Below, piece after piece: positions 1-64,000 of a stretch of 64,000 bases of DNA. The stretch is taken from positions 1 through 64,000 of the forward strand of contig JAJEDY010000003.1 of the NCBI GenBank assembly GCA_022821275.1, read 5' to 3'. Position numbers and translations under genes: made by a program. The notes below the pieces were generated by a model. That model searched no databases, was not told the origin of the DNA, and saw only the letters and a program-made list of their open reading frames with translations. The number at the start of each line of letters is the position of its first letter. Within the stretch, counting starts at the first letter, position 1. This DNA is from Candidatus Latescibacterota bacterium. Its GTDB lineage: Bacteria > Latescibacterota > UBA2968.

Positions 1-1376
1 CCGATAAACACAAAACACACAAAAATAATGCGATAAGCCAGAATGGATTTTATACCAAAAAGATATTCCCACGCTCGCTCGCCGTAATAAGACCAGGAGA
101 TCATCGTCGAATACGCAAAAAGCATTACGGCAAATGCGAGCACATAACGCGCTCCGGGAATAAATGAATCAAATGCCGCAGCCGTCATTTTAGCACCCAC
201 GAGAGATTCACCCTGCTGAAACTCCAACTGATACGCACCTGTAATCATACAAACCAATGCCGTCATCGAACATATAATAACGGTATCGATAAAAGGCCCG
301 ATCATTGCAACTATCCCTTCACGCGCAGGCTCATCGGTCTGCGCTGCTGCGTGGGCAAATGCTGCAGAACCCAATCCCGCCTCATTGGAAAAAGCCGCCC
401 TGCGTACCCCGTGAACCAGAACCCCCAGGAAGCCGCCATACATAGCTTCTGGCGTAAACGCCTGTGAAATAATACTCGCAATAAGCACAGGAACATCAGT
501 AATATGGGACAGAATAATCAAAATTGAAGTCAGAACATATAGCCCACACATAAAGGGCACAACGCGCGATGTTACATTGCCAATGCGCTTAATACCACCA
601 ATAATGACAATAGCGACCATCGCCGCCATAAAAAGCCCGATAACCCAGTTATACGTTTTAAATCCTTCGGCCACAGTACCGAGAATTTCAACCGTCTGAT
701 TTGCCTGAAACATATTGCCGCCACCCAGAGAACCGCCAATCGTCAACAGGGCAAAAAGGATGGCAAATGGACGCCCCAATGCCCGGAGACCTTTTTCTCC
801 AAGACCGTGTTCCAGATAATACATCGGGCCACCCGACACGCGGCCATCGGGGTGGATTTTTCTGTGCATAACCGCCAGCGTACAGGACGCTAACTTTGAC
901 GCCATGCCAAAAAACGCCGAGACAATCATCCAGAAAACAGCACCGGGACCACCTGCACTCACAGCAATGGCAACGCCCGCGATATTCCCCAATCCCACAG
1001 TTGCAGACAGCGCACTGGTCAATGCCTTAAAATGAGAAATCTCACCGGGATGATCGGGGTGATCATACCGACCCCGAATCACATTGAGCGAATGCTTGAA
1101 TCCGCGAAACGTAATCCAACCAAAATAAAAAGAATAATAGATGCCACCCCCGACCAGCACAATAATGATCAATGGTAAGCCCAGACCAAAATCAAAGAAA
1201 AAAATCGAAAACAGAAAATTGGCTGCAGCCCCCAGGTGTTCATTCAACGCCGCGATAAACATCTGTATCCCGCCATCCGATTCACCCGATGATGCTTCCT
1301 GTGCAAATGCATAACCGACGGCAAACAGACCCAGAAGCCAGGCAAACCAAAAAAACGTGCGATTCTTGAAAGACAT
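1..1376 (-). CDS. AGCS-family sodium:alanine/glycine symporter (partial, C-terminus outside window)
   Basis: An integral inner-membrane carrier that imports small neutral amino acids with sodium (alanine or glycine:cation symporter family). About 458 codons are visible; the 3' end runs off the left edge. The ATG at 1376 is preceded by AAAGGAG. A signal-like first segment and a Ser/Glu-rich stretch come first, then many hydrophobic helices. The family-typical block SALSATVGLGNIAGVA lies near residue 125, followed by GGPMYYLEHGLG and, later, SNEAGLGSAAFAHAAA, which contributes to substrate and sodium binding in characterised members. The family assignment is firm; the exact amino acid cannot be told from sequence. 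It lies 90 bp downstream of the protease-like gene on the same strand, so co-transcription is possible. Confidence 0.93.
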   Translation of the reverse strand, partial: MSFKNRTFFWFAWLLGLFAVGYAFAQEASSGESDGGIQMFIAALNEHLGAAANFLFSIFFFDFGLGLPLIIIVLVGGGIYYSFYFGWITFRGFKHSLNVIRGRYDHPDHPGEISHFKALTSALSATVGLGNIAGVAIAVSAGGPGAVFWMIVSAFFGMASKLASCTLAVMHRKIHPDGRVSGGPMYYLEHGLGEKGLRALGRPFAILFALLTIGGSLGGGNMFQANQTVEILGTVAEGFKTYNWVIGLFMAAMVAIVIIGGIKRIGNVTSRVVPFMCGLYVLTSILIILSHITDVPVLIASIISQAFTPEAMYGGFLGVLVHGVRRAAFSNEAGLGSAAFAHAAAQTDEPAREGIVAMIGPFIDTVIICSMTALVCMITGAYQLEFQQGESLVGAKMTAAAFDSFIPGARYVLAFAVMLFAYSTMISWSYYGERAWEYLFGIKSILAYRIIFVCFVFI

Positions 1377-1466
1377 GCAAACTCCTTTGTTTGGTAAGGC
1401 ACCCTTAAACGAACTTTCTCGCTTGAACAAAACATTAAATAAACAATGCGACCTTGATCCTCCTAA

Positions 1467-1862
1467 CTATATACAGAACGTGTACGTGCCGTTGAAGTTC
1501 ATCGTGAAGACGCCTCGACATAGCACATCGCGCCCCAACAACATTTGATAAGGAGACTGTATAGCCAATTCCAGCATTTGCAGACTGGACAACACTATCG
1601 GTGGATTAAATGGCAGCAACAAATCTATGATATATTGATTGACCGGCTCTGCACCGGTAGCCGACACCATAGGTTGCTTGCCCACAGGATGTGCACCTAT
1701 CGCCTTGGCCGCCGAGGCTGCTATACACGTACAGGTTGCACCGGTATCCATCAAGGCGGCGAACCACTTAACCTGCCCCTGAGTAGCTGTACCAGGGAGG
1801 GCTATTCCCACATTTGCCATCGGCCCCAGTGCGGTTTTATATTCCCCGGTGAAACACGGCAT
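1467..1862 (-). CDS. Retropepsin-like aspartic protease family protein
   Basis: A small (131-residue) protein with one aspartic-protease active-site motif, ALMDTGATCTCIA. The following GAEPVNQYIIDLLLPF and LLGRDVL match the flap-to-C-terminal strand order of retropepsin-like domains, which have a single D-T/S-G per chain and work as homodimers. The chosen ATG at 1862 lies inside the end of the upstream DUF5678-like gene (26-nt overlap), suggesting translational coupling; no strong ribosome-binding site is seen. A longer reading from 1958 would overlap the upstream gene by over 100 nt and is unlikely. There is no signal peptide, so it is probably cytoplasmic. The substrate is unknown. The fold assignment rests on the motif and local pattern only. 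Confidence 0.75.
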   Translation of the reverse strand: MPCFTGEYKTALGPMANVGIALPGTATQGQVKWFAALMDTGATCTCIAASAAKAIGAHPVGKQPMVSATGAEPVNQYIIDLLLPFNPPIVLSSLQMLELAIQSPYQMLLGRDVLCRGVFTMNFNGTYTFCI

Positions 1863-2097
1863 GCGAATAGAATCCCAATTCAATTGGTCCCTGTACAACT
1901 TCCTGAACAGAGAAGTAAGAATCCTGTTTATATAACTCCTGTCCAGCCACATAAGCATCGCGGGCAGTGTCGAAGAACGCTACAATTTCACCATCGCGCA
2001 TCAAGGCAAATTTGCCTCCGTGGCTCTGCATCAACTCGGGCAACCGCTTTACAAAAGCATTGTAATTGCGATCCACCTGCTCTTGTTGTTTGGACAT
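1837..2097 (-). CDS. DUF5678-like small protein, first gene of the protease pair
   Basis: An 86-residue protein with a strong ribosome-binding site (AAGGAGG, 5 nt before the ATG at 2097). The core reads GGKFALMRDGEIVAFFDTARDAYVAGQELY, the pattern of DUF5678-type domains: a short strand, a DGE-I-V turn, then a helix predicting when the value is carried forward. No catalytic residues are apparent. It overlaps the retropepsin-like gene, so the two products are probably made in a fixed ratio. A role as partner, inhibitor or substrate of the protease is a guess from this overlap. The family match is from memory of the pattern and is moderately sure. Confidence 0.65.
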   Translation of the reverse strand: MSKQQEQVDRNYNAFVKRLPELMQSHGGKFALMRDGEIVAFFDTARDAYVAGQELYKQDSYFSVQEVVQGPIELGFYSHAVFHRGI

Positions 2098-2243
2098 AAT
2101 AGCCTCCTTCTTTTTTCAATAATACAAACAAAACGGGGGGATGTATAGCACTTTTACGCCCTCCGTGACTTTCTCCTTGCACTTTACCCTCGCGTTGAGC
2201 AGATTAAATATCCAGACAAACAACCATACAGTATGGAATACGC

Positions 2244-4016
2244 ATGTCAAACTCACTACTTCATCGCTATCTGCCTTTTCTCAACTGGATTGGAGAACTC
2301 AAGGATCGGCACATCTTACGAGCCGATATTATTGCGGGCATCACTCTATCGCTGGTCTTGATCCCCCAGGCCATGGCCAATGCCCAACTGGCTGAGATGC
2401 CCCCCTACTACGGCTTCTATGCGGCATTTGTCCCCATCATCGTCAGCGCTCTCTTCGGATCTTCTCGCCAACTCTCCACAGGACCCGTCGCACTCGTCGC
2501 CTTGATGGTCGCCTCGGAATTGGGACAACTCGCAGTTGACGAACAGGCGTATATCGCCTATGCGATCCTGCTGGCTCTCATGGTTGGCCTCTTGCAGTTG
2601 GGTTTGGGCATATTGCGCCTGGGCGTATTGGTGAACTTTCTCTCTCATCCGGTAGTACTCGGTTTTACCAATGCCGCAGCCATCATTATCGGCACATCGC
2701 AAATCGACAAATTATTCGGCGTCACAGTAGAGCGCGGCGGGGCACATTACGAACGCATGATACGCATGTGGGACGTCATCTCTGCTGGCTCTCACTCCCC
2801 CACCCTGATCATGGGCCTCTCTGCCATCGCACTGTTATTTATTTTGCGCCGCATCAACCCGCAAATACCAGGCGTGCTGATTGTCGCCATCCTGACAACA
2901 GGCGTTTCCTATCTCATCGGATTTGAACAAAACTACGGCGGACAGGTCGTGGGCAACATCCCCGAAGGCATCCCCGCATTTGCACTGCCAATAATTGATT
3001 GGGGCATCGTACCACATATTCTCAGCGCCACCATAACCATCGCACTCATCGGATATCTGGAAACCATTTCAATAGCCAAAGCCATTGCCACGCAAACCCG
3101 TCAACGCATTGACGCCAACCAGGAATTGCTCGCACAGGGCTTGAGCAATATCGCCGGCAGTTTTTTTCAGAGTTTTCCCGTCTCCGGCTCTTTTGTCCGA
3201 TCAACCGTCACATTGCGCGCTGGCGGACAAACCGGCCTGGCATCTGTCATCGCCGGGCTGGTCGTCATCTTGCTCCTTCTCTTCTTCACCCAACTCCTAT
3301 ACCACATGCCCCTATCCACCCTGGCGGCAATCGTCATCGTCTCTGTCACCGCCCTGATTCACGTCAAACCCATCATAAGCGCGTGGAAAGTACACAAGCA
3401 CGACGGCATTGTCGCCATAGCGTCATTTGCGCTCACCCTCATATTCGCGCCACACCTCGACCAGGGCATCTTGATCGGTGCGACCTTATCAATCGCCCTC
3501 TACCTCTACCGCACGATGAAACCGCGCGTGGCCTTCCTCGCCCGCCATCCCGATGGCGCGTTTCGAGACGCCGTAGAACACGATCTGGAGTTGTGCGATG
3601 CGATTGCCACCATCCGATTTGACGGCTCATTGTACTTTGGCAGCGCAGGTGCTTTTGAAGACGCCGTATTGGAACGGATTCGCGATCCCAAATTGCGCTA
3701 TGTGATTGTCGATACCGAAGGTGTGAATGAAATTGATGCGACGGGGAAAGAAATGCTGGTCGGCGTGGTGCAGCGGCTCCACGAAGCTGGCATTGAGGTT
3801 CTATTCACGCGTACAAAAAAACAGATCATGGACGCACTCAATCGCGCAGGCGTACTCGAAGAAATCGGTCGCGACCGATTTTACACCACCCTCGACCGCG
3901 TATTAGCTCATGTTTGGGAGGCACTGGGAGATCAATATCCCTGCGACAGATCGTGCCCCGCCGAGTGTCCACTCCATCGCCCCAGACCAGATGGAGACGT
4001 GTTTTATCGCGTGTAG
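2244..4016 (+). CDS. SulP-family inorganic anion transporter with STAS domain
   Basis: A 590-residue inner-membrane transporter of the SulP/SLC26 family (sulfate, bicarbonate or other anions). The N-terminal family signature is clear: RADIIAGITLSLVLIPQAMA followed by PPYYGFYAAFVP and SSRQLSTGPVALVAL. About 10-12 hydrophobic helices run to residue 430, with SFFQSFPVSGSFVRS in the substrate-site region. A C-terminal STAS domain (about 455-560) contains IVDTEGVNEIDATGKEML. The last 25 residues form an unusual Cys/His-rich tail (CDRSCPAECPLH). The ATG at 2244 has only a weak GGAATACGC upstream. It is monocistronic by appearance. The transported ion cannot be decided from sequence. Confidence 0.93.
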   Translation: MSNSLLHRYLPFLNWIGELKDRHILRADIIAGITLSLVLIPQAMANAQLAEMPPYYGFYAAFVPIIVSALFGSSRQLSTGPVALVALMVASELGQLAVDEQAYIAYAILLALMVGLLQLGLGILRLGVLVNFLSHPVVLGFTNAAAIIIGTSQIDKLFGVTVERGGAHYERMIRMWDVISAGSHSPTLIMGLSAIALLFILRRINPQIPGVLIVAILTTGVSYLIGFEQNYGGQVVGNIPEGIPAFALPIIDWGIVPHILSATITIALIGYLETISIAKAIATQTRQRIDANQELLAQGLSNIAGSFFQSFPVSGSFVRSTVTLRAGGQTGLASVIAGLVVILLLLFFTQLLYHMPLSTLAAIVIVSVTALIHVKPIISAWKVHKHDGIVAIASFALTLIFAPHLDQGILIGATLSIALYLYRTMKPRVAFLARHPDGAFRDAVEHDLELCDAIATIRFDGSLYFGSAGAFEDAVLERIRDPKLRYVIVDTEGVNEIDATGKEMLVGVVQRLHEAGIEVLFTRTKKQIMDALNRAGVLEEIGRDRFYTTLDRVLAHVWEALGDQYPCDRSCPAECPLHRPRPDGDVFYRV

Positions 4017-4130
4017 AATTAAATGTACAAACTATAACATTTTTAACAATTTATTACAATTTTCATGGGAACGAAAAGTGCTATCACTTGTCTAAAATAT
4101 TGTAGTTGTAAATCGGGCTGACTAATGACC

Positions 4131-4147
4131 ACTGGATACTGGATACT
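4131..4147. repeat. Short 7-bp tandem repeat in the SulP-TonB intergenic region
   Basis: The 17 bases read as ACTGGAT, ACTGGAT, ACT: two full 7-bp units and a partial third. They sit in the AT-rich 288-bp gap between the SulP and TonB-receptor genes (4017-4304), which otherwise holds only a candidate promoter. No dyad or coding potential is visible in the repeat. Confidence 0.6.
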
Positions 4148-4164
4148 AATCGTTACAATTATTG

Positions 4165-4192
4165 TTGATTTTTTTTTGTAAAATGATACTTT
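4165..4192 (+). promoter_or_regulatory. Candidate sigma70 promoter for the TonB-receptor operon
   Basis: TTGATT (4165-4170), 16 bp, then TACTTT (4187-4192) lie in an AT-rich stretch with a run of T in the spacer, about 110 nt before the TonB-receptor start. The boxes are imperfect, so this is a candidate only. Confidence 0.4.
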
Positions 4193-4304
4193 AGATAGTC
4201 AGAATTTTGCATCATAACAGATTGTTTCTCTTCAATTTCAGACAATCTGATTCAGTTCTAATCCGAAACAGCGCAACTGTCCCTTTCACCACAGGAGGAA
4301 GTCT

Positions 4305-7300
4305 ATGAGACGGACGAGTCTGTTTTTCTTGTTGTTCATAGCCCTGGCATTCTCGGCCAGTGCTGTTTTTGCCGGATCAACCGGTAAAATTGCGGGCAAG
4401 GTCGTGGATAAATCTACGGGCGAGACCCTGCCCGGTGCCAATGTCGTCATTGAAGGCACCACATTGGGCGCAGTGACAGATCCCGATGGTAATTATTTCA
4501 TCATCAATGTGCCGCCGGGTTCTTATACCGTCAATGCGAGTATGGTCGGCTATCACAAAGCGACACAGACCAATGTGCGAGTCTTTATCGACCTGACCAC
4601 AACGGTGAATTTCTCCGGTGAATTTGGACTCGTCGAAGAGACCATTCAACTGGCAGAGATCACGGTGGTTGCCGAACTCCCGGTGGTGCAACCCGATATT
4701 TCCGCCAATGTCGCCAATATCTCCGCGCAAGACGTCGAAAACCTGCCATTGACCAGCGTGAACGAAGTCGTGCGATTAGAGGCGGGTGTGCTGTCCACTG
4801 CCAATGGCGACTTGTCGATTCGAGGCGGCGATTTGAATGAGATCGCCTTTTCGGTCGATGGTTTGTCCATGCGAGATGGCCGCGAAAACGAACCGTATTC
4901 AACGGTGAGTTATACCTCAATCAAAGAAATGAGCGTGCAGTCGGGTGGGTTCAACGCCGAATACGGCAACGTGCGCTCGGGCCTGGTCAATATCGTGACC
5001 AAAGAAGGCGACAAACAGCGCTACAACGGCGATGTGTTGTTGCGGTACAGCGGCGCACAGCGCGATTATTTCGGCCCGCTACCCAATAGCCCAAACAGCT
5101 ATTTCTGGCGCCCATTCACCGATCCCGATGTAAAAAACGTGGGCAGCCATTCGCCCGAAAGCAAATGGGATGTGTACACGCGGCGGCAGTATCCGCAATG
5201 GGCCGGGTGGAACACCATTGTGAGACGCTGGGCCGACGCCCCTGCCGATCCGTATCACGGTGTGGGCGTGAGAGACACCGGCGTAGATGAATCGACTTTG
5301 CCAACCAGTGAATTACAAGTAGATGATGCAGTCATCACAGAGTTGTTCGAATGGTATCGCCGCAAAGATTTGGAAGTTCGCAATGCGGATTTCGATATCG
5401 ATCTGGGTTTTGGGGGGCCTTTAATACCCGGAATGGGCAATCGCCTTGGCGGTCTGCGGTTCTTTGCTTCGGGCAAACGCGAGCGCAGAGCGTATATGAT
5501 GCCCCGCGTGATTGATGAATACGAAAACGACTGGGGCCGCGTGAAGGTCACGTCGGATATTCGCAGCAGCATGAAATTGAGCGTAGAGGTTATGTCTGGC
5601 AAAGAATTTGGACTGACGCCAAACAGAAGCGGCTTCCCCGGTATGTTGCGAGGCAACCAGGAATTGGGGAGCAGGCTTAACAACGACGACCGAATTTGGA
5701 GCGATCACGTCGATAACACCCTTCAGATCAAGCGTAACAATATTGGCCTCAGCTTTTCACACGTGCTGAGTCCCAGAACATTTTACGAGTTCCGCGTTCA
5801 GAGGATGCAATCGGACTATTTGACCGAAAAGTATCCCGACCGCGATCTGAAGGCTGTTGAAAAGACCATTCCCCGCAATTCGGACTTCGCGCCTCCCAAT
5901 CCGTCTTTGCAGGTTTCAGAGGTCACGCAAAATCATATCGGTTTGACTGGCGCGCCTCTGGGCGGCTGGTTTTTGAAGAACGAAATTTTTGTCGATGGCC
6001 TGGAATTTGGTGGCCACTGGGCCGAAGGACGCGACGACTCTGAAGTCGTAGCCTATACAACGCGGTTTGACATCACGAGCCAGCGCAGCCAGGTCGCGCA
6101 GTTTAAGGCGGGGTTTGAATGGATTGCCAGCGATTACAATGTCAACCACGGAAGATATGAGCTGTTTTTCAAGAACAACGCAGCTCCCAAATACGTATGG
6201 CAACGCACTCCCCAGCAATTTGCTGCATACGTGCAGACCAAGCTCGAATTCAATGCCATGATCGCCAATCTCGGCGTGCGTCTGGATCACTGGAATGCGA
6301 GTGGCGAGTGGTGGGTGTACGAAGATTTTTCATCGGCATTTGGAGCCAAAATCGGCAAAGACAATCTCGAGGAAGCACTCGATCAGACGCCGGTCAAGAA
6401 GCTGACGTATTTAAGCCCACGCCTGGGCATTTCGTTCCCGGTGACAGCAGACAGCAAATTGTTTTTCAACTACGGGCATTTCCGCCAGATGCTCAACCCG
6501 CACAACCTCTTCCTCGTGGACGAAGTCAACACCGGTGCGGTGTCGCAGATCGGCAACCCCAACCATCCCATGCCGCGCACGATCAATTACGAACTCGGCT
6601 TTGAGCAAAATTTGTTCGACCGGTATTTGCTGCGCTTGAGCGGCTATTACAGAGCCAACGACGACCAGGCAATTGGCGTGCGCTATACCAATCTGGATCA
6701 AACCGTGGCGTACTCGCTTTTTGAGCCTCTCAACTACGACGATATCCGGGGCTTTGAAATGACAGTGCGAAAACGCAGGGGCAAGTGGTTTGGCGGATTT
6801 GTCAACTATACGTATATGCAAACTAAGGGCGGCAACTTTGGCCGGCGCGAGCTGTTTGAAAACCGCCAGACACAGGCCACTTTTGACGCAACCTCAACAC
6901 GGCACTATCAGAGCCGTCCCGTCAGCCGTCCCTTTGGCAGAATGGGACTGGAATTTTACACGCCGCGAGACTTCGGTCCCCAGGTCTCAGGGTTTTATCC
7001 CCTGAGCAATTGGGACATGTCTCTGGTGGGCAACTGGCGAGCCGGTCAGCACTTTAATTGGTACGGTCCAGAAGCTGGCGCGATCCCCGGTCTGACGAAT
7101 AATGTTCAATTCACGAGTATTAAGAATCTGGATTTGCGCCTGACCAGGCAATTTGCGATGATGGGCGTCCGGGCAATGTTCTTTTTAGACGTCGATAATG
7201 TATTGAACCTCAAGCGTCTGAATAACGCATCTGATGGCCCTTCCGGCAGCGACCGAGACTGGGAATTCTACATGTCGTCCTTGCATTTACCAGAAGACAC

Positions 7301-7676
7301 ATTTGGCGAGTTTGAACCTACTTATGCGTTCATTCCCGGCAATGACTCGCCCGGCGCTTTCAGAGATTACGGCACGGAGTTTGTGCCCATTGAAATTGTC
7401 AATGCAGCCAGCGAACTGCCCGCCAATGGATTGCCCGGCGACGCGGAAATCACGGCTGGACTGCCTACGGGTCTGGAATCCGACCGCCGCGTGTTGTGGT
7501 ATGTGCAGGAAACAGGGCAATATCACGAATATCAAAATGGAAACTGGGCGCAGGCCAATCAGGACTTTGTAAATGAAGTCCTGGACAACAAACTGTATAT
7601 CGACATGCCCAATAACGACTTTATCTGGTTCTTGAACCCGCGCCGGGTGAACCTGGGCTTGCGGTTCTCGTTCTAA
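4305..7676 (+). CDS. TonB-dependent outer-membrane receptor with carboxypeptidase-regulatory-like N-terminal domain
   Basis: A 1123-residue outer-membrane receptor. AGGAGG precedes the ATG at 4305. A Sec signal peptide ends near residue 24 (SAVFA). Residues about 28-105 form a carboxypeptidase-D-regulatory-like beta-sandwich (GKVVDKSTGETLPGANVVIEG ... GSYTVNASMVGY). A plug domain follows at about 125-240, with LSIRGGDLNEIAFSVDGLSM and SGGFNAEYGNVRSGLVNIVTK. The remainder is a barrel, ending in the terminal aromatic pattern LGLRFSF that is usual for outer-membrane proteins. Such receptors import large ligands using TonB-ExbBD energy. No SusD partner is present; instead a secreted Fn3 protein and a PorV-like protein follow. 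The ligand is unknown. Confidence 0.93.
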   Translation: MRRTSLFFLLFIALAFSASAVFAGSTGKIAGKVVDKSTGETLPGANVVIEGTTLGAVTDPDGNYFIINVPPGSYTVNASMVGYHKATQTNVRVFIDLTTTVNFSGEFGLVEETIQLAEITVVAELPVVQPDISANVANISAQDVENLPLTSVNEVVRLEAGVLSTANGDLSIRGGDLNEIAFSVDGLSMRDGRENEPYSTVSYTSIKEMSVQSGGFNAEYGNVRSGLVNIVTKEGDKQRYNGDVLLRYSGAQRDYFGPLPNSPNSYFWRPFTDPDVKNVGSHSPESKWDVYTRRQYPQWAGWNTIVRRWADAPADPYHGVGVRDTGVDESTLPTSELQVDDAVITELFEWYRRKDLEVRNADFDIDLGFGGPLIPGMGNRLGGLRFFASGKRERRAYMMPRVIDEYENDWGRVKVTSDIRSSMKLSVEVMSGKEFGLTPNRSGFPGMLRGNQELGSRLNNDDRIWSDHVDNTLQIKRNNIGLSFSHVLSPRTFYEFRVQRMQSDYLTEKYPDRDLKAVEKTIPRNSDFAPPNPSLQVSEVTQNHIGLTGAPLGGWFLKNEIFVDGLEFGGHWAEGRDDSEVVAYTTRFDITSQRSQVAQFKAGFEWIASDYNVNHGRYELFFKNNAAPKYVWQRTPQQFAAYVQTKLEFNAMIANLGVRLDHWNASGEWWVYEDFSSAFGAKIGKDNLEEALDQTPVKKLTYLSPRLGISFPVTADSKLFFNYGHFRQMLNPHNLFLVDEVNTGAVSQIGNPNHPMPRTINYELGFEQNLFDRYLLRLSGYYRANDDQAIGVRYTNLDQTVAYSLFEPLNYDDIRGFEMTVRKRRGKWFGGFVNYTYMQTKGGNFGRRELFENRQTQATFDATSTRHYQSRPVSRPFGRMGLEFYTPRDFGPQVSGFYPLSNWDMSLVGNWRAGQHFNWYGPEAGAIPGLTNNVQFTSIKNLDLRLTRQFAMMGVRAMFFLDVDNVLNLKRLNNASDGPSGSDRDWEFYMSSLHLPEDTFGEFEPTYAFIPGNDSPGAFRDYGTEFVPIEIVNAASELPANGLPGDAEITAGLPTGLESDRRVLWYVQETGQYHEYQNGNWAQANQDFVNEVLDNKLYIDMPNNDFIWFLNPRRVNLGLRFSF

Positions 7677-7712
7677 GAAGATTTTTGAACGCGACTTATC
7701 AGGAGAACTATT

Positions 7713-9887
7713 ATGAACAGATTGTTAAAACCGCTGGTCGGAACAGCTTTTGCACTCGTGGCTCTGGTGTTCTTTGGTCAGCCAACCGAAGTGCAGGCAC
7801 AGGCGGAGTTGATGTGGCTGGATGTGGGCGATTATCACTATCGATACGCATCGACAGGCACAGAGCCTTCGATCACACAACCCCCGTTTCGGGCACGTGT
7901 GAAATACTGGCCCGGTATTTATGCTCGAGAAGGTGGCACACATGTGCGCAGCCGCCATTATATCGGAGTAAGGGATTTTACCGATGAAAACGGACAAGTC
8001 TGGTCGTTCAAAGTCGCCCGTGCAGGACCTCGCGTTTTTGACCTGGGCGAACACTTTGCATTGCCCATGGAACTGGTTGGAAAATTTGAAAAGCCAGATG
8101 TATTTGTCGATGGATTTCAGACATTCGTCAGACCCACAGTGCTCACGCGCGTCGATCCCTCTATTCCGTCAGATCGCATGATTGTTCGCGGAGCCAATTC
8201 CAATGTGGGTATCACATGGGAAGAGAAGATATACGCATTCTCAACCCCGTATCACGACGACTATCACATCAGGGAAATGACATGGACCAATACGGGCAAT
8301 ATCGATGACGATGAAGAGATCGAATTGCCCGACCAGACGTTGAAAGAAGCGATGTTCTCATTTGCAGCCAAAGAACACCTCTGGGGACCCCGCTCAGTTA
8401 CAAGTGCTGGTGTCTCGGGTACGATGTGGGATTATGTGGGCGACGGCAAAGAAGATGTGGGCAAATGGACAGGCATACGCGCCACGCTCGGCTGGATTGG
8501 CAATGGTACGCGCGTTTCCTTTCTAAACCGCATCGGAGGACCTATCTGGCGAGGTGGGCGCGGAAATGTTAATTATCGGATTACAGAAGGCGACTCCATC
8601 GGTCGGCTCGGTGGCGCTTATATGCTGACCCGCGCGATCTTGCACGCAGATACAAGCCCATCAGATCCGACGAATGATCAGGGCCAGCCCAGAACGACGG
8701 GTTTCACCCGCGGCGGCGATGCAATTACCAACCCGTCGTTTGGCGATGCCGAGCAGATGAAAGACACGTACCATTTTATGCATCCGGACCTGACCTATGC
8801 CGAGTATGGCAACCCGGGTACCGATGGTCACTTTTTTCCGCACGAAGCCGACCGTTCAGCACCGCCGGATCCTGCCGGTCCTTTCGATTCGGAATCGTGG
8901 TACGAACGCATGGCCGCTCAAATCGATATCGATCGCATGCGGAGTGGCGGTATGGTGCCAGCGTTTGCTTTTGGTCCCTACACACTACCTCCAGGCGAAA
9001 GCGTCAGTATCGTCTGGATTGAAGGCATGTACGGGCTGGACCGGGATGTGGCTGTTGCTGTGGGCACGGCTTACAAAAATTCGGGCTATGACGAGACACT
9101 GCCCATTACCTATGAAGGCCAGACCCACACGAAAAATCGCTGGGCGCTGGGCACCCGGGATTCGATCTATCACATGATCCGCAGGGCAACGGCAAACTGG
9201 CAATCGGGTTATAATATTCCGCACCCCCCACTGCCGCCCAGAGTTTTCAATGTGCAGTCTGGTTCTGATCAAATTGTGCTTTCGTGGGAGACCTTTGCCA
9301 ATGCCAATCACACGGGTTTTGAGATCTGGCGTACGCGCAATTTTTATGAAGGCACTGTGGATGACCTCTGGGAATACACATTGATCGCCACTCTGGGACC
9401 AGAGGCACGCGAATACGCAGACACGGACGTGGTGCGCGGCATCAGTTATTTCTACTATATCCAATCCGTAGGACAGGTGAACAGCGATGGAACTGGACTC
9501 ACGCCCACCGGCATGGTGATGAAAAGCAGCCGGTATTATACGCAGACCTACGATCCCGCGTTTTTGAAGCGCCCCCCCGGAGGCGTAATGAGTGACGTGC
9601 GCGTTGTACCCAATCCATACGTGTTGGAAGCCGACCAGAATATTCGATTCCCAGACCAGCAGGACAAGCTGGCATTTTTCGAAATTCCCGGGGAATGCAC
9701 CATCCAGATTTTCAGCGAACTGGGAGAGTCGATTTTCACCATCGAGCACACAGATGGCACAGGGGATGAATTTTGGAACCTGACCACAGAGTCGAATCAG
9801 GTGATTACGAGTGGCATTTATTTTGCCGTGATCACAGACACTCAGACCGGCGAAAAGATAATCAAAAAATTCGTCGTTATTCGTTAA
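7713..9887 (+). CDS. Secreted protein with Fn3 domain and T9SS/FlgD-like C-terminal sorting domain
   Basis: A 724-residue exported protein. The ATG at 7713 has AGGAGAACTATT upstream and a Sec signal peptide ends near residue 30 (EVQAQ). The large N-terminal part (about 35-500) has no motif I recognise. Residues about 505-600 resemble a fibronectin type III domain (PPRVFNVQSGSDQIVLSWE ... YFYYIQSVG). The last 90 residues begin VRVVPNPYV and end in GIYFAVI ... KIIKKFVVIR, the layout of FlgD-like/type IX secretion sorting domains. It lies 36 nt after the TonB receptor and before a PorV-like gene, suggesting a surface-displayed partner of the receptor. Its biochemical activity is unknown. Confidence 0.8.
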   Translation: MNRLLKPLVGTAFALVALVFFGQPTEVQAQAELMWLDVGDYHYRYASTGTEPSITQPPFRARVKYWPGIYAREGGTHVRSRHYIGVRDFTDENGQVWSFKVARAGPRVFDLGEHFALPMELVGKFEKPDVFVDGFQTFVRPTVLTRVDPSIPSDRMIVRGANSNVGITWEEKIYAFSTPYHDDYHIREMTWTNTGNIDDDEEIELPDQTLKEAMFSFAAKEHLWGPRSVTSAGVSGTMWDYVGDGKEDVGKWTGIRATLGWIGNGTRVSFLNRIGGPIWRGGRGNVNYRITEGDSIGRLGGAYMLTRAILHADTSPSDPTNDQGQPRTTGFTRGGDAITNPSFGDAEQMKDTYHFMHPDLTYAEYGNPGTDGHFFPHEADRSAPPDPAGPFDSESWYERMAAQIDIDRMRSGGMVPAFAFGPYTLPPGESVSIVWIEGMYGLDRDVAVAVGTAYKNSGYDETLPITYEGQTHTKNRWALGTRDSIYHMIRRATANWQSGYNIPHPPLPPRVFNVQSGSDQIVLSWETFANANHTGFEIWRTRNFYEGTVDDLWEYTLIATLGPEAREYADTDVVRGISYFYYIQSVGQVNSDGTGLTPTGMVMKSSRYYTQTYDPAFLKRPPGGVMSDVRVVPNPYVLEADQNIRFPDQQDKLAFFEIPGECTIQIFSELGESIFTIEHTDGTGDEFWNLTTESNQVITSGIYFAVITDTQTGEKIIKKFVVIR

Positions 9888-9928
9888 AATTCAAAAGCAA
9901 CCACAGATGAACACAGATAGACACAGAT
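9886..9928. repeat. Dispersed CAGATGAACA-type repeat, copy A
   Basis: A 43-bp sequence that overlaps the stop region of the secreted-protein gene and runs into the gap before the PorV-like gene. It matches copy B (14114-14156) at 40 of 43 positions. Its right half is a 10-bp tandem unit (ACAGATGAAC, with variants). A related third copy lies at 29929-29957. Unit structure and positions are seen directly; function is unknown. Confidence 0.8.
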
Positions 9929-9992
9929 GGATATAGGTAAACATAAACAGGCTACGGTGTTTATCTGCGGTTTCAGTTTATGGAGTATTTCA

Positions 9993-11048
9993 ATGACCAG
10001 AAAATTTCTTACTTATGTCGCGCTGAGTCTGATGTGTCTGACGCCGCTCTATGCACAGGACCCGGTGGATACGACAGATCCAGACGATCTTCCCGTGCCC
10101 GAACCAGGACAGGATCTTCCGCGCGAACGCCGCGCACAAGCGGGCTTTAAGTTTTTGAGCGTATCGCCCGATGCGCGCGCCGCCGCCATGGGCGATGCGT
10201 ATTCCGCATTGAGAGTGGGGGCATCGGCGATGTTTTACAACCCCGCATCAATGGCGTATGCCACGCGCAAATTTCAACTCTCTGCCGGGCAGGTCCAGTG
10301 GATTGCAGATGTGACCTACAATATGGGCAGTGTTGCATTGAATACGGATTGGGGCGTTTTGGGGGTGTCAATGGTTGCCGTCGATTACGGCGATTTTGAA
10401 CGCACCATTCGCGCGGACAACGAAAAGGGATTCCTCGATGTGGGCACGTATAGCCCCTCTGCCTGGGCAATCGGACTCGGTTATGCACGCGCTATTACCG
10501 ACCGCTTTTCGGTGGGCGGCAATATACGCATCGCCAAGCAATCGTTCGGCAATGTTCCCGTGGGGCTTGAAGGCGCATCGCCCGTAAATAAATCTTTTAG
10601 CGAGCGCTCGACCATTGTCGATTTTGGCGTGCTCTACTGGACGGGTTTTAAGAGCCTGACATTGGCGCTGAACACGCGAAACTTCTCTCAGGAAAACAAG
10701 TATAGCGAAGAGAGTTTTGAATTGCCGCTGACGTTCCGCATGGGATTGGCGATGGATTTGATCGATCTCACGGATATGGATAAGGATACCCATTCCATCA
10801 TTCTATCGGTAGATACCGAGCGCCCACGCGACTTTTCCGAGCAAGTCAAGATCGGGGTGGATTATACGATTATGAAGACCCTGTCTTTGCGCGCCGGATA
10901 TGTGACGCCAACCGATGAGCAAGGCATCTCTCTGGGCGTCGGTTTTGGCCGCGACCTGGGCAGCCTCGCTTTGCGCGTGGATTATGCGTACACCGATTTT
11001 GGCGTATTTGACAATGTCAACCGCTTGACGCTTCAGGCGGGCTTTTAG
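9993..11048 (+). CDS. PorV/PorQ-family outer-membrane beta-barrel protein
   Basis: A 351-residue protein beginning at the ATG at 9993, chosen because it opens a clean Sec signal peptide (cleavage near LYAQ) and has GGAG upstream. A longer frame from 9927 reads through repeat-derived sequence and is rejected. The mature protein carries the family block FLSVSPDARAAAMGDAYSAL ... ASAMFYNPASMAYA, followed by alternating beta strands, and ends in LTLQAGF. PorV proteins help release type IX secretion cargo at the cell surface. Lying just after a protein with a sorting domain, it is likely to serve that cargo or the receptor. It could instead be a general PorV-like barrel unrelated to secretion. Confidence 0.85.
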   Translation: MTRKFLTYVALSLMCLTPLYAQDPVDTTDPDDLPVPEPGQDLPRERRAQAGFKFLSVSPDARAAAMGDAYSALRVGASAMFYNPASMAYATRKFQLSAGQVQWIADVTYNMGSVALNTDWGVLGVSMVAVDYGDFERTIRADNEKGFLDVGTYSPSAWAIGLGYARAITDRFSVGGNIRIAKQSFGNVPVGLEGASPVNKSFSERSTIVDFGVLYWTGFKSLTLALNTRNFSQENKYSEESFELPLTFRMGLAMDLIDLTDMDKDTHSIILSVDTERPRDFSEQVKIGVDYTIMKTLSLRAGYVTPTDEQGISLGVGFGRDLGSLALRVDYAYTDFGVFDNVNRLTLQAGF

Positions 11049-11068
11049 CCTCTATCCCCGCCATTTTG

Positions 11069-11103
11069 AAAAGGGAGCCTGTTTTTGACCGGCTCCCTTT
11101 TTT
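11069..11103 (+). terminator. Rho-independent terminator after the PorV-like gene
   Basis: An 11-bp perfect stem, AAAAGGGAGCC (11069-11079) with GGCTCCCTTTT (11091-11101), has an 11-nt loop and ends in a T run. It lies 20 nt after the PorV-like stop codon and closes the receptor operon. Confidence 0.92.
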
Positions 11104-11134
11104 ACGTGACGTCCACGGCTAACCGACCCCTACC

Positions 11135-13105
11135 ATGGCAGAATCCGCACAAAATATTCAGCCACAAAAGCCGAGTAACAGGAGTTTACGCACGTATCGA
11201 ACCGCTGTTGCGTCGGTCGCCATGATCCTGGTCAGTGTGCTGTGGAATGAATGGATGCCGTATTACACATCGGGATCCAATATCAGCCGCAGCCATTTTC
11301 CCGTAGCACTCTACTATCCCTTTTTGATCTTGTGTATATGCAACTTGCTGGCAAATCATCGGCGATCAGCCTATGCGTTGACGCGGTCGGAACTGCTGGT
11401 GGTCCTGGCTTCTGGGCTGGTCGGCATCTCGGTGTCTTACGACGGGATCAGCGGGCATCTGATCGGCGTGGTAGCCGCGCCTTATTATTTTGCCTCAACG
11501 GAAAACGGCTGGACCACGTACTTGCTCGAACACATCCCGAACTGGCAAGTGCCGACCAATGCGGGCGGAGAGATGACGCGGTTCTACGAGGGCGGAAAGG
11601 GAACATTCCCCTGGCGCGTATGGGTCACACCGATATTCTGGTGGACGTGTTTTTTGGGCGCAATGGGATTTGCGGCATTCAGCGTCGTGGTGATTTTGCG
11701 AAAGCAATGGGTGGATTACGAGCGACTGGCATATCCGCTTGTAGAAGTGGGCAGCCTGCTGACCGAGACCGAGCCGGGCGGCACGCTGGAAAAAATGCTC
11801 CGATCCCCATTGTTCTGGATCGCATTTGGCCTTGTGATGGCGTTAAAGCTGTGGAATATCGGATCTTATTTTTCGCCTGCATTCCCACATATCTCCATTG
11901 AGGGAATGAACTGGCGGGCTTTTCCCGATTTTCCCGCATTGCCCTTTCGCCTCAGTTTTTACGCCATAGGTTTTGGCTATTTTGCGCGGTTAGATGTGTT
12001 GTTCAGCGTGTGGTTTTTTATCGTCTTGACGGCATTTCAGATCTATGCCTCGAATATATTTGGCTATCCCCTCGGTTCATCCAGTCTGCACTGGGAAAAT
12101 GAGCTATTAAACTGGCAGAGCATGGGCGCACTCATTTTTCTCGCGGTGTGGGGCTTGTGGATGGCGCGCGCACATCTGAAGGCCGTATGGCGCAAAGCCT
12201 GGGATCCGAGTTGTGAAATAGATGACCGCGGAGAGTTATTGTCATACCGCACGGCTGTATTTGGCCTCGTGCTCTCGCTCGTGTTTGCAACGTGCTGGCT
12301 GGTCGCAACCGGCATGGCGTTGTGGGTTGCGATAGTATTTCTAATTCTGGCGATGTTGTTATTTTTGGGCCTGGCACGCGCTGTGTCCGAACTGGGCCTG
12401 GTCTATGCCTATTATCGGTTGGAGCCAAATGACGCGGTCGTGCAGGCATTTGGCTCGGCGTCCATCATAGGGGTTTCGAGCATCACCGCGCTGGCATTTA
12501 TGCGGGTATTCAATTTTTTTCCCGACATCGGCAAAGGCTTTTTGATGCCGTCGTTTTCGCAGGCGGTGAAAGCAGTGGATAAGACCGTAACACCCCGGCG
12601 GATTACAGGCGTGATCTGGGCGTCGCTCGCCGTGGGCTTTGTGATTTCGATTGTCAACACGCTTTACTTGAGTTATGAATACGGGGCTTATAATCTGGGC
12701 AATATGGGCCTCAAACACGTCGGCCCGAGGGCATTTGATTTTGCGATGAACGCAATCCGCAATCCCCTGGGTCTCGGCGGCGATGGCCGCGTGATGTGGG
12801 CGGGAGTTGGCGCCGGTACAATGGCGATTTTGACCCTGATTCGCTATTGGATACCCGCCTGGCCCCTGCATCCAATTGGTCTGGCCATGCAAGGAAACTA
12901 CGGCGTGAGTAAAACGGTATTCTCAGTATTTATTGTGTGGTCGATCAAAGTTGTTGTGATGAAGATGGGCGGTGTGCAGCTATACGAAAAAGGAAAGCCG
13001 TTTTTCATCGGCCTGCTGGCAGCACAAGCATTCAGCACGGGATTGGTATTTGTCATAGATTGCATCTGGTTCCCCTTGCAGGGACACAATGTACACAATT
13101 TCTAA
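11135..13105 (+). CDS. DUF6785/DUF6784-type polytopic membrane protein, copy 1
   Basis: A 656-residue membrane protein with roughly 12-14 hydrophobic helices. I recognise it as the DUF6785 (N-terminal) plus DUF6784 (C-terminal) type found in uncharacterised OPT-like transporters. Distinctive blocks are WNEWMPYYTSGSNISRSHFP near residue 38, RKQWVDYERLAYPLVEVG near 187, and WPLHPIGLAMQGNYGVSKTV near the C-terminus. The start at 11135 lacks a strong ribosome-binding site. A close paralog is encoded at 16150-18108. The stop codon is 6 nt before the phosphotriesterase-family gene, so the two are co-transcribed. Transport of an organic solute is inferred from topology and neighbours only. Confidence 0.8.
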   Translation: MAESAQNIQPQKPSNRSLRTYRTAVASVAMILVSVLWNEWMPYYTSGSNISRSHFPVALYYPFLILCICNLLANHRRSAYALTRSELLVVLASGLVGISVSYDGISGHLIGVVAAPYYFASTENGWTTYLLEHIPNWQVPTNAGGEMTRFYEGGKGTFPWRVWVTPIFWWTCFLGAMGFAAFSVVVILRKQWVDYERLAYPLVEVGSLLTETEPGGTLEKMLRSPLFWIAFGLVMALKLWNIGSYFSPAFPHISIEGMNWRAFPDFPALPFRLSFYAIGFGYFARLDVLFSVWFFIVLTAFQIYASNIFGYPLGSSSLHWENELLNWQSMGALIFLAVWGLWMARAHLKAVWRKAWDPSCEIDDRGELLSYRTAVFGLVLSLVFATCWLVATGMALWVAIVFLILAMLLFLGLARAVSELGLVYAYYRLEPNDAVVQAFGSASIIGVSSITALAFMRVFNFFPDIGKGFLMPSFSQAVKAVDKTVTPRRITGVIWASLAVGFVISIVNTLYLSYEYGAYNLGNMGLKHVGPRAFDFAMNAIRNPLGLGGDGRVMWAGVGAGTMAILTLIRYWIPAWPLHPIGLAMQGNYGVSKTVFSVFIVWSIKVVVMKMGGVQLYEKGKPFFIGLLAAQAFSTGLVFVIDCIWFPLQGHNVHNF

Positions 13106-13111
13106 AGCGCA

Positions 13112-14158
13112 ATGATGACCCGAAGAACATTTATACAACAAAGTCTCGCAACTGCGGGTGCGCTGGCAATTGCCCCGTCGGCTTTTGCATCAAAACCACA
13201 GGTGATGACTGTAACCGGACCGATAGCACCCGAGCAGATGGGATTTACCCTCCCCCACGAACACATCATGTCCATTTTTGGTGGACAACCGGCCAAAGTG
13301 GCGCAATACGACGAAAAAAAATTATTCGTCAGGGTTATCCCCTATCTCAAAATGCTAAAAGTATTTGGTGTGCAAACGATTTGTGAATGCACGGGGGCTT
13401 ATTTTGGACGGCGCGTGGATTTGCTCCGGCGCATCTCACGAGAAACCGGGATGCAAATACTGACCAATACCGGATACTTTGGTGCAGCGCACGATCGCTA
13501 TGTGCCAGCGCACGCCTTTGAAGAAACGGCTGATCAAATAGCCCAACGCTGGATTGATGAGTGGGAAAACGGGATTGATGGGACAGATATTCGCCCGGGA
13601 TTTATCAAAATTGGCGTTGACCCCGGCATGCCATCCGACATAGACAAAAAACTCATTTTAGCAGCGGGCAAAACCCATCTCAAAACGGGGCTGACAATTG
13701 TTTCGCACACAAGTGGCAGCACAGATGCGGCCGTCGAGCAGGTTGCGATGCTCGAAGAAATGGGTGTACCCCCAGGAGCCTGGGTCTGGGCACACGCACA
13801 ACGCGTCAAGGATCCCGCCGACCTGACCCCCATAGCGCAGGCAGGTGCATGGATCGGACTGGATAGTATTCGCGACGAAACCCTCAATCAACATCTCGAT
13901 GTGCTGCGCCACATGAGAAGATTTGGCGTGTTGCCCCGGGTTTTGCTTTCTCACGATGGCAATTCATTTGGATATGGCGACCGTCCCTTTAAGCCTTATA
14001 ATGCCATTTTTGACCAATTTATCCCGCTAATGCGAAAAGCGAACTTTACCGATGAAGACATTCATCAGATCACAGTCAAAAACCCACAAGAAGCATTTGC
14101 CATTCGAGTTCGGAAAATTCAAGAGCAACCACAGATGAACACAGATGAACACAGATAA
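13112..14158 (+). CDS. Phosphotriesterase-family metal-dependent hydrolase, Tat-exported
   Basis: A 348-residue amidohydrolase-superfamily enzyme. A twin-arginine signal starts it (TRRTFIQQ, then a hydrophobic stretch to about residue 27). All expected metal and catalytic positions are present: HEH in LPHEHIMS, the lysine in GFIKIGVDPG (carbamylated in the family), His in VSHTSG and WAHAQR, and Asp in LLSHDGN. Family members hydrolyse lactones or phosphotriesters; the substrate here is unknown. Being periplasmic and between two putative transporters, it may process a substrate before uptake. The last 10 residues (QPQMNTDEHR) and the stop codon come from repeat copy B, so the native C-terminus has probably been replaced or extended. 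Confidence 0.88.
   Translation: MMTRRTFIQQSLATAGALAIAPSAFASKPQVMTVTGPIAPEQMGFTLPHEHIMSIFGGQPAKVAQYDEKKLFVRVIPYLKMLKVFGVQTICECTGAYFGRRVDLLRRISRETGMQILTNTGYFGAAHDRYVPAHAFEETADQIAQRWIDEWENGIDGTDIRPGFIKIGVDPGMPSDIDKKLILAAGKTHLKTGLTIVSHTSGSTDAAVEQVAMLEEMGVPPGAWVWAHAQRVKDPADLTPIAQAGAWIGLDSIRDETLNQHLDVLRHMRRFGVLPRVLLSHDGNSFGYGDRPFKPYNAIFDQFIPLMRKANFTDEDIHQITVKNPQEAFAIRVRKIQEQPQMNTDEHR
14114..14156. repeat. Dispersed CAGATGAACA-type repeat, copy B, inside the 3' end of a gene
   Basis: It matches copy A at 40 of 43 bases, including the non-periodic left part AAAATTCAAGAGCAACC. The right part is ACAGATGAAC repeated, period 10. It encodes the C-terminus of the phosphotriesterase-family protein and creates its TAA stop just past the repeat. 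Confidence 0.8.
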
Positions 14159-14234
14159 AAGGCAAAAGCGAAAGAGCGAGAGGTTGGGAGGCTGGGTCTG
14201 ATAGCTGACTGCTGAGAGCCTGGGGCTGCTGAGA

Positions 14235-14245
14235 GCTGGGCGGCC
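14235..14245. repeat. Short intergenic word GCTGGGCGGCC, copy 1
   Basis: The 11-bp word is shared exactly with 20895-20905. In both places it sits in low-complexity intergenic sequence made of CTGAGAGC or GGCTGG-like words (14180-14245 here). It may be part of a degenerate dispersed repeat; no function can be assigned. Confidence 0.4.
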
Positions 14246-14263
14246 TAACAACCGGAGATACTC

Positions 14264-14687
14264 ATGAACCGACGCGAATTTATCAAACAAACTGCCGTGG
14301 CGACCGTTGCAATGCCATCGCTCCTTCGGGCGCAAACAGATGATCGCCCAAATATCGTGTTATTTTTGGCTGACGATATGACGTGGCGAGACTGTGGCGT
14401 ATATGGCAATCCAGAAGTGCAAACGCCAAATCTGGATCAGTTATCGCGTGAAGGCATGCGATTTGATGGGTGTTTTACCTCCACGTCAATCTGCGCGCCC
14501 ACCCGACAGCAGCTATACACCGGAATGTTTCCAATACGCAGATATCATGAAAGAGATGCGTACAGAACTCGATGCGTGGATGGCGCAGCAAAATGACCGC
14601 GGAATGGAGACAGAACTGGAAGCGTATGCCCATGTAAATCCAGCATCGGCAAAAAATAAGCTGTATCGAGAAGCTCAAGATAAATAA
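14264..14687 (+). pseudogene. Sulfatase pseudogene with large internal deletion and frame change
   Basis: The first ~92 codons (frame of the ATG at 14264) encode a Tat-type signal (NRREFIKQ), the sulfatase opening DDRPNIVLFLADDMTW and the active-site motif CAPTRQQLYTG, whose Cys becomes formylglycine in active enzymes. After GMFPIR the sequence jumps, and from about 14535 a different frame encodes a typical sulfatase C-terminus (KEMRTELDAWMAQQNDRGMETELEAY) to the stop at 14687. A normal sulfatase is about 450-500 residues, so about 1 kb of the middle is missing. The product cannot be active. The deletion could be genuine or an assembly collapse. Confidence 0.88.
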
Positions 14688-14703
14688 AAGACAGGAGAAT
14701 TTT

Positions 14704-16140
14704 GTGTCCACGAGTAAAACAGATCAAAAATCAGCACCCTGGGGCGAAGGCGAACCCATTGGGCGGGATTATCCGCCGATACCACTACTCGAAAAAATCG
14801 CTTATGGCGTCGGCGTCTTACCGATGAATACGAGTGTCAACTCGATCAAAAAACTCTCAGGCCCCATTTTTAATATTACGCTGGGCATGCATCCATTTCG
14901 CGTGGGCAACGTGCTATTGGCAGCTCGAATCTGGGATGCGATTACCGACCCGGTAATGGGATGGCTGTCGGACAACACAAGATCTCGCTGGGGACGGCGC
15001 AGACCCTATCTTTTTCTGGGCGCGATTTTGACAGCTATTGGCTACGCACTCATTTTGAACGTGCCCAAAAACCTGAGTCAAGACGCACTGTACGCATATT
15101 TCTTCCTTGGCAGTCTGGGCCTCTATACCTGTGTCACCATATTGCAAGTATCCTACAACAGCCTGGGCTTTGAGCTGAGCCACAATTATCACGAGCGGAC
15201 AAATATCTTTGCGTACCGCTCATTTTTTCAGCAGATCAGTACCATTCTCGTAAGTGCTCTCTTCTATTTTTGTACGCTCGATATTTTCGGCGACACGATG
15301 ACAGGAGCCAAATATGTCGGCATTGGCGTTGGGCTGGTCATTTTTATATTTCTGTTGCCCACTGTTTTTTTTGTACGCGAAGGCCACGCCGAACAGGCGG
15401 TCAAACAGGAAAAAATACCCGTTGGTTGGGCGATTAAAACAACCCTGAAGACCAAACCATTTCTCATCCTGAGCAGCCTGACAGTCGTAACCATTTTTGG
15501 TGGCAATTTCACGCTCGCATTGGGCCCTTATGTCAACATCTATCACGTTGCTCAGGGCGATGTAAAATTTGGAGCTGAGATACAGGCGTACGCGGTTGCT
15601 ATTGGAACCATCATATCCTTCGCCGCCATTCCCGTATTGACCTATTTGTCCTCCCGAATCGGAAAGATCAAAACCCTTGGTATTTCAATTTCCTCTCTTC
15701 TGCTGGGTTCTATTTTGAAGTGGTTTTGCTATACGCCAGCAATGCCCTATTTGCAACTCGTCGTGCAGCCTTTTGTCCGCATCGGCGAAATGGGCTTTTG
15801 GCTCATTATTACGTCGATGAAAGCCGATATCTGCGATTGGGACGAATGGAAAACTGGCTTTCGGCGCGAAGGTATGTACGGCGCGGCAACCGGCTGGTTT
15901 CAAAAAGTGACACAGGCGACGACATTTGCGCTCGGGCAGGGATATATTCTGGCAATCATCGGATTTGATGCCGCAAAAGGGGTCGCACAAGATCCGGGCG
16001 TGATGTTCTGGATGCGCTTTCTCTTTGCCGTATTGCCTGCGATCCTGGCTGTGGCGGGATTGATCTTATTGAAATTTTATGAAATCGACGACGAAAAAGC
16101 CAAAGAGATCAAGGCAGATTTGGATAAACGAAATAACTAA
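14704..16140 (+). CDS. GPH-family (MelB-like) sugar:cation symporter
   Basis: A 478-residue inner-membrane transporter of the glycoside-pentoside-hexuronide:cation symporter family in the MFS. It starts at GTG 14704, with AGGAGA seven nt upstream. The family signature is complete near residue 80: DAITDPVMGWLSDNTRSRWGRRRPY. About 12 helices follow, with the second-half block DICDWDEWKTGFRREG, which is also typical. These carriers import sugars or sugar acids with sodium or protons. It lies 17 nt after the sulfatase remnant and just before the second DUF6785-type gene, consistent with a sugar-uptake cluster, possibly of sulfated glycans. The actual sugar is unknown. Confidence 0.93.
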   Translation: MSTSKTDQKSAPWGEGEPIGRDYPPIPLLEKIAYGVGVLPMNTSVNSIKKLSGPIFNITLGMHPFRVGNVLLAARIWDAITDPVMGWLSDNTRSRWGRRRPYLFLGAILTAIGYALILNVPKNLSQDALYAYFFLGSLGLYTCVTILQVSYNSLGFELSHNYHERTNIFAYRSFFQQISTILVSALFYFCTLDIFGDTMTGAKYVGIGVGLVIFIFLLPTVFFVREGHAEQAVKQEKIPVGWAIKTTLKTKPFLILSSLTVVTIFGGNFTLALGPYVNIYHVAQGDVKFGAEIQAYAVAIGTIISFAAIPVLTYLSSRIGKIKTLGISISSLLLGSILKWFCYTPAMPYLQLVVQPFVRIGEMGFWLIITSMKADICDWDEWKTGFRREGMYGAATGWFQKVTQATTFALGQGYILAIIGFDAAKGVAQDPGVMFWMRFLFAVLPAILAVAGLILLKFYEIDDEKAKEIKADLDKRNN

Positions 16141-16149
16141 GTGAAAATC

Positions 16150-18108
16150 ATGGCAGAGCGATTCGAACAACTTTCGGAAAAAACACCCGTGCGGGCGGTG
16201 ACAACGCGGTCGGTAATTGCATCGGTAGTGGTAATTACTGTAAGCGTACTGTGGAATGAGTGGATGCCTTACTATACGTCGGGATCGAACATCAGCCGCA
16301 GCCATTTCCCCCTGGCGTTTTTCTTTCCGTTTTTGATCGCGTGTACACTCAACCTGACATTGAACCACTTGCGGGCGGGCTGGGGGCTTTCGCGGTCGGA
16401 ATTGCTGGTGGTTCTGGGATCGGGCTTTGTGGGGATCGCGCTGGCTTATGACGGGTTGACCGGCCACTTCTTCGGGGTTCTGGCAGCCCCTTATTATTTT
16501 TCATCTGTGGAAAATGGATGGGGTTTTATACACGACACCATCCCCACATGGCTCGCCCCCTCGAACGCCACGGGTGAAATGACGCGATTTTTTGAAGGCG
16601 GGGGCGGGTCCCCCCCGTGGCGCGTGTGGGCGGTACCGGTTTTCTGGTGGATGTGCTTTTTCGGCGCAATGGGCTTTGGGGTATTTTGCCTGGTCGTAAT
16701 TTTGCGAAAACAATGGGTGGATTACGAGAGATTATCGTACCCACTCGTCGAAGTCGCACAATCTCTGGCAGAGACAGAAAAAGGCGGCGGACTGGAAAAA
16801 ACGTTTCGCTCTCCCCTATTCTGGATCGCATTTTCTCTGGTCATGCTCTTGAAATTGTGGAATATCGCGTCTTATTTTACTCCGGCATTTCCGCATATAG
16901 ACATCGAAGAAACACTGTGGCAACCGATTCCGGACTTTCCCTGGATGGTCAATCGCCTGAGTTTCTACGCCATTGGATTCGGGTATTTCGCGCGCCTGGA
17001 TGTGCTGTTCAGCGTGTGGTTCTTCATCATTTTGACGGCGTTTCAGGTATATGTATTCAATATCTTCGGGTATCAAATCGGCGCAGCAACCCGACACTGG
17101 ACAAGCGATGCCCTCGGCTGGCAAAGCATTGGCGCATTGATCTTTTTATCCGCCTGGGGATTGTGGATGGCGCGCGCGCATTTGAAGGCTGTGGTGCGAA
17201 AAGCCCTGTATCCCAATTGCGAAGTGGATGACAGCGGCGAGTTGCTGTCCTATCGCCTGGCGGTGTTCGGCTTATTGGGAGCATTCGCGTTTGTCTCAGC
17301 GTGGCTATATACGGCGGGCATGCCCTTGTGGGTGGTATTCTCCTTTCTCATTTTGGCGATGTTGTTATTCCTGGGCCTTGCGCGCGCCATTGCAGAATTG
17401 GGCCTGGTCTATGTGTATTATCGCATTCAGCCCCACGATGCCGTGGTGCAGGCATTTGGCTCTGGTATGGTCGGGCTTTCCGGCGTGGTGGTACTCGGAT
17501 TTATGCATGTGTTTAACCAGTGGCCCGATATTGGGAAGGGATTTTTGATGCCTCCGTTCACCCAGGCGGTAAAAGCGGTGGATAAAGTCGTCAGTCCGCG
17601 GCGAATTACAGCGGTGCTGTGGCTGGCACTGGCACTGGGCTTCACCATCTCAATAGTGGATACCCTGTATTTGAGCTATGAATACGGAGCCTATAATCTG
17701 GGCAATATGGGGATGAAGAAGACGGGACCTGTGGCGTTTGATTTTGTGATCACAGAAATTCGGAATCCCATGGCGCCCGGCGGCAGTGGCAGGGTCATGT
17801 GGGCATTCATCGGGATGGGGCTGATGGCGATTTTGACGACCGTTCGCTACTGGGTGCCCTGGTGGCCCCTGCACCCGATTGGCCTGGCCATGCAAGGGAA
17901 CTACGGCGTGAGTAAGACGGTCTTTTCGATTTTTATCGTCTGGGCAATCAAAGCGGTGGTCATGAAAATGGGCGGCGTCCAATTGTACGAAAGGGGAAAG
18001 CCGTTTTTCATCGGCCTGCTGGCAGCACAGGCGGTGAGCACGGGTCTGGTATTTATCGTAGATTGGTTCTGGTTTCCTCTTCAAGGGCATAATGTGCATA
18101 ATTTCTGA
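16150..18108 (+). CDS. DUF6785/DUF6784-type polytopic membrane protein, copy 2
   Basis: A 652-residue paralog of the protein at 11135-13105, alike along its whole length, including WNEWMPYYTSGSNISRSHFP, RKQWVDYERLSYPLVEV and WPLHPIGLAMQGNYGVSKTV. The ATG at 16150 is preferred because its MAER aligns with MAES of copy 1; a GTG at 16141 directly abuts the previous stop codon. Identity is highest in the last 250 bp, with runs of about 30 identical bases, suggesting recent duplication or gene conversion. It is probably co-transcribed with the GPH symporter. Function is unknown; a transporter role is inferred from topology. Confidence 0.8.
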   Translation: MAERFEQLSEKTPVRAVTTRSVIASVVVITVSVLWNEWMPYYTSGSNISRSHFPLAFFFPFLIACTLNLTLNHLRAGWGLSRSELLVVLGSGFVGIALAYDGLTGHFFGVLAAPYYFSSVENGWGFIHDTIPTWLAPSNATGEMTRFFEGGGGSPPWRVWAVPVFWWMCFFGAMGFGVFCLVVILRKQWVDYERLSYPLVEVAQSLAETEKGGGLEKTFRSPLFWIAFSLVMLLKLWNIASYFTPAFPHIDIEETLWQPIPDFPWMVNRLSFYAIGFGYFARLDVLFSVWFFIILTAFQVYVFNIFGYQIGAATRHWTSDALGWQSIGALIFLSAWGLWMARAHLKAVVRKALYPNCEVDDSGELLSYRLAVFGLLGAFAFVSAWLYTAGMPLWVVFSFLILAMLLFLGLARAIAELGLVYVYYRIQPHDAVVQAFGSGMVGLSGVVVLGFMHVFNQWPDIGKGFLMPPFTQAVKAVDKVVSPRRITAVLWLALALGFTISIVDTLYLSYEYGAYNLGNMGMKKTGPVAFDFVITEIRNPMAPGGSGRVMWAFIGMGLMAILTTVRYWVPWWPLHPIGLAMQGNYGVSKTVFSIFIVWAIKAVVMKMGGVQLYERGKPFFIGLLAAQAVSTGLVFIVDWFWFPLQGHNVHNF

Positions 18109-18135
18109 TCCAATACCCCCATTATTTTCTTCTTC

Positions 18136-18164
18136 TTGACTCATAACCCAAAAGCTGGTATTGT
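18136..18164 (+). promoter_or_regulatory. Sigma70 promoter for ctaB
   Basis: TTGACT (18136-18141), a 17-bp spacer and TATTGT (18159-18164) lie about 60 nt before the ctaB ATG. The predicted transcript starts near 18171. This rules out the in-frame TTG at 18161 as the start codon. Confidence 0.7.
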
Positions 18165-18223
18165 TATGGCTTCTAAAAACAAGTGGTGCTTTTGATCAAC
18201 CTCTTTTTAAAAAAATATCCTTT

Positions 18224-19105
18224 ATGAACGCCGAACTGGTACAGGCAAAAACATTTGTAAACGACTTACTTGTTTTGATTAAATTTCGGATTGGCCTGAT
18301 GGTCGTGTTTAGCACTTCTGTGGGATATGTGCTGGGCATGGGATATGTCTCCGATCCGATTCACATCTTCCATGTGCTATTCGCCACTTTTTTGACCACT
18401 TCCGGCACGGGCGTTTTGAACCAATTTATGGAGTGCGAGCGCGATGCGAGAATGGGGCGCACGGCGGACAGACCACTACCCGCAGGACGCATTGCGCCAG
18501 AATTGGCCTGCTGCTTCGGGCTAATTCTGAGTGGTATAGGCATTGTCTATCTGGGGATGTTGGTCAATATTTTGACCGCGCTGGTGGGCTTATTAACCGT
18601 GGTGGTATATTTGCTCCTCTATACGCCCTTAAAGCCCAGAACACCGCACAATACAGCGATTGGCGCCATCGCAGGCGCGTTGCCCCCTGTGGGTGGATGG
18701 ACCGCAGCAACAGGCGTTTTGAGTGGCGAAGCACTCGCTTTATTTGGTATTTTGTTTTTGTGGCAATTCCCTCACTTTTTGTCCATTGCCTGGCTTTACC
18801 GCGAGGATTATGCACGCGGTGGATTTCGCATGCTACCCATAGGAGACCCGCAAGGCCATAGAACCGCCCATCAGGTTGTACTTTATACCCTGGTCTTGTT
18901 GTCGTGTAGCCTGATGCCAGCGCTATTGGGCATGGCTGGTGTCGCGTATTTTGGCGTTGCCGTGTTGCTCGGCCTGGGGCTGCTGTACGCCAGTTTGACC
19001 TTCGCGGGATCGCGCACAGATGTGCAAGCCCGCCGTCTGATGCGAGCAACACTCATATACCTGCCCGTGTTGTGGACGGTCATGATGTTGGACAAAATTA
19101 CGTAA
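18224..19105 (+). CDS. ctaB: Protoheme IX farnesyltransferase (heme O synthase)
   Basis: A 293-residue inner-membrane UbiA-family prenyltransferase that attaches a farnesyl group to heme B, giving heme O for heme-copper oxidases. Both Asp-rich regions are present: NQFMECERDARMGRTADRPLP (about 67-87) and, later, WLYREDYARGGFRMLP. About seven to nine helices are predicted, with KFRIGLMVVFSTSVGY at the start as in the family. The ATG at 18224 is chosen over TTG 18161 because a good promoter overlaps the latter; it lacks a clear ribosome-binding site. No oxidase or heme A synthase genes are adjacent. A hairpin terminator follows, separating it from the ABC genes. Confidence 0.95.
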   Translation: MNAELVQAKTFVNDLLVLIKFRIGLMVVFSTSVGYVLGMGYVSDPIHIFHVLFATFLTTSGTGVLNQFMECERDARMGRTADRPLPAGRIAPELACCFGLILSGIGIVYLGMLVNILTALVGLLTVVVYLLLYTPLKPRTPHNTAIGAIAGALPPVGGWTAATGVLSGEALALFGILFLWQFPHFLSIAWLYREDYARGGFRMLPIGDPQGHRTAHQVVLYTLVLLSCSLMPALLGMAGVAYFGVAVLLGLGLLYASLTFAGSRTDVQARRLMRATLIYLPVLWTVMMLDKIT

Positions 19106-19127
19106 CAAAAAAATGTCCATCTAACTC

Positions 19128-19160
19128 AAAGGTGATAGGCTGACCTATCACCTTTCTTTG
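19128..19160 (+). terminator. Terminator after ctaB
   Basis: A perfect 12-bp stem, AAAGGTGATAGG (19128-19139) with CCTATCACCTTT (19144-19155), has a CTGA tetraloop and a T-rich tail, 22 nt after the ctaB stop. The ABC gene must be read by a weak read-through or a separate promoter. Confidence 0.9.
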
Positions 19161-19179
19161 TATGTGCAGGAGCGGTCAA

Positions 19180-20103
19180 TTGCAAGTAGCGATAAAGGTC
19201 GAAAATGTGAGCCACAAATTTGGCGACCGCGTGGCCTTAGACAATATCACACTACAGGTGATGACCGGAGAGATGTACGGTCTTTTAGGACCCAATGGCG
19301 GAGGGAAGACCACCTTATTTCGCATGTTGTGTACTATGCTACCCCCCACCCAGGGCACGATCCACCTGCTGGGGAAAAGCACCTCTACCAGCGCTGTGCG
19401 CGCACACATCGGGGTGGTTTTTCAGCATCCCAGTTTAGACGCGCGTTTGACCGTATCGGAAAATTTGCGCCATCAGGGCCATCTCTACGGTATGAAAGGC
19501 CGTCTCCTCTCCCAACGCATCGAAGAAGTCCTGAATATGATGTCCCTCACAGATCGCGCAAAAGATCGGGTAGAAGTGCTATCTGGCGGATTACAGCGGC
19601 GCGTTGAACTGTGCAAAAGCTTGTTGCACCACCCTGAAATATTGGTCTTTGATGAACCCTGCACTGGACTTGACCCCGGCGCACGGCGGAGGTTTTGGGA
19701 CGATCTGGATACTTTGCGGCAGACCTATGGTACGACACTGGTATTGACGACTCATTTTATAGAAGAAGCCGAGCGTTGTGACCGCATTGGCATTTTAGAT
19801 CGCGGTCAGCTAATTGCCGAAGGTACGCCCGAGGCATTAAAGCGCACAGTGGGATGCGAAGTAATCACCCTTGAAACACGCGATTCCAAAAGTCTGCAAT
19901 TGCAAATCGAAAAAATTTTAGATCGCGATGTCCAGATACTTGACGGACAGGTACGCATTGTCTGCGATGACGGGCAAAGACTGTTGGCGAAGCTGTATCC
20001 CCTTCTGAGAGAGGAAGTTCAAGCCATGACCTTAAGCGTACCCACACTTGAAGATGTTTTTGTACAGCGAACGGGACACGGATTTAAGGTGGAGGATCAA
20101 TAG
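19180..20103 (+). CDS. ABC-2-type exporter, ATP-binding subunit
   Basis: A 307-residue cytoplasmic ATPase. TTG 19180 is preferred as start because AGGAG lies 7 nt upstream; an ATG at 19162 would precede that site. Walker A is LLGPNGGGKTTLFR (the usual SG is GG here), the signature is VLSGGLQRRVEL in place of LSGGQ, Walker B is ILVFDEPCTGLDP, and the switch His is in LTTHFIEEAE. This is the DrrA/CcmA-like class with a C-terminal regulatory extension (about 230-307). It overlaps the permease gene by one base (TAGTG). The substrate is unknown. Proximity to ctaB suggests, but does not show, a role in respiratory-complex assembly. Confidence 0.92.
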   Translation: MQVAIKVENVSHKFGDRVALDNITLQVMTGEMYGLLGPNGGGKTTLFRMLCTMLPPTQGTIHLLGKSTSTSAVRAHIGVVFQHPSLDARLTVSENLRHQGHLYGMKGRLLSQRIEEVLNMMSLTDRAKDRVEVLSGGLQRRVELCKSLLHHPEILVFDEPCTGLDPGARRRFWDDLDTLRQTYGTTLVLTTHFIEEAERCDRIGILDRGQLIAEGTPEALKRTVGCEVITLETRDSKSLQLQIEKILDRDVQILDGQVRIVCDDGQRLLAKLYPLLREEVQAMTLSVPTLEDVFVQRTGHGFKVEDQ

Positions 20104-20873
20104 TGAGAATGGCTTTCTGGTTGCCTGTCGTGTCGCTCTGGCGGCGCGAACTGGTGCGCTTTGCCCGAGATCGCAATCGATTATTCGGTGCAATAGGCCA
20201 ACCGCTCGTGTTCTGGTTGCTATTGGGCGCTGGTTTTGAAAAGTCTTTCGCACCCCTGGGGATTACCAGTGGATATCTGGAATATATTTATCCGGGAATA
20301 TTGTTGCTAATTGTATTATTCACAGCGATCTTTTCGACCATTTCGGTCATTGAAGACCGGCGCGAAGGATTTATGCAATCGGTGCTGGTCGCGCCCGTAT
20401 CCCGGATCGGATTGGTGCTCGGCAAGGTTTTGGGTGGCGGAACCCTTGCATTTTTGGAAAGCCTGATATTTCTGGTATTTCTGGTATTTTTAGATATCCC
20501 CATCAGCATTGCATCTTTGGGCCTGACCCTCATTTTCCTGGCTGTACTGGGCATTACACTCACTGCTCTGGGCTTTGCGATAGCCTGGCAGGCATCATCC
20601 ACTGCGGGATTCCACGCGGTGATGACTTTGTTATTATTCCCCATGTGGGCGCTGTCTGGCGCGTTTTTTCCCGCAGAGGGCGCATCGCGCTGGCTGGCGT
20701 ACCTGATGGCAATAAATCCATTGACTTATGGTATGGATGGTTTGCGCCAATCTCTTTACCTCACAACATCTGGTGCAAACACCCATTTGTGGTTTTGTGG
20801 CATAATAAGCGTGGCATTTGCAGTCCTGACCCTCAGCGCAGCCGTGTGGCAGGTATGTCGAAAACGGAAATAA
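20103..20873 (+). CDS. ABC-2-type exporter, permease subunit
   Basis: A 256-residue inner-membrane permease starting at GTG 20103, which overlaps the ATPase stop; GGAGG is 7 nt upstream. About six hydrophobic helices are visible, with YIYPGILLLIVLFTAIFSTISVIEDRREGFMQSVLVAPVSR in the centre, the typical ABC-2 (DrrB/NodJ-like) coupling region. It works as a dimer with the preceding ATPase. No lipoprotein or periplasmic partner gene follows. The exported substrate cannot be inferred. Confidence 0.92.
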   Translation: MRMAFWLPVVSLWRRELVRFARDRNRLFGAIGQPLVFWLLLGAGFEKSFAPLGITSGYLEYIYPGILLLIVLFTAIFSTISVIEDRREGFMQSVLVAPVSRIGLVLGKVLGGGTLAFLESLIFLVFLVFLDIPISIASLGLTLIFLAVLGITLTALGFAIAWQASSTAGFHAVMTLLLFPMWALSGAFFPAEGASRWLAYLMAINPLTYGMDGLRQSLYLTTSGANTHLWFCGIISVAFAVLTLSAAVWQVCRKRK

Positions 20874-20894
20874 GTTAGGGGCTGGAGACTGGGG

Positions 20895-20905
20895 GCTGGG
20901 CGGCC
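20895..20905. repeat. Short intergenic word GCTGGGCGGCC, copy 2
   Basis: An exact match to 14235-14245, embedded in low-complexity intergenic sequence with GGGGCTGG-like words and two CACGTCT words (20910-20930). The rest of the 140-bp gap contains only the lipoprotein promoter. Confidence 0.4.
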
Positions 20906-20976
20906 CTCTCACGTCTCGCGTTTCACGTCTTGCTTTTTTATGGAACAGAAATCTTATTTAATGGTTGGATATTGTA

Positions 20977-21004
20977 TTGACAAAATGAATCTCTGGCGTA
21001 GTAT
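20977..21004 (+). promoter_or_regulatory. Sigma70 promoter immediately before the lipoprotein gene
   Basis: A perfect TTGACA (20977-20982), 16-bp spacer and TAGTAT (20999-21004). The predicted start site (about 21011) is only 3 nt before the ATG, and no ribosome-binding site is seen, so the mRNA would be leaderless or nearly so. Confidence 0.65.
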
Positions 21005-21013
21005 GGTCTCGTC

Positions 21014-21748
21014 ATGCAGAAACTAACGCACCTATTATTTTTTACCTGTGTCTGTATGTTCTGTCTGGGTGGTTGTAGCTTGCTCGACCGTCAGCAAGGT
21101 CCCAAATTACTGGATTTGCGCACAGACCGGGGGCCAGACCCATCAGTGGGGCGTGGACAGGAAGTACAAATTACCATCGTGACAGATGATCCAGACAATG
21201 ACGAGTTGGATTTTCGCTGGATTGCGACCGGAGGTGAATTTGCTGCCAGCCGCGCCGATACGCTGATTGATCTGTTCCAGGATTCGGTAACAGTGGTATG
21301 GAAAGCACCCATTGAACCCGGCGTTTACGAGTTGTTTTTAGAATTGGGTGACGGCCAATCTGAGATATTGGTGACTTCGGGAATGCGTATTGCCGTAACG
21401 CAAGCCCCCCCCATCGCTATTGTCGGCCCAGATCGGGAATTGGGTTTTCACGATGAACTGCGCGTGATCTTAGATGGCACTGGCAGTTCGGATCCGGACC
21501 AGGACGCGCTGATGTATTTTTGGACACAGATTGCGGGACCGCGCGTGGGATTGCAAAATAGCAGTGGACCATCGCCCGAGTTTCCCGTGCCTGCACCGGC
21601 GGATTACATTTTTGAACTGCGCGTGGCAGACCTGATACAGGGCGTGGGCGATACGAGCAATGTGGCAGTTACACGGATTCGCGTAACAGACCGCACTGGG
21701 CGCGTGACCGAGTCTGGCCTGGCTCGGCTATTGAACCGCGGGCAGTGA
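21014..21748 (+). CDS. PKD/REJ-like lipoprotein
   Basis: A 244-residue predicted lipoprotein. The signal peptide ends in the lipobox LGGC (Cys about residue 21), so the protein is lipid-anchored. Two Ig-like beta-sandwich units follow: residues about 38-130 (DPDNDELDFRWIATGGEF) and about 135-235 (GTGSSDPDQDALMYFWTQIAGP). The D-PD-D-L-F-W pattern is typical of PKD/REJ-like domains that bind other proteins or sugars. No enzyme motif is seen. It lies alone between the ABC exporter and a convergent DNA polymerase. The role is unknown. Confidence 0.8.
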   Translation: MQKLTHLLFFTCVCMFCLGGCSLLDRQQGPKLLDLRTDRGPDPSVGRGQEVQITIVTDDPDNDELDFRWIATGGEFAASRADTLIDLFQDSVTVVWKAPIEPGVYELFLELGDGQSEILVTSGMRIAVTQAPPIAIVGPDRELGFHDELRVILDGTGSSDPDQDALMYFWTQIAGPRVGLQNSSGPSPEFPVPAPADYIFELRVADLIQGVGDTSNVAVTRIRVTDRTGRVTESGLARLLNRGQ

Positions 21749-21781
21749 AAGAAAGTGCGAGCCTCTATCTACATAAAGATT

Positions 21782-21812
21782 AAAGAGCAGGTGGAAACCT
21801 GCTCTTTTTTTT
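21782..21812 (+). terminator. Terminator after the lipoprotein gene
   Basis: A perfect 11-bp stem, AAAGAGCAGGT (21782-21792) with ACCTGCTCTTT (21797-21807), has a GGAA tetraloop and eight T residues. Its T run touches the stop codon of the convergent polymerase gene. Confidence 0.93.
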
Positions 21813-23937
21813 AGAACAGACAGAGTTGATCGCGTGCGACGGGTTGAATCAGGGGAAAAAGACGGCGAAATTCGCCATCGGGAAATAGAACGCGGAAACG
21901 CTCGGCCATATCGTGCAATCGGCGCAACAAATAGCCCCGGTCTTCATCGTGGGTAAAGAATTCCGCGCGAGAAAGTGAGCCATCCTGGCACTGGTAAACC
22001 GCGATCCGCTCGCCAATACGACAGCCAGCCGCCGCCATAGCAAGCCGGCTCAGATTCGGGTTGGAAAAGGTCTTTTTGGTAATGCGCTCAAACCGACAAA
22101 AATCTTCGGGATCAATTTTGCCATCTTGCAACTTGCGCCCAAGAGATAGATATGCACGGGAAGCAACTTCTGTATCGCCATCGACGAGCACGGGTGCGAT
22201 CTGTGCAATAAATTGGCGAAAGATGCGTTCATCGCGTCGGCTTCGCAGGCTACTGCCCACAAGCGATACACCACCATCGTAATCGACGAGAATATAATTT
22301 TTTGCCTTGAGGCTGATCATCCCTTTGAAGCGACCGTCGTGCGAGAGATGAATACCACGGGGCAAGGTAGATGAAATCTCCTCAATGAGTTGTTTTTCAT
22401 CGGCCTCTGTCACGACATGCAGCGGCGCAACAAAATAAGCCCCATCGGTATCCACTTCGATAATTTCCCCCCCGGCATCGCGTAACTCAGCCACGAGTTG
22501 GCGGGCAATTTGTTGCCCCATTTCAGTGATTTTTTGCGCGGCGTGGTAGTCGTTAAAACACGCGCGTCCGTACGCGAGATATCCGTAAAAAGAGTTGATG
22601 AGAATTTTGTAGCTGCCCTGCAACCCATTCCAATATGCGCGGTCGGTTTCGTCATGTGCACTTTGAAAATTGGTTTTTGCCTCAAGACGTCGCTGCGTGA
22701 GATGTTCGAGCATGGGCAGAAAAGCATTTTCAGTATCGGTCGCCGGGCGGATCTGTTGCGTCAACATAATCGATGGATAAAGGCTCTCGACATCGGCTTT
22801 GACCACGCGCTTAAAAATACCCGAAGCCACGAGTCGCGTATAACCACCGCTAAACTCCTTTGAAGGCCGCGGTTTGGGAATCGCGAGCTTGCGACGCAGG
22901 TAAAGCCCAACCATAAGGGCGTTGATTTTCTCTCCCGGACCACTGAGTGCAGCGTCCTGAAATCCATAGGGCAAAATCTGTGTCTGATAAAATTCAGTGG
23001 GAACGACCACCTCACTGAGCGCTTTGACATCGCGCACATCGTCGATCGCGTAGTCAATGAGGCGTTGAGGATCGGTGCGCCAGGTATGGGCAATTTCTTC
23101 CCCCTCGACAAATGTGCGCCCTGCCCGCTCGAGACCGAGTGCGTGGATGACTTGCTTGAGGCCATAGCGCTCCAACTTGCCTCCGGTATCGTAACGCTGT
23201 ACTTGTTGTAGCGTGTCGATAATATGTCGCCCGTGGACATAAGCCGGGCGAAAACCCGGGATGCGTGCCCCAACTTTGAAGACGCGCTGCCCATGCCCCG
23301 CACGCAAGGCCGACCCATCGCGCCCCCATCTGAGCGAAATGCCATAGTGTTGGGCGCGAGCGACGATATAGGGCAAGTCAAATTCAAAAATATTGTGGCC
23401 TTCAATCGTATCGGGGTCGCGCGCGTCGATCACTTTGTTGAGGTTGCGAAGCAGATCTGCCTCACTCATATCCGTAGCACTCAGCACGGTTTCAAAACCC
23501 CGCGAATCGGAAATAGAGATGAGAATGATCTGTGCATCGGGTGCCTGGGGATCGAGGGTGAGGGTCTCGATATCAAGTTGCAAGCGGTGGAGATCACCGT
23601 AGCGCATCTCTCGAAAGAGGGTTTGGCCCGAAAGCGTCAGATGCTGCCGCACGGGATTGTTAAAATTAAAATGCGGTACGCCATCCTGTGCGAGGCGGTC
23701 GCGTGCATCGAGAAAATGAGACCAACTGTGAAAGTGTATCCGCGCGCGAAACTCGCCGCCTCCTTTTAGACGCACGCACTCTGAAACTCCGACAAGGCCA
23801 GACCGGGCAGACTCTTCGGGCGTCTCAACGAGCAACCACGGGGAAAAGGGTTGCAGATCGCAATTATCGCGCGTGTACAACGCCATCTGGTTCCCGCCGA
23901 CGAGTTCGGCAGCGAGAACACCGGGGAGATAAGCCAT
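21811..23937 (-). CDS. Stand-alone family-B DNA polymerase
   Basis: A 708-residue polymerase (COG0417 type). The ATG at 23937 is chosen for its GGAG 8 nt upstream and a fitting promoter. The 3'-5' exonuclease motifs are present: ExoI LQLDIETL, ExoII NIFEFDLPYI, ExoIII YAIDDVRDVKAL. The polymerase motifs follow: A KADVESLYPSIML, B KILINSFYGYLAY, C EVDTDGAYF, all intact, so proofreading and synthesis activities are both expected. It is a little shorter than E. coli Pol II (783). It may serve in translesion or damage-induced synthesis, but no LexA-like site is visible. No replication partner genes are adjacent. Confidence 0.95.
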   Translation of the reverse strand: MAYLPGVLAAELVGGNQMALYTRDNCDLQPFSPWLLVETPEESARSGLVGVSECVRLKGGGEFRARIHFHSWSHFLDARDRLAQDGVPHFNFNNPVRQHLTLSGQTLFREMRYGDLHRLQLDIETLTLDPQAPDAQIILISISDSRGFETVLSATDMSEADLLRNLNKVIDARDPDTIEGHNIFEFDLPYIVARAQHYGISLRWGRDGSALRAGHGQRVFKVGARIPGFRPAYVHGRHIIDTLQQVQRYDTGGKLERYGLKQVIHALGLERAGRTFVEGEEIAHTWRTDPQRLIDYAIDDVRDVKALSEVVVPTEFYQTQILPYGFQDAALSGPGEKINALMVGLYLRRKLAIPKPRPSKEFSGGYTRLVASGIFKRVVKADVESLYPSIMLTQQIRPATDTENAFLPMLEHLTQRRLEAKTNFQSAHDETDRAYWNGLQGSYKILINSFYGYLAYGRACFNDYHAAQKITEMGQQIARQLVAELRDAGGEIIEVDTDGAYFVAPLHVVTEADEKQLIEEISSTLPRGIHLSHDGRFKGMISLKAKNYILVDYDGGVSLVGSSLRSRRDERIFRQFIAQIAPVLVDGDTEVASRAYLSLGRKLQDGKIDPEDFCRFERITKKTFSNPNLSRLAMAAAGCRIGERIAVYQCQDGSLSRAEFFTHDEDRGYLLRRLHDMAERFRVLFPDGEFRRLFPLIQPVARDQLCLF

Positions 23938-23984
23938 TGTATTACTCCAATTTGTTGCGGGAGAAGGGGAAAGCAACCTGTTAA

Positions 23985-24013
23985 AATATAGCCAATTTTT
24001 ACCCGCTCTGCAA
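23985..24013 (-). promoter_or_regulatory. Sigma70 promoter for the family-B polymerase
   Basis: On the minus strand: TTGCAG (24008-24013), 17-bp spacer and TATATT (23985-23990), about 50 nt before the polymerase ATG. Confidence 0.6.
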
Positions 24014-24096
24014 TGTAGGGAGTTCTAAACCACGCAATCGCATATTCTACCAGACCTTTTGGTTGACGTATAAATCCGCGTGAGCTATGTTGTATT

Positions 24097-24110
24097 GCGA
24101 ATTATTTCGC
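24097..24110. promoter_or_regulatory. Candidate BlaI-type operator, distal dyad
   Basis: GCGAATTATTTCGC is a 5-bp inverted repeat (GCGAA/TTCGC) around TTAT. It lies 9 bp upstream of the -35 box. The same 14 bases recur at 24164-24177. It is the likely binding site of the BlaI-type repressor encoded next; this is inferred from position and symmetry. Confidence 0.7.
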
Positions 24111-24119
24111 TATTTGGGC

Positions 24120-24148
24120 TTGACAGTAGATTTTTAATCGGCTATTTT
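24120..24148 (+). promoter_or_regulatory. Sigma70 promoter of the blaI-M56 operon
   Basis: A perfect TTGACA (24120-24125), 17-bp spacer and TATTTT (24143-24148), lying between two identical dyads. The predicted start (about 24155) is directly before the second dyad, a good layout for repression. Confidence 0.8.
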
Positions 24149-24160
24149 TTTGAAAACTGA

Positions 24161-24180
24161 TATGCGAATTATTTCGCATA
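24161..24180. promoter_or_regulatory. Candidate BlaI-type operator, proximal dyad
   Basis: Here the dyad extends to 8-bp perfect arms, TATGCGAA and TTCGCATA, around TTAT. It lies just past the predicted transcription start, so bound repressor would block initiation or clearance. The core equals that at 24097-24110. Confidence 0.75.
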
Positions 24181-24212
24181 GTATTATCCAAAAAAATAAA
24201 AAGGAGTTAAAA

Positions 24213-24596
24213 ATGGCAAGACTGCGACAAGAGGGATTGACCACTCGTGAAATGGAACTCATACAGGTGCTCTGGCAACAAAAAGAAGCAACCGTCGAAA
24301 TGATCCAGGCAAAATTGCCCAACCGGTTAGAGGGATCAACCATTCGCACACTCCTGCAAATCATGGAAGACAAAGGCTATGTGGCACACGAAAAGCAAGG
24401 ACGCGCCAATGTGTACCGCCCCGTAATCGAACAGCAAAGCGTTCAATCCTCCGCAATGAAGCACATCATACAAAAACTATTTGGCGGTTCAACCGAACTC
24501 TTGCTGGCGCGACTGGTTGAAGACGAAGAGATAGACCTGGACGACGTGACGCGACTGCGTGAAAAACTCAAGCAACGCAGAGGAGATACATCATGA
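24213..24596 (+). CDS. BlaI/MecI/CopY-family repressor
   Basis: A 127-residue winged-helix repressor, close to the usual BlaI length (about 125). The ATG at 24213 has AAAGGAG upstream; in-frame upstream Met codons fall within the operator region and are rejected. The DNA-binding part (about 8-75) reads LTTREMELIQVLWQQKEATVEMIQ and GSTIRTLLQIMEDKGYVAHEKQGRANVYRPVI, as in the family. The C-terminal helices mediate dimerisation. The stop overlaps the M56 gene start (ATGA), the standard BlaI-BlaR1 arrangement. It most likely represses its own operon through the two dyads and is inactivated when the M56 partner is stimulated. Confidence 0.95.
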   Translation: MARLRQEGLTTREMELIQVLWQQKEATVEMIQAKLPNRLEGSTIRTLLQIMEDKGYVAHEKQGRANVYRPVIEQQSVQSSAMKHIIQKLFGGSTELLLARLVEDEEIDLDDVTRLREKLKQRRGDTS

Positions 24597-27500
24597 TCGA
24601 CACACCTGCTCTGGAACCCATTGCCATCTTTCTCCTCGATGCGACTATCAAGACCACCCTCTTTATGAGTCTTGTGCTATTTGCCGTGTGGCTCCTGGGT
24701 ACGCGACAGGCTGCCAAACGCAGTTTGCTGTTGAACTGGTGTCTTGTCGGCGTGCTGGTCATTCCCATCGCGTCTTTGTGCCTGCCTTCACTGCGATTTC
24801 AATTTGATGCGCCACCGCCCTCTCCAAAACCGGCTGATCCATCTCCCCAGCCTGTTGTTGTCCCTGATACCCCTCAGGCAAAATCCACGCCATCATTGCA
24901 ACAACAACGGATATCTGATAGCGTGTTTCCAGAAAACCCGGACCTATCTCAAGACTTCGTATCCCCCTTCCCCGCACGGATTATTTTCGCCAAAAATGCC
25001 GAGACAAAATCGGTCAATTGGACAACGCATATCCTGAATAAAATCACTTCAACACATGCTTTGTATGGTGTGATAGCGGCCTATATCATTGGTATGCTGG
25101 TTTTACTGATCCGGGTAATCTATTGTCTTATAATGGTTTATAAATTTCGACAATCTTTAATGCCCTGTAGAGACGAACAGATTCAGAATAATTTGCAGGT
25201 CTTAAAGGAACAACTGGGCATTCGGCGATCTGTCGCACTCGCTGTCAGTGACAAAATCGGCAGCCCAACCCAGGTCGGCCTCTTGAATCCCGTAGTCGTA
25301 TTGCCCGCGCCTATGGTCGAATCCCGTGACCAGTTGGAACCGATTTTGATTCACGAACTCATTCACGTCAAGCGATGGGATTGCCTGTATCGTCTGCTGG
25401 CAATGATCGGTATGGCATTTTACTGGTTCAATCCCCTATTCCACCGCGTCAAACACCTGCTCTTTGAAGTACAAGAACAAGCCTGTGACGATTGGACAGT
25501 GACGACAACGGGCAATTCTGAAACCTATGCGGACACGCTTCTCAATGTGGCGACCCAACTACGTCCTCGTCCCGCGATGGCCCTGGGCATGGCGCGAGCA
25601 ACTCAGGTCATGGCGCGCGTCAATCGCATTATCACTCTGGGAGGTCATGTGACCCCGCGCGTCGGTCGCATATCGGCACTCGTAATAGCAGTGGCATTTA
25701 TCGGCGGCGCAACGACCATTGGCAGCCTGACCACTTCAAAGGCCGATCACAATGATCAAAAGGTCGTGTTTGAAGGTGGTATTGCCGCAACCGATACCAG
25801 CGACGTATCGCAGCACCTACTTCCGATAAAAATGCGCGATGGTCGCCTGTGGTGGCGTGGCGAGAATGGTCTCTATTTGCAGGATGGAGATACGTGGCAA
25901 AAATTTACATTGCCAGAAGGTGGTTCATTCGACCAGATGCATGCCTTTATGCAAGCGCGCAATGGCTCAATGTGGTTTTCCGGTATATATAAAAACAGAC
26001 CAATTGCCGCGAACTTTAACGGACGGACCTGGCAGATATGGGATTCAAAAACAACGGGCCTGGGAAAAATTGCCCCGGGATATGATTTTGCCGAAGATGA
26101 CGAGGGCGGCATCTGGGTCATCCAGAGCTTTTCAAACCTCAGAGCACACGGAGGCCCCGATCGCTTCAAAGGCGGAAACGGCGTCTTGCATTTTGATGGC
26201 AAAGTGTGGCGCAACTATACGGTGGAAGATGGATTGATCCACAATCGGGTTTATAATGTGGAAGCCGATCCCAAAGGCGGCGTGTGGATCGCAACCCTTC
26301 GCGGATTGAGCCACTACAAAGATGGAAAATGGACCTCTCATATTGTCGATCGCGTGCCCGTAGAGGACGTGCGTAATGGCAATATATATGATGGCCGCAA
26401 GATCTATAAGCTATTTTACGACCAAAAAGGCACGCTTTGGGCCGTGCATGGATCGGTTATTGGACGCACCATAACGCGGCGCAGAGGAGGGATTTCCAGA
26501 TTTGACGGCACAGCCTGGACACACTACGATGCACATGATGGACTGCCTATAAATGCGTCTCGAAATATCTGGCAAACAGAAAATGGCGATCTGTGGTTTG
26601 GTACACACCGAGGTGACCAACGGGAGGTAGAAGCAAAAGGTATGATGCGGTATAAAGATGGGATGTGGTTGCGCCTGACGCGCAAGCACGGCATTCCCGG
26701 CGATACGGTATGGGGTCTGGTTGAAAAAGGCGACGGGGCTTTCTATCTGAGTGTTTCTGGTATTGTATCTCATTATAAACCACCTGTCGATCACCTGACA
26801 ACAATATCTGGTAAAGTAATTGATCAGCGCGACGGCCAACCCGTAGCAAAGATGGGCATATGGGTTGAATACGACGACGGCGAAGTGCATGCGGGAACCA
26901 TGACAGATACAAATGGTCGCTATCGCGTCGAAGTCACCCCAGGCGTATATCGCGTGCGGATCGCGTCCAGAAACGCGGCTGAACCCGTGACTGTTGAAGC
27001 AAAACCCGAGAGTAAAATTGAAGACATCAATCTGCTCTTACTCAACTCGCGCCGCATCTCTGGTCGTGTAATCGACACGTCTGATAATCCGATTGCCAAT
27101 GCTGTCGTCGTGATTTCCGATGCGTCCTCAGAAGATCAACGCCTATCTCCCCAGATAGTAACGACAGATGCCAATGGAAAATTTGAAGGTTGGCAGGTCT
27201 CGGGACCGAAGGCTACTTTTGAAGTCACTGCAGGAGGATATGCACAAACCGCGCTAACAGTTGAAAATGCAGCTGAAGGTCAGATGGCGATCGTCCTGAA
27301 CAAGGGAATAACCCTGCGCGGTCGCGTTGTGGATGAATTGGGCAAACCCATTGAATGGGCGCGCGTTGGTCCTGGACCGCCGCCGGATCCCGAAAAAAAA
27401 CCATATACACTACCCGCATTACCTTTTCAGCACAATACATACACCGATGCGTTGGGTCTGTTCACTCTAAATGACGTAGCGAAAGGTCACATCTGGGTGA

Positions 27501-28633
27501 ATCATCCCGAGATCGGAATTGTGAGTCAAGAGATTATCCCTGCCGATGATGTGATAGATATCCGCGTAGAGCGTTTGCGTTTGTATTCAGTTTCAGGTGT
27601 GGTGTTTTTAAATGAGGATTCTGTAGAAGGGCTGGAAATCAGCGCAATTTCCACCAAACGCCCATCTACAAGTGGACCTGCTCGGTCCAAAAGGGATTTT
27701 ATAGACGCTACTGGCGCGTATCGCTTTGATGACCTCGAGCCGGGGGAATATATAATTTCGGTCGGAGCATCCGAAGAATTGGAAATGGAAGAGCCAACAG
27801 TCACCATATATCGCACGATTCAATCTCGGAGGCTGGTAATTGAAGACCGCGATGTGACGCTGAACTTTGAACCCCTGGGCGATGCACAAATCACCGGTGT
27901 TGCGACTTATAAGGGACAACCTGTTTCAAGGGTTTATGTCAATAGCCGTGTGTTAGCCGATGATCCCCAGAAAACGGTTTCAGCAGGCGGTACTCAAACA
28001 GACAAAGAGGGACGATTTGAATTGCGCGATCTACCTTCTGTGCAGATTGCCATTTCTTTTTTCAAAATGGAACGCCCCGGTTCTGGTGGCAAGCGCTGGA
28101 GCAAAGTAGATACAATTGATCTGACAAATAAAAAAGAGTCGCGTTATCTAACCGAACTGAAAATGGAGGAACGTCCGACCCTGAGCCTGGGAGATATGGC
28201 ACCTGAATTTGAAGCCAAACAGCTGGATGGGTCAACATTCCGACTCGCAGATTACCGGGGCAAAAAAGCCTTGTTGATCGATTTTTGGGCAACCTGGTGT
28301 CCGCCGTGCATCGAGGAAATTCCAACAATTAAAAGAATTGCGGATACCTATCGCGATCAGGGATTGGAAGTCGTAGGCGTAAGTTTGGACCGCGATGAGA
28401 AGGCATTACGAGATTTTGTAAAACGCGAAAAACTGAGCTATGTTCAGGTATTTGAAAAAGAAAAAGCGCGGGCGATTACAAAATCCTACGGTGTATGGGG
28501 CATCCCATCGGTATTTCTGATAGATAAAAATGGCGTCATCAACGCGATGAAGCTGCGTGGAACGCGCACAGAAGTGGCTGTGAGGGCGTTATTAGCCACT
28601 GGCCTACAGACGGCTGATGGAAATTCGCGATAA
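24593..28633 (+). CDS. BlaR1-like M56 metallopeptidase fused to propeller, carboxypeptidase-regulatory repeats and a TlpA-like thioredoxin
   Basis: A 1346-residue chimeric sensor. TM helices lie at about 12-36, 46-63 and 155-182. A cytoplasmic M56 zinc-peptidase loop follows, with HELIH at 254-258 and a Glu in FEVQEQACDDW near 292-295, then a fourth TM at about 360-380. In BlaR1 the next part is a penicillin-binding sensor; here it is instead a periplasmic series: about 400-735 propeller-like repeats (WRGENGLYLQDGDTW, GGVWIATLRGLSHYKDGKW, GDLWFGTHRG); about 737-1190 four or five carboxypeptidase-regulatory-like sandwiches (SGKVIDQRDGQPVA, SGRVIDTSDNPIANA, RGRVVDELGKPI); and about 1197-1340 a TlpA/ResA-like thioredoxin with WCPPC (1235-1239) and cis-Pro at GIPSVF. 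The signal is probably periplasmic and may involve thiol chemistry, leading to cleavage of the BlaI partner. These roles are inferred. Confidence 0.9.
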   Translation: MIDTPALEPIAIFLLDATIKTTLFMSLVLFAVWLLGTRQAAKRSLLLNWCLVGVLVIPIASLCLPSLRFQFDAPPPSPKPADPSPQPVVVPDTPQAKSTPSLQQQRISDSVFPENPDLSQDFVSPFPARIIFAKNAETKSVNWTTHILNKITSTHALYGVIAAYIIGMLVLLIRVIYCLIMVYKFRQSLMPCRDEQIQNNLQVLKEQLGIRRSVALAVSDKIGSPTQVGLLNPVVVLPAPMVESRDQLEPILIHELIHVKRWDCLYRLLAMIGMAFYWFNPLFHRVKHLLFEVQEQACDDWTVTTTGNSETYADTLLNVATQLRPRPAMALGMARATQVMARVNRIITLGGHVTPRVGRISALVIAVAFIGGATTIGSLTTSKADHNDQKVVFEGGIAATDTSDVSQHLLPIKMRDGRLWWRGENGLYLQDGDTWQKFTLPEGGSFDQMHAFMQARNGSMWFSGIYKNRPIAANFNGRTWQIWDSKTTGLGKIAPGYDFAEDDEGGIWVIQSFSNLRAHGGPDRFKGGNGVLHFDGKVWRNYTVEDGLIHNRVYNVEADPKGGVWIATLRGLSHYKDGKWTSHIVDRVPVEDVRNGNIYDGRKIYKLFYDQKGTLWAVHGSVIGRTITRRRGGISRFDGTAWTHYDAHDGLPINASRNIWQTENGDLWFGTHRGDQREVEAKGMMRYKDGMWLRLTRKHGIPGDTVWGLVEKGDGAFYLSVSGIVSHYKPPVDHLTTISGKVIDQRDGQPVAKMGIWVEYDDGEVHAGTMTDTNGRYRVEVTPGVYRVRIASRNAAEPVTVEAKPESKIEDINLLLLNSRRISGRVIDTSDNPIANAVVVISDASSEDQRLSPQIVTTDANGKFEGWQVSGPKATFEVTAGGYAQTALTVENAAEGQMAIVLNKGITLRGRVVDELGKPIEWARVGPGPPPDPEKKPYTLPALPFQHNTYTDALGLFTLNDVAKGHIWVNHPEIGIVSQEIIPADDVIDIRVERLRLYSVSGVVFLNEDSVEGLEISAISTKRPSTSGPARSKRDFIDATGAYRFDDLEPGEYIISVGASEELEMEEPTVTIYRTIQSRRLVIEDRDVTLNFEPLGDAQITGVATYKGQPVSRVYVNSRVLADDPQKTVSAGGTQTDKEGRFELRDLPSVQIAISFFKMERPGSGGKRWSKVDTIDLTNKKESRYLTELKMEERPTLSLGDMAPEFEAKQLDGSTFRLADYRGKKALLIDFWATWCPPCIEEIPTIKRIADTYRDQGLEVVGVSLDRDEKALRDFVKREKLSYVQVFEKEKARAITKSYGVWGIPSVFLIDKNGVINAMKLRGTRTEVAVRALLATGLQTADGNSR

Positions 28634-28687
28634 ACTTTTTATGGCGTTGATGATCATTTGAAAGGAAAAGAATGCGATTCACAATCT

Positions 28688-29854
28688 TCATCCCACTTGC
28701 TCTACGCCATTGACCGCTGAACAAACGTAAATTTCAGGAATCAAACCCGTTGTCCTAAGATACCGCTCATTTATCGCATCTGTCAGTGCCGGTACAGCAT
28801 CCCGTTCGACGATATTCACAGTACATCCGCCAAAGCCCGCGCCAGTCATCCGCGCACCGAGCACCCCAGGTACATTTAGAGCGATTTCTACCAGCAGATC
28901 GAGTTCTTCGCCACTCACCTCGTAATCATCTCGCAAACTCTCGTGGGATGCAACCATCAACTCTCCAAACCCCGACAAATCCCCATTCTTGAGCAATATG
29001 ACCGCCCGTTGTGTGCGTTCATTCTCCGCTATCACATGGCGGCACCGTTTCAGAACCATCTCCGGCAGCACACCACCGTAAACACCCAGCATCTCCATCG
29101 ACACATCGCGCAGCGCCCGCATATCTTTCCCCATCGCCCGCGCGAGAAGCGAAACCCCACTTTCACAGGCAGACCGCCGATCATTATATGCCGAATCCGT
29201 CAGCCCGCGCGTCACGCCCGAGTTGCAAATCACAATCTGCACATCATCGCCAAAAAGAGGGACGAGATCAAACGAAAGATCGCGGCAATCGAGAAACAGC
29301 GCGTGACCTGCCCGGCCATTTGCCGAGATAAACTGATCCATAATCCCGCAATTAACACCCACAAAATGATTCTCCGCACGCTGTCCCAAAAGCGCCAGAT
29401 CAGGTCCGCTTATTTCAACGCGGTTTAACACAACCAACCCCTTGCCCACCGCCATCTCCACAGCAGCCGAACTACTCAATCCCGCCCCCATAGGCACATT
29501 GCCCACAATCGCCGCATCAAAACCACACAGCGAATACCCGAGCTTTTGAAACTCGCGCACCACGCCCTTTGGATAATCTGCCCAATTGCCCAGTGCCTCC
29601 AACACATCATCGACCCGGAACTCAGCCACCTCGTCGTGCATTGCCGAGTAAATCCGCACGCGCAAATCGGCTCTCGCCCGCGCAGCAACAACCACCCAGC
29701 GGTCAATCGCTGCGGGAAACACAAAGCCAGCATTGTAATCCGTGTGTTCCCCAATCAAATTGACGCGCCCAGGCGCCTGAACAGCGACATCCGCCATCCC
29801 CTCAAAAACCGATTTAAAAGCGTCTCGCGCCTGTGTGACAATAGGATGCAACAT
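28688..29854 (-). CDS. galK: Galactokinase
   Basis: A 388-residue GHMP-family kinase that phosphorylates galactose to galactose-1-phosphate with ATP. The galactokinase signature GRVNLIGEHTDYNAGFVFP (about 30-48), the ATP-binding GNVPMGAGLSSSAAVEMA (about 117) and the C-terminal GARMTGAGFGGCTVNIV are all intact. Length is normal. The ATG at 29854 has AGGAG upstream in a short gap after the GalE-GalT fusion (73 bp), so both are likely one operon and galK product feeds the GalT half. It converges with the M56 gene over a 54-bp gap with no obvious terminator. Confidence 0.96.
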   Translation of the reverse strand: MLHPIVTQARDAFKSVFEGMADVAVQAPGRVNLIGEHTDYNAGFVFPAAIDRWVVVAARARADLRVRIYSAMHDEVAEFRVDDVLEALGNWADYPKGVVREFQKLGYSLCGFDAAIVGNVPMGAGLSSSAAVEMAVGKGLVVLNRVEISGPDLALLGQRAENHFVGVNCGIMDQFISANGRAGHALFLDCRDLSFDLVPLFGDDVQIVICNSGVTRGLTDSAYNDRRSACESGVSLLARAMGKDMRALRDVSMEMLGVYGGVLPEMVLKRCRHVIAENERTQRAVILLKNGDLSGFGELMVASHESLRDDYEVSGEELDLLVEIALNVPGVLGARMTGAGFGGCTVNIVERDAVPALTDAINERYLRTTGLIPEIYVCSAVNGVEQVG

Positions 29855-29927
29855 TGAACGACTCCTATGGTAGCTTTCAGCGATCAGCCTGCCTACCTCA
29901 TCTACTCCTAAATTTACCCTTCGCCTT

Positions 29928-32114
29928 TCATCTGCGTTTATCTGCGTTTATCTGCGGATCGTGGTGCTTTACCTTTCGCATCGCCCATCGTATCTCCTCC
30001 GCCGTCATATCCGGATCCGAGGGATTAATGAGATTGCCAAAAATATCTGCCCCCACCACATGTTTTCGCAAACCAGGTCCCCGCAAAAGCGACGTAATGT
30101 GGACTTGCATATGATATCCGCGATCCACGCCATCGGTCGGAGCTTGCATCAATGCCAGAGTATAGTGATACGGCGCGGCAAACAAACCATCTAATCCGCC
30201 GAGAACATCGCGCAATCCCGCTGATAGATCGCGCCGTTCCTCCCCATTCAAATCCAACAAACTCGCAGCGTGTGCCTTCGGCACAACGATCACATCATAG
30301 GGAAATTGTGCTGCAAACGGCACATAAGCCAACACATGAGGGCGATTAATGAGAATCCGTCGCCCATCTTCGGCTTCGACGCGATTGGCATCGCACACAA
30401 AACAACGCCCCGTTTTCTCGCGATGAGATTCAAACATAGCCAATTGCGGTTTCACCACCAAACCGGGAATCTCGCAATACGCATAAACCTGCCCATGCGG
30501 ATGCGGTTGAGAATTGCCCATCACCATGCCCCGATTCTCAAAAATCAGCGGATATACAATCTCTGGCACCTTCCCCAACCGATCGTAAATCTCTGCCCAG
30601 GCGTCAATCACCTGAACGAACGCATCTAAGGACAGCGTTGACAAACGCCGGCTGTGATTGGGCGCATAGACCACAACCTCGCACACGCCCCGAGAGGTGC
30701 GAGAGAGATATGGGCCCAATTGCGCCTGCGTTTGATAGGCATCCAATACCAGCGTGGGAAAATCATTCTCAAATGTCCACACACCCTTGTAATCTGGATT
30801 TACATCGCCTGCCGCCCGCGTATTTCCAGGGCAGAGATAGCATTCGGGATCATAAGCCATATCATCTGAATTCTCCATAGGCTGCGTTTCTCCGCGCCAG
30901 GGCCTGTCTGCGCGATGCGAGGCGATATTGACCCACCGATTCCAAAAAGGATTGAATCGCTCCTCCTGCACAACCCGATACCCGTGTGGATGAAGCCGAT
31001 GCCAGTGATAGGCGGATTCCAGCGTCTCATGTAGCGTTTCCCCTGCACCCCACCCCATATCGCGCTGAATGCGGCTCGCATCGGCAATAAGCGTTGCCGG
31101 GTCGCCTCTTCGCCGCGATCCAATCACTTCGGGAATGTCATGACCGGTCACCTCACGTGCGGCCTCCAAAATCTCCCGCACGCTCACACCCTGCTCCCTG
31201 CCGAGATTGTACGTCGCAGACTGTCCCCCCGCCAACAACATATCCAAACTTTTAATATGTGCATCGGCCAATTCCACCACAGAAATATAATCTCGCACTG
31301 CCGTGCCATCGGGGGTTGCATAATCATCCCCAAATACAGTTATCTTCTCGCGCTTCCCCAAAGCCACTTGCAAAACAATGGGGATCAAATGCGTCTCGGG
31401 ATCGTGATCTTCGCCGATCAACCGCGAAGAATCGGCACCTGCGGCATTAAAATAGCGGAGAACGACATATCGCCCCCCTGTCTGCTGCTCGGCATGGAGC
31501 AACATGCGTTCATCCATCATTTTCGTAATGCCATAGACATTCGTGGGAATTTTTAGCAGGGCGATATCTTCGTCGCAAAGTTCAAAAGCGATATGTTGTT
31601 CATACCACCCCAAAAGCGTCCCAAAATCCACCGCAGCGGGCATCAACTGGCTATTCTCAAAATCGCCATCTGCGATACACTTCTGCTGATAATTTTCCTT
31701 CAGCGGAATGTGTTCTGCACCAGGTTCGCCATATGTCGCCGCCGTAGATGATTTCACAATGGGCAATCCACGACCCACATCCAACAAATTCTGAAAAGCA
31801 ATCACATTATTCTCAAAATACCTGTACGGCTCATCTTGAGATTCTCCCACCAGCGTCCTGGCGGCAAAATCGAGAATACCACAAAAATGGTGTCTTTCAA
31901 AAACAGAAGATAAGGCGCTGTGATCGAGCAGACTGACATGCTCGAAACAAAATTGCTCCGGCCCATATACGCGTTCAAACAAGGTAATAACTTCCCGGTG
32001 TCCCGTTGACAGGTCATCCAGCACCACAACCCGGCGATGATCTTCCAACAGGCGCCGAACCGTGTGACTGCCAACATAGCCTGCTCCGCCCGTCACCAAA
32101 ACAGCATCTATCAT
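29928..32114 (-). CDS. Fused UDP-glucose 4-epimerase / galactose-1-phosphate uridylyltransferase
   Basis: A 728-residue bifunctional Leloir-pathway enzyme. Residues 1-375 are GalE: the NAD-binding GGAGYVGSH at 9-17, KSSTAATYG near 121 and the catalytic YGITK (Tyr 194, Lys 198). Residues about 385-715 are GalT: FNPFWNRWVNIASHR, the zinc pair CYLC (425-428), FENDFPTL and the nucleophile loop QPHPHGQ (His 538/540). All key residues are present, so both activities are expected. Two oddities: about 45 extra residues (about 144-190) between the epimerase Ser/Thr and Tyr, and a repeat-derived C-terminal tail (DPQINADKRR). GAGGAG precedes the ATG at 32114. Separate enzymes are the norm, so the fusion is unusual. 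Confidence 0.93.
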   Translation of the reverse strand: MIDAVLVTGGAGYVGSHTVRRLLEDHRRVVVLDDLSTGHREVITLFERVYGPEQFCFEHVSLLDHSALSSVFERHHFCGILDFAARTLVGESQDEPYRYFENNVIAFQNLLDVGRGLPIVKSSTAATYGEPGAEHIPLKENYQQKCIADGDFENSQLMPAAVDFGTLLGWYEQHIAFELCDEDIALLKIPTNVYGITKMMDERMLLHAEQQTGGRYVVLRYFNAAGADSSRLIGEDHDPETHLIPIVLQVALGKREKITVFGDDYATPDGTAVRDYISVVELADAHIKSLDMLLAGGQSATYNLGREQGVSVREILEAAREVTGHDIPEVIGSRRRGDPATLIADASRIQRDMGWGAGETLHETLESAYHWHRLHPHGYRVVQEERFNPFWNRWVNIASHRADRPWRGETQPMENSDDMAYDPECYLCPGNTRAAGDVNPDYKGVWTFENDFPTLVLDAYQTQAQLGPYLSRTSRGVCEVVVYAPNHSRRLSTLSLDAFVQVIDAWAEIYDRLGKVPEIVYPLIFENRGMVMGNSQPHPHGQVYAYCEIPGLVVKPQLAMFESHREKTGRCFVCDANRVEAEDGRRILINRPHVLAYVPFAAQFPYDVIVVPKAHAASLLDLNGEERRDLSAGLRDVLGGLDGLFAAPYHYTLALMQAPTDGVDRGYHMQVHITSLLRGPGLRKHVVGADIFGNLINPSDPDMTAEEIRWAMRKVKHHDPQINADKRR
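29929..29957. repeat. Dispersed CAGATAAACG-type repeat, copy C, inside the 3' end of the GalE-GalT gene
   Basis: On the minus strand the sequence is two perfect 10-bp units GCAGATAAAC flanked by partial units. It differs from copies A and B by a G for A and an A for G in each unit but keeps the 10-bp period. It encodes the tail QINADKRR and the gene's TGA stop (29928-29930). Confidence 0.75.
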
Positions 32115-32225
32115 ACCAACTCCTCTGATCTGCGATTATCAATTTGCACAAATTAAATATACACATCACACAAACAGAACCGAACTATTTTAAAACGCGG
32201 TACATGCCTTGTATTTGTTTTGAGC

Positions 32226-32254
32226 TTGACATCTCATCATAAACGTCTTATTCT
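32226..32254 (+). promoter_or_regulatory. Sigma70 promoter for greA
   Basis: TTGACA (32226-32231), a 17-bp spacer and TATTCT (32249-32254). An alternative -10 (TATATA) lies a few bases further. The transcript would have a leader of about 110 nt holding a hairpin. Confidence 0.7.
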
Positions 32255-32308
32255 TTGTATATATAGACAACACACAGTTCTTCTGTGTTATGCCGTGTGT
32301 AAAAAAAG

Positions 32309-32351
32309 TCTATCTCGAAAACCCCACTATTGGCTTCCGAGATAGATTTTT
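32309..32351 (+). terminator. Attenuator-like hairpin in the greA leader
   Basis: TCTATCTCG (32309-32317) pairs with CGAGATAGA (32338-32346), a 9-bp stem with a 20-nt loop, directly followed by TTTTT. It lies 21 nt before the greA start and after its promoter, so it could cause premature termination. E. coli greA also has a leader terminator; a shared logic is inferred, not shown. Confidence 0.65.
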
Positions 32352-32371
32352 CATTTCATGGGAATATTATT

Positions 32372-32845
32372 ATGAACCGCGTTTACCTGACCAAAAATGG
32401 GTATGAGAAAATTCGAACTGAGTTGATCCGTCTGCAAACCAAAGAGCGACCAAATGTCATTGCAGCGATTAAAAAGGCGCGCGAATTTGGCGACCTGAGC
32501 GAAAACGCCGAATACCATGCCGCCAAAGAGCGACAGGCATTTCTCGAAAAGAAAATTGCCGAATTGCAAGAAAAACTCACGAACTCGGAAATTATCGACG
32601 AAAGCCAAATCCCCAAAGACAAAGCCTATCTGGGCGCGACGGTCAAATTGCAGGACAAAAAAAATGGCAGGGAAATGCAGTACACACTGGTCACTGTAGA
32701 AGAAGCCGATTTTGATCAAAATAAAATATCGACAGCATCTCCCATTGGCAACGCTCTGTTGGGCAAAGGCGTTGGTGAGGTCGTCGATGTTCAAGTTCCC
32801 GTCGGCATACTCACCTATGAGATTCTCGGTATCTCGAGAGACTGA
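32372..32845 (+). CDS. greA: Transcription elongation factor GreA
   Basis: A 157-residue factor that binds stalled RNA polymerase through its secondary channel and stimulates cleavage of backtracked RNA. The ATG at 32372 gives the standard N-terminus (NRVYLTKNGYEKIRTELIRL); the longer frame from 32330 starts inside the leader hairpin. The coiled-coil finger carries the acidic tip DLSENAEYHAAKERQ (residues about 41-55). The C-terminal FKBP-like globular part is complete (GKGVGEVVDVQVPVGILTYEILGI). It is transcribed away from the gal genes and converges on the ribosomal block, with a terminator after the gene. Confidence 0.97.
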   Translation: MNRVYLTKNGYEKIRTELIRLQTKERPNVIAAIKKAREFGDLSENAEYHAAKERQAFLEKKIAELQEKLTNSEIIDESQIPKDKAYLGATVKLQDKKNGREMQYTLVTVEEADFDQNKISTASPIGNALLGKGVGEVVDVQVPVGILTYEILGISRD

Positions 32846-32861
32846 GTTTTTCGTACAAACC

Positions 32862-32892
32862 AAAAGGCGACATTAATAATGTCGCCTTTTTT
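32862..32892 (+). terminator. Terminator after greA
   Basis: A 13-bp perfect stem, AAAAGGCGACATT (32862-32874) with AATGTCGCCTTTT (32878-32890), a 3-nt loop and further T residues. Confidence 0.93.
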
Positions 32893-32901
32893 ATAGATAA
32901 A

Positions 32902-32940
32902 ACAAAAAAGGGCAAATTGACGAATGTCGATTTGCCCTTT
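32902..32940 (-). terminator. Terminator closing the ribosomal super-block after rplQ
   Basis: On the minus strand, AAAGGGCAAAT (32940-32930) pairs with ATTTGCCCTTT (32917-32907). Four further pairs including one G-U extend the stem to about 15 bp around a 4-nt loop, followed by TTTTTTGTTTT. It lies 17 nt after the rplQ stop. Confidence 0.93.
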
Positions 32941-32957
32941 AAACAATGCATAGAGAG

Positions 32958-33398
32958 TCAAGCGTCTTTTTTGTTTTCTTCTACAACTTCCTCTTCTTCA
33001 GTAGAATTGTCAGACTCGTTCTCCGCAACATCGGATATTGCGTCATCGCCCACCAGCTCAATCAAACACAATTCGCTGCTGTCACCTCGTCTGGGACCGA
33101 GCTTGAGAATACGCGTATATCCGCCATCTCGGTCCGCAAATGAGGGACCAATTTCTTCAAATAACTTTGTGAGCACCACCTTATTCTGAATGCGCCGCAA
33201 AACTTGACGCCGAGCATGCAAATCGCCACGCCTGGCAAAAGAGATCAATCGTTCGGCGACACCGCGCAATTCTTTCGCCTTCGGCAGTGTAGTACGCACT
33301 TTGCCATTGTCAAACAGAGATGTAGCCATATTGTTGAGCATGGCTTTTTTGTGGCTCGCCGTGCGACCCAGCTTTCTACCCCTTTTCCCGTGCCTCAT
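32958..33398 (-). CDS. rplQ: 50S ribosomal protein L17
   Basis: A 146-residue large-subunit protein at the peptide-exit-tunnel rim. The start MRHGKRGRKLGRTASHKKAML is typical. The last ~25 residues form an acidic extension (NSTEEEEVVEENKKD) beyond the usual ~120-residue length. It is the last gene of the block, 11 nt after rpoA, and is followed by the block's terminator. Confidence 0.97.
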   Translation of the reverse strand: MRHGKRGRKLGRTASHKKAMLNNMATSLFDNGKVRTTLPKAKELRGVAERLISFARRGDLHARRQVLRRIQNKVVLTKLFEEIGPSFADRDGGYTRILKLGPRRGDSSELCLIELVGDDAISDVAENESDNSTEEEEVVEENKKDA

Positions 33399-33409
33399 TG
33401 GTTTCCTCG

Positions 33410-34426
33410 TTAAAAATCGTCGTCCAAAATCGAGATGTGATCGGGTTGGGAAACGACGTCTTGATATTTGCTCACATCAATGCCAAATGCAATGCCCAAA
33501 TTTTCGAGAATAGCTGTCAATTCATTAAGCGATTTGCGGCCAAAATTACGGAATTTGAGCATTTCGTTTTCCGTCTTTTGAACGAGGTCTTCAAGTGTTA
33601 TAATATTGGCAGCTTTTAAGCAATTTGCGGACCGCACCGACAATTCCAACTCATCGACAGGCATCTTGAGCAGTGTTGCAATGCGACGCGTTTCCTCATC
33701 GACAACTTCTTCTAATTCTTCTTCTGGCTCTTCTTCAAAATTGATAAACAATTCGAGATGATTTTTCAATATTCTCGCAGCATGAGCCACCGCATCGTCG
33801 GGTCGCACAACGCTGTTTGTCCAAACAGCCAATGAAAGTTTATCGTAATCAGTCTGCTGCCCCACACGCGCATTATCGACTTCATAATGCACTTTGCGAA
33901 TCGGGGAAAAAGCAGCATCCAACACAATGGTCCCCATGGGCTGGTCTGCCTGTTTGTTTGCTTCTGCCAGCACGTAGCCCCGGCCTTTTCCAACGGTGAC
34001 TTCCATGTCGAGCACACCGTCTTTGTCGAGCGTTGCAATATGCAAATCGGGATTCATGACTTCGACATCGGCATCGACCTGCAAATCGCCAGCTTTGAGT
34101 TCTCCTGGTCCTTCTTTTTGAACATGTAGCAATTTGTCTGCATCTGTATGCATGCGCAGACAAATTTCCTTGAGATTTAGAACGATTTCCGTCACATCTT
34201 CCACGACGCCCTCGATCACGGTAAACTCGTGCTGAATCCCTTCAATTTTCACGGCCATAACAGCAGCCCCTTCAATGGAAGAAAGCAAAACACGGCGCAG
34301 TGCATTCCCAATCGTAGCACCAAACCCGCGCTCAAGAGGCTGCACACTAAACAGGCCGTAATTATCACTCAGGCTTTCTTCATCGATCTGTACACCTCGA
34401 GGCATTTGAAAATTTTTCTCATTCAT
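33410..34426 (-). CDS. rpoA: RNA polymerase subunit alpha
   Basis: A 338-residue subunit that nucleates RNA polymerase assembly and contacts activators and UP elements. The ATG at 34426 is chosen (GGGGAG upstream, start MNEKNFQMPR); the frame is open upstream to 34510 but overlaps rpsD. The N-terminal dimer domain holds GFGATIGNALRRVLLSSI (about 36-53). An acidic linker (EEEPEEELEEVVDEE) joins it to the helix-hairpin-helix C-terminal domain (LSVRSANCLKAANI ... FGRKSLNEL). It follows rpsD by 28 nt. Confidence 0.97.
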   Translation of the reverse strand: MNEKNFQMPRGVQIDEESLSDNYGLFSVQPLERGFGATIGNALRRVLLSSIEGAAVMAVKIEGIQHEFTVIEGVVEDVTEIVLNLKEICLRMHTDADKLLHVQKEGPGELKAGDLQVDADVEVMNPDLHIATLDKDGVLDMEVTVGKGRGYVLAEANKQADQPMGTIVLDAAFSPIRKVHYEVDNARVGQQTDYDKLSLAVWTNSVVRPDDAVAHAARILKNHLELFINFEEEPEEELEEVVDEETRRIATLLKMPVDELELSVRSANCLKAANIITLEDLVQKTENEMLKFRNFGRKSLNELTAILENLGIAFGIDVSKYQDVVSQPDHISILDDDF

Positions 34427-34454
34427 AAACAAAAGCTCCCCTGCTGCGCGTCTA

Positions 34455-35084
34455 TTACTTGGAGTAGAGTTCAACGATGAGCTGCTCTTCAACAGGCGTT
34501 GGTATATCATCTCGCTTTGGATATTCTACAAGCGTACCGCTCAAATTCACTTTATCTACCGAAAGCCAGGCCGATTGACCTGCATCGCCAGTGCGCGTGA
34601 GCGCATCGTGAATGAGTTGCATCTGGCGACTTTTTTCGCGTACCTGCACAGTATCTCCCGGCGAAACCTGAAATGAAGGAATATCTACGGTCCGTCCATT
34701 GACAGCAATGTGGCGATGTCTCACGAGTTGTCGCGCTGATTTTCGAGATGGCGCAAAACCCAGGCGATATATCATGTTGTCCAGACGACATTCGAGCATC
34801 TGCAAAAGCAACTCACCCGTCACACCCTTCCTGCGAGCGGCTTTTGAATAATACGTGCGAAACTGATTTTCCAGTACGCCGTAGATACGCTTTGTTTTTT
34901 GTTTTTCACGAAGCTGAAGTGCGTATTCCGACGGCTTTCGACGCATGTTTTGACCATGCATGCCGGGCGCATAACTTCGTCGGTCAAATGAACATTTGTC
35001 CATGTTACACCGCGCACCTTTGAGAAACAACTTCATGCCTTCGCGGCGACACAGTTTACAACTTGGGCCAGTGTATCTCGCCAT
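34455..35084 (-). CDS. rpsD: 30S ribosomal protein S4 (zinc-binding form)
   Basis: A 209-residue early-assembly 16S rRNA-binding protein. Four cysteines in CKLCRREGMKLFLKGARCNMDKC (from Cys 9) mark the zinc-binding (C+) form. An S4-type RNA-binding domain follows (LDNMIYRLGFAPSRKSARQLVRHRHI). In other bacteria S4 represses the alpha operon; no matching leader structure was identified here. ATG at 35084. Confidence 0.97.
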   Translation of the reverse strand: MARYTGPSCKLCRREGMKLFLKGARCNMDKCSFDRRSYAPGMHGQNMRRKPSEYALQLREKQKTKRIYGVLENQFRTYYSKAARRKGVTGELLLQMLECRLDNMIYRLGFAPSRKSARQLVRHRHIAVNGRTVDIPSFQVSPGDTVQVREKSRQMQLIHDALTRTGDAGQSAWLSVDKVNLSGTLVEYPKRDDIPTPVEEQLIVELYSK

Positions 35085-35108
35085 TCAATATCTCCCTGTT
35101 TTCTTATG

Positions 35109-35492
35109 TTAAACCCGGCGTCGCTTAGGCGGGCGGCACCCATTGTGGGGAATTGGGGTAACATCTTTGATCGCTGAAATTTCCAATCCAGCTCCCTGCA
35201 GCGACCGCACGGCGGCTTCTCGCCCAACGCCAGGTCCTTTGACCCAGACTTCCACCCGACGCAAACCCATTGCCATGGCTTCTCGCGCAGCATCAGTGGC
35301 AGCCAACTGAGCAGCATAGGGCGTACTTTTTCTCGACCCCTTAAACCCGACTTTTCCCGTTGATGACCAAGAAATAACCCTACCTTCACGATCACTTAGA
35401 GTGACAATAGTATTGTTAAAACTGGCATTGACATGTGCGACGCCATGAGCTTCAACGCGTCTATTCCGTCGTCTTCCTCTTCTGACCGCCAA
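35109..35492 (-). CDS. rpsK: 30S ribosomal protein S11
   Basis: A 127-residue platform protein near the mRNA exit. It has the typical [22 protein letters not shown] and the C-terminal [18 protein letters not shown]. The start codon is TTG (35492), supported by AAAGGAGGAG upstream. It lies 31 nt after rpsM. Confidence 0.97.
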
Positions 35493-35523
35493 ACGACTCC
35501 TCCTTTGATTGTCCTGCGTTTAG

Positions 35524-35898
35524 CTATACCGTTCGTCTGCGACTGCCAATACCGGGTTTCTTTCCCTTGCGCGTCCTGGCATTGGTGCGCGTTCGCTGAC
35601 CTCTCACCGGCAAACCGCGACGCCATCGCAAACCGCGATAGCATCCAATATCCATCAATCGCTTGATGTTCATTGCAACTTCGCTTCGCAGGTTTCCTTC
35701 AACCTTGTACTCGCCTTCGACAACTGAGCGCAATTTGGTGACTTCCTCGTCAGTCAAAGCATCTACGCGCGTATCGGGCGAAATCTGCGTCTGCGTTAAA
35801 ATTTTTTGTGACGTGCTCAAACCAATGCCCAAAATATATGTCAACGCAACTTCCACGCGCTTTTCTCTTGGAATATCTACACCTGCTATTCGTGCCAT
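35524..35898 (-). CDS. rpsM: 30S ribosomal protein S13
   Basis: A 124-residue head protein contacting tRNA and L5. Start [22 protein letters not shown] is canonical, with a basic tail ([15 protein letters not shown]) reaching the P site. AGGAG lies upstream of the ATG at 35898. It lies 21 nt after rpmJ. Confidence 0.97.
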
Positions 35899-35919
35899 GC
35901 GATTGCGTCTCCTGTGAGG

Positions 35920-36036
35920 TTATCCCTGCCGCTGTTTGTGTCGCGGGTTGACTTTGCAAATCACGCGCACGACACCGCGTCGGCGAATGATCTTGCAGTG
36001 ATTGCAACGGCGGCGAACAGATGATTGGACTTTCAT
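35920..36036 (-). CDS. rpmJ: 50S ribosomal protein L36 (zinc-binding form)
   Basis: A 38-residue protein: [20 protein letters not shown], then [18 protein letters not shown]. Cys 11, 14 and 27 and a His near 33 form the zinc site of the C+ form. Start ATG 36036, 27 nt after secY. infA and map, which usually separate secY and rpmJ, are absent. Confidence 0.95.
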
Positions 36037-36063
36037 AAATAAATCTCCAGCATTTTGAGTAAA

Positions 36064-37407
36064 TCAGGCTCGGCGCCCCCGGATGCGACCTTTTTTCATA
36101 AACCCATCGTAGTGGCGCATCAGCAAATGCGATTCAACCTGCTGTAAAGTGTCGAGTGCTACACCGACCATAATCAACAAGCCCGTCCCCCCAAAGACTT
36201 GTTCGAGGCCCGGATGAACCCCCATAGAATTGATAATAAAGTATGGACCAACGGCTATTGCAGCTAAGAAAATCGCACCTGGCATGTTGATTCGCGTAAG
36301 CACCCGATCGATAAAGTCCGACGTGCGTTTGCCCGGTCTGACACCGGGAATAAATCCGCCTTGCCGTTTCATATTGTCAGCCAGATCAATTGGATTAAAC
36401 ACAATTGCGGTATAAAAGTAAGCAAAGAAAATAACCAGCAATGAGTAAATCGACCAGTAAGGTAATGACACCCAGGCCATACTCGGCGTAAAAGCCGCCG
36501 CGAAATTTTGCATAAATTCATTATTAGGCGCAAATCCGGCCATTGTCGCAGGCAAAAACATAATGGCCTGAGCAAAAATAATAGGCATCACACCAGAAGT
36601 ATTGACTTTGAGTGGTATATGCGTGCTTTGCCCACCATATACCCGTCGCCCAACGACGCGTTTGGCGTACTGTACCGGAATTCTACGCGTGCCCTGTGTG
36701 ATGAGCACCACAAGAGCAGTCAAGGCAACAACAATAACTAAAACTGCTAACTCGATCAAAATTGATTTGTCATTGGTCACAAAATCGCGATATTCCTGCC
36801 GCACGACAAAGGGCAATGCCGCAATAATGCCAATAAAAATAAGCAGCGACATTCCGTTGCCAATACCGTGTGCATCAATCTGTTCGCCCAACCACATAAT
36901 CAACACGGTTCCGGCAGTAATCGTCAATACGGTCAACAGCCGGAAGCCCCACCCGGGATAAAGTACAACTGAAAGTCCAGTCGCTGGCGACTGAAGGCTT
37001 TCCAGAAAAAAACTCACCCCAAGGGACTGCGCTGCAGCCAGTGCAACTGTGCCATATCGCGTATATTGAATGATCTTTTTTCGTCCTGCTTCCCCTTCTT
37101 TTTGCAGTTTTTGGAGGGATGGCACGACAGCACCCATCAATTGAAAAATAATGGACGCGCTGATATAAGGCATAATACCCAGTGCAAATACCGTCGCACG
37201 GGTAAATGCTCCCCCCACAAACATGTCGTAGAGACCAAAGATCGTTTGGCTGGTGCCTGCAAAAAATTCTCCCAGGGCAACCCGATCTATTCCGGGTATG
37301 GGAATCTGCCCTCCCAGGCGATAAATTGCCAGAATACCCAGCGTAAATAACACCTTATATCGCAGTTCCGGAATTTTAAAAACGCTCTTGACACTCTCGA
37401 GCAACAC
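36064..37407 (-). CDS. secY: Protein translocase subunit SecY
   Basis: A 447-residue channel subunit of the Sec translocon with ten hydrophobic helices. The opening VKSVFKIPELRYKVLFTLGILAIYRLG and later PGVRPGKRTSDFIDRVLTRI are standard. The start is GTG 37407 or the next codon TTG 37404; AGGAGG lies just upstream and spacing fits the TTG slightly better. It sits between rplO and rpmJ; the usual adk-map-infA segment is missing. Works with SecE, encoded at the other end of the block. Confidence 0.97.
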   Translation of the reverse strand: MLLESVKSVFKIPELRYKVLFTLGILAIYRLGGQIPIPGIDRVALGEFFAGTSQTIFGLYDMFVGGAFTRATVFALGIMPYISASIIFQLMGAVVPSLQKLQKEGEAGRKKIIQYTRYGTVALAAAQSLGVSFFLESLQSPATGLSVVLYPGWGFRLLTVLTITAGTVLIMWLGEQIDAHGIGNGMSLLIFIGIIAALPFVVRQEYRDFVTNDKSILIELAVLVIVVALTALVVLITQGTRRIPVQYAKRVVGRRVYGGQSTHIPLKVNTSGVMPIIFAQAIMFLPATMAGFAPNNEFMQNFAAAFTPSMAWVSLPYWSIYSLLVIFFAYFYTAIVFNPIDLADNMKRQGGFIPGVRPGKRTSDFIDRVLTRINMPGAIFLAAIAVGPYFIINSMGVHPGLEQVFGGTGLLIMVGVALDTLQQVESHLLMRHYDGFMKKGRIRGRRA

Positions 37408-37426
37408 CGCCTCCTCTCAACCGATC

Positions 37427-37873
37427 TCAGTCGGTCTGGGATTCAACATCTCCGCCAGCTGCAAGAACTTTTTTTTCTGCCGCAGCTGATATTGCCTGAA
37501 CCCGAATCTGCAATGGTACAGAAATTTCACCGCGCCCCAAAATTTTCACAGGGCGTTTTGTAGAAGCAATCAAACCCGCATCCTTGAGCACTTCGGGGGT
37601 AATCTCACCCGAAAACTCCCTGCACGCCAAATCGTCGAGGTTTACGATCTGATAGGTCACCCGAAAAGGATTGTTAAATCCAACTTTCGGCAAGCGCCGA
37701 TGCAGGGGCGTTTGTCCACCTTCAAACCCAACTTTGCGCTTGGAACCCGAACGCGCGCGCTGCCCTTTGTGCCCTTTACCCGCAGTTTTGCCTTTTCCAG
37801 AGCCGAGGCCAATGCCCAAACGCTTCTTCTTAGAAGTTGCCCCTTGAGGCGGGGAGAGATTCCCAAGTTTCAT
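37427..37873 (-). CDS. rplO: 50S ribosomal protein L15
   Basis: A 148-residue 23S rRNA-binding assembly protein. The ATG at 37873 opens the typical MKLGNLSPPQGATSKKKRLGIG, followed by the Gly/Lys-rich GKGKTAGKGHKGQ. The frame is open further upstream through rpmD, but that region is read in another frame. It lies 16 nt after rpmD. Confidence 0.97.
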   Translation of the reverse strand: MKLGNLSPPQGATSKKKRLGIGLGSGKGKTAGKGHKGQRARSGSKRKVGFEGGQTPLHRRLPKVGFNNPFRVTYQIVNLDDLACREFSGEITPEVLKDAGLIASTKRPVKILGRGEISVPLQIRVQAISAAAEKKVLAAGGDVESQTD

Positions 37874-37889
37874 TCTCGCATCCCGTGTT

Positions 37890-38078
37890 TTATGTTTCTT
37901 CAACTTTGACCAGATGTGCAACAGCCGCCAGCATGCCGCGCAATTGGGGAGAATCAGCGTGTTCCACTGTATGCCGAATACGGCGAATTCCCAACGCATC
38001 CAGTGTCCGTTGTTGCTTTTTTTGTCGCTTAATTGCACTGCGAATTTGTGTAACTCGCAGTGTTTTTTGATCACCCAT
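37890..38078 (-). CDS. rpmD: 50S ribosomal protein L30
   Basis: A 62-residue protein ([21 protein letters not shown], later LDALGIRRIRHTVEHADSPQLRGML). The ATG at 38078 overlaps the rpsE stop by four bases (ATGA), indicating coupled translation; a GTG lies one codon earlier. Confidence 0.95.
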   Translation of the reverse strand: MGDQKTLRVTQIRSAIKRQKKQQRTLDALGIRRIRHTVEHADSPQLRGMLAAVAHLVKVEET

Positions 38079-38596
38079 CACGACCCCCGTACAGAAACCA
38101 ATGCGGATTCTTCTACGCCTCGCAATAATGCAAACATTCTCGCATCTTTCAACCGCGTTAATCCTTCCATTGCGGCTTTAACGGCATTCTGAGGGTTTTG
38201 GGACCCCAATGACTTCGTCAGCACATTTTGAACGCCAGCCAGTTCCAAAACCGCACGCACGCCACCTCCTGCAATAATACCCGTACCGGGCGCGGCGGGT
38301 TTGAGCAAAACGCGAGAAGCGCCAAACCGTCCAATAACCTCGTGGGGCAATGTTCCATCAACGACAGGCACGCGCACCAGATTCTTTTTGGCATCGTCGG
38401 CAGCTTTGCGAATGGCTTCAGAGACTTCGCCCGCTTTTCCCATTCCAATCCCAACAATCCCTTTTTTGTCACCAATTACACAAAGCGCATTAAAAGCAAA
38501 ACGTCGTCCACCTTTGCGAACGTGAGATACCCGTTTGATGCTGTTGTTGATGACGATTTCCGTCAGGTCTAAACCCGTGGCTTCAATTCTGCTCAA
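38078..38596 (-). CDS. rpsE: 30S ribosomal protein S5
   Basis: A 172-residue protein involved in translational accuracy. The dsRNA-binding part holds [18 protein letters not shown]; the second half has the usual [23 protein letters not shown]. The start codon is TTG (38596), with AAGGAG about 8 nt upstream. Stop overlaps rpmD. Confidence 0.97.
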
Positions 38597-38612
38597 AATC
38601 GACTCCTTAACA

Positions 38613-38987
38613 TTAAAATTTCAACCCGCCTTCGCGTGCACCTTCAGCCAATGCTTTGACACGACCGTGATAGAGATAACCCGCGCGGTCAAAAACAACC
38701 TGCGAGATTCCGGCTTCCTGCGCTCTCACAGCCAATGCTTTGCCCACTTCACGGCTCTTACTACATTTGCCTTCAATAGTTTGCAACTGATCTTTGAGTT
38801 GTGGAGCATTTGAGGATAGGCCCATTAGAGAGCGTCCATTCACATCATCAATCAATTGAGCCTGAATGTGTTTTAGACTTCTGAAAATCGTCAGGCGCGG
38901 ACGATCAGCCGTTCCCAAAAGTCTCTTTCTAATGCGCATTTGACGACGCCTGTGCATCCTATTCTTTTTAATTTGCCTGTCTGCCAT
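38613..38987 (-). CDS. rplR: 50S ribosomal protein L18
   Basis: A 124-residue 5S rRNA-binding protein: [25 protein letters not shown] and [21 protein letters not shown] are typical. It lies between rplF and rpsE with short gaps (14 and 16 nt). Confidence 0.97.
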
Positions 38988-39001
38988 TGAAACCTCAAAA
39001 T

Positions 39002-39568
39002 TTAAGCTACTGCTGCCTTGCCAGCCTTGCGCCGCACGTATTCGCCACTGTAGCGGATACCTTTTCCCTTATAGGGTTCGGGTGGCCGAATATTTCGGAT
39101 GTTCGCCGCTGTGCGTCCCACGAGTTCTTTATCGGCTCCACTGATCTTAACCAGTGCCTGAGAATTTTCGATCTCAGCGGGAGGCGCATCGATACTAAAT
39201 TCAATTCCCTGAGGGGCTTCAACCGTTACCGGGTGACTGAACCCCACGTTGATGTCCAAATTCTTCCCTTTCATATCTGCGCGATAGCCCACCCCAACAA
39301 CGACCAGTTGCTTCTCAAAACCAGCCGTCACGCCCTGAACAGCATTTGCCAACAAAGCACGCGTGAGACCCCAAATAGATTTGTGACGCCGGTCTCCGGG
39401 ATCTTGCACTGTGACAGAAAGGGATTCACCTTCTTGCACGACCTGCGTAAGCGGATGTAAAGGTACCTGTAAAGACCCTTTAGGACCTTTTATTTCCGCC
39501 TCTGCGGCCCCGATTTTCACATTGACGCCCCCTGGAACGTCAATCGGCTGTTGACCTATTCTCGACAC
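39002..39568 (-). CDS. rplF: 50S ribosomal protein L6
   Basis: A 188-residue protein near the factor-binding site. Start MSRIGQQPIDVPGGVNV and the C-terminal PEPYKGKGIRYSGEYVRRKAGK signature are intact. It lies 20 nt after rpsH. Confidence 0.97.
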   Translation of the reverse strand: MSRIGQQPIDVPGGVNVKIGAAEAEIKGPKGSLQVPLHPLTQVVQEGESLSVTVQDPGDRRHKSIWGLTRALLANAVQGVTAGFEKQLVVVGVGYRADMKGKNLDINVGFSHPVTVEAPQGIEFSIDAPPAEIENSQALVKISGADKELVGRTAANIRNIRPPEPYKGKGIRYSGEYVRRKAGKAAVA

Positions 39569-39588
39569 GCTGCACTCCTTCCAGATCT

Positions 39589-39984
39589 CTACCAGACGCT
39601 ACAAACAACTTCGCCGCCAACACTTTCTCGACGTGCGGTCCGATCTGTCAAAATACCTTTTGATGTCGATAAAATAGCGACACCTAATCCATTGAGTATT
39701 CGAGGAATTTCGTCTTTGCCCACATACTTTCTCAGACCGGGGCGACTTTCGCGCTTCAACCCTTGAATTGCACATTCCTCGTCGGGACTGTACTTGAGAT
39801 AAAGACGCAAATAACCCTGTCGGTTATCATCGATATACGCATAATTGTGAACAAAGCCGCTTTCTTTTAAGATGCGGGCAATCTCGCGCTTCATCCTGGA
39901 ACTCGGAATATCTACCTTGCGATGTCCGGCGCGACATGCATTTCGCACACGCGTCAACATATCGGCAATCGGATCCGTCATCAT
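39589..39984 (-). CDS. rpsH: 30S ribosomal protein S8
   Basis: A 131-residue central-domain 16S binder. It starts at one of two adjacent ATGs (39984 or 39981), giving [21 protein letters not shown] lies about 8 nt before the first. In E. coli S8 represses the spc operon at rplE; no equivalent site was recognised. C-terminus GGEVVCSVW is normal. Confidence 0.97.
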
Positions 39985-40001
39985 GTGGGCTTCTCCCTCA
40001 A

Positions 40002-40187
40002 TTACCAACTGGCCTTTGTCACGCCGGGAATTTCACCAGCGAGGGCCAACTCGCGAAAACATATACGGCAAATACCAAATTTGCGCAAATAACCGCGTGG
40101 CCTACCGCATCTGTGACACCGATTATAACGGCGGACTGCAAATTTCTGTTTGCGCTTTGCTTTGGCAATCATAGATTTTTTAGCCAT
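40002..40187 (-). CDS. rpsN: 30S ribosomal protein S14 type Z
   Basis: A 61-residue zinc-type S14. The four cysteines lie in CHRC and CRICF, with [21 protein letters not shown] and the tail [11 protein letters not shown]. The short, zinc-binding form agrees with the C+ forms of L36 and S4 in this block. Confidence 0.97.
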
Positions 40188-40216
40188 CAGACCTGACCTC
40201 GTATTGATTCTTTTAT

Positions 40217-40765
40217 TTAATCTTGATTCTGAAACGGCATGCCCATTTTGTTGAGCAGTTCAAAAGCCTCTTCATCGGTAGAGGCCGTAGTGACCAGGGT
40301 CACATCGAGACCGCGAATTTTGTCGATTTGATCGTAGTCAATTTCGGGAAAAATAATCTGTTCCTGAATACCGACTGTATAGTTGCCCCGGCCATCAAAT
40401 GAGCGCATTGAAAGGCCGCGAAAATCGCGAATACGCGGCACGGAGAAATTAAAAAAACGATCGAGAAACTCATACATACGAGACCTGCGAAGAGTGACAG
40501 CACAGCCAATGGGTACACCCTGTCGCAGCTTAAAGTTTGAAACAGCTTTTCTCGCCCTGCGAATTGAGGCTCGCTGTCCTGCAATGCGGGTCAAATCTTC
40601 AGCGGCATTTTCAATGACTTTGGCATTGAGAACAGCTTCACCAACACCCATATTTAAGACAACCTTTTCCAGTCTGGGCACCTGCATGCGATTTTTATAC
40701 CCAAATCTTTGGATGAGCGCAGGCACAACTTCGTTTTCATAGTATTCTTGTAATCGCGTTGCCAT
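40217..40765 (-). CDS. rplE: 50S ribosomal protein L5
   Basis: A 182-residue 5S rRNA-binding protein contacting S13. The ATG at 40765 gives [21 protein letters not shown]; the frame is open upstream into rpl[22 protein letters not shown] and [13 protein letters not shown] are typical. It lies 10 nt after rplX. Confidence 0.97.
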
Positions 40766-40775
40766 GTCGTCCTCG

Positions 40776-41096
40776 TTATTCAGCTTCGGGAATTTGCTCA
40801 CCACTTTTTTGAGCAATTCGCACACGCGACCCGTCTTCGAGACGCTGAATGCGAATCCTGGTCCGCTCATCGGTTTGTGAATCGACGATCATGAGATTGG
40901 ACACATGCAAGGGCGCTTCCTTTTCCATGATGCCGCCTTGCTGGTTATTGGGGTTGGGACGCGTATGGCGCTTGACATTGTTGATCCCTTCCACCAGCAC
41001 GCGTTTTTTCTTGGGCCACACATTCAAAACCCGTCCCCGTTGACCGGTATAAACACCGCTTATCACTTCAACTTGATCACCCTTGCGAATCCTCAT
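40776..41096 (-). CDS. rplX: 50S ribosomal protein L24
   Basis: A 106-residue assembly-initiating protein. The KOW motif region is [21 protein letters not shown], followed by [13 protein letters not shown]. It lies 20 nt after rplN. Confidence 0.97.
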
Positions 41097-41116
41097 CTCT
41101 AAACACTTGCCTTTCT

Positions 41117-41485
41117 TTATATCACTTCGGGCGCCAAAGAAACAATGCGCATAAATCGTCTCTCGCGCAACTCGCGGGCGACGGGTCCAAATATGCGCGT
41201 CCCTCGAGGTTCGCCTTCTGCGCTGAGCAAAACAGCGGCATTGTCATCAAATCGAATATAGGACCCATCTGCCCTTCGCGTCTCTTTCTTTGTACGGACG
41301 ATCACGGCACGAGCAACATCGCCGCGATTTACACCACTGTTTGGCTGTGCATCTTTAACTGAAACCACAACCGTATCACCGAGTTTGGCATACTTGCGCT
41401 TAGTGCCCCCTAAAATGCGAAAACACATCACCTTTCGGGCACCTGAGTTATCTGCACAATTCAATACCGAATATTCCTGGACCAT
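41117..41485 (-). CDS. rplN: 50S ribosomal protein L14
   Basis: A 122-residue subunit-interface protein. [21 protein letters not shown] and the C-terminal [23 protein letters not shown] match the family exactly in length. It lies 11 nt after rpsQ. Confidence 0.97.
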
Positions 41486-41496
41486 GTTCTCTCCAC

Positions 41497-41760
41497 CTAA
41501 TGTGCTTTTTTAATAATTTCTACCAGCCGCCAGCGTTTGGTCTTGCTCAAAGGCCGCGTTTCAATAACCATCACCTCATCGCCAGCTCTGGCTTCATTGT
41601 TCTCATCGTGCGCCGCCAATTTTGAACGTCTTTGCATAACTTTTCCATAAAGGGGGTGTGCCACCTGCCGCCGTACCTCAACGACTATTGTTTTATCAGA
41701 CTTGTCGCTGACCACCAGCCCTACACGTGTTTTGCGGTGCCTGCGAGTTTCCACCATCAT
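41497..41760 (-). CDS. rpsQ: 30S ribosomal protein S17
   Basis: An 87-residue OB-fold protein: [21 protein letters not shown] and the C-terminal [15 protein letters not shown]. Two tandem ATGs (41760, 41757); AAGGAG favours the first. Confidence 0.96.
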
Positions 41761-41780
41761 ACACCGATTCTCCTTAAAAA

Positions 41781-41993
41781 TTACGCATTGGGAAGCTCTC
41801 GAATGCCTAACTCATGTTCGCGCAACACGGTTTTAAGCCGAGCGAGATCCTTGCATGCATCTCGAAATGCAATTGGATTATCGAGCTGGCGCGTAGATAG
41901 CTGAATGCGAAGATTCACGAGTTCGTCCTCTTGTTCAGCAATTCTTTCCCTTACATCGTTTTCTGTTAGATCTCGAATTTCACCCGGTTTCAT
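41781..41993 (-). CDS. rpmC: 50S ribosomal protein L29
   Basis: A 70-residue helical-hairpin protein at the exit tunnel ([20 protein letters not shown], later [17 protein letters not shown]). Its ATG overlaps the rplP stop by four bases, so translation is coupled. Confidence 0.96.
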
Positions 41994-42409
41994 TCGTCGT
42001 GTCCCCCGCGTTCTACAAAACGGACTTTAAGGGGCAACTTCTGGCTGGCCAATTTGATTGCGCGTTGCGCACTGTCGCGTGGCACGCCCTCAATTTCAAA
42101 CAGAATCCGCCCTGGTTTGATGACCGCCACCCAGTATTCGGGATTGCCCTTGCCCTTACCCATACGGGTCTCTGCGGGCTTAACCGTAAGGGGTTTATCG
42201 GGAAAAACGCGAATCCAAATTTTCCCACCGCGTCTCAATGACTTACTAATCGCCACGCGAGCAGCTTCGATCTGCCTGTTGGTAACCCATCCGGGTTCGA
42301 GAGCCTGCAAACCGTATTCGCCAAAAGAAATACGCGCTCCTCGAAAGGCCACACCTTTGCGACGTCCCCTCTGCTGCTTTCTCCATTTGACCCGTTTTGG
42401 CATTAACAT
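41990..42409 (-). CDS. rplP: 50S ribosomal protein L16
   Basis: A 139-residue A-site region protein. Starts at ATG 42409 (AGGAG 8 nt upstream) or the ATG two codons later that gives the canonical [14 protein letters not shown]. The motif [22 protein letters not shown] is intact. Confidence 0.97.
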
Positions 42410-42430
42410 AATAGTCGCTCCTGTCCCGAC

Positions 42431-43081
42431 TTAAGTTGGCAGATGGGCGTCCTGGCCCATTTTTTCTCCATGACAGATCCATACTTTTACCCCTACAGTA
42501 CCCGAGGTTGTATAAGCCGTAGATCTGGCATAGTCTATATCAGCGCGAAGAGTATGAAGAGGGACGCGTCCTGCAGGCTCTGATTTTTCAACGCGAGACA
42601 TTTCCGCACCACCAAGACGTCCCCCACACACGACTTTGATTCCTTCAGCTCCCATGCGCACTGCCGATGCAACGGCTTTTTTCATTGCACGGCGAAATGA
42701 GACGCGCTGCTCGAGTTGCCGGGATATATTATCGGCGACGAGTTGGGCATTGAGTTCTGGTCGCTTAATTTCATTGATGTTGATATAAATTTCTTTGCCT
42801 GTCAGGTGCTTTAATTCATCTCTCAATTTATCGACCTCTGCGCCTTTGCGTCCAATTACAATGCCAGGACGAGCGGTGTGAATCGAAATTGTCACCCGCT
42901 TAGGAGCACGCTCAATGTCTATTTGTGCAACGCTTGCCCGTTGCAGACGACTGGTAATATATCGCCTGAGCATGAGGTCTTCTTGAAGCAGGCTGGCAAA
43001 ATCGCGATTGGCAAACCAGCGAGAACGCCAGTCTTTGACAATTCCCAACCTCACTCCGATCGGATGCGTTTTCTGGCCCAA
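42431..43081 (-). CDS. rpsC: 30S ribosomal protein S3
   Basis: A 216-residue mRNA-entry protein with a KH domain ([23 protein letters not shown]). TTG 43081 is the start: it gives the canonical [14 protein letters not shown]-terminus, has AGGAG 8 nt upstream and lies 10 nt after the rplV stop. The longer frame from 43111 would overlap rplV by 20 nt. Confidence 0.96.
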
Positions 43082-43091
43082 AGTGATTCTC

Positions 43092-43433
43092 CTATTCCTC
43101 GTCTGAAACAACCAGCGTGATGTGACTATATCGCTTGCGAATCATGCCGGCAGCGCCTCGCGGCTGAGGACGCAACCGTTTTAACGCAATGCCGCCATCG
43201 ACAAACGCTTCTTTCACAAAGAGCGCTTCTTCGACTGCGGATTCTTCTTCGCGGTTGACCGCATTTGCAATCGCGGATTGCAAGGTGCGCTCTACGATAC
43301 GCGCGGCCTTTTTAGGTGTAAATTGCAGAATGTGGAAAGCTTCCTCCACATCTTTACCCCGCACGAGATTAACCACCTGTCGCACTTTGCGCGGTGAAAT
43401 TCTTGAATAGCGCAATATCGCCCGAGCTTCCAT
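43092..43433 (-). CDS. rplV: 50S ribosomal protein L22
   Basis: A 113-residue exit-tunnel protein. [20 protein letters not shown] and the tunnel-loop [24 protein letters not shown] (shown in part) are typical; no macrolide-resistance-like deletion of the loop is seen. It lies 22 nt after rpsS. Confidence 0.97.
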
Positions 43434-43455
43434 TTAAAATTCCCGTCTCAAAATA

Positions 43456-43746
43456 TCACTGTAAAGAAGTGGCGCGTTCAGTAGCCCGCCCCGCGCGTGC
43501 CCCCCGATGCGTGCGCGTGGGAGCAAATTCACCGAGTTTGTGTCCAACCATGTTTTCTGTAATATAAACGGGGATAAATTTATTTCCATTGTGTACAGCA
43601 AGCGTATGCCCCACAAACTCTGGCGCAATTGTCGATCGTCGCGCCCACGTCTGGATAACCCGCTTATTACCAGCCTTATTCATTTGCTCAATCTTTTTTA
43701 TGAGACTCGGCTCAATAAAAGGCCCTTTTTTAATTGACCTCGCCAT
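43456..43746 (-). CDS. rpsS: 30S ribosomal protein S19
   Basis: A 96-residue head protein. [20 protein letters not shown] and [17 protein letters not shown] are canonical. It lies 16 nt after rplB. Confidence 0.97.
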
Positions 43747-43762
43747 AAAATAATACTCCTGA

Positions 43763-44587
43763 TTACTTGCGTCTTTGAATGATCATTTGGTCAGTTTTAT
43801 TTTTCTTTTTGCGCGTTTTATATCCTTTTGTGGGTTGTCCCCAGGGCGTCACCGGATGCCTGCCGCCTGTTGCTCTACCTTCTCCACCACCGTGAGGATG
43901 ATCAATTGGGTTCATAGCAACACCACGCACTTTTGGACGTTTCCCCAACCAGCGAGACCGTCCTGCTTTTCCGACAACGACATTTTCATGCTCTAAATTT
44001 CCAACCTGTCCAATGGTCGCATAACACGATATCAAAACCAAGCGGCGCTCGCCAGAAGGCAGGCGGAGAGTTGCAAAATTGCCTTCTTTAGCCATCACCT
44101 GAATTTCAGCACCTGCCGAACGACCGATCTGTCCACCTTTTCCCGGCTTGAGTTCAACATTGTGTACATTGCTCCCCAAAGGGATATTTGCCAGAGGAAG
44201 CGCATTCCCCGGTCTGATCCCCGCATCCGCACCCGAGGCAACCTCATCGCCAACACGCAAACCAATCGGTGCCAGAATATAGCGTTTTTCACCATCGACA
44301 TAATGCAGGAGTGCAATGCGTGCCGATCGATTTGGATCGTACTCAATGCTATGCACAATTGCAGGCACACCCACTTTATCGCGCTTGAAATCAATTCGGC
44401 GATACTTGCGCCGATGTCCACCACCGCGACGACGGCTCGTGATACGCCCCCGATTATTGCGTCCCCCAGATTTTTTATTGGGTTCAACAAGGGATTTTTC
44501 AGGCGTCTCTTTTGTAATCTCTTCAAAAGAAGAGACCGTCTTAAATCGCAACGAAGGCGTTGTTGGGCGAAACTTCTTAACGGGCAT
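43763..44587 (-). CDS. rplB: 50S ribosomal protein L2
   Basis: A 274-residue protein needed for subunit joining and peptidyl transfer. [20 protein letters not shown] near the N-terminus and the C-terminal [19 protein letters not shown] (with the functional His) are intact. It follows rplW by 3 nt. Confidence 0.97.
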
Positions 44588-44590
44588 GAG

Positions 44591-44878
44591 TTATCCTTCA
44601 AAAAAGTCGATGATATGTCCATCGGCAAGGGTGACAACAGCCTTTTTCCAGTTAGAACGGCGGCCTTGAAACCGTCCAAGCCGCTTGATCTTGCCGTGCA
44701 CGGTACTCGTATTGACCTTTACGACTTCGACATCGAACATGGCTTCAACTGCACGCTGAATATCGACTTTGTTTGCACCACTGAGAACTTCAAATACATA
44801 TTTATTGTGACTTTCCTGCAAATTAGAAGCCCGCTCGGTAATAATGGGACGCCGGATAATTTGCTTAGAATTCTTCAC
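44591..44878 (-). CDS. rplW: 50S ribosomal protein L23
   Basis: A 95-residue exit-site protein that docks trigger factor and SRP. GTG 44878 is chosen: it overlaps the rplD stop (GTGA), has a G-rich site upstream and gives KNSKQIIRRPIITERAS. Another in-frame GTG lies at 44890. Confidence 0.95.
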   Translation of the reverse strand: MKNSKQIIRRPIITERASNLQESHNKYVFEVLSGANKVDIQRAVEAMFDVEVVKVNTSTVHGKIKRLGRFQGRRSNWKKAVVTLADGHIIDFFEG

Positions 44879-45507
44879 GAGGCCCCCCACAGGTCTTGAA
44901 TGCGAGAAACCGCACTGCGAGTGAGAACCAGAACATCTGCATTGACTACGTCATAAGTTGAAACTTGCGAAACGGGTAATACGAAAAGCCTGGGGATATT
45001 CCGACAGGATTTGACGGTATTTTCAGCGATACCATCCGTCAATAGCAATATCTTTTGCCCCTGAATTTCAAGCATTTGTGTCATTTGTGCCATTCGCTTT
45101 GTTTTGGGCATCTCAAGTTCAAAATCTTCCAGGACAGATATGGATTCGCCGAGTGCTTTTTGCGAAAATGCCGAGCGTATGGCCAGTTTCTTGACTTTCT
45201 TGGGCACCTGTTCCCGAAAATGTCTTGGCCTGGGACCATGAGCCACCCCACCGCCAATTAAAATAGGCGATCCCGCAGTTCCCTTACGGGCACGCCCCGT
45301 ACCTTTTTGTCGATACATCTTCCGTTTTGACCGATTGACTTCTGAGCGGGTTTTGGTCGAGGCATTGCCTTGCCGCTGATTGGTCAAATACGCTTTAATG
45401 ACATAATAGATCGCGTCAGCAGATGGTTCAATCCCAAAAACTGTTTTGGGTAGCTCCACCGATCCAATTTCTTCACCATCAAGATTGCAAACCTCAACAG
45501 ATGCCAT
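44875..45507 (-). CDS. rplD: 50S ribosomal protein L4
   Basis: A 210-residue protein lining the exit tunnel. The tunnel loop reads RQKGTGRARKGTAGSPILIGGG, close to the family. In E. coli L4 also represses the S10 operon; no matching leader can be present before rpsJ here because tuf is only 20 nt upstream. ATG 45507. Confidence 0.97.
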   Translation of the reverse strand: MASVEVCNLDGEEIGSVELPKTVFGIEPSADAIYYVIKAYLTNQRQGNASTKTRSEVNRSKRKMYRQKGTGRARKGTAGSPILIGGGVAHGPRPRHFREQVPKKVKKLAIRSAFSQKALGESISVLEDFELEMPKTKRMAQMTQMLEIQGQKILLLTDGIAENTVKSCRNIPRLFVLPVSQVSTYDVVNADVLVLTRSAVSRIQDLWGAS

Positions 45508-45525
45508 AATCGCCTTACCTCAAAA

Positions 45526-46149
45526 TCAGTTGCGTTTCTCAATAACAACCGTAGCCCCTTTACCTCCTGGCACGGCACCTTTTAAGAGGATCAAATTTTG
45601 CTCGGTATCTACACCCATGACCTTTAAGCCCCGAACCGTTACCCGCTGATCCCCCATATGACCTGCCATACGCATTCCCTTAAACACCCGCGAAGGACTC
45701 GAACTTTGACCTATTGAGCCAGGCGCGCGATGTCGGTCTGATTGTCCATGCGTTTTGGGACCACCTCTGAATCCGTGACGCTTAACACCGCCCTGGAATC
45801 CGCGGCCTTTTGATCGCGCAGTAACATCGACGATTTCGCCTGCCTCAAACATACTGACATTGAGTGTCTCACCGACAGCATATTCGGAGACATCATCAAC
45901 TCGAAATTCCACAAGACCCCGATGGGGATTAACGCCTGCCTTCTTGAAAATCCCCTGATCCGCGCGGTTTAACCGGTTAGCCCGGATCTCATCATACCCA
46001 ACCCTCAATGCCATATATCCATCTGAATCCCAATCTTTGATCTGAACAATGGGACACGGAACAACTTCGAGGACAGTGACAGGCGCCAACATTTCTGCGT
46101 CATCAAATGTCTGTGTCATACCGATTTTTTTTCCAATCAATCCCAGCAC
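45526..46149 (-). CDS. rplC: 50S ribosomal protein L3
   Basis: A 207-residue protein near the peptidyl-transferase centre. It starts with GTG 46149, giving LGLIGKKIGMTQTFDD; RHRAPGSIGQSSSPSRVFKGMRM contains the conserved loop. It lies 2 nt after the rpsJ stop, so translation is coupled. Confidence 0.97.
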   Translation of the reverse strand: MLGLIGKKIGMTQTFDDAEMLAPVTVLEVVPCPIVQIKDWDSDGYMALRVGYDEIRANRLNRADQGIFKKAGVNPHRGLVEFRVDDVSEYAVGETLNVSMFEAGEIVDVTARSKGRGFQGGVKRHGFRGGPKTHGQSDRHRAPGSIGQSSSPSRVFKGMRMAGHMGDQRVTVRGLKVMGVDTEQNLILLKGAVPGGKGATVVIEKRN

Positions 46150-46151
46150 GA

Positions 46152-46460
46152 TTACACCTTGATTTCAATATCGATACCCGCAGGTAGATCCAGCTTCATC
46201 AGGGCATCTACCGTTTGGGGTGTTGAGTTGTGAATGTCGATCAGGCGTTTGTGTACGCGCATTTCAAACTGCTCGCGCGATTTTTTATCGACATGTGGAG
46301 ATCGCAATACCGTATAGAGCGAGCGCCTCGTCGGCAGAGGAATGGGGCCTGAAATAAGCGCCCCAGTCCGTTTTGCTGTCCGAACGATTTCTTCAGCAGA
46401 ACGATCCAATGCGTTGTGGTTGTATGCTTTTAGTCTAATTCTAATTTTTTGTGCAGGCAC
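46152..46460 (-). CDS. rpsJ: 30S ribosomal protein S10
   Basis: A 102-residue protein, also the NusE antitermination factor. It starts with GTG 46460 ([18 protein letters not shown]), with AAGGG upstream. [29 protein letters not shown] is typical. It lies 20 nt after tuf, so S10-group genes are joined to the str group. Confidence 0.97.
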
Positions 46461-46480
46461 GAGGCATCCCTTCGCAGTTC

Positions 46481-47674
46481 TTATTCAACAATTTCAGTAA
46501 TCACACCCGAGCCAATGGTTCGACCACCTTCCCGAACGGCAAATCGCAGTTCGGTCTCCATAGCGATTGGCGTAAGCAGTTCCACAGACATGGTAACATT
46601 ATCACCGGGCATTACCATTTCTACGCCTTCGGGCAATTCGACTTTGCCAGTCACATCCGTTGTGCGAAAATAGAACTGAGGTTGATAGCCGGTAAAGAAG
46701 GGTTTGCTGCGTCCACCTTCTTTATCTGTCAGCACATAAACTTCGCCTTTAAACTTCTTGTGGGGGGTCACTGAACCTGGCTTGGCAACCACCATGCCGC
46801 GTTCAATTTCATCTTTGTCAACACCGCGAAGTAACAAACCGACATTGTCACCAGCCCGGCCCTCATCCAGCAGTTTGCGGAACATTTCCACGCCCGTAAC
46901 CGTTGTATTGCGACTCTCGCGAATACCCACAATCTCAACTTCCTCACCGACATTGACCACGCCGCGTTCAATGCGCCCAGTGCCCACTGTACCGCGCCCC
47001 GTGATCGTAAATACGTCCTCAACCGGCATCAGAAAATCTTTATCTACCTCGCGCACGGGTTCCGGAATATTTTCATCTACGGCTTCCATCAACTCCCAGA
47101 TACAGGCACAATCTTCGGAATCGGGATCGTCAGACTCCAGTGCTTTGAGGGCAGATCCCTGGATCACTGGCACATCATCGCCGGGAAAATCGTACTGATC
47201 CAGCAACTCGCGGACTTCCAGATCGACCAGTTCGAGCAATTCTTCATCATCGACCATATCGACCTTATTCATAAATACCACGATGGAAGGCACATTGACC
47301 TGACGTGAAAGCAGAATATGCTCGCGGGTCTGAATCATGGGGCCATCTGCAGCACTAACGACCAGAATCGCGCCATCCATCTGCGCGGCACCCGTGATCA
47401 TATTTTTCACATAGTCAGCATGTCCGGGACAATCTACGTGGGCATAGTGCCGGTTTTCCGTTTGATACTCCACGTGAGCCGTATTAATGGTGATTCCACG
47501 CTCTTTTTCTTCGGGTGCTTTGTCAATGTCGTCAAAGGGCATAAAATCGGCAAGTCCCTTAGCTGCCAGCGTCTTGGTAATAGCGGCAGTCAGCGTGGTT
47601 TTCCCGTGATCGACATGCCCGATTGTGCCGATGTTGACATGGGGTTTGTCCCGTTCAAATTTTTCCTTCGCCAT
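46481..47674 (-). CDS. tuf: Elongation factor Tu
   Basis: A 397-residue GTPase that delivers aminoacyl-tRNA. The ATG at 47674 has a perfect CAGGAGG and gives [28 protein letters not shown] motifs [19 protein letters not shown] and SALKAL are intact. The frame stays open upstream to 47863 but into the fusA 3' end. It is the only tuf in the window; the second copy usually found before secE is absent. Confidence 0.98.
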
Positions 47675-47720
47675 GTTTTCCTCCTGAAAAGATCGAACGA
47701 AAATAAAAAAACGCGTTCGC

Positions 47721-49814
47721 TTAAGTTGCAAATACATTGACTGAAGAGAGAATGTCTTCAGCGATGCTCTGCGGCATTTCCTCAAACTTGGAAAATTCCA
47801 TTGAATAAATCGCGCGGCCCTGTGTGATAGACCGCAACTTTGTTGCATAGCCAAACATTTCACTCAGCGGCACAGTGGCCGAAATGACCTGTGCATCGGG
47901 GCGATTGACAATACCAACAATATGCCCTCGACGCGCATTCAAGTCCCCCATAACATCGCCCATATAGTCTTCGGGCACAACGACTTCCACATCAAAAACA
48001 GGTTCCATAAGATAAGTTTTAGCCCTTTTGGCAGCCTCTTGAAAAGCTATTGAACCAGCAATCTTGAAGGCTATTTCAGAAGAATCAACATCGTGATAGG
48101 AACCGTCAAACAGTTCAATTTTAACATCATCTATTGGATACCCCGCCAGGATCCCACCCGTCATTGCCTCCTGAATTCCAGCCCGCACGGCAGGGATATA
48201 TTCAGACGGAATTGCACCACCTGTAATTTTGTTCTCAAAAACAAGCCCTGTACCGGGCGCACCGGGTTCCAGATTGATAACTACATGACCGTATTGACCC
48301 CGACCTCCACTTTGGCGGACAAAACGCCCGTGAATATTTTGAACGGCGTTGCGGATGGCCTCTTTGTAAGTGACCTGTGGTTTACCGACATTGGCCTCAA
48401 CCCTGAATTCGCGTTTGAGGCGATCTACAATAATCTCCAGGTGCAATTCGCCCATCCCCGAAATAATGGTCTGTCCGGTATCTGGGTCAATAACTACGTG
48501 AAAAGTCGGGTCTTCTTCGGTCAGCTTGCTCAGCGCGACGCCAAGTTGATCCTGATCGGCCTTGGTTCTCGGTTCAATTGCCACAGAAATCACGGGCTTG
48601 GCAAAATCCATCGATTCCAATATCACGGGCTCTTTTTCATCGCAAAGCGTCTCTCCTGTTGCCGTGTCTTTCAGCCCAACAACAGCCGCAATATCACCTG
48701 CAGACACCGCACTGATCTCTTCCCGCTTATTCGCGTGCATCTGTAACACGCGTCCAATGCGCTCGCGTTTGCCCTTATTGGCGTTGAGAACATAAGAGCC
48801 TGTATTTAACTGACCTGAATATACGCGGAAATAAGTTAACCGCCCGACATAAGGATCTGTCATCACCTTAAAAGCCAAAGCAGCAAAAGGCACTTCGTCG
48901 GAGACCGGACGAGAAACCCCAATGTCGAAATTTTTGAGATCGTGTCCCACTATTTCAGGCACATCGCGCGGCGAAGGTAAGTATGCGACAATGGCATCTA
49001 ACAACCGCTGCACGCCTTTGTTCTTAAATGCCGACCCACAAAGTACAGGCACGGCAGTGCTGTTGATCACAGCCTGGCGCAAAGCAGATCTAATCTCACC
49101 TTCGCTGATATCTTCGCCTTCGAGAAATTTTTCCATCAAGGTGTCATCAAAATCGGAGACAGCTTCCAGCAATTGCTCGCGTCCTTCATAGGCGCGTTCT
49201 TCCAGATCGTTTGGAATACTACCTTCCGTAAACATAGTGCCTAAAGAATCATCTTCGTAGGTGACGAGTTTCATCTTGATCAAGTCAATCAAACCCGTAA
49301 ACATCTCGCCAGACCCTACAGGCAACTGAACGGGAACAAAATTGGACGCCAACCTTTCACGCATCATATCTAATACGCGGTCGAAATCGGCACCCGTGCG
49401 ATCCATTTTGTTGACAAATGCAATCCGGGGCACTGAATATTTGTCCGCCTGGCGCCAGACAGTTTCAGATTGAGGCTCAACGCCTCCAACCGCACAAAAC
49501 AGCCCCACAGCACCATCTAAAACCCGCAATGATCGCTCGACTTCGGCAGTAAAATCAACGTGTCCTGGGGTATCGATAATATTGATGCGATGGTCATCCC
49601 AAAAACACGTTGTAGCTGCCGACGTAATGGTAATGCCACGCTCGCGCTCCTGAGCCATCCAATCCATCGTGGCTGCACCATCGTGCACCTCACCCATCCT
49701 GCGCAAAATACCCGTATAATAGAGAATGCGCTCGGTTGTCGTGGTTTTACCTGCGTCAATATGCGCCATAATTCCGATATTTCGGGTGCGCTTCAGGTCG
49801 TATTTTCTCGTCAT
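47721..49814 (-). CDS. fusA: Elongation factor G
   Basis: A 697-residue translocase GTPase. P-loop [15 protein letters not shown], then [23 protein letters not shown] and NKMDRTG; the domain IV loop [18 protein letters not shown] is normal. The ATG at 49814 is preferred; GTG 49823 directly abuts the rpsG stop. Length is normal for EF-G 1. Confidence 0.98.
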
Positions 49815-49823
49815 CTTAGTCAC

Positions 49824-50291
49824 TTACCATCGATAATGCGCAAATGCGCGATTGGCCTCTGCCATGCGGTGCGTTTCTTCACGCCGCTGCATTGCGCGTC
49901 CTTGTCCATTTGCTGCATCCATAAATTCGCCAGCCAAACGCTGAGCCATTGTCTTTTCGCCCCGTTCCCTGGCAAATAAAATCAACCAGCGAATAGACAG
50001 CGCAAGACGTTCATCGGGCCGGACTTCTTCTGGCACCTGGTAAGTCGCACCACCGACGCGGCGCGATCTCACCTTGACAACCGGTTTGACATTGTCAAGT
50101 GCTTTTTCAAAAATCTCTAAGCCGGTATTTCCGCTGCGGTCTTCAACCAGATCAAGTGCCTCGTAAAAAATTCGCTCCCCCACACTTTTTTTGCCCTTGC
50201 GAAACAAGCAGTTGACAAAACGCGTCACCAAGAGGCTACTGTATTTGGGATCTGGGGCCAAGTGTCGTTTTTCCGCTCGCCGCTTTCGCAT
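49824..50291 (-). CDS. rpsG: 30S ribosomal protein S7
   Basis: A 155-residue 16S 3'-domain assembly protein ([20 protein letters not shown] ... FAHYRW). A strong GC-rich hairpin lies in the 86-nt gap after rpsL. In E. coli S7 regulates translation at this same gap, so autoregulation here is plausible but only by analogy. Confidence 0.97.
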
Positions 50292-50318
50292 ATCGGAATC
50301 TACCTCTTTTTACAATAA

Positions 50319-50348
50319 GGGGGATACGCCACCAAGGTGGTATCCCCC
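50319..50348 (-). promoter_or_regulatory. Strong hairpin between rpsL and rpsG
   Basis: On the minus strand, GGGGGATAC (50348-50340) pairs with GTATCCCCC (50327-50319), with an inner CACC/GGTG extension. There is no T run after it, so it is not a classical terminator. Its place matches the S7-binding gap in E. coli. Confidence 0.6.
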
Positions 50349-50377
50349 ATGTTTTATCGAATAATAGGCACTTGAGA

Positions 50378-50749
50378 TTAACCCGCTTTTTTCGTGCCGT
50401 ATTTGGAACGACCCTGTTTGCGGTCTTCCACGCCAGTCGTGTCGAGTACGCCTCGCAGAATGTGATACCGAACAGAGGGTAGATCCTTGACGCGACCGCC
50501 CCTGATGAGTACCACAGAGTGCTCCATGAGATTGTGCCCTTCGCCCGGAATATAAGCCGTTACTTCAAGACCATTAGTCAACCTGACACGCGCTACTTTA
50601 CGCAGAGCCGAATTGGGCTTTTTGGGCGTTGTAGTATAAACACGTGTACAAACACCGCGTTTTTGAGGACAAGCTCTCAAAGCAGGTGCAGAAGAGCGCT
50701 TGCGCTTGGCTTTTCGTCCCTTCCGAACCAGTTGATTAATTGTGGGCAA
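50378..50749 (-). CDS. rpsL: 30S ribosomal protein S12
   Basis: A 123-residue decoding-centre protein. TTG 50749 is the start: AAGGAGG lies 6 nt upstream and it gives the canonical [21 protein letters not shown] at 50755 would have zero spacing. The streptomycin-loop Lys in [13 protein letters not shown] is kept, but the usual KDLPGVRYH is KDLPSVRYH and GHNLQEHS is GHNLMEHS. It lies about 55 nt after rpoC without a visible terminator. Confidence 0.96.
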
Positions 50750-50804
50750 ACTCAACCTCCTTAATTATGGGAGACTTATAATATACCAGGTGTATGAATG
50801 GCTG

Positions 50805-53800
50805 TCAAGCATTAATTGGAGGTAGGCCAATGCTTTCCGTGCTCTCTTGTGCGAGGGCTTCAAACACTTGCGATTCTTCCACCACATCTGTATCCAAATC
50901 GCGGTATTTCAAAGCACCTGTACCGGCGGGAATGAGGTGTCCAATGATCACATTTTCCTTTAGTCCCAACAACGTGTCAACCTTGCCCTGCACCGCTGCT
51001 TCGGTAAGCACTCGGGTAGTTTCCTGGAAAGACGCTGCTGAAATGAAACTCTCGGTCAAAAGAGAGGCTCGGGTAATCCCCAATAAGACGGGATTAAATG
51101 TTGCGGGATCGCCCCCTTCAACGAGAACCTTCTCGTTCTCCTCGGCGAAGCGGAATCGGTCAACGAGTTCGTCTTCGAGGAAATTAGTATCTCCAGGATC
51201 CGTCACTTGCACTTTCTGCAACATCTGCCGGACGATGGTTTCAATATGCTTGTCATTGATTTTCACACCCTGGAGCCGATAAACCTGCTGAATTTCATCG
51301 ACGAGATACTCCTGAACTTTTCGATCTCCCAAAATAGCCAGAATATCGTGTGGATTTACCGACCCCTCAGACAGGCGATCACCCGCGGTTACGCGATCAC
51401 CTTCTTGTACGCGCAGATGTCGTCCGTAGGGAATGGTGTATTTTTTTTCTTCGCCCTCATCAGCCGTAACCAGGACAACCCGAGAGCCTCTCACCATGCG
51501 ACCAAAGCGCACTGAGCCGTTGATTTCGGTAACCACTGAAGCTTCTTTGGGGCGACGCGCCTCAAAAAGCTCCGCGACACGCGGCAAACCACCTGTAATA
51601 TCTCGCGTTTTGCTGCGTTCACGCGAAATTTTAGCCAGCGTATCGCCATCTGCTACCTGATCGCCATCGTGCACCACCAGTCGCGCCCCCAAAGGAATGA
51701 TATAATGGCCCAGTTCTTCGCCATCTTCACCAACAACCTTAATATGCGGCGATAAGGTGCGGTCTCGGTGCTCAATCACGACCAGTCCGGCAATGCTGGT
51801 CGTTTCATCGATCTCTTCGCGATATGTCACCCCTTCTACGAGGTCCCCAAACTGAACCCGACCAGCTTTGGGCGATACAATCACATTGTTATAAGGATCC
51901 CATTCGTAGAGTGCCTGGTCCTCTTCCACATCTTGTCCTTCCTCCACCCGCAACACAGCGCCATGCGGCACGTGGTAGTGCCCTCCCCTTACACGGCCCT
52001 GATCATCTTGCACTTCGATCTCTCCATTCCGGCCTACCACAACCCATGAATCTGCATCGCGCTGCACAAACTCGAGATGCTTAAAAATGACCTTGCCCGC
52101 ACGCTTTGCACCAATCTCGGCCTGCTCGGCAATACGGCTGGAAGTACCCCCAATATGAAAGGTGCGCAATGTCAATTGGGTTCCGGGTTCGCCCACACTC
52201 TGCGCAGCGATAACACCCACTGCCTCTCCAATATCGACGGGTAGGCCGGTGGCGGGGTTGCGACCATAACAGGCCATACAGACCCCTCGTCGAGTTTCAC
52301 AGGTCAATACGGACCGCACAAAGACGCGCTCAATACCTGCATCGGCAATTTTGTCGGCCAATTCTTCATTTAACAAAACGCCTGCATCGACAATGCGGTC
52401 ACCCGTAATGGGATCTTCGACATCTTCCAGCACTGTGCGCCCTACAATGCGGTCAGACAGCGATTCAACAACTTCTTCGCCTTCCTTCAGGGCTTCCATT
52501 TCAATGCCCAATATCGTTCCGCAATCAGACTCAGAAATAACCACATCTTGCGATACATCCACCATGCGACGCGTCAAATAGCCGGCTTCAGCGGTCTTCA
52601 AAGCCGTATCAGCCAACCCCTTGCGGCTGCCATGCGTGGAAATAAAATACTCGAGTACGGTCAGACCTTCTTTGAGTGACGAAATAATAGGTGTTTCAAT
52701 AATTTCGCCAATCGCTCCCGTCAATTTCTTTTGCGGTTTATTCATCAGTCCGCGCATACCCCCGAGCTGCTTGATCTGATCGTCGTTTCCCCGTGCGCCC
52801 GAATCTTTCATAATCCAGATCGAATTGAAGCCTTCTTCGGCTTTTTCAAAAGCACCGATCATGGCCTGCGCAATGTGATTGGTCGTATGCTGCCACACAT
52901 CGATCACTTTGTTGTAGCGTTCGCCCTCAGTAATGGCTCCAATCGCGTGCTGTTCAATAATTTTTTCGACTTCGTCCATAGCATCGGTAATCAACTCTTC
53001 CTTTTCGGGAGGTACGACCACATCGCTCACCGCAATCGAAATACCCGACCGCGTCGCATAATCGTATCCCAGTTGCTTCAATCCATCGAGAAAATCTGTC
53101 GTAATGCGGTTGCCATACCGACTGTGGACTTCAGAAGAAACTTTGCGGATGCCTTTGTCATCGATCAATTCATTGATAAAGGGCATCGTGTCGGGCATAA
53201 TATCATTAAAAATAACGCGTCCAACCGTGGTTGTTATGAGTTCACCATCTATGCGAACACGCACGGCTTCATGCAGGTCAATGCGTTCAAAATCATACGC
53301 CAGGTGAGCTTCGTTGGTACTGCTAAAGGTTTTGAGATTCTCTTCCTTGCCGTGAACTATTTTTGTCAGATAATAAAGGCCTAAAGCTATTTCCTGAGGC
53401 TTATCGACCACAACAGGCGATCCATCGGCGGGTTTGAGCAAATTGTTTGACGACAGCATCAACACCCGCGCTTCAATCTGAGCCTCGAAAGAAAGCGGCA
53501 GGTGTACGGCCATCTGATCGCCGTCGAAATCGGCATTAAATGCCGCACAGACCAGCGGATGGATGCGAATGGCTTTGCCTTCGACGAGCACGGGTAAAAA
53601 CGCCTGAATGCCCAGGCGATGCAATGTTGGGGCGCGATTGAGCAAAACGCAGTGATCCTGGATAATTTCTTCGAGAATATCCCATACTTCAATGCGCTCG
53701 CGCTCGACTAATTTCTTTGCACTTTTAACGGTTTGGACGAGGCCCTTTTCTTCGAGCCGCCGAATAATAAATGGCTTGAATAATTCCAGAGCCATATGTT

Positions 53801-54896
53801 TGGGCAGCCCGCACTGATAAAGCCGCAAATGAGGATCGACCACAATCACAGAACGACCCGAATAATCGACGCGTTTACCCAAAAGGTTCTGGCGGAATCG
53901 CCCCTGTTTACCCTTGAGTAGATCGGAAAGCGACTTGAGGGATCGGTTGCCATCACCGCGAACAGCGCGAGACCGACGGCCATTGTCAAACAGAGCATCT
54001 ACAGCCTCCTGGAGCATGCGTTTTTCATTGCGTAAAATGACTTCGGGTGCTTTGATTTCGATCAGTTTTTTGAGCCGATTATTTCTATTGATCACGCGGC
54101 GATACAAATCATTGAGATCCGAGGTTGCAAACCGCCCGCCCTCTAAGGGTACAAGAGGACGCAAGTCGGGCGGGATGACGGGAATCACATCGAGAATCAT
54201 CCAATCGGGCTGATTATCCGATTGGCGGAACGCCTCAACGACCTTGAGGCGTTTGAGTGCCTCCTGTTTGCGCTGCACCGAAGTCTCGAAACGAGCTTGG
54301 GTTCGCAGTTCAGCAGATAAGTCCTCAATATCGATCGCAGACAGTAGTTTTTTGATAGCGCCAGCCCCCATATCGACCTCAAATGAATACCCCTCATCTT
54401 CGAGATCGATCACCTCATCTTCAGTGAGCAAATCCTTGGATTTGAGATCGGGAGCATCGCCGGGATCTAGCACCACATACGATTCGTAGTAAATGATCCG
54501 CTCGAGATTGCGAACGGAAAGATTGAGCAAATACCCCATGCGAGATGGGAGCGACTTAAAAAACCAGATATGTGTCACCGGAACCGCCAATTCGATGTGT
54601 CCCAGCCGCTCTCGTCTGACCTTTGATTGGGTTACTTCTACCCCACAACGATCACACACCACACCCCGATATCGAATGCGCTTGTATTTGCCGCAATGGC
54701 ACTCCCAGTCTTTGACAGGCCCAAAAATGCATTCGCAAAATAATCCGTCGCGCTCGGGCTTAAAAGACCGATAATTGATAGTTTCAGGTTTGGTAACCTC
54801 ACCGCGTGACCACCCCCGGATGGTATCCGGAGAAGCCAACTGAATGCGGATAGAATTAAAATCTAAGGGTTGATTGGCAAAATTGGTATCGGCCAC
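50805..54896 (-). CDS. rpoC: RNA polymerase subunit beta'
   Basis: A 1363-residue catalytic subunit. GTG 54896 is the start, with AAGGGGG upstream. The N-terminal zinc site is [20 protein letters not shown] ... CDRCGVEV; the active-site motif [16 protein letters not shown] holds the three Mg-binding Asp; the second zinc site is [13 protein letters not shown]. The trigger-loop region [13 protein letters not shown] is present. It lies 30 nt after rpoB. Length is normal, without the large lineage-specific insertion of E. coli. Confidence 0.98.
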
Positions 54897-54926
54897 GAGA
54901 GAACCCCCTTTTCAAATCTTATGTCG

Positions 54927-57900
54927 TCAGTCAATCTGCGCGTTTTCGAGTACCACATCCAAACACAGGCTTTGCAATTCTTTGACCAGAACATTAAATG
55001 ATTCTGGCACGCCGGGTTCGGGTGGATTTTCTCCTTTTACAATGGTCTCGTAAATTTTGGATCTGCCTGCCACATCGTCGGATTTGACAGTGAGCATTTC
55101 CTGTAACATGTGTGCAGCACCATAAGCTTCGAGTGCCCAAACTTCCATTTCTCCAAAGCGCTGTCCTCCAAACTGGGCTTTGCCGCCCAAAGGCTGCTGC
55201 GTGACCAGTGAATAGGGTCCAATTGAACGCGCGTGGATCTTGTCGCTGACCAGATGCGACAGTTTCAACATATAAATGATGCCGACCATCACTTCTTTAT
55301 CAAATGGTTCCCCTGTTTGTCCATCGTAAAGGAGTGTTTTTCCGTTTTCGGGCAAACCAGCTTTTTGCAACATATCCTGGACATTGTCCATGCTCGCGCC
55401 ATCAAACACAGGAGTCGCAAAGTGGAGATCCAGCTTGTGGGCTGCCCAGCCCAAATGGGTTTCGAGAATTTGGCCAAGATTCATGCGAGAGGGTACACCG
55501 AGAGGATTCAAAACCAGATCAATGGGCGTGCCATCGGGCAAATAGGGCATATCTTCTTCGGGCACAATAATCGAAATTACCCCCTTGTTGCCGTGTCGTC
55601 CAGCCATTTTATCCCCTACCATCAACTTTCTCTTGCGAGCGACATACACCTTGACCAGTTGCACAATACCCGGCGGAAGTTCATCTCCGCGCGCGATTTT
55701 TTCAAGCTCTCGATCGAGTTCTTCTTCTGCCTGCTGCATCAAGTGGTCGGCCAGTTCAATCAGTCGATCCACCTTTTGGCTTGTCGCTGGACTGTCACAC
55801 CAATCCCCATCGGGTGTCACTGTGCCCAGATCAAACTTTTCCAGCGATTTCTCATTCAACACTGTGCCAGCCTTTACAACTACCTTACCATCTTCATCGC
55901 GCAGGGTATTGAGTCTGCAGTTTTTGAGAAGAGCTAAAACCTGCTGATCCCGGCTTTGTTTTAACGACTCAATTTTAGAGGCAATGCGTTTTTGGGCAGC
56001 CTGGGCCTTTTCTCTGTCTTCATTTCGCGTCTTTTCATCGCGCTCTTTGCGAGAAAAAACTTTGCGATCCATGACTACGCCATCCATGCCCGGGGGAGCT
56101 TTAAGCGATGCATCGCGCACATCGCCGGCCTTTTCGCCAAAAATCGCGCGCAACAAACGCTCTTCGGGCGACAATTCGGTTTCCCCCTTGGGGGTCACCT
56201 TTCCAACGAGAATATCGCCCTGATTGACCTCTGCTCCCACGCGAATGATGCCGTGCTCATCCAGATTGCTAACAGCCTGCTCACTTACGTTGGGAATTTC
56301 ACGCGTAATTTCTTCTGTACCGCGTTTGGTATCGCGCACCTGAAGCTCAAATTCTTCAATGCTAATTGAAGTAAAAATATCCTTTTTAATGAGCCGCTCG
56401 GAAACAATAATGGCATCTTCAAAGTTGTACCCATGCCACGACATAAACGCCACGAGCACGTTGGCACCAAGCGCGAGATCTCCTCTATCTGTGGCACAAC
56501 CATCGGCCAATAACTGACCTTTTTCAACTTTATCACCAACCTGTACGGCCGGACGCTGGTTGATACAAAAATCTTGATTGGATCGCTTGAATTTGGTCAG
56601 ATCGTAAATGTCCTCATCAGACAGCGAAATGGTTTCAATGCTGCGACTCTTTCTGCGCTTAACGACAATTTTGTCGGCGCTGACATACGTCACAACGCCG
56701 GCGTTTTTCGCAATGATCACAGCTTTTGAATCAACGGCAACTTTGCGCTCGAGGCCCGTTCCTACACGCGGTGCGTCCGTAATTAAGAGGGGCACACCTT
56801 GCCGCTGCATATTGGACCCCATCAACGCGCGGTTGGCCTCGTCGTGCTCGAGAAAAGGAATGAGCCCAGCGGCGGCACTTACAAGTTGGAAGGGTGAAAC
56901 ATCCATGTAGTCAATTGCATCGGGATCGACCACTGGAAAATCGCCTCGGCGCCGCGCCTGCACGACATTATTTTCAAACTCGTCCTTGTCATCGAGAGCC
57001 AGATTGGCCTGGGCAATGGTATGGCGGTCTTCTTCGTCAGCAGGCAAATACACAATATCCCGCGAAACCTTGCCGTTTTTGACCTTCCGATAGGGCGTCT
57101 CGAGAAAGCCGAAGGGATTGACCTTGGCATAAGTCGCCACAGACACAATCAGGCCGATATTTGGGCCTTCAGGCGTTTCGATGGGACAAATGCGGCCGTA
57201 GTGTGTGTGATGCACATCGCGCACCTCAAACCCCGCCCGGTCGCGCGTTAATCCCCCCGGACCTAATGCCGACAAACGGCGTTTGTGGGTCAATTCGTCA
57301 AGCGGATTGATTTGCTGTAAAAACTGCGATAGTTGGCTACTGCCAAAAAAAGCCTGAACCACAGTAGATACAGTCCGCGCGTTGACCAGGTCGTGAGGAG
57401 TAAGTTGCTCAGAATCGCGCAAACTCATGCGCTCCCTAATCGTGCGCGCCATGCGTGCCAAACCAATACTAAATTGCTTGGAAAGCAACTCGCCAACAGA
57501 GCGCACCCGCCGATTGCCCAAATGATCGATATCATCGATAAACCCTTCCCCTATAGCCAGGCTGAGTAGATAATCGATAACTTTAATAAAGTCATCGATA
57601 CACAGCATGGTGAAGTCAAGCGGAATATTATCGACCATATCCAAACGCTGGTTAATGCGATAGCGCCCAACAGTACCCAGATTATAACGCCTGGGACTGA
57701 AAAAATTCCGCTCGAGCAATCCGCGCGCAGTTTCAATATTCGGAGGATCGCCAGGGCGCAGCAGACTATAAATCCGCGAGAGTGCTTCTTCTTCATTGTC
57801 ACACGGATCTTTGTCCAGCGTATTGGTAATAATCCCACCGTCGTTTTCGGGATCGATATCCATCACGGTGATTTTGACGATCCCATTTTCCTCAAGGGCT

Positions 57901-58700
57901 AAGAGATGCTCCTCCGTCAATGTGGTATATGCATCGACAATGACTTCGCCTGTCTTTTTATTTACCACATCTTCGGTGACAATGCTATCGACGAGTTCTT
58001 CAGAAACTTTGACGGCGGTATCACCGTGAAAAATGCCCAGAATTTCCTCGGACTTGTCAAATCCCAACGCTCTCAACAAAGTCGTGACCGGCAACTTGCG
58101 TTTGCGGTCGATATGAACGTACATAATATCGTTGATATCGAGACTAAATTCGAGCCAGGCTCCGTTGTCGGGAATAATTCTGGCAGAAAATAAACGCTTG
58201 CCATTTGGATGAATAGAATCGTCAAAAAATACGCCAGGAGACCTGTGTAATTGGCTCACGATCACGCGTTCTGATCCATTGATGACAAATGTACCTTCAT
58301 CGGTCATCAAAGGCAATTCGCCTAAAAACACCGTCTGTTCGACGATATCTTTAACGCGAAATTCGCCCGTTCCCTGCTTTTCTCGAGAAATCAGACGAAG
58401 CGTTGAACGCAAAGGTACGGCATAAGTCGTACCGCGTTCGAGACATTCTTGCACATCGTATTTGGGAGTTCCAACGGAATAATCGACAAACTCTAAAGAA
58501 TAGAGATTGTGGGCGTCTGTGATCGGGAAAATACCGTGGAAGACCGCCTCGAGTCCTTGTTTCTCGCGTGCTCCAGGCGGTATATCCTTCTGTAAAAACC
58601 AGTCATAAGAATCGAGCTGGATATCCAGCAGATTCGGCATTTCGATTGCAGACGTGAGAGTTCCGTACGATTTCCGGTCAATAAATCCTCTATCTGCCAA
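54927..58700 (-). CDS. rpoB: RNA polymerase subunit beta
   Basis: A 1257-residue catalytic subunit starting at TTG 58700 (AGGAG 9 nt upstream). Conserved blocks include [35 protein letters not shown] and [15 protein letters not shown]. The rifampicin-pocket segment reads [20 protein letters not shown]; the position equal to E. coli Asp 516 is Gln (codon 57315-57317) and Asn 518 is Ile, while His 526, Arg 529 and Ser 531 are kept. It lies 73 nt after rplL; no rplL-rpoB attenuator is apparent. Confidence 0.98.
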
Positions 58701-58773
58701 GGGCTCACGCTCCTGTGCTGGAAGGCTAACGGTCAGTTACGGATTTGTATTGCTACACAAACTTACGACAACC

Positions 58774-59148
58774 CTACTTGAGTTCCACCACCGCACCCGC
58801 TTCTTCCAGTTCTGCCTTAATCTGCTCGGCTTCTTCTTTTTCTATGCCTTCTTTGACGGGATTGGGTGCCCCATCAACCAGTGCTTTGGCTTCTTTAAGG
58901 CCCAATGAGGTAATACTGCGAACAACCTTGATCACCTGGATCTTTTTGTCTCCTGAAGACGACAAAATCACATCGAATTCTGTCTGCTCTTCAACGGCGG
59001 GAGCAGCATCACCCCCACCGCCACCGGGTGCTGCAACAACAGCTGCCTGTGCAGTCACGCCAAACTTTTCCTCAAGTGCTTTGACCAATTCGGCCAACTC
59101 GAGCACCGAGAGTTTTTCAATTTCGCTAATGATAGATTCAACAGCCAT
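58774..59148 (-). CDS. rplL: 50S ribosomal protein L7/L12
   Basis: A 124-residue stalk protein that recruits translation GTPases. The ATG at 59148 has GGAGG upstream ([20 protein letters not shown]). An Ala/Gly-rich hinge ([18 protein letters not shown]) joins the dimer domain to the C-terminal domain ([20 protein letters not shown]). Confidence 0.97.
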
Positions 59149-59194
59149 GAATATGCCTCCGTCCAACAGTGAATTGGGGTGTGTGATAAGCGGT

Positions 59195-59728
59195 CTATTC
59201 GCCGCCTTCTTCCTTTCTTTTTTCTGCAACAGCGTGAAGTGTACCAACCAGTTTTTGCAAAATGCCATTGAGCGTAAAGACAAGGCCGCTTACCGGGCTT
59301 TGCATTGCCGATACCATCTGGCCCAGCAGAACCTCGCGCGAAGGTATTTCGGCCAGTCGCTCAATCTGGTCTGCAACAAAAACCTCGCCATCGATATACC
59401 CGGCTTTAATCGCGGGCTTGCCATCGGTCTCTTCGGCAAATTTGGTCAATACGCGGGCCGGTGCTACGGGATCTTCATCGGCGCAAACAAGCCCCGTGGG
59501 ACCTTGGAACACATCATCGAGCCCTTCGACCCCGGCTTGTTTAACCGCCAATTTAGCCAATCGATTTTTTATTACGAGGTAAGAAATAGACTCCTCGCGG
59601 AGTTGCTTGCGCAACAGGGTAAAAGAAGGAACGTCTAACCCCGTAAAATCAGTTAGATACAAGCCATTGGCTCGTTTTAAGATATCTGTCAACTCCGCGA
59701 CAATAGCCTCTTTTTCTGCAGTTGGCAT
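59195..59728 (-). CDS. rplJ: 50S ribosomal protein L10
   Basis: A 177-residue stalk base protein. The ATG at 59728 ([20 protein letters not shown]) has GGAAGG upstream. It lies only 16 nt after rplA, so the L10 leader known from other bacteria cannot be in its usual place. The C-terminal helix binds L7/L12 dimers. Confidence 0.97.
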
Positions 59729-59744
59729 TCTGTACCTTCCTTGT

Positions 59745-60446
59745 TCAATTGGCTGCCAGTGCCGTGCGGTCCAGGCGTATTCCCGGTCCCATTGTGGTAG
59801 ATAATGTGACCGAACGCATGTATTGTCCTTTTGTAGCTGATGGACGCGCTCTGATAATCGCATCGATCAATACCTGGGCATTCTCCTGAAGACGCTGTGC
59901 ATCAAAAGACGCTTTGCCTACAGGCGTATGCACATTGGACGTTCTATCGACCCGATATTCTACACGCCCCGCTTTGGCTTCCTGCACAGCACGAGCCGCA
60001 TCGGGTGTCACCGTGCCACTCTTGGGATTGGGCATCAATCCCCGAGGGCCAAGAATGCGTCCCAATCGCCCGACCTGTCCCATCATGTCGGGCGTGGCAA
60101 TCGCCACATCAAAATCTGTCCAACCGCCATTGACCTTTTCCACCAGGTCTTCGGCACCTACAAAATCTGCGCCCGCTGCTTCGGCAGCAGCGGCAGGCTC
60201 GCCTTTGGCAAAAACTGCAACGCGCACGGATTTGCCCAACCCGTGTGGCAAGACGACAGTGCCTCGAATGAGTTGGTCGGATTGCCGAGGATCAACGCCC
60301 AGTCGAAACGAGAGCTCAACTGTTTCGTCAAATTTCCGAGTGGGCATTTTTTTTAAGATATCAACCGCTTCTGCCAGACCGTAATGCGTTTGGCGGTCAA
60401 AAAGCTCAGCCGCTTGTTTATAGCGTTTGGATTGCCCTCGTGCCAT
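59745..60446 (-). CDS. rplA: 50S ribosomal protein L1
   Basis: A 233-residue L1-stalk protein that aids E-site tRNA release. [21 protein letters not shown] and [19 protein letters not shown] are canonical. In many bacteria L1 represses its own mRNA; no site was identified. It lies 12 nt after rplK. Confidence 0.97.
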
Positions 60447-60458
60447 ATATACCTCCGG

Positions 60459-60884
60459 TCAATTGTTGACGGTCAGACCCATACTGCGAGCCGTTCCCGC
60501 AATCATGCGCTTGGCTGCCTCAATGCTACCCGCGTTGAGGTCTTGAACTTTCATTTCTGCAATTTCCTGGAGTTGCGCATCGGTCACGGACCCCATTTTT
60601 TCCCGGTTGGATTCCGGCGACCCTTTGTCAATCCCCGCGGCCCTCTTGAGCAACACAGATGCAGGCGGACTCTTCAACTCAAAAGTAAAGCTCCTATCTG
60701 CATAAACAGTAATAATCGCGGGAATTATCAAACCCTGTTTATCCTGAGTTTGTGCATTAAAAGCTTTGCAAAACTCCATAATATTGACGCCGTGCTGGCC
60801 CAAAGCTGGCCCAACCGGCGGTGTGGGCGTCGCCTGTCCAGCGGGAATTTGTAATTTAATTGTTGTGAGAATTTTTCTTGCCAT
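60459..60884 (-). CDS. rplK: 50S ribosomal protein L11
   Basis: A 141-residue GTPase-centre protein. [29 protein letters not shown] with the proline-rich hinge and the C-terminal [13 protein letters not shown] are normal. It lies 12 nt after nusG. Confidence 0.97.
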
Positions 60885-60896
60885 TAAAGCCTCTCG

Positions 60897-61433
60897 TTAT
60901 CGCGATTCGACTGCTTCTTCAACCTGTAAAACATCTAATTCCACGGGTGTGTTGCGCCCAAAGATGCTAACCATCACTTTGATCTTGCTCTTTTCTGGAT
61001 TGATGTCATCAACCAGGCCAATAAAATCGCTGAATGGACCATCGATCACCTTGACCCGGTCGCCCACTTGATAGGGGACATCAGAAGTTTCCTCAACCGG
61101 ACGACGCTCAATTTGCCCCAAAATGCGGTTCACTTCTTCTTCGCGCAGAGGTTGTGGTCTTCGACCAGGACCAACAAAACTCGTCACACCTGGCACACTG
61201 GTAACAAAATATAGGGACTCTTTGTCCATATCCAGTTCAACCAAAAGATAACTGGGTAAAAACTTCTTGAGGGAGGTCGTTTTCCGTCCATCCTTCATCT
61301 CGACGACTTCCTCAGTTGGCACGATCACCCGACCAATTTTGTCGCCAACATCAATGTTTTCTTTGGCGGCTTCAATATAGCTCTTGACCTTATTTTCGTG
61401 CCCAGAATAGGTGTGGACAACGTACCATTTCAT
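60897..61433 (-). CDS. nusG: Transcription termination/antitermination protein NusG
   Basis: A 178-residue factor with an NGN domain (KWYVVHTYSGHENKVKSYIE, and FLPSYLLVELDMD) and a C-terminal KOW domain (VGDRVKVIDGPFSDFIGLV). The ATG at 61433 is chosen for fit to the family and its GGGAG. It lies 29 nt after secE, the usual pairing. Confidence 0.97.
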   Translation of the reverse strand: MKWYVVHTYSGHENKVKSYIEAAKENIDVGDKIGRVIVPTEEVVEMKDGRKTTSLKKFLPSYLLVELDMDKESLYFVTSVPGVTSFVGPGRRPQPLREEEVNRILGQIERRPVEETSDVPYQVGDRVKVIDGPFSDFIGLVDDINPEKSKIKVMVSIFGRNTPVELDVLQVEEAVESR

Positions 61434-61462
61434 CGGTCGAAGACTCCCTAACAAAAAATCCC

Positions 61463-61648
61463 TTAAATCAGGATAAACTCCATAATACTCGCCAAAAAAG
61501 TATCTACAATATAAATGAATCCGGCCAGTGCAAGTGACAATATAAGTACAATTGTAGTCGATGACTTGAGTTCGTCACGAGTAGGCCAGGTGACCTTTCC
61601 CATTTCAACGCGCACTTCGCCGATAAATTGACTGATTTTACCAAACAT
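61463..61648 (-). CDS. secE: Protein translocase subunit SecE
   Basis: A 61-residue single-span subunit that clamps SecY. The ATG at 61648 gives FGKISQFIGEVRVEMGKVTWPTRDEL, with the conserved amphipathic VTWPTR helix, then one TM helix. The frame is open upstream into tRNA-Trp, which must not be part of the protein. It begins 15 nt after the tRNA's 3' end. Confidence 0.96.
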   Translation of the reverse strand: MFGKISQFIGEVRVEMGKVTWPTRDELKSSTTIVLILSLALAGFIYIVDTFLASIMEFILI

Positions 61649-61663
61649 AATAAAATAAAGAAA

Positions 61664-61739
61664 TGGCAGGCCAGGCAGGACTTGAACCCGCAACCGTCGG
61701 TTTTGGAGACCGATGCTCTACCAGTTGAGCTACTGACCT
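61664..61739 (-). tRNA. tRNA-Trp (CCA)
   Basis: A 76-nt gene with a full cloverleaf: acceptor AGGTCAG/CTGGCCT with one G-U pair, anticodon CCA in the loop TCCAAAA, T arm GGGTTCAAGTCC. Discriminator G and the 3' CCA are encoded. It is directly upstream of secE, the usual place in bacteria. Confidence 0.97.
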
Positions 61740-61751
61740 ACCCAAAAACAA

Positions 61752-61827
<76 letters not shown>

Positions 61828-61852
61828 GTTGGGAAATCCCCACTTGAGGTTC

Positions 61853-61929
61853 TGGAGCGGGAAACGGGACTCGAACCCGCGACCCTCAGCTTGGAAGGCT
61901 GACGCTCTGGCCAACTGAGCTATTCCCGC
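61853..61929 (-). tRNA. tRNA-Gly (UCC)
   Basis: A 77-nt gene: acceptor GCGGGAA/TTCCCGC, anticodon TCC between TCAGC and GCTGA arms, T arm GCGGGTTCGAGTCCCG. The 3' CCA is encoded. Confidence 0.97.
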
Positions 61930-61941
61930 CCGGCTATGTAT

Positions 61942-61968
61942 AAAAAACAACCCTTTTCTACAAAAGGG
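61942..61968 (-). terminator. Attenuator-like hairpin between the second promoter and tRNA-Gly
   Basis: On the minus strand, CCCTTTT (61968-61962) pairs with AAAAGGG (61957-61951) around a 4-nt loop, followed by TTGTTTTTT. It lies after promoter P2 and 13 nt before tRNA-Gly, so it may end a share of the transcripts entering the block. Confidence 0.6.
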
Positions 61969-62003
61969 ATCGGTATTGCCAAAAAAATTTTCCGAGAATT
62001 GAC

Positions 62004-62032
62004 AAGATATGAAAAAGGGAGTCTCAGGTCAA
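62004..62032 (-). promoter_or_regulatory. Promoter P2 for tRNA-Gly-Thr-Trp-secE block
   Basis: On the minus strand: TTGACC (62032-62027), 17-bp spacer and TATCTT (62009-62004). The spacer is pyrimidine-rich. Predicted start about 61997. Confidence 0.75.
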
Positions 62033-62146
62033 GAGAATTTTGTATAATTCAAACCCGTGATAGATATCAAAAAATGGGAAATCGGTGTTTTGTAATGCGG
62101 GCCTAACTCGCCCGCTGTGTCTGGGGGAGGAAGCTATTGGAATTTT

Positions 62147-62232
62147 TGGTGGGGGGTGGCGGATTCGAACCACCGAAGGCATAAGCCAGCAGATTTACAG
62201 TCTGCCCCAGTTGGCCGCTTTGGTAACCCCCC
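62147..62232 (-). tRNA. tRNA-Tyr (GUA)
   Basis: An 86-nt gene with a long variable arm as expected for class II tRNA-Tyr: acceptor GGGGGGT/ACCCCCC, anticodon GTA in CAGACTGTAAATCTG, T arm GGTGGTTCGAATCCGCC. The 3' CCA is encoded. It is 217 nt ahead of tRNA-Gly and the first gene of the block. Confidence 0.97.
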
Positions 62233-62250
62233 AACCTGTATAGCCGAGAA

Positions 62251-62279
62251 AAAATACCAGAAGATATTTTGATAGTCAA
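62251..62279 (-). promoter_or_regulatory. Promoter P1 for tRNA-Tyr
   Basis: On the minus strand: TTGACT (62279-62274), 17-bp spacer and TATTTT (62256-62251), about 12 nt from the predicted start to the tRNA 5' end. Confidence 0.8.
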
Positions 62280-62396
62280 GACCAAAATTGTTTAACGCCA
62301 ATTGCAGATTGACAAATCTGCCTACCTTTGCTATTTTTCGAGTTCAATTTTCCGCAGTTAATCTTCTGTCAAATGCCTGGTAGTGAAAGGAGCAAA

Positions 62397-63311
62397 ATGA
62401 CCGACCCTATTCAAAATTATGCGCGTATTGGTATTGTTCACTTTATGGCCTATAAAGCTTGCATTGGCGGCGAAGGTCCCATTTTGGAAACCCTGGAAAA
62501 AATCGCCCTTGATCCCTATTTCCAGGTCGTTGAGGTTACCCACATGAAAGACCCACAGGTGCGAGCACAAGCACGCGACTTGCTCAGTGCTGCCCACATG
62601 GATGTGGCTTTTGGCGCACAACCCATTCTACTGGGCAACCAGTTCAATATCAATGCCCCTGATGTCGGCCACCGTCAAAGTGCTGTTGACGCTGTCAAAG
62701 CGGGAATTGACCAGGCCGAAGAACTCGGTGCTCCAGGCTGTGCCCTGCTTTCAGGCGCAGATCCGGGTTCCGAAACCCGCGAAGAAGGTCTCGATCTGCT
62801 GGTAGATTCACTGAGCCAACTCTGCGAGTATGCCGGCGAAAAGAGTATGGATATTGTACTTGAAACCTTTGACCGCGTACCGTATGGCAAAAATTGTATT
62901 GTGGGACCTAACGCCCTCGCCGTTGAAGTCTCAAATCGTCTCAGACGTCAGTATCCCCACTTTGGCCTGATGCTCGATTTGAGCCATTTCCCACTTCAGG
63001 GTGAAAGCACGGCTTACGCCATCAACATTGCCCGGGATCACATCGTCCACATGCACATCGGAAATTGCGTCATGTCCAACCCCAATCACCCGGCCTATGG
63101 CGATAATCACCCTCGCTTTGGCTGCGAAGATGGTGAAAACGATGTACCCGAAGTAGTGGAATGTCTCCGCGAACTGCTCAATATCGGTTATCTCGACCCC
63201 GATAAGCGCCCCATCTTGAGCTTTGAAGTCGGCCCGATGGAAGGAGAATCCTCAGAAATCATTATTGCCAATGCCAAGCGCGTACTCGACGAGGCGTGGG
63301 CGCAAGTCTAA
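62397..63311 (+). CDS. TIM-barrel sugar phosphate isomerase/epimerase family protein
   Basis: A 304-residue xylose-isomerase-like TIM barrel. The ATG at 62397 is preceded by AAAGGAG; the frame is open further upstream but without a site. Probable metal ligands occur in order: Glu in VLETFDR, Asp in LMLDLSHF, His in HMHIGNC and Glu in LSFEVGP. These families isomerise or epimerise sugars and cyclitols (myo-inositol catabolism, ketoses); the substrate is not clear. It is a single gene transcribed away from the tRNA block, with its own terminator. Confidence 0.85.
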   Translation: MTDPIQNYARIGIVHFMAYKACIGGEGPILETLEKIALDPYFQVVEVTHMKDPQVRAQARDLLSAAHMDVAFGAQPILLGNQFNINAPDVGHRQSAVDAVKAGIDQAEELGAPGCALLSGADPGSETREEGLDLLVDSLSQLCEYAGEKSMDIVLETFDRVPYGKNCIVGPNALAVEVSNRLRRQYPHFGLMLDLSHFPLQGESTAYAINIARDHIVHMHIGNCVMSNPNHPAYGDNHPRFGCEDGENDVPEVVECLRELLNIGYLDPDKRPILSFEVGPMEGESSEIIIANAKRVLDEAWAQV

Positions 63312-63326
63312 ACGCACACAAACTAC

Positions 63327-63370
63327 AATAGCCGGGCTTTCTCAAAAGGAAATGTCCGGCTATTTTTTTG
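63327..63370 (+). terminator. Terminator after the isomerase gene
   Basis: AATAGCCGG (63327-63335) pairs with CCGGCTATT (63356-63364), a 9-bp stem with a 20-nt loop, and is followed by a T run. Confidence 0.9.
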
Positions 63371-63384
63371 CAATCGCGAAATGC

Positions 63385-64000
63385 TCAATTCCAATATTCA
63401 CTTCGTGCAGGCGGTCCAGACTTTAGAGCATTGCGAATCAACAAGCCCAAAACCCGGGTAAAAACCACCATCAAAAAAAAATTAAACATCGCAGTCAGCA
63501 CCACCCCCACCAGGGACAACTGTCCCAATATCAAACTGCCGAGCAGAGATATACCAAACAGACCCAAACACGCTTGAATATAATCGGCCCTGACAATCCG
63601 GCGCAAATCCCGCCAAACAGGCCCCGGTTCAAATGCCATCCACATGCGCCCTTCTGCAGCAAATCGCATAAATACAATGGGAAAAAAACCGTAAAAAAAG
63701 ATAACCAGAAGCGTAATCAACAGAAACATCGGCCCGGCCTCTTCTACAGAACCCGGTATCAAACCCAATACCGAAACCACCATTATAAAACCCGCAACTC
63801 CAATGACGCTGTATCCCAGGACTATGAGGAATAACCAGAATCCCGCCACCCCATAAGCCCACCAATTGCTCCACGAGGGCAAGTGTAGCGATTCAGTACC
63901 GTTGAGTGCATCGACAAAAATCCGGTATAAGTAGCCCCAGGCAATGCACAAAATCCCTATGGTCACAATCAGCAACACGCCCCCCATCACAAGCCCAGTT
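63385..64000 (-). CDS. DUF4013 membrane protein (partial, N-terminus outside window)
   Basis: About 205 codons are visible; the frame is open to the right edge and family members usually have a short cytoplasmic start before LVMGGVLLIVTIGILCIAWGYLYRIF, so the true start is likely outside. Four to five hydrophobic helices are seen, with the family block LPSWSNWWAYGVAGFWLFL. DUF4013 proteins have no known function; no catalytic motifs are visible. It converges with the isomerase gene. Confidence 0.8.
   Translation of the reverse strand, partial: TGLVMGGVLLIVTIGILCIAWGYLYRIFVDALNGTESLHLPSWSNWWAYGVAGFWLFLIVLGYSVIGVAGFIMVVSVLGLIPGSVEEAGPMFLLITLLVIFFYGFFPIVFMRFAAEGRMWMAFEPGPVWRDLRRIVRADYIQACLGLFGISLLGSLILGQLSLVGVVLTAMFNFFLMVVFTRVLGLLIRNALKSGPPARSEYWN

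Follow-up and report, generated by a model that had tools for sequence, protein, structure and literature searches.

Staphylococci detect penicillin with BlaR1, an antibiotic sensor that undergoes autocleavage between Ser283 and Phe284. An outer signal alters the cytoplasmic protease of BlaR1, BlaI is then cleaved, and the promoters open (PMC9834060). The locus described here lies in a window of 64,000 nucleotides, the whole stretch of DNA that was analysed, from a Candidatus Latescibacterota bacterium whose genome comprises 5.66 Mb in 101 contigs. It carries a repressor gene of the BlaI type coupled to the gene of an M56 protease. Judged from its sequence, the 1346-aa product of the latter is a member of M56 but stands outside the BlaR1/MecR1 beta-lactam sensors, and a penicillin-binding (class D lactamase-like) sensor domain has no Pfam match anywhere in this protein. 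We consider it probable that the locus encodes a BlaR1-like proteolytic antirepressor that reads a cue in the envelope and derepresses secreted repeat proteins. The features of the locus are collected in Table 1.

Table 1. Features of the blaI-M56 locus, in positions of the window
Feature	Position	Strand	Details
Predicted operator O1 (ATTGCGAATTATTTCGCTAT)	24094..24113	+	directly upstream of the -35 box
Predicted promoter TTGACA-17-TATTTT	24120..24148	+	between O1 and O2; TTGACA in 27/27 pairs
Predicted operator O2 (TATGCGAATTATTTCGCATA)	24161..24180	+	18/20 palindromic; about the transcription start
blaI-type repressor gene	24213..24596	+	127 aa; Penicillinase_R PF03965; RBS AAGGAG at 24201
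M56 sensor-protease gene	24593..28633	+	intact ORF, 1346 aa; 4-base overlap with blaI
Four-TM M56 module	24593..25735	+	residues 1-381; HELIH 254-258, E295, D299
Beta-propeller, Reg_prop-like	25823..26791	+	residues 411-733
CarboxypepD_reg-like beta-sandwich domains, about 5	26792..28162	+	residues 734-1190
TlpA/ResA-type thioredoxin domain	28166..28603	+	residues 1192-1337; WCPPC 1235-1239; cis-Pro motif GIPS
TPR-GWxTD gene-start remnant	28672..28685	+	homology stops here; rest (about 2.9 kb in G005) missing

The earlier note had read a four-TM M56 module with HELIH, a propeller, sandwich repeats and a WCPPC thioredoxin domain in one reading frame, and Pfam, phmmer, hydropathy and a structural model all confirm this. 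The ATG of the M56 gene sits in the stop codon of blaI (ATGA). Of the overlapping blaI gene claimed at the same time, the overlap stands, while its start had to be corrected from 24150 to 24213. Peptidase_M56 matches residues 141-343 (1e-34; 120 bits against a cut-off of 31), the HExxH motif is followed downstream by ExxxD, and hydropathy places four TM segments at about 10-37, 43-70, 153-186 and 357-381, with a C-terminal, presumably extracytoplasmic domain beyond them. In a phmmer search of the PDB, S. aureus BlaR1 (8exs) was matched over residues 164-318 (2e-6), the BT4663 propeller ectodomain (4a2l) at 8e-10, and ResA (4nmu) at 6e-21. Reg_prop (PF07494) reaches 3e-7 for the whole protein (30 bits against a cut-off of 20.4), its best repeat being 547-568; CarboxypepD_reg matches four stretches (4e-36) and AhpC-TSA/Redoxin residues 1200-1325 (2e-26). 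Among the NCBIfam families, the C-terminus is best named ResA and the N-terminus generic BlaR1, each with a score below the family's cut-off, and blaR1_generic (81.6 bits against 400) covers the M56 part only.

In the model of residues 377-1346, which is of low to moderate confidence (mean pLDDT 57), a propeller is followed by consecutive beta-sandwiches and a thioredoxin fold. The modelled C-terminus superposes on ResA-type structures in Foldseek (target TM-score 0.66-0.75), as the earlier assignment of a thioredoxin fold had foreseen, and together with the WCxxC and cis-Pro motifs this places the domain with TlpA/ResA in sequence and fold. The propeller region matches the BT4663/BT4673 ectodomains, in addition to its PF07494 score above cut-off, its blade count being uncertain in the model (pLDDT about 60). 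The model of the M56 module has a pLDDT of 34, so that the M56 assignment is based on the sequence.

Four unrelated domains in a single chain, found in a draft genome, could in principle stem from an assembly or annotation artefact that fused unrelated genes. The probability of this is negligible. Full-length four-part orthologues (1340-1365 aa, 64-92% identical) occur in separate assemblies of five further members of the genus, two of which consist of a single contig, and all five are free of stops and frameshifts, which rules out an artefact or frameshift at 24593-28633 and agrees with the uninterrupted frame claimed earlier. Each of the ten further genomes of the genus gave strong matches to the M56 protein, and some copies of the gene are interrupted by contig ends. 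A search of the four other genera of the same family found no M56 gene, and a plasmid search gave no record spanning 80% of the protein.

Within the genus, the zinc motif, CxxC and the cis-Pro motif are invariant in every alignment row covering them; the active site of the thioredoxin is WCPPC, or WCGPC in three genomes. In comparison with the window, the M56 core (0.10-0.19) and the thioredoxin domain (0.10-0.22) have the lowest dN/dS values; those of the propeller and sandwiches are 0.18-0.32, and those of the N-terminal 140 residues 0.25-0.37. Judged by these comparisons, the protease core and the thioredoxin are under the strongest purifying selection.

The repressor matches PF03965 with 101 bits (cut-off 22.6) and aligns with MecI at 9-120, over both the winged-helix DNA-binding and the dimerisation domain, as a BlaI/MecI repressor does. 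At the aligned MecI/BlaI cleavage position N101-F102, R100-L101 stands in all nine BlaI sequences checked. Because R100-L101 replaces N101-F102, the scissile bond of this BlaI may lie elsewhere, or the protease may have a different specificity. The genome has four BlaI genes, each paired with one of four M56 genes.

Alignment of the regions upstream of blaI revealed the palindrome TATGCGAATTATTTCGCATA, which occurs twice before the gene and flanks TTGACA-N17-TATTTT. A genome-wide scan with the pattern WTGCKAANTATTTMGCW, one mismatch being allowed, gave eight matches in the window's genome against none for the reversed pattern used as control. These matches are located at the window locus, in a pair at C94:16546/16611 and at one further single site on C94; none of the three remaining blaI genes has the palindrome. 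Across the genus, 27 same-strand pairs with a spacing of 60-67 bases were found in 11 of 11 genomes, many of these loci having been chosen for carrying the motif, so that the control count of zero there is not an independent genome-wide figure. Independent genome-wide figures come from the scan of the window's own genome and from that of ten genomes of neighbouring genera, which contain no palindrome pair and, as single matches, two for the palindrome and six for the control. At the motif-chosen loci, what counts as an independent observation is the pairing together with the promoter: TTGACA lies between the palindromes in every pair, and a TATTTT or TATCTT hexamer follows after 16-17 bases in 26 of the 27. 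It is BlaI that would bind these palindromes, and a BlaI variant in G008 (78%) is accompanied by variant palindromes. The BlaR1/BlaI logic put forward in the earlier note thus gains from the translationally coupled pair, the intact proteins, the conserved zinc ligands and the paired predicted operator before blaI and further promoters.

Downstream of the 27 pairs, the blaI-M56 genes are found in nine cases, a secreted dockerin-TlpA protein in seven, usually followed by LRR proteins, a secreted TPR-GWxTD protein in four, and a 1040-1045-aa TPR protein with a lipoprotein-like gene in three. One pair each precedes an LRR operon alone (in the window's genome), a WD40 protein, an FtsX-like permease followed by LRR and TlpA genes, and a contig-end cut. 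Most predicted targets start with a signal peptide and contain repeat domains. The operator pairs point to secreted repeat proteins rather than to genes of a redox or cell-wall stress response. In the window's genome, the predicted regulon comprises only blaI-M56 and the C94 operon of three LRR genes (16687-21373).

In relatives, a TPR-GWxTD gene directly follows the M56 gene. In the window, it is deleted past its first codons and joined to the galK flank, and as a local target it was rejected, being reduced to these codons. Its best homologue in the window's genome (C82) has no good operator match nearby. TPR-GWxTD secreted proteins form a large expanded family in this genome, with 50 tblastn matches (G000, L115). 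Beside galK, a 728-aa ORF (29928-32114, minus strand) fuses a GalE-type epimerase with GalT, the galactose-1-phosphate uridylyltransferase, into a fused Leloir enzyme; relatives have ORFs of similar length at this position. On the other side, a family B DNA polymerase gene (21811-23976, minus strand), mostly 93% identical in the genus, adjoins the blaI locus in most of its genomes.

In some secreted LRR proteins (L128:5934-12374), the signal peptide is followed by a motif, DFDGDGQVGFxDFLxF, that resembles dockerins or EF-hands. The TlpA proteins of relatives begin with a similar motif, and a cohesin-like stretch opens one of the LRR proteins. A cohesin-dockerin-like surface assembly is possible. 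Latescibacterota have been reported from sponges, and LRR, TPR and WD40 proteins have been listed for sponge Latescibacterota (PMC12993501). The bacterium of the window is probably of sponge origin. The predicted targets belong to the secreted repeat protein classes discussed for sponge symbiosis, and the predicted operator and target list lets one ask what M56 sensors control in an uncultured lineage.

The circuit that we propose would run as follows. BlaI dimers would bind the two palindromes bracketing their own promoter, and likewise those at a few others. From the inner membrane, the M56 protein would extend its zinc-protease domain into the cytoplasm and about 960 residues to the outer side. 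A cue in the envelope, read by the propeller, sandwich and thioredoxin ectodomain, would change the protease, which would then cleave BlaI and open the promoters, so that secreted LRR, TPR, WD40 and dockerin-TlpA proteins would be made along with the BlaI/M56 pair. The domains, the gene overlap, the conserved catalytic residues and CxxC, the paired palindromes and the gene list are present in the DNA itself, and the cleavage of BlaI by M56 and the direction of the response are proposed by analogy. The sidedness assumed here, with the zinc-protease side in the cytoplasm, gains some support from G007, where a secreted paralogue has a TM4-like segment at its N-terminus.

This paralogue is a free, lipoprotein-like thioredoxin of 182 aa (L044:16092-16640), whose N-terminus (GRVSALVIAVMFIAGTVAIGC) resembles TM4 of the sensor and is followed by a lipobox-like cysteine. 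It looks like the sensor TM4 joined to the thioredoxin domain, as if by internal deletion. A four-part paralogue of 1459 aa also lies in tandem in G007, and in G002 a 408-aa sandwich-thioredoxin protein adjoins blaI. Both free thioredoxins are 84% identical to the sensor domain and keep CxxC. At the syntenic locus of G002, behind the same operators, the M56 part is 75% identical, the propeller and sandwiches are replaced, and the protein ends in a thioredoxin 39% identical to that of the window; in the M56 tree, it nests among the four-part proteins. The G004 gene (L052) differs from that of the window by a dS of 0.37 in the M56 core and 0.06 in the propeller, which suggests recombination inside the M56 gene. 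The middle of the ectodomain has been exchanged at one locus within the genus.

What the thioredoxin does can be read in several ways. It may be a tethered enzyme, a disulfide reductase anchored in the membrane to maintain exported proteins, while the propeller and sandwiches act as the receptor. The free secreted copies adjacent in G007 and G002, which keep CxxC, are consistent with this, and so is the G002 protein, in which the thioredoxin stays while the middle is replaced; however, fusion to the sensor in all intact copies is left unexplained. We regard the tethered enzyme as possible. Alternatively, the thioredoxin may itself be the sensor, as a redox switch in which CxxC oxidation, or a mixed disulfide formed with some partner in the periplasm or with another chain, alters the ectodomain and activates the protease. 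The invariance of CxxC and the cis-Pro loop and the strong purifying selection on the domain are in line with such a switch, and so are the secreted dockerin-TlpA proteins in the predicted regulon of relatives, which are 33% identical to the sensor thioredoxin, and a DsbD-type electron carrier encoded in the window's genome. A conserved CxxC is, however, equally expected of an enzyme. Moreover, the CxxC cysteines are the sole ectodomain cysteines beyond TM4 in the window's protein, which excludes an intramolecular thiol relay within one chain to the propeller or sandwiches; any thiol partner must therefore be another chain. M56-sandwich-redoxin proteins lacking CxxC in family f6 of the phylum also argue against the switch, although they form a separate clade in the M56 tree. 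We regard the redox switch as possible, though less likely than not. The protein may sense redox stress or a carbohydrate through thiol exchange, as the earlier note had suggested, but this is no more than a possibility.

The same f6 proteins bear on a further reading, in which the thioredoxin fold serves for binding only and recognises a ligand or partner. At the CxxC position, they read WSKDESR, WSSYNEY, FTKEEPW and FFDRFKN (L105, L106, L110 and L112, respectively), and these cysteine-free redoxins would have to work in this way. With CxxC invariant in the genus of the window, pure binding is quite improbable for the thioredoxin studied here. The most likely arrangement, which we favour tentatively, is that the propeller and sandwiches are the ligand receptor and that the thioredoxin forms an invariable functional tip, which acts on another protein. 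A thiol-gated antirepressor, in which the thioredoxin tip would sense the thiol state or substrate load of the envelope and BlaI cleavage would control the LRR, TPR, WD40 and TlpA proteins, appears unlikely. The LRR, TPR and WD40 proteins would then be the eukaryotic-like repeat proteins through which a sponge symbiont encounters its host.

M56 proteins are present in 35 of 64 genomes of the phylum. In a survey of their outer domains, based on a subset of the M56 genes in which long ORFs are favoured, the ectodomains comprise TonB_C repeats, a PD40 propeller with FlgD_ig, DUF4159, M23, CarboxypepD_reg repeats with or without CBM9 or redoxin, DUF4837, and ExbD with FlgD_ig. BlaR1-type M56 modules fused to DUF4837, an M23 peptidase, and ExbD with FlgD_ig are found at L042:5139-7160, L061 and L064. 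The combination of M56, sandwiches and redoxin probably arose more than once, because the f6 proteins form a separate, well-supported clade and their redoxin lacks CxxC. Within the phylum, the version with Reg_prop and a CxxC thioredoxin was seen only in this genus, which bears out the earlier remark that the four-part order is unusual, M56 being joined elsewhere to many other ectodomains. A literature search, with most subscription journals outside its reach, found no report on M56 with a propeller or thioredoxin. The BlaR1-type protease is a chassis that carries many kinds of outer domain within a single phylum.

Like the window's protein, the other M56 fusions of the phylum consist of an M56 chassis with an exchanged ectodomain, mostly with blaI adjacent in the cases looked at, but none of them pairs a Reg_prop propeller with a CxxC thioredoxin. 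With the hybrid two-component sensors BT4663/BT4673 of Bacteroides thetaiotaomicron, the protein shares a Reg_prop propeller as an outer sensor domain; unlike them, it has one propeller of about 320 residues and no kinase, and its output is presumably proteolysis. With the ResA/TlpA oxidoreductases, it shares the thioredoxin fold, WCxxC and cis-Pro, at about 30% identity to solved structures, but these occur alone or membrane-anchored alone, whereas the thioredoxin of the window is fused to the end of a protease-sensor.

The closest systems are BlaR1/BlaI and MecR1/MecI of S. aureus. Like these, the locus has a repressor and M56 protease gene pair, four TM segments with HExxH...ExxxD, a repressor similar over both domains, palindromes at the promoter and apparent autoregulation. 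Unlike them, its protease carries about 960 outer residues of other domains in place of a penicillin-binding sensor, its BlaI has R-L where MecI has N-F at the cleavage position, its palindrome is another one, and its predicted targets are secreted repeat proteins.
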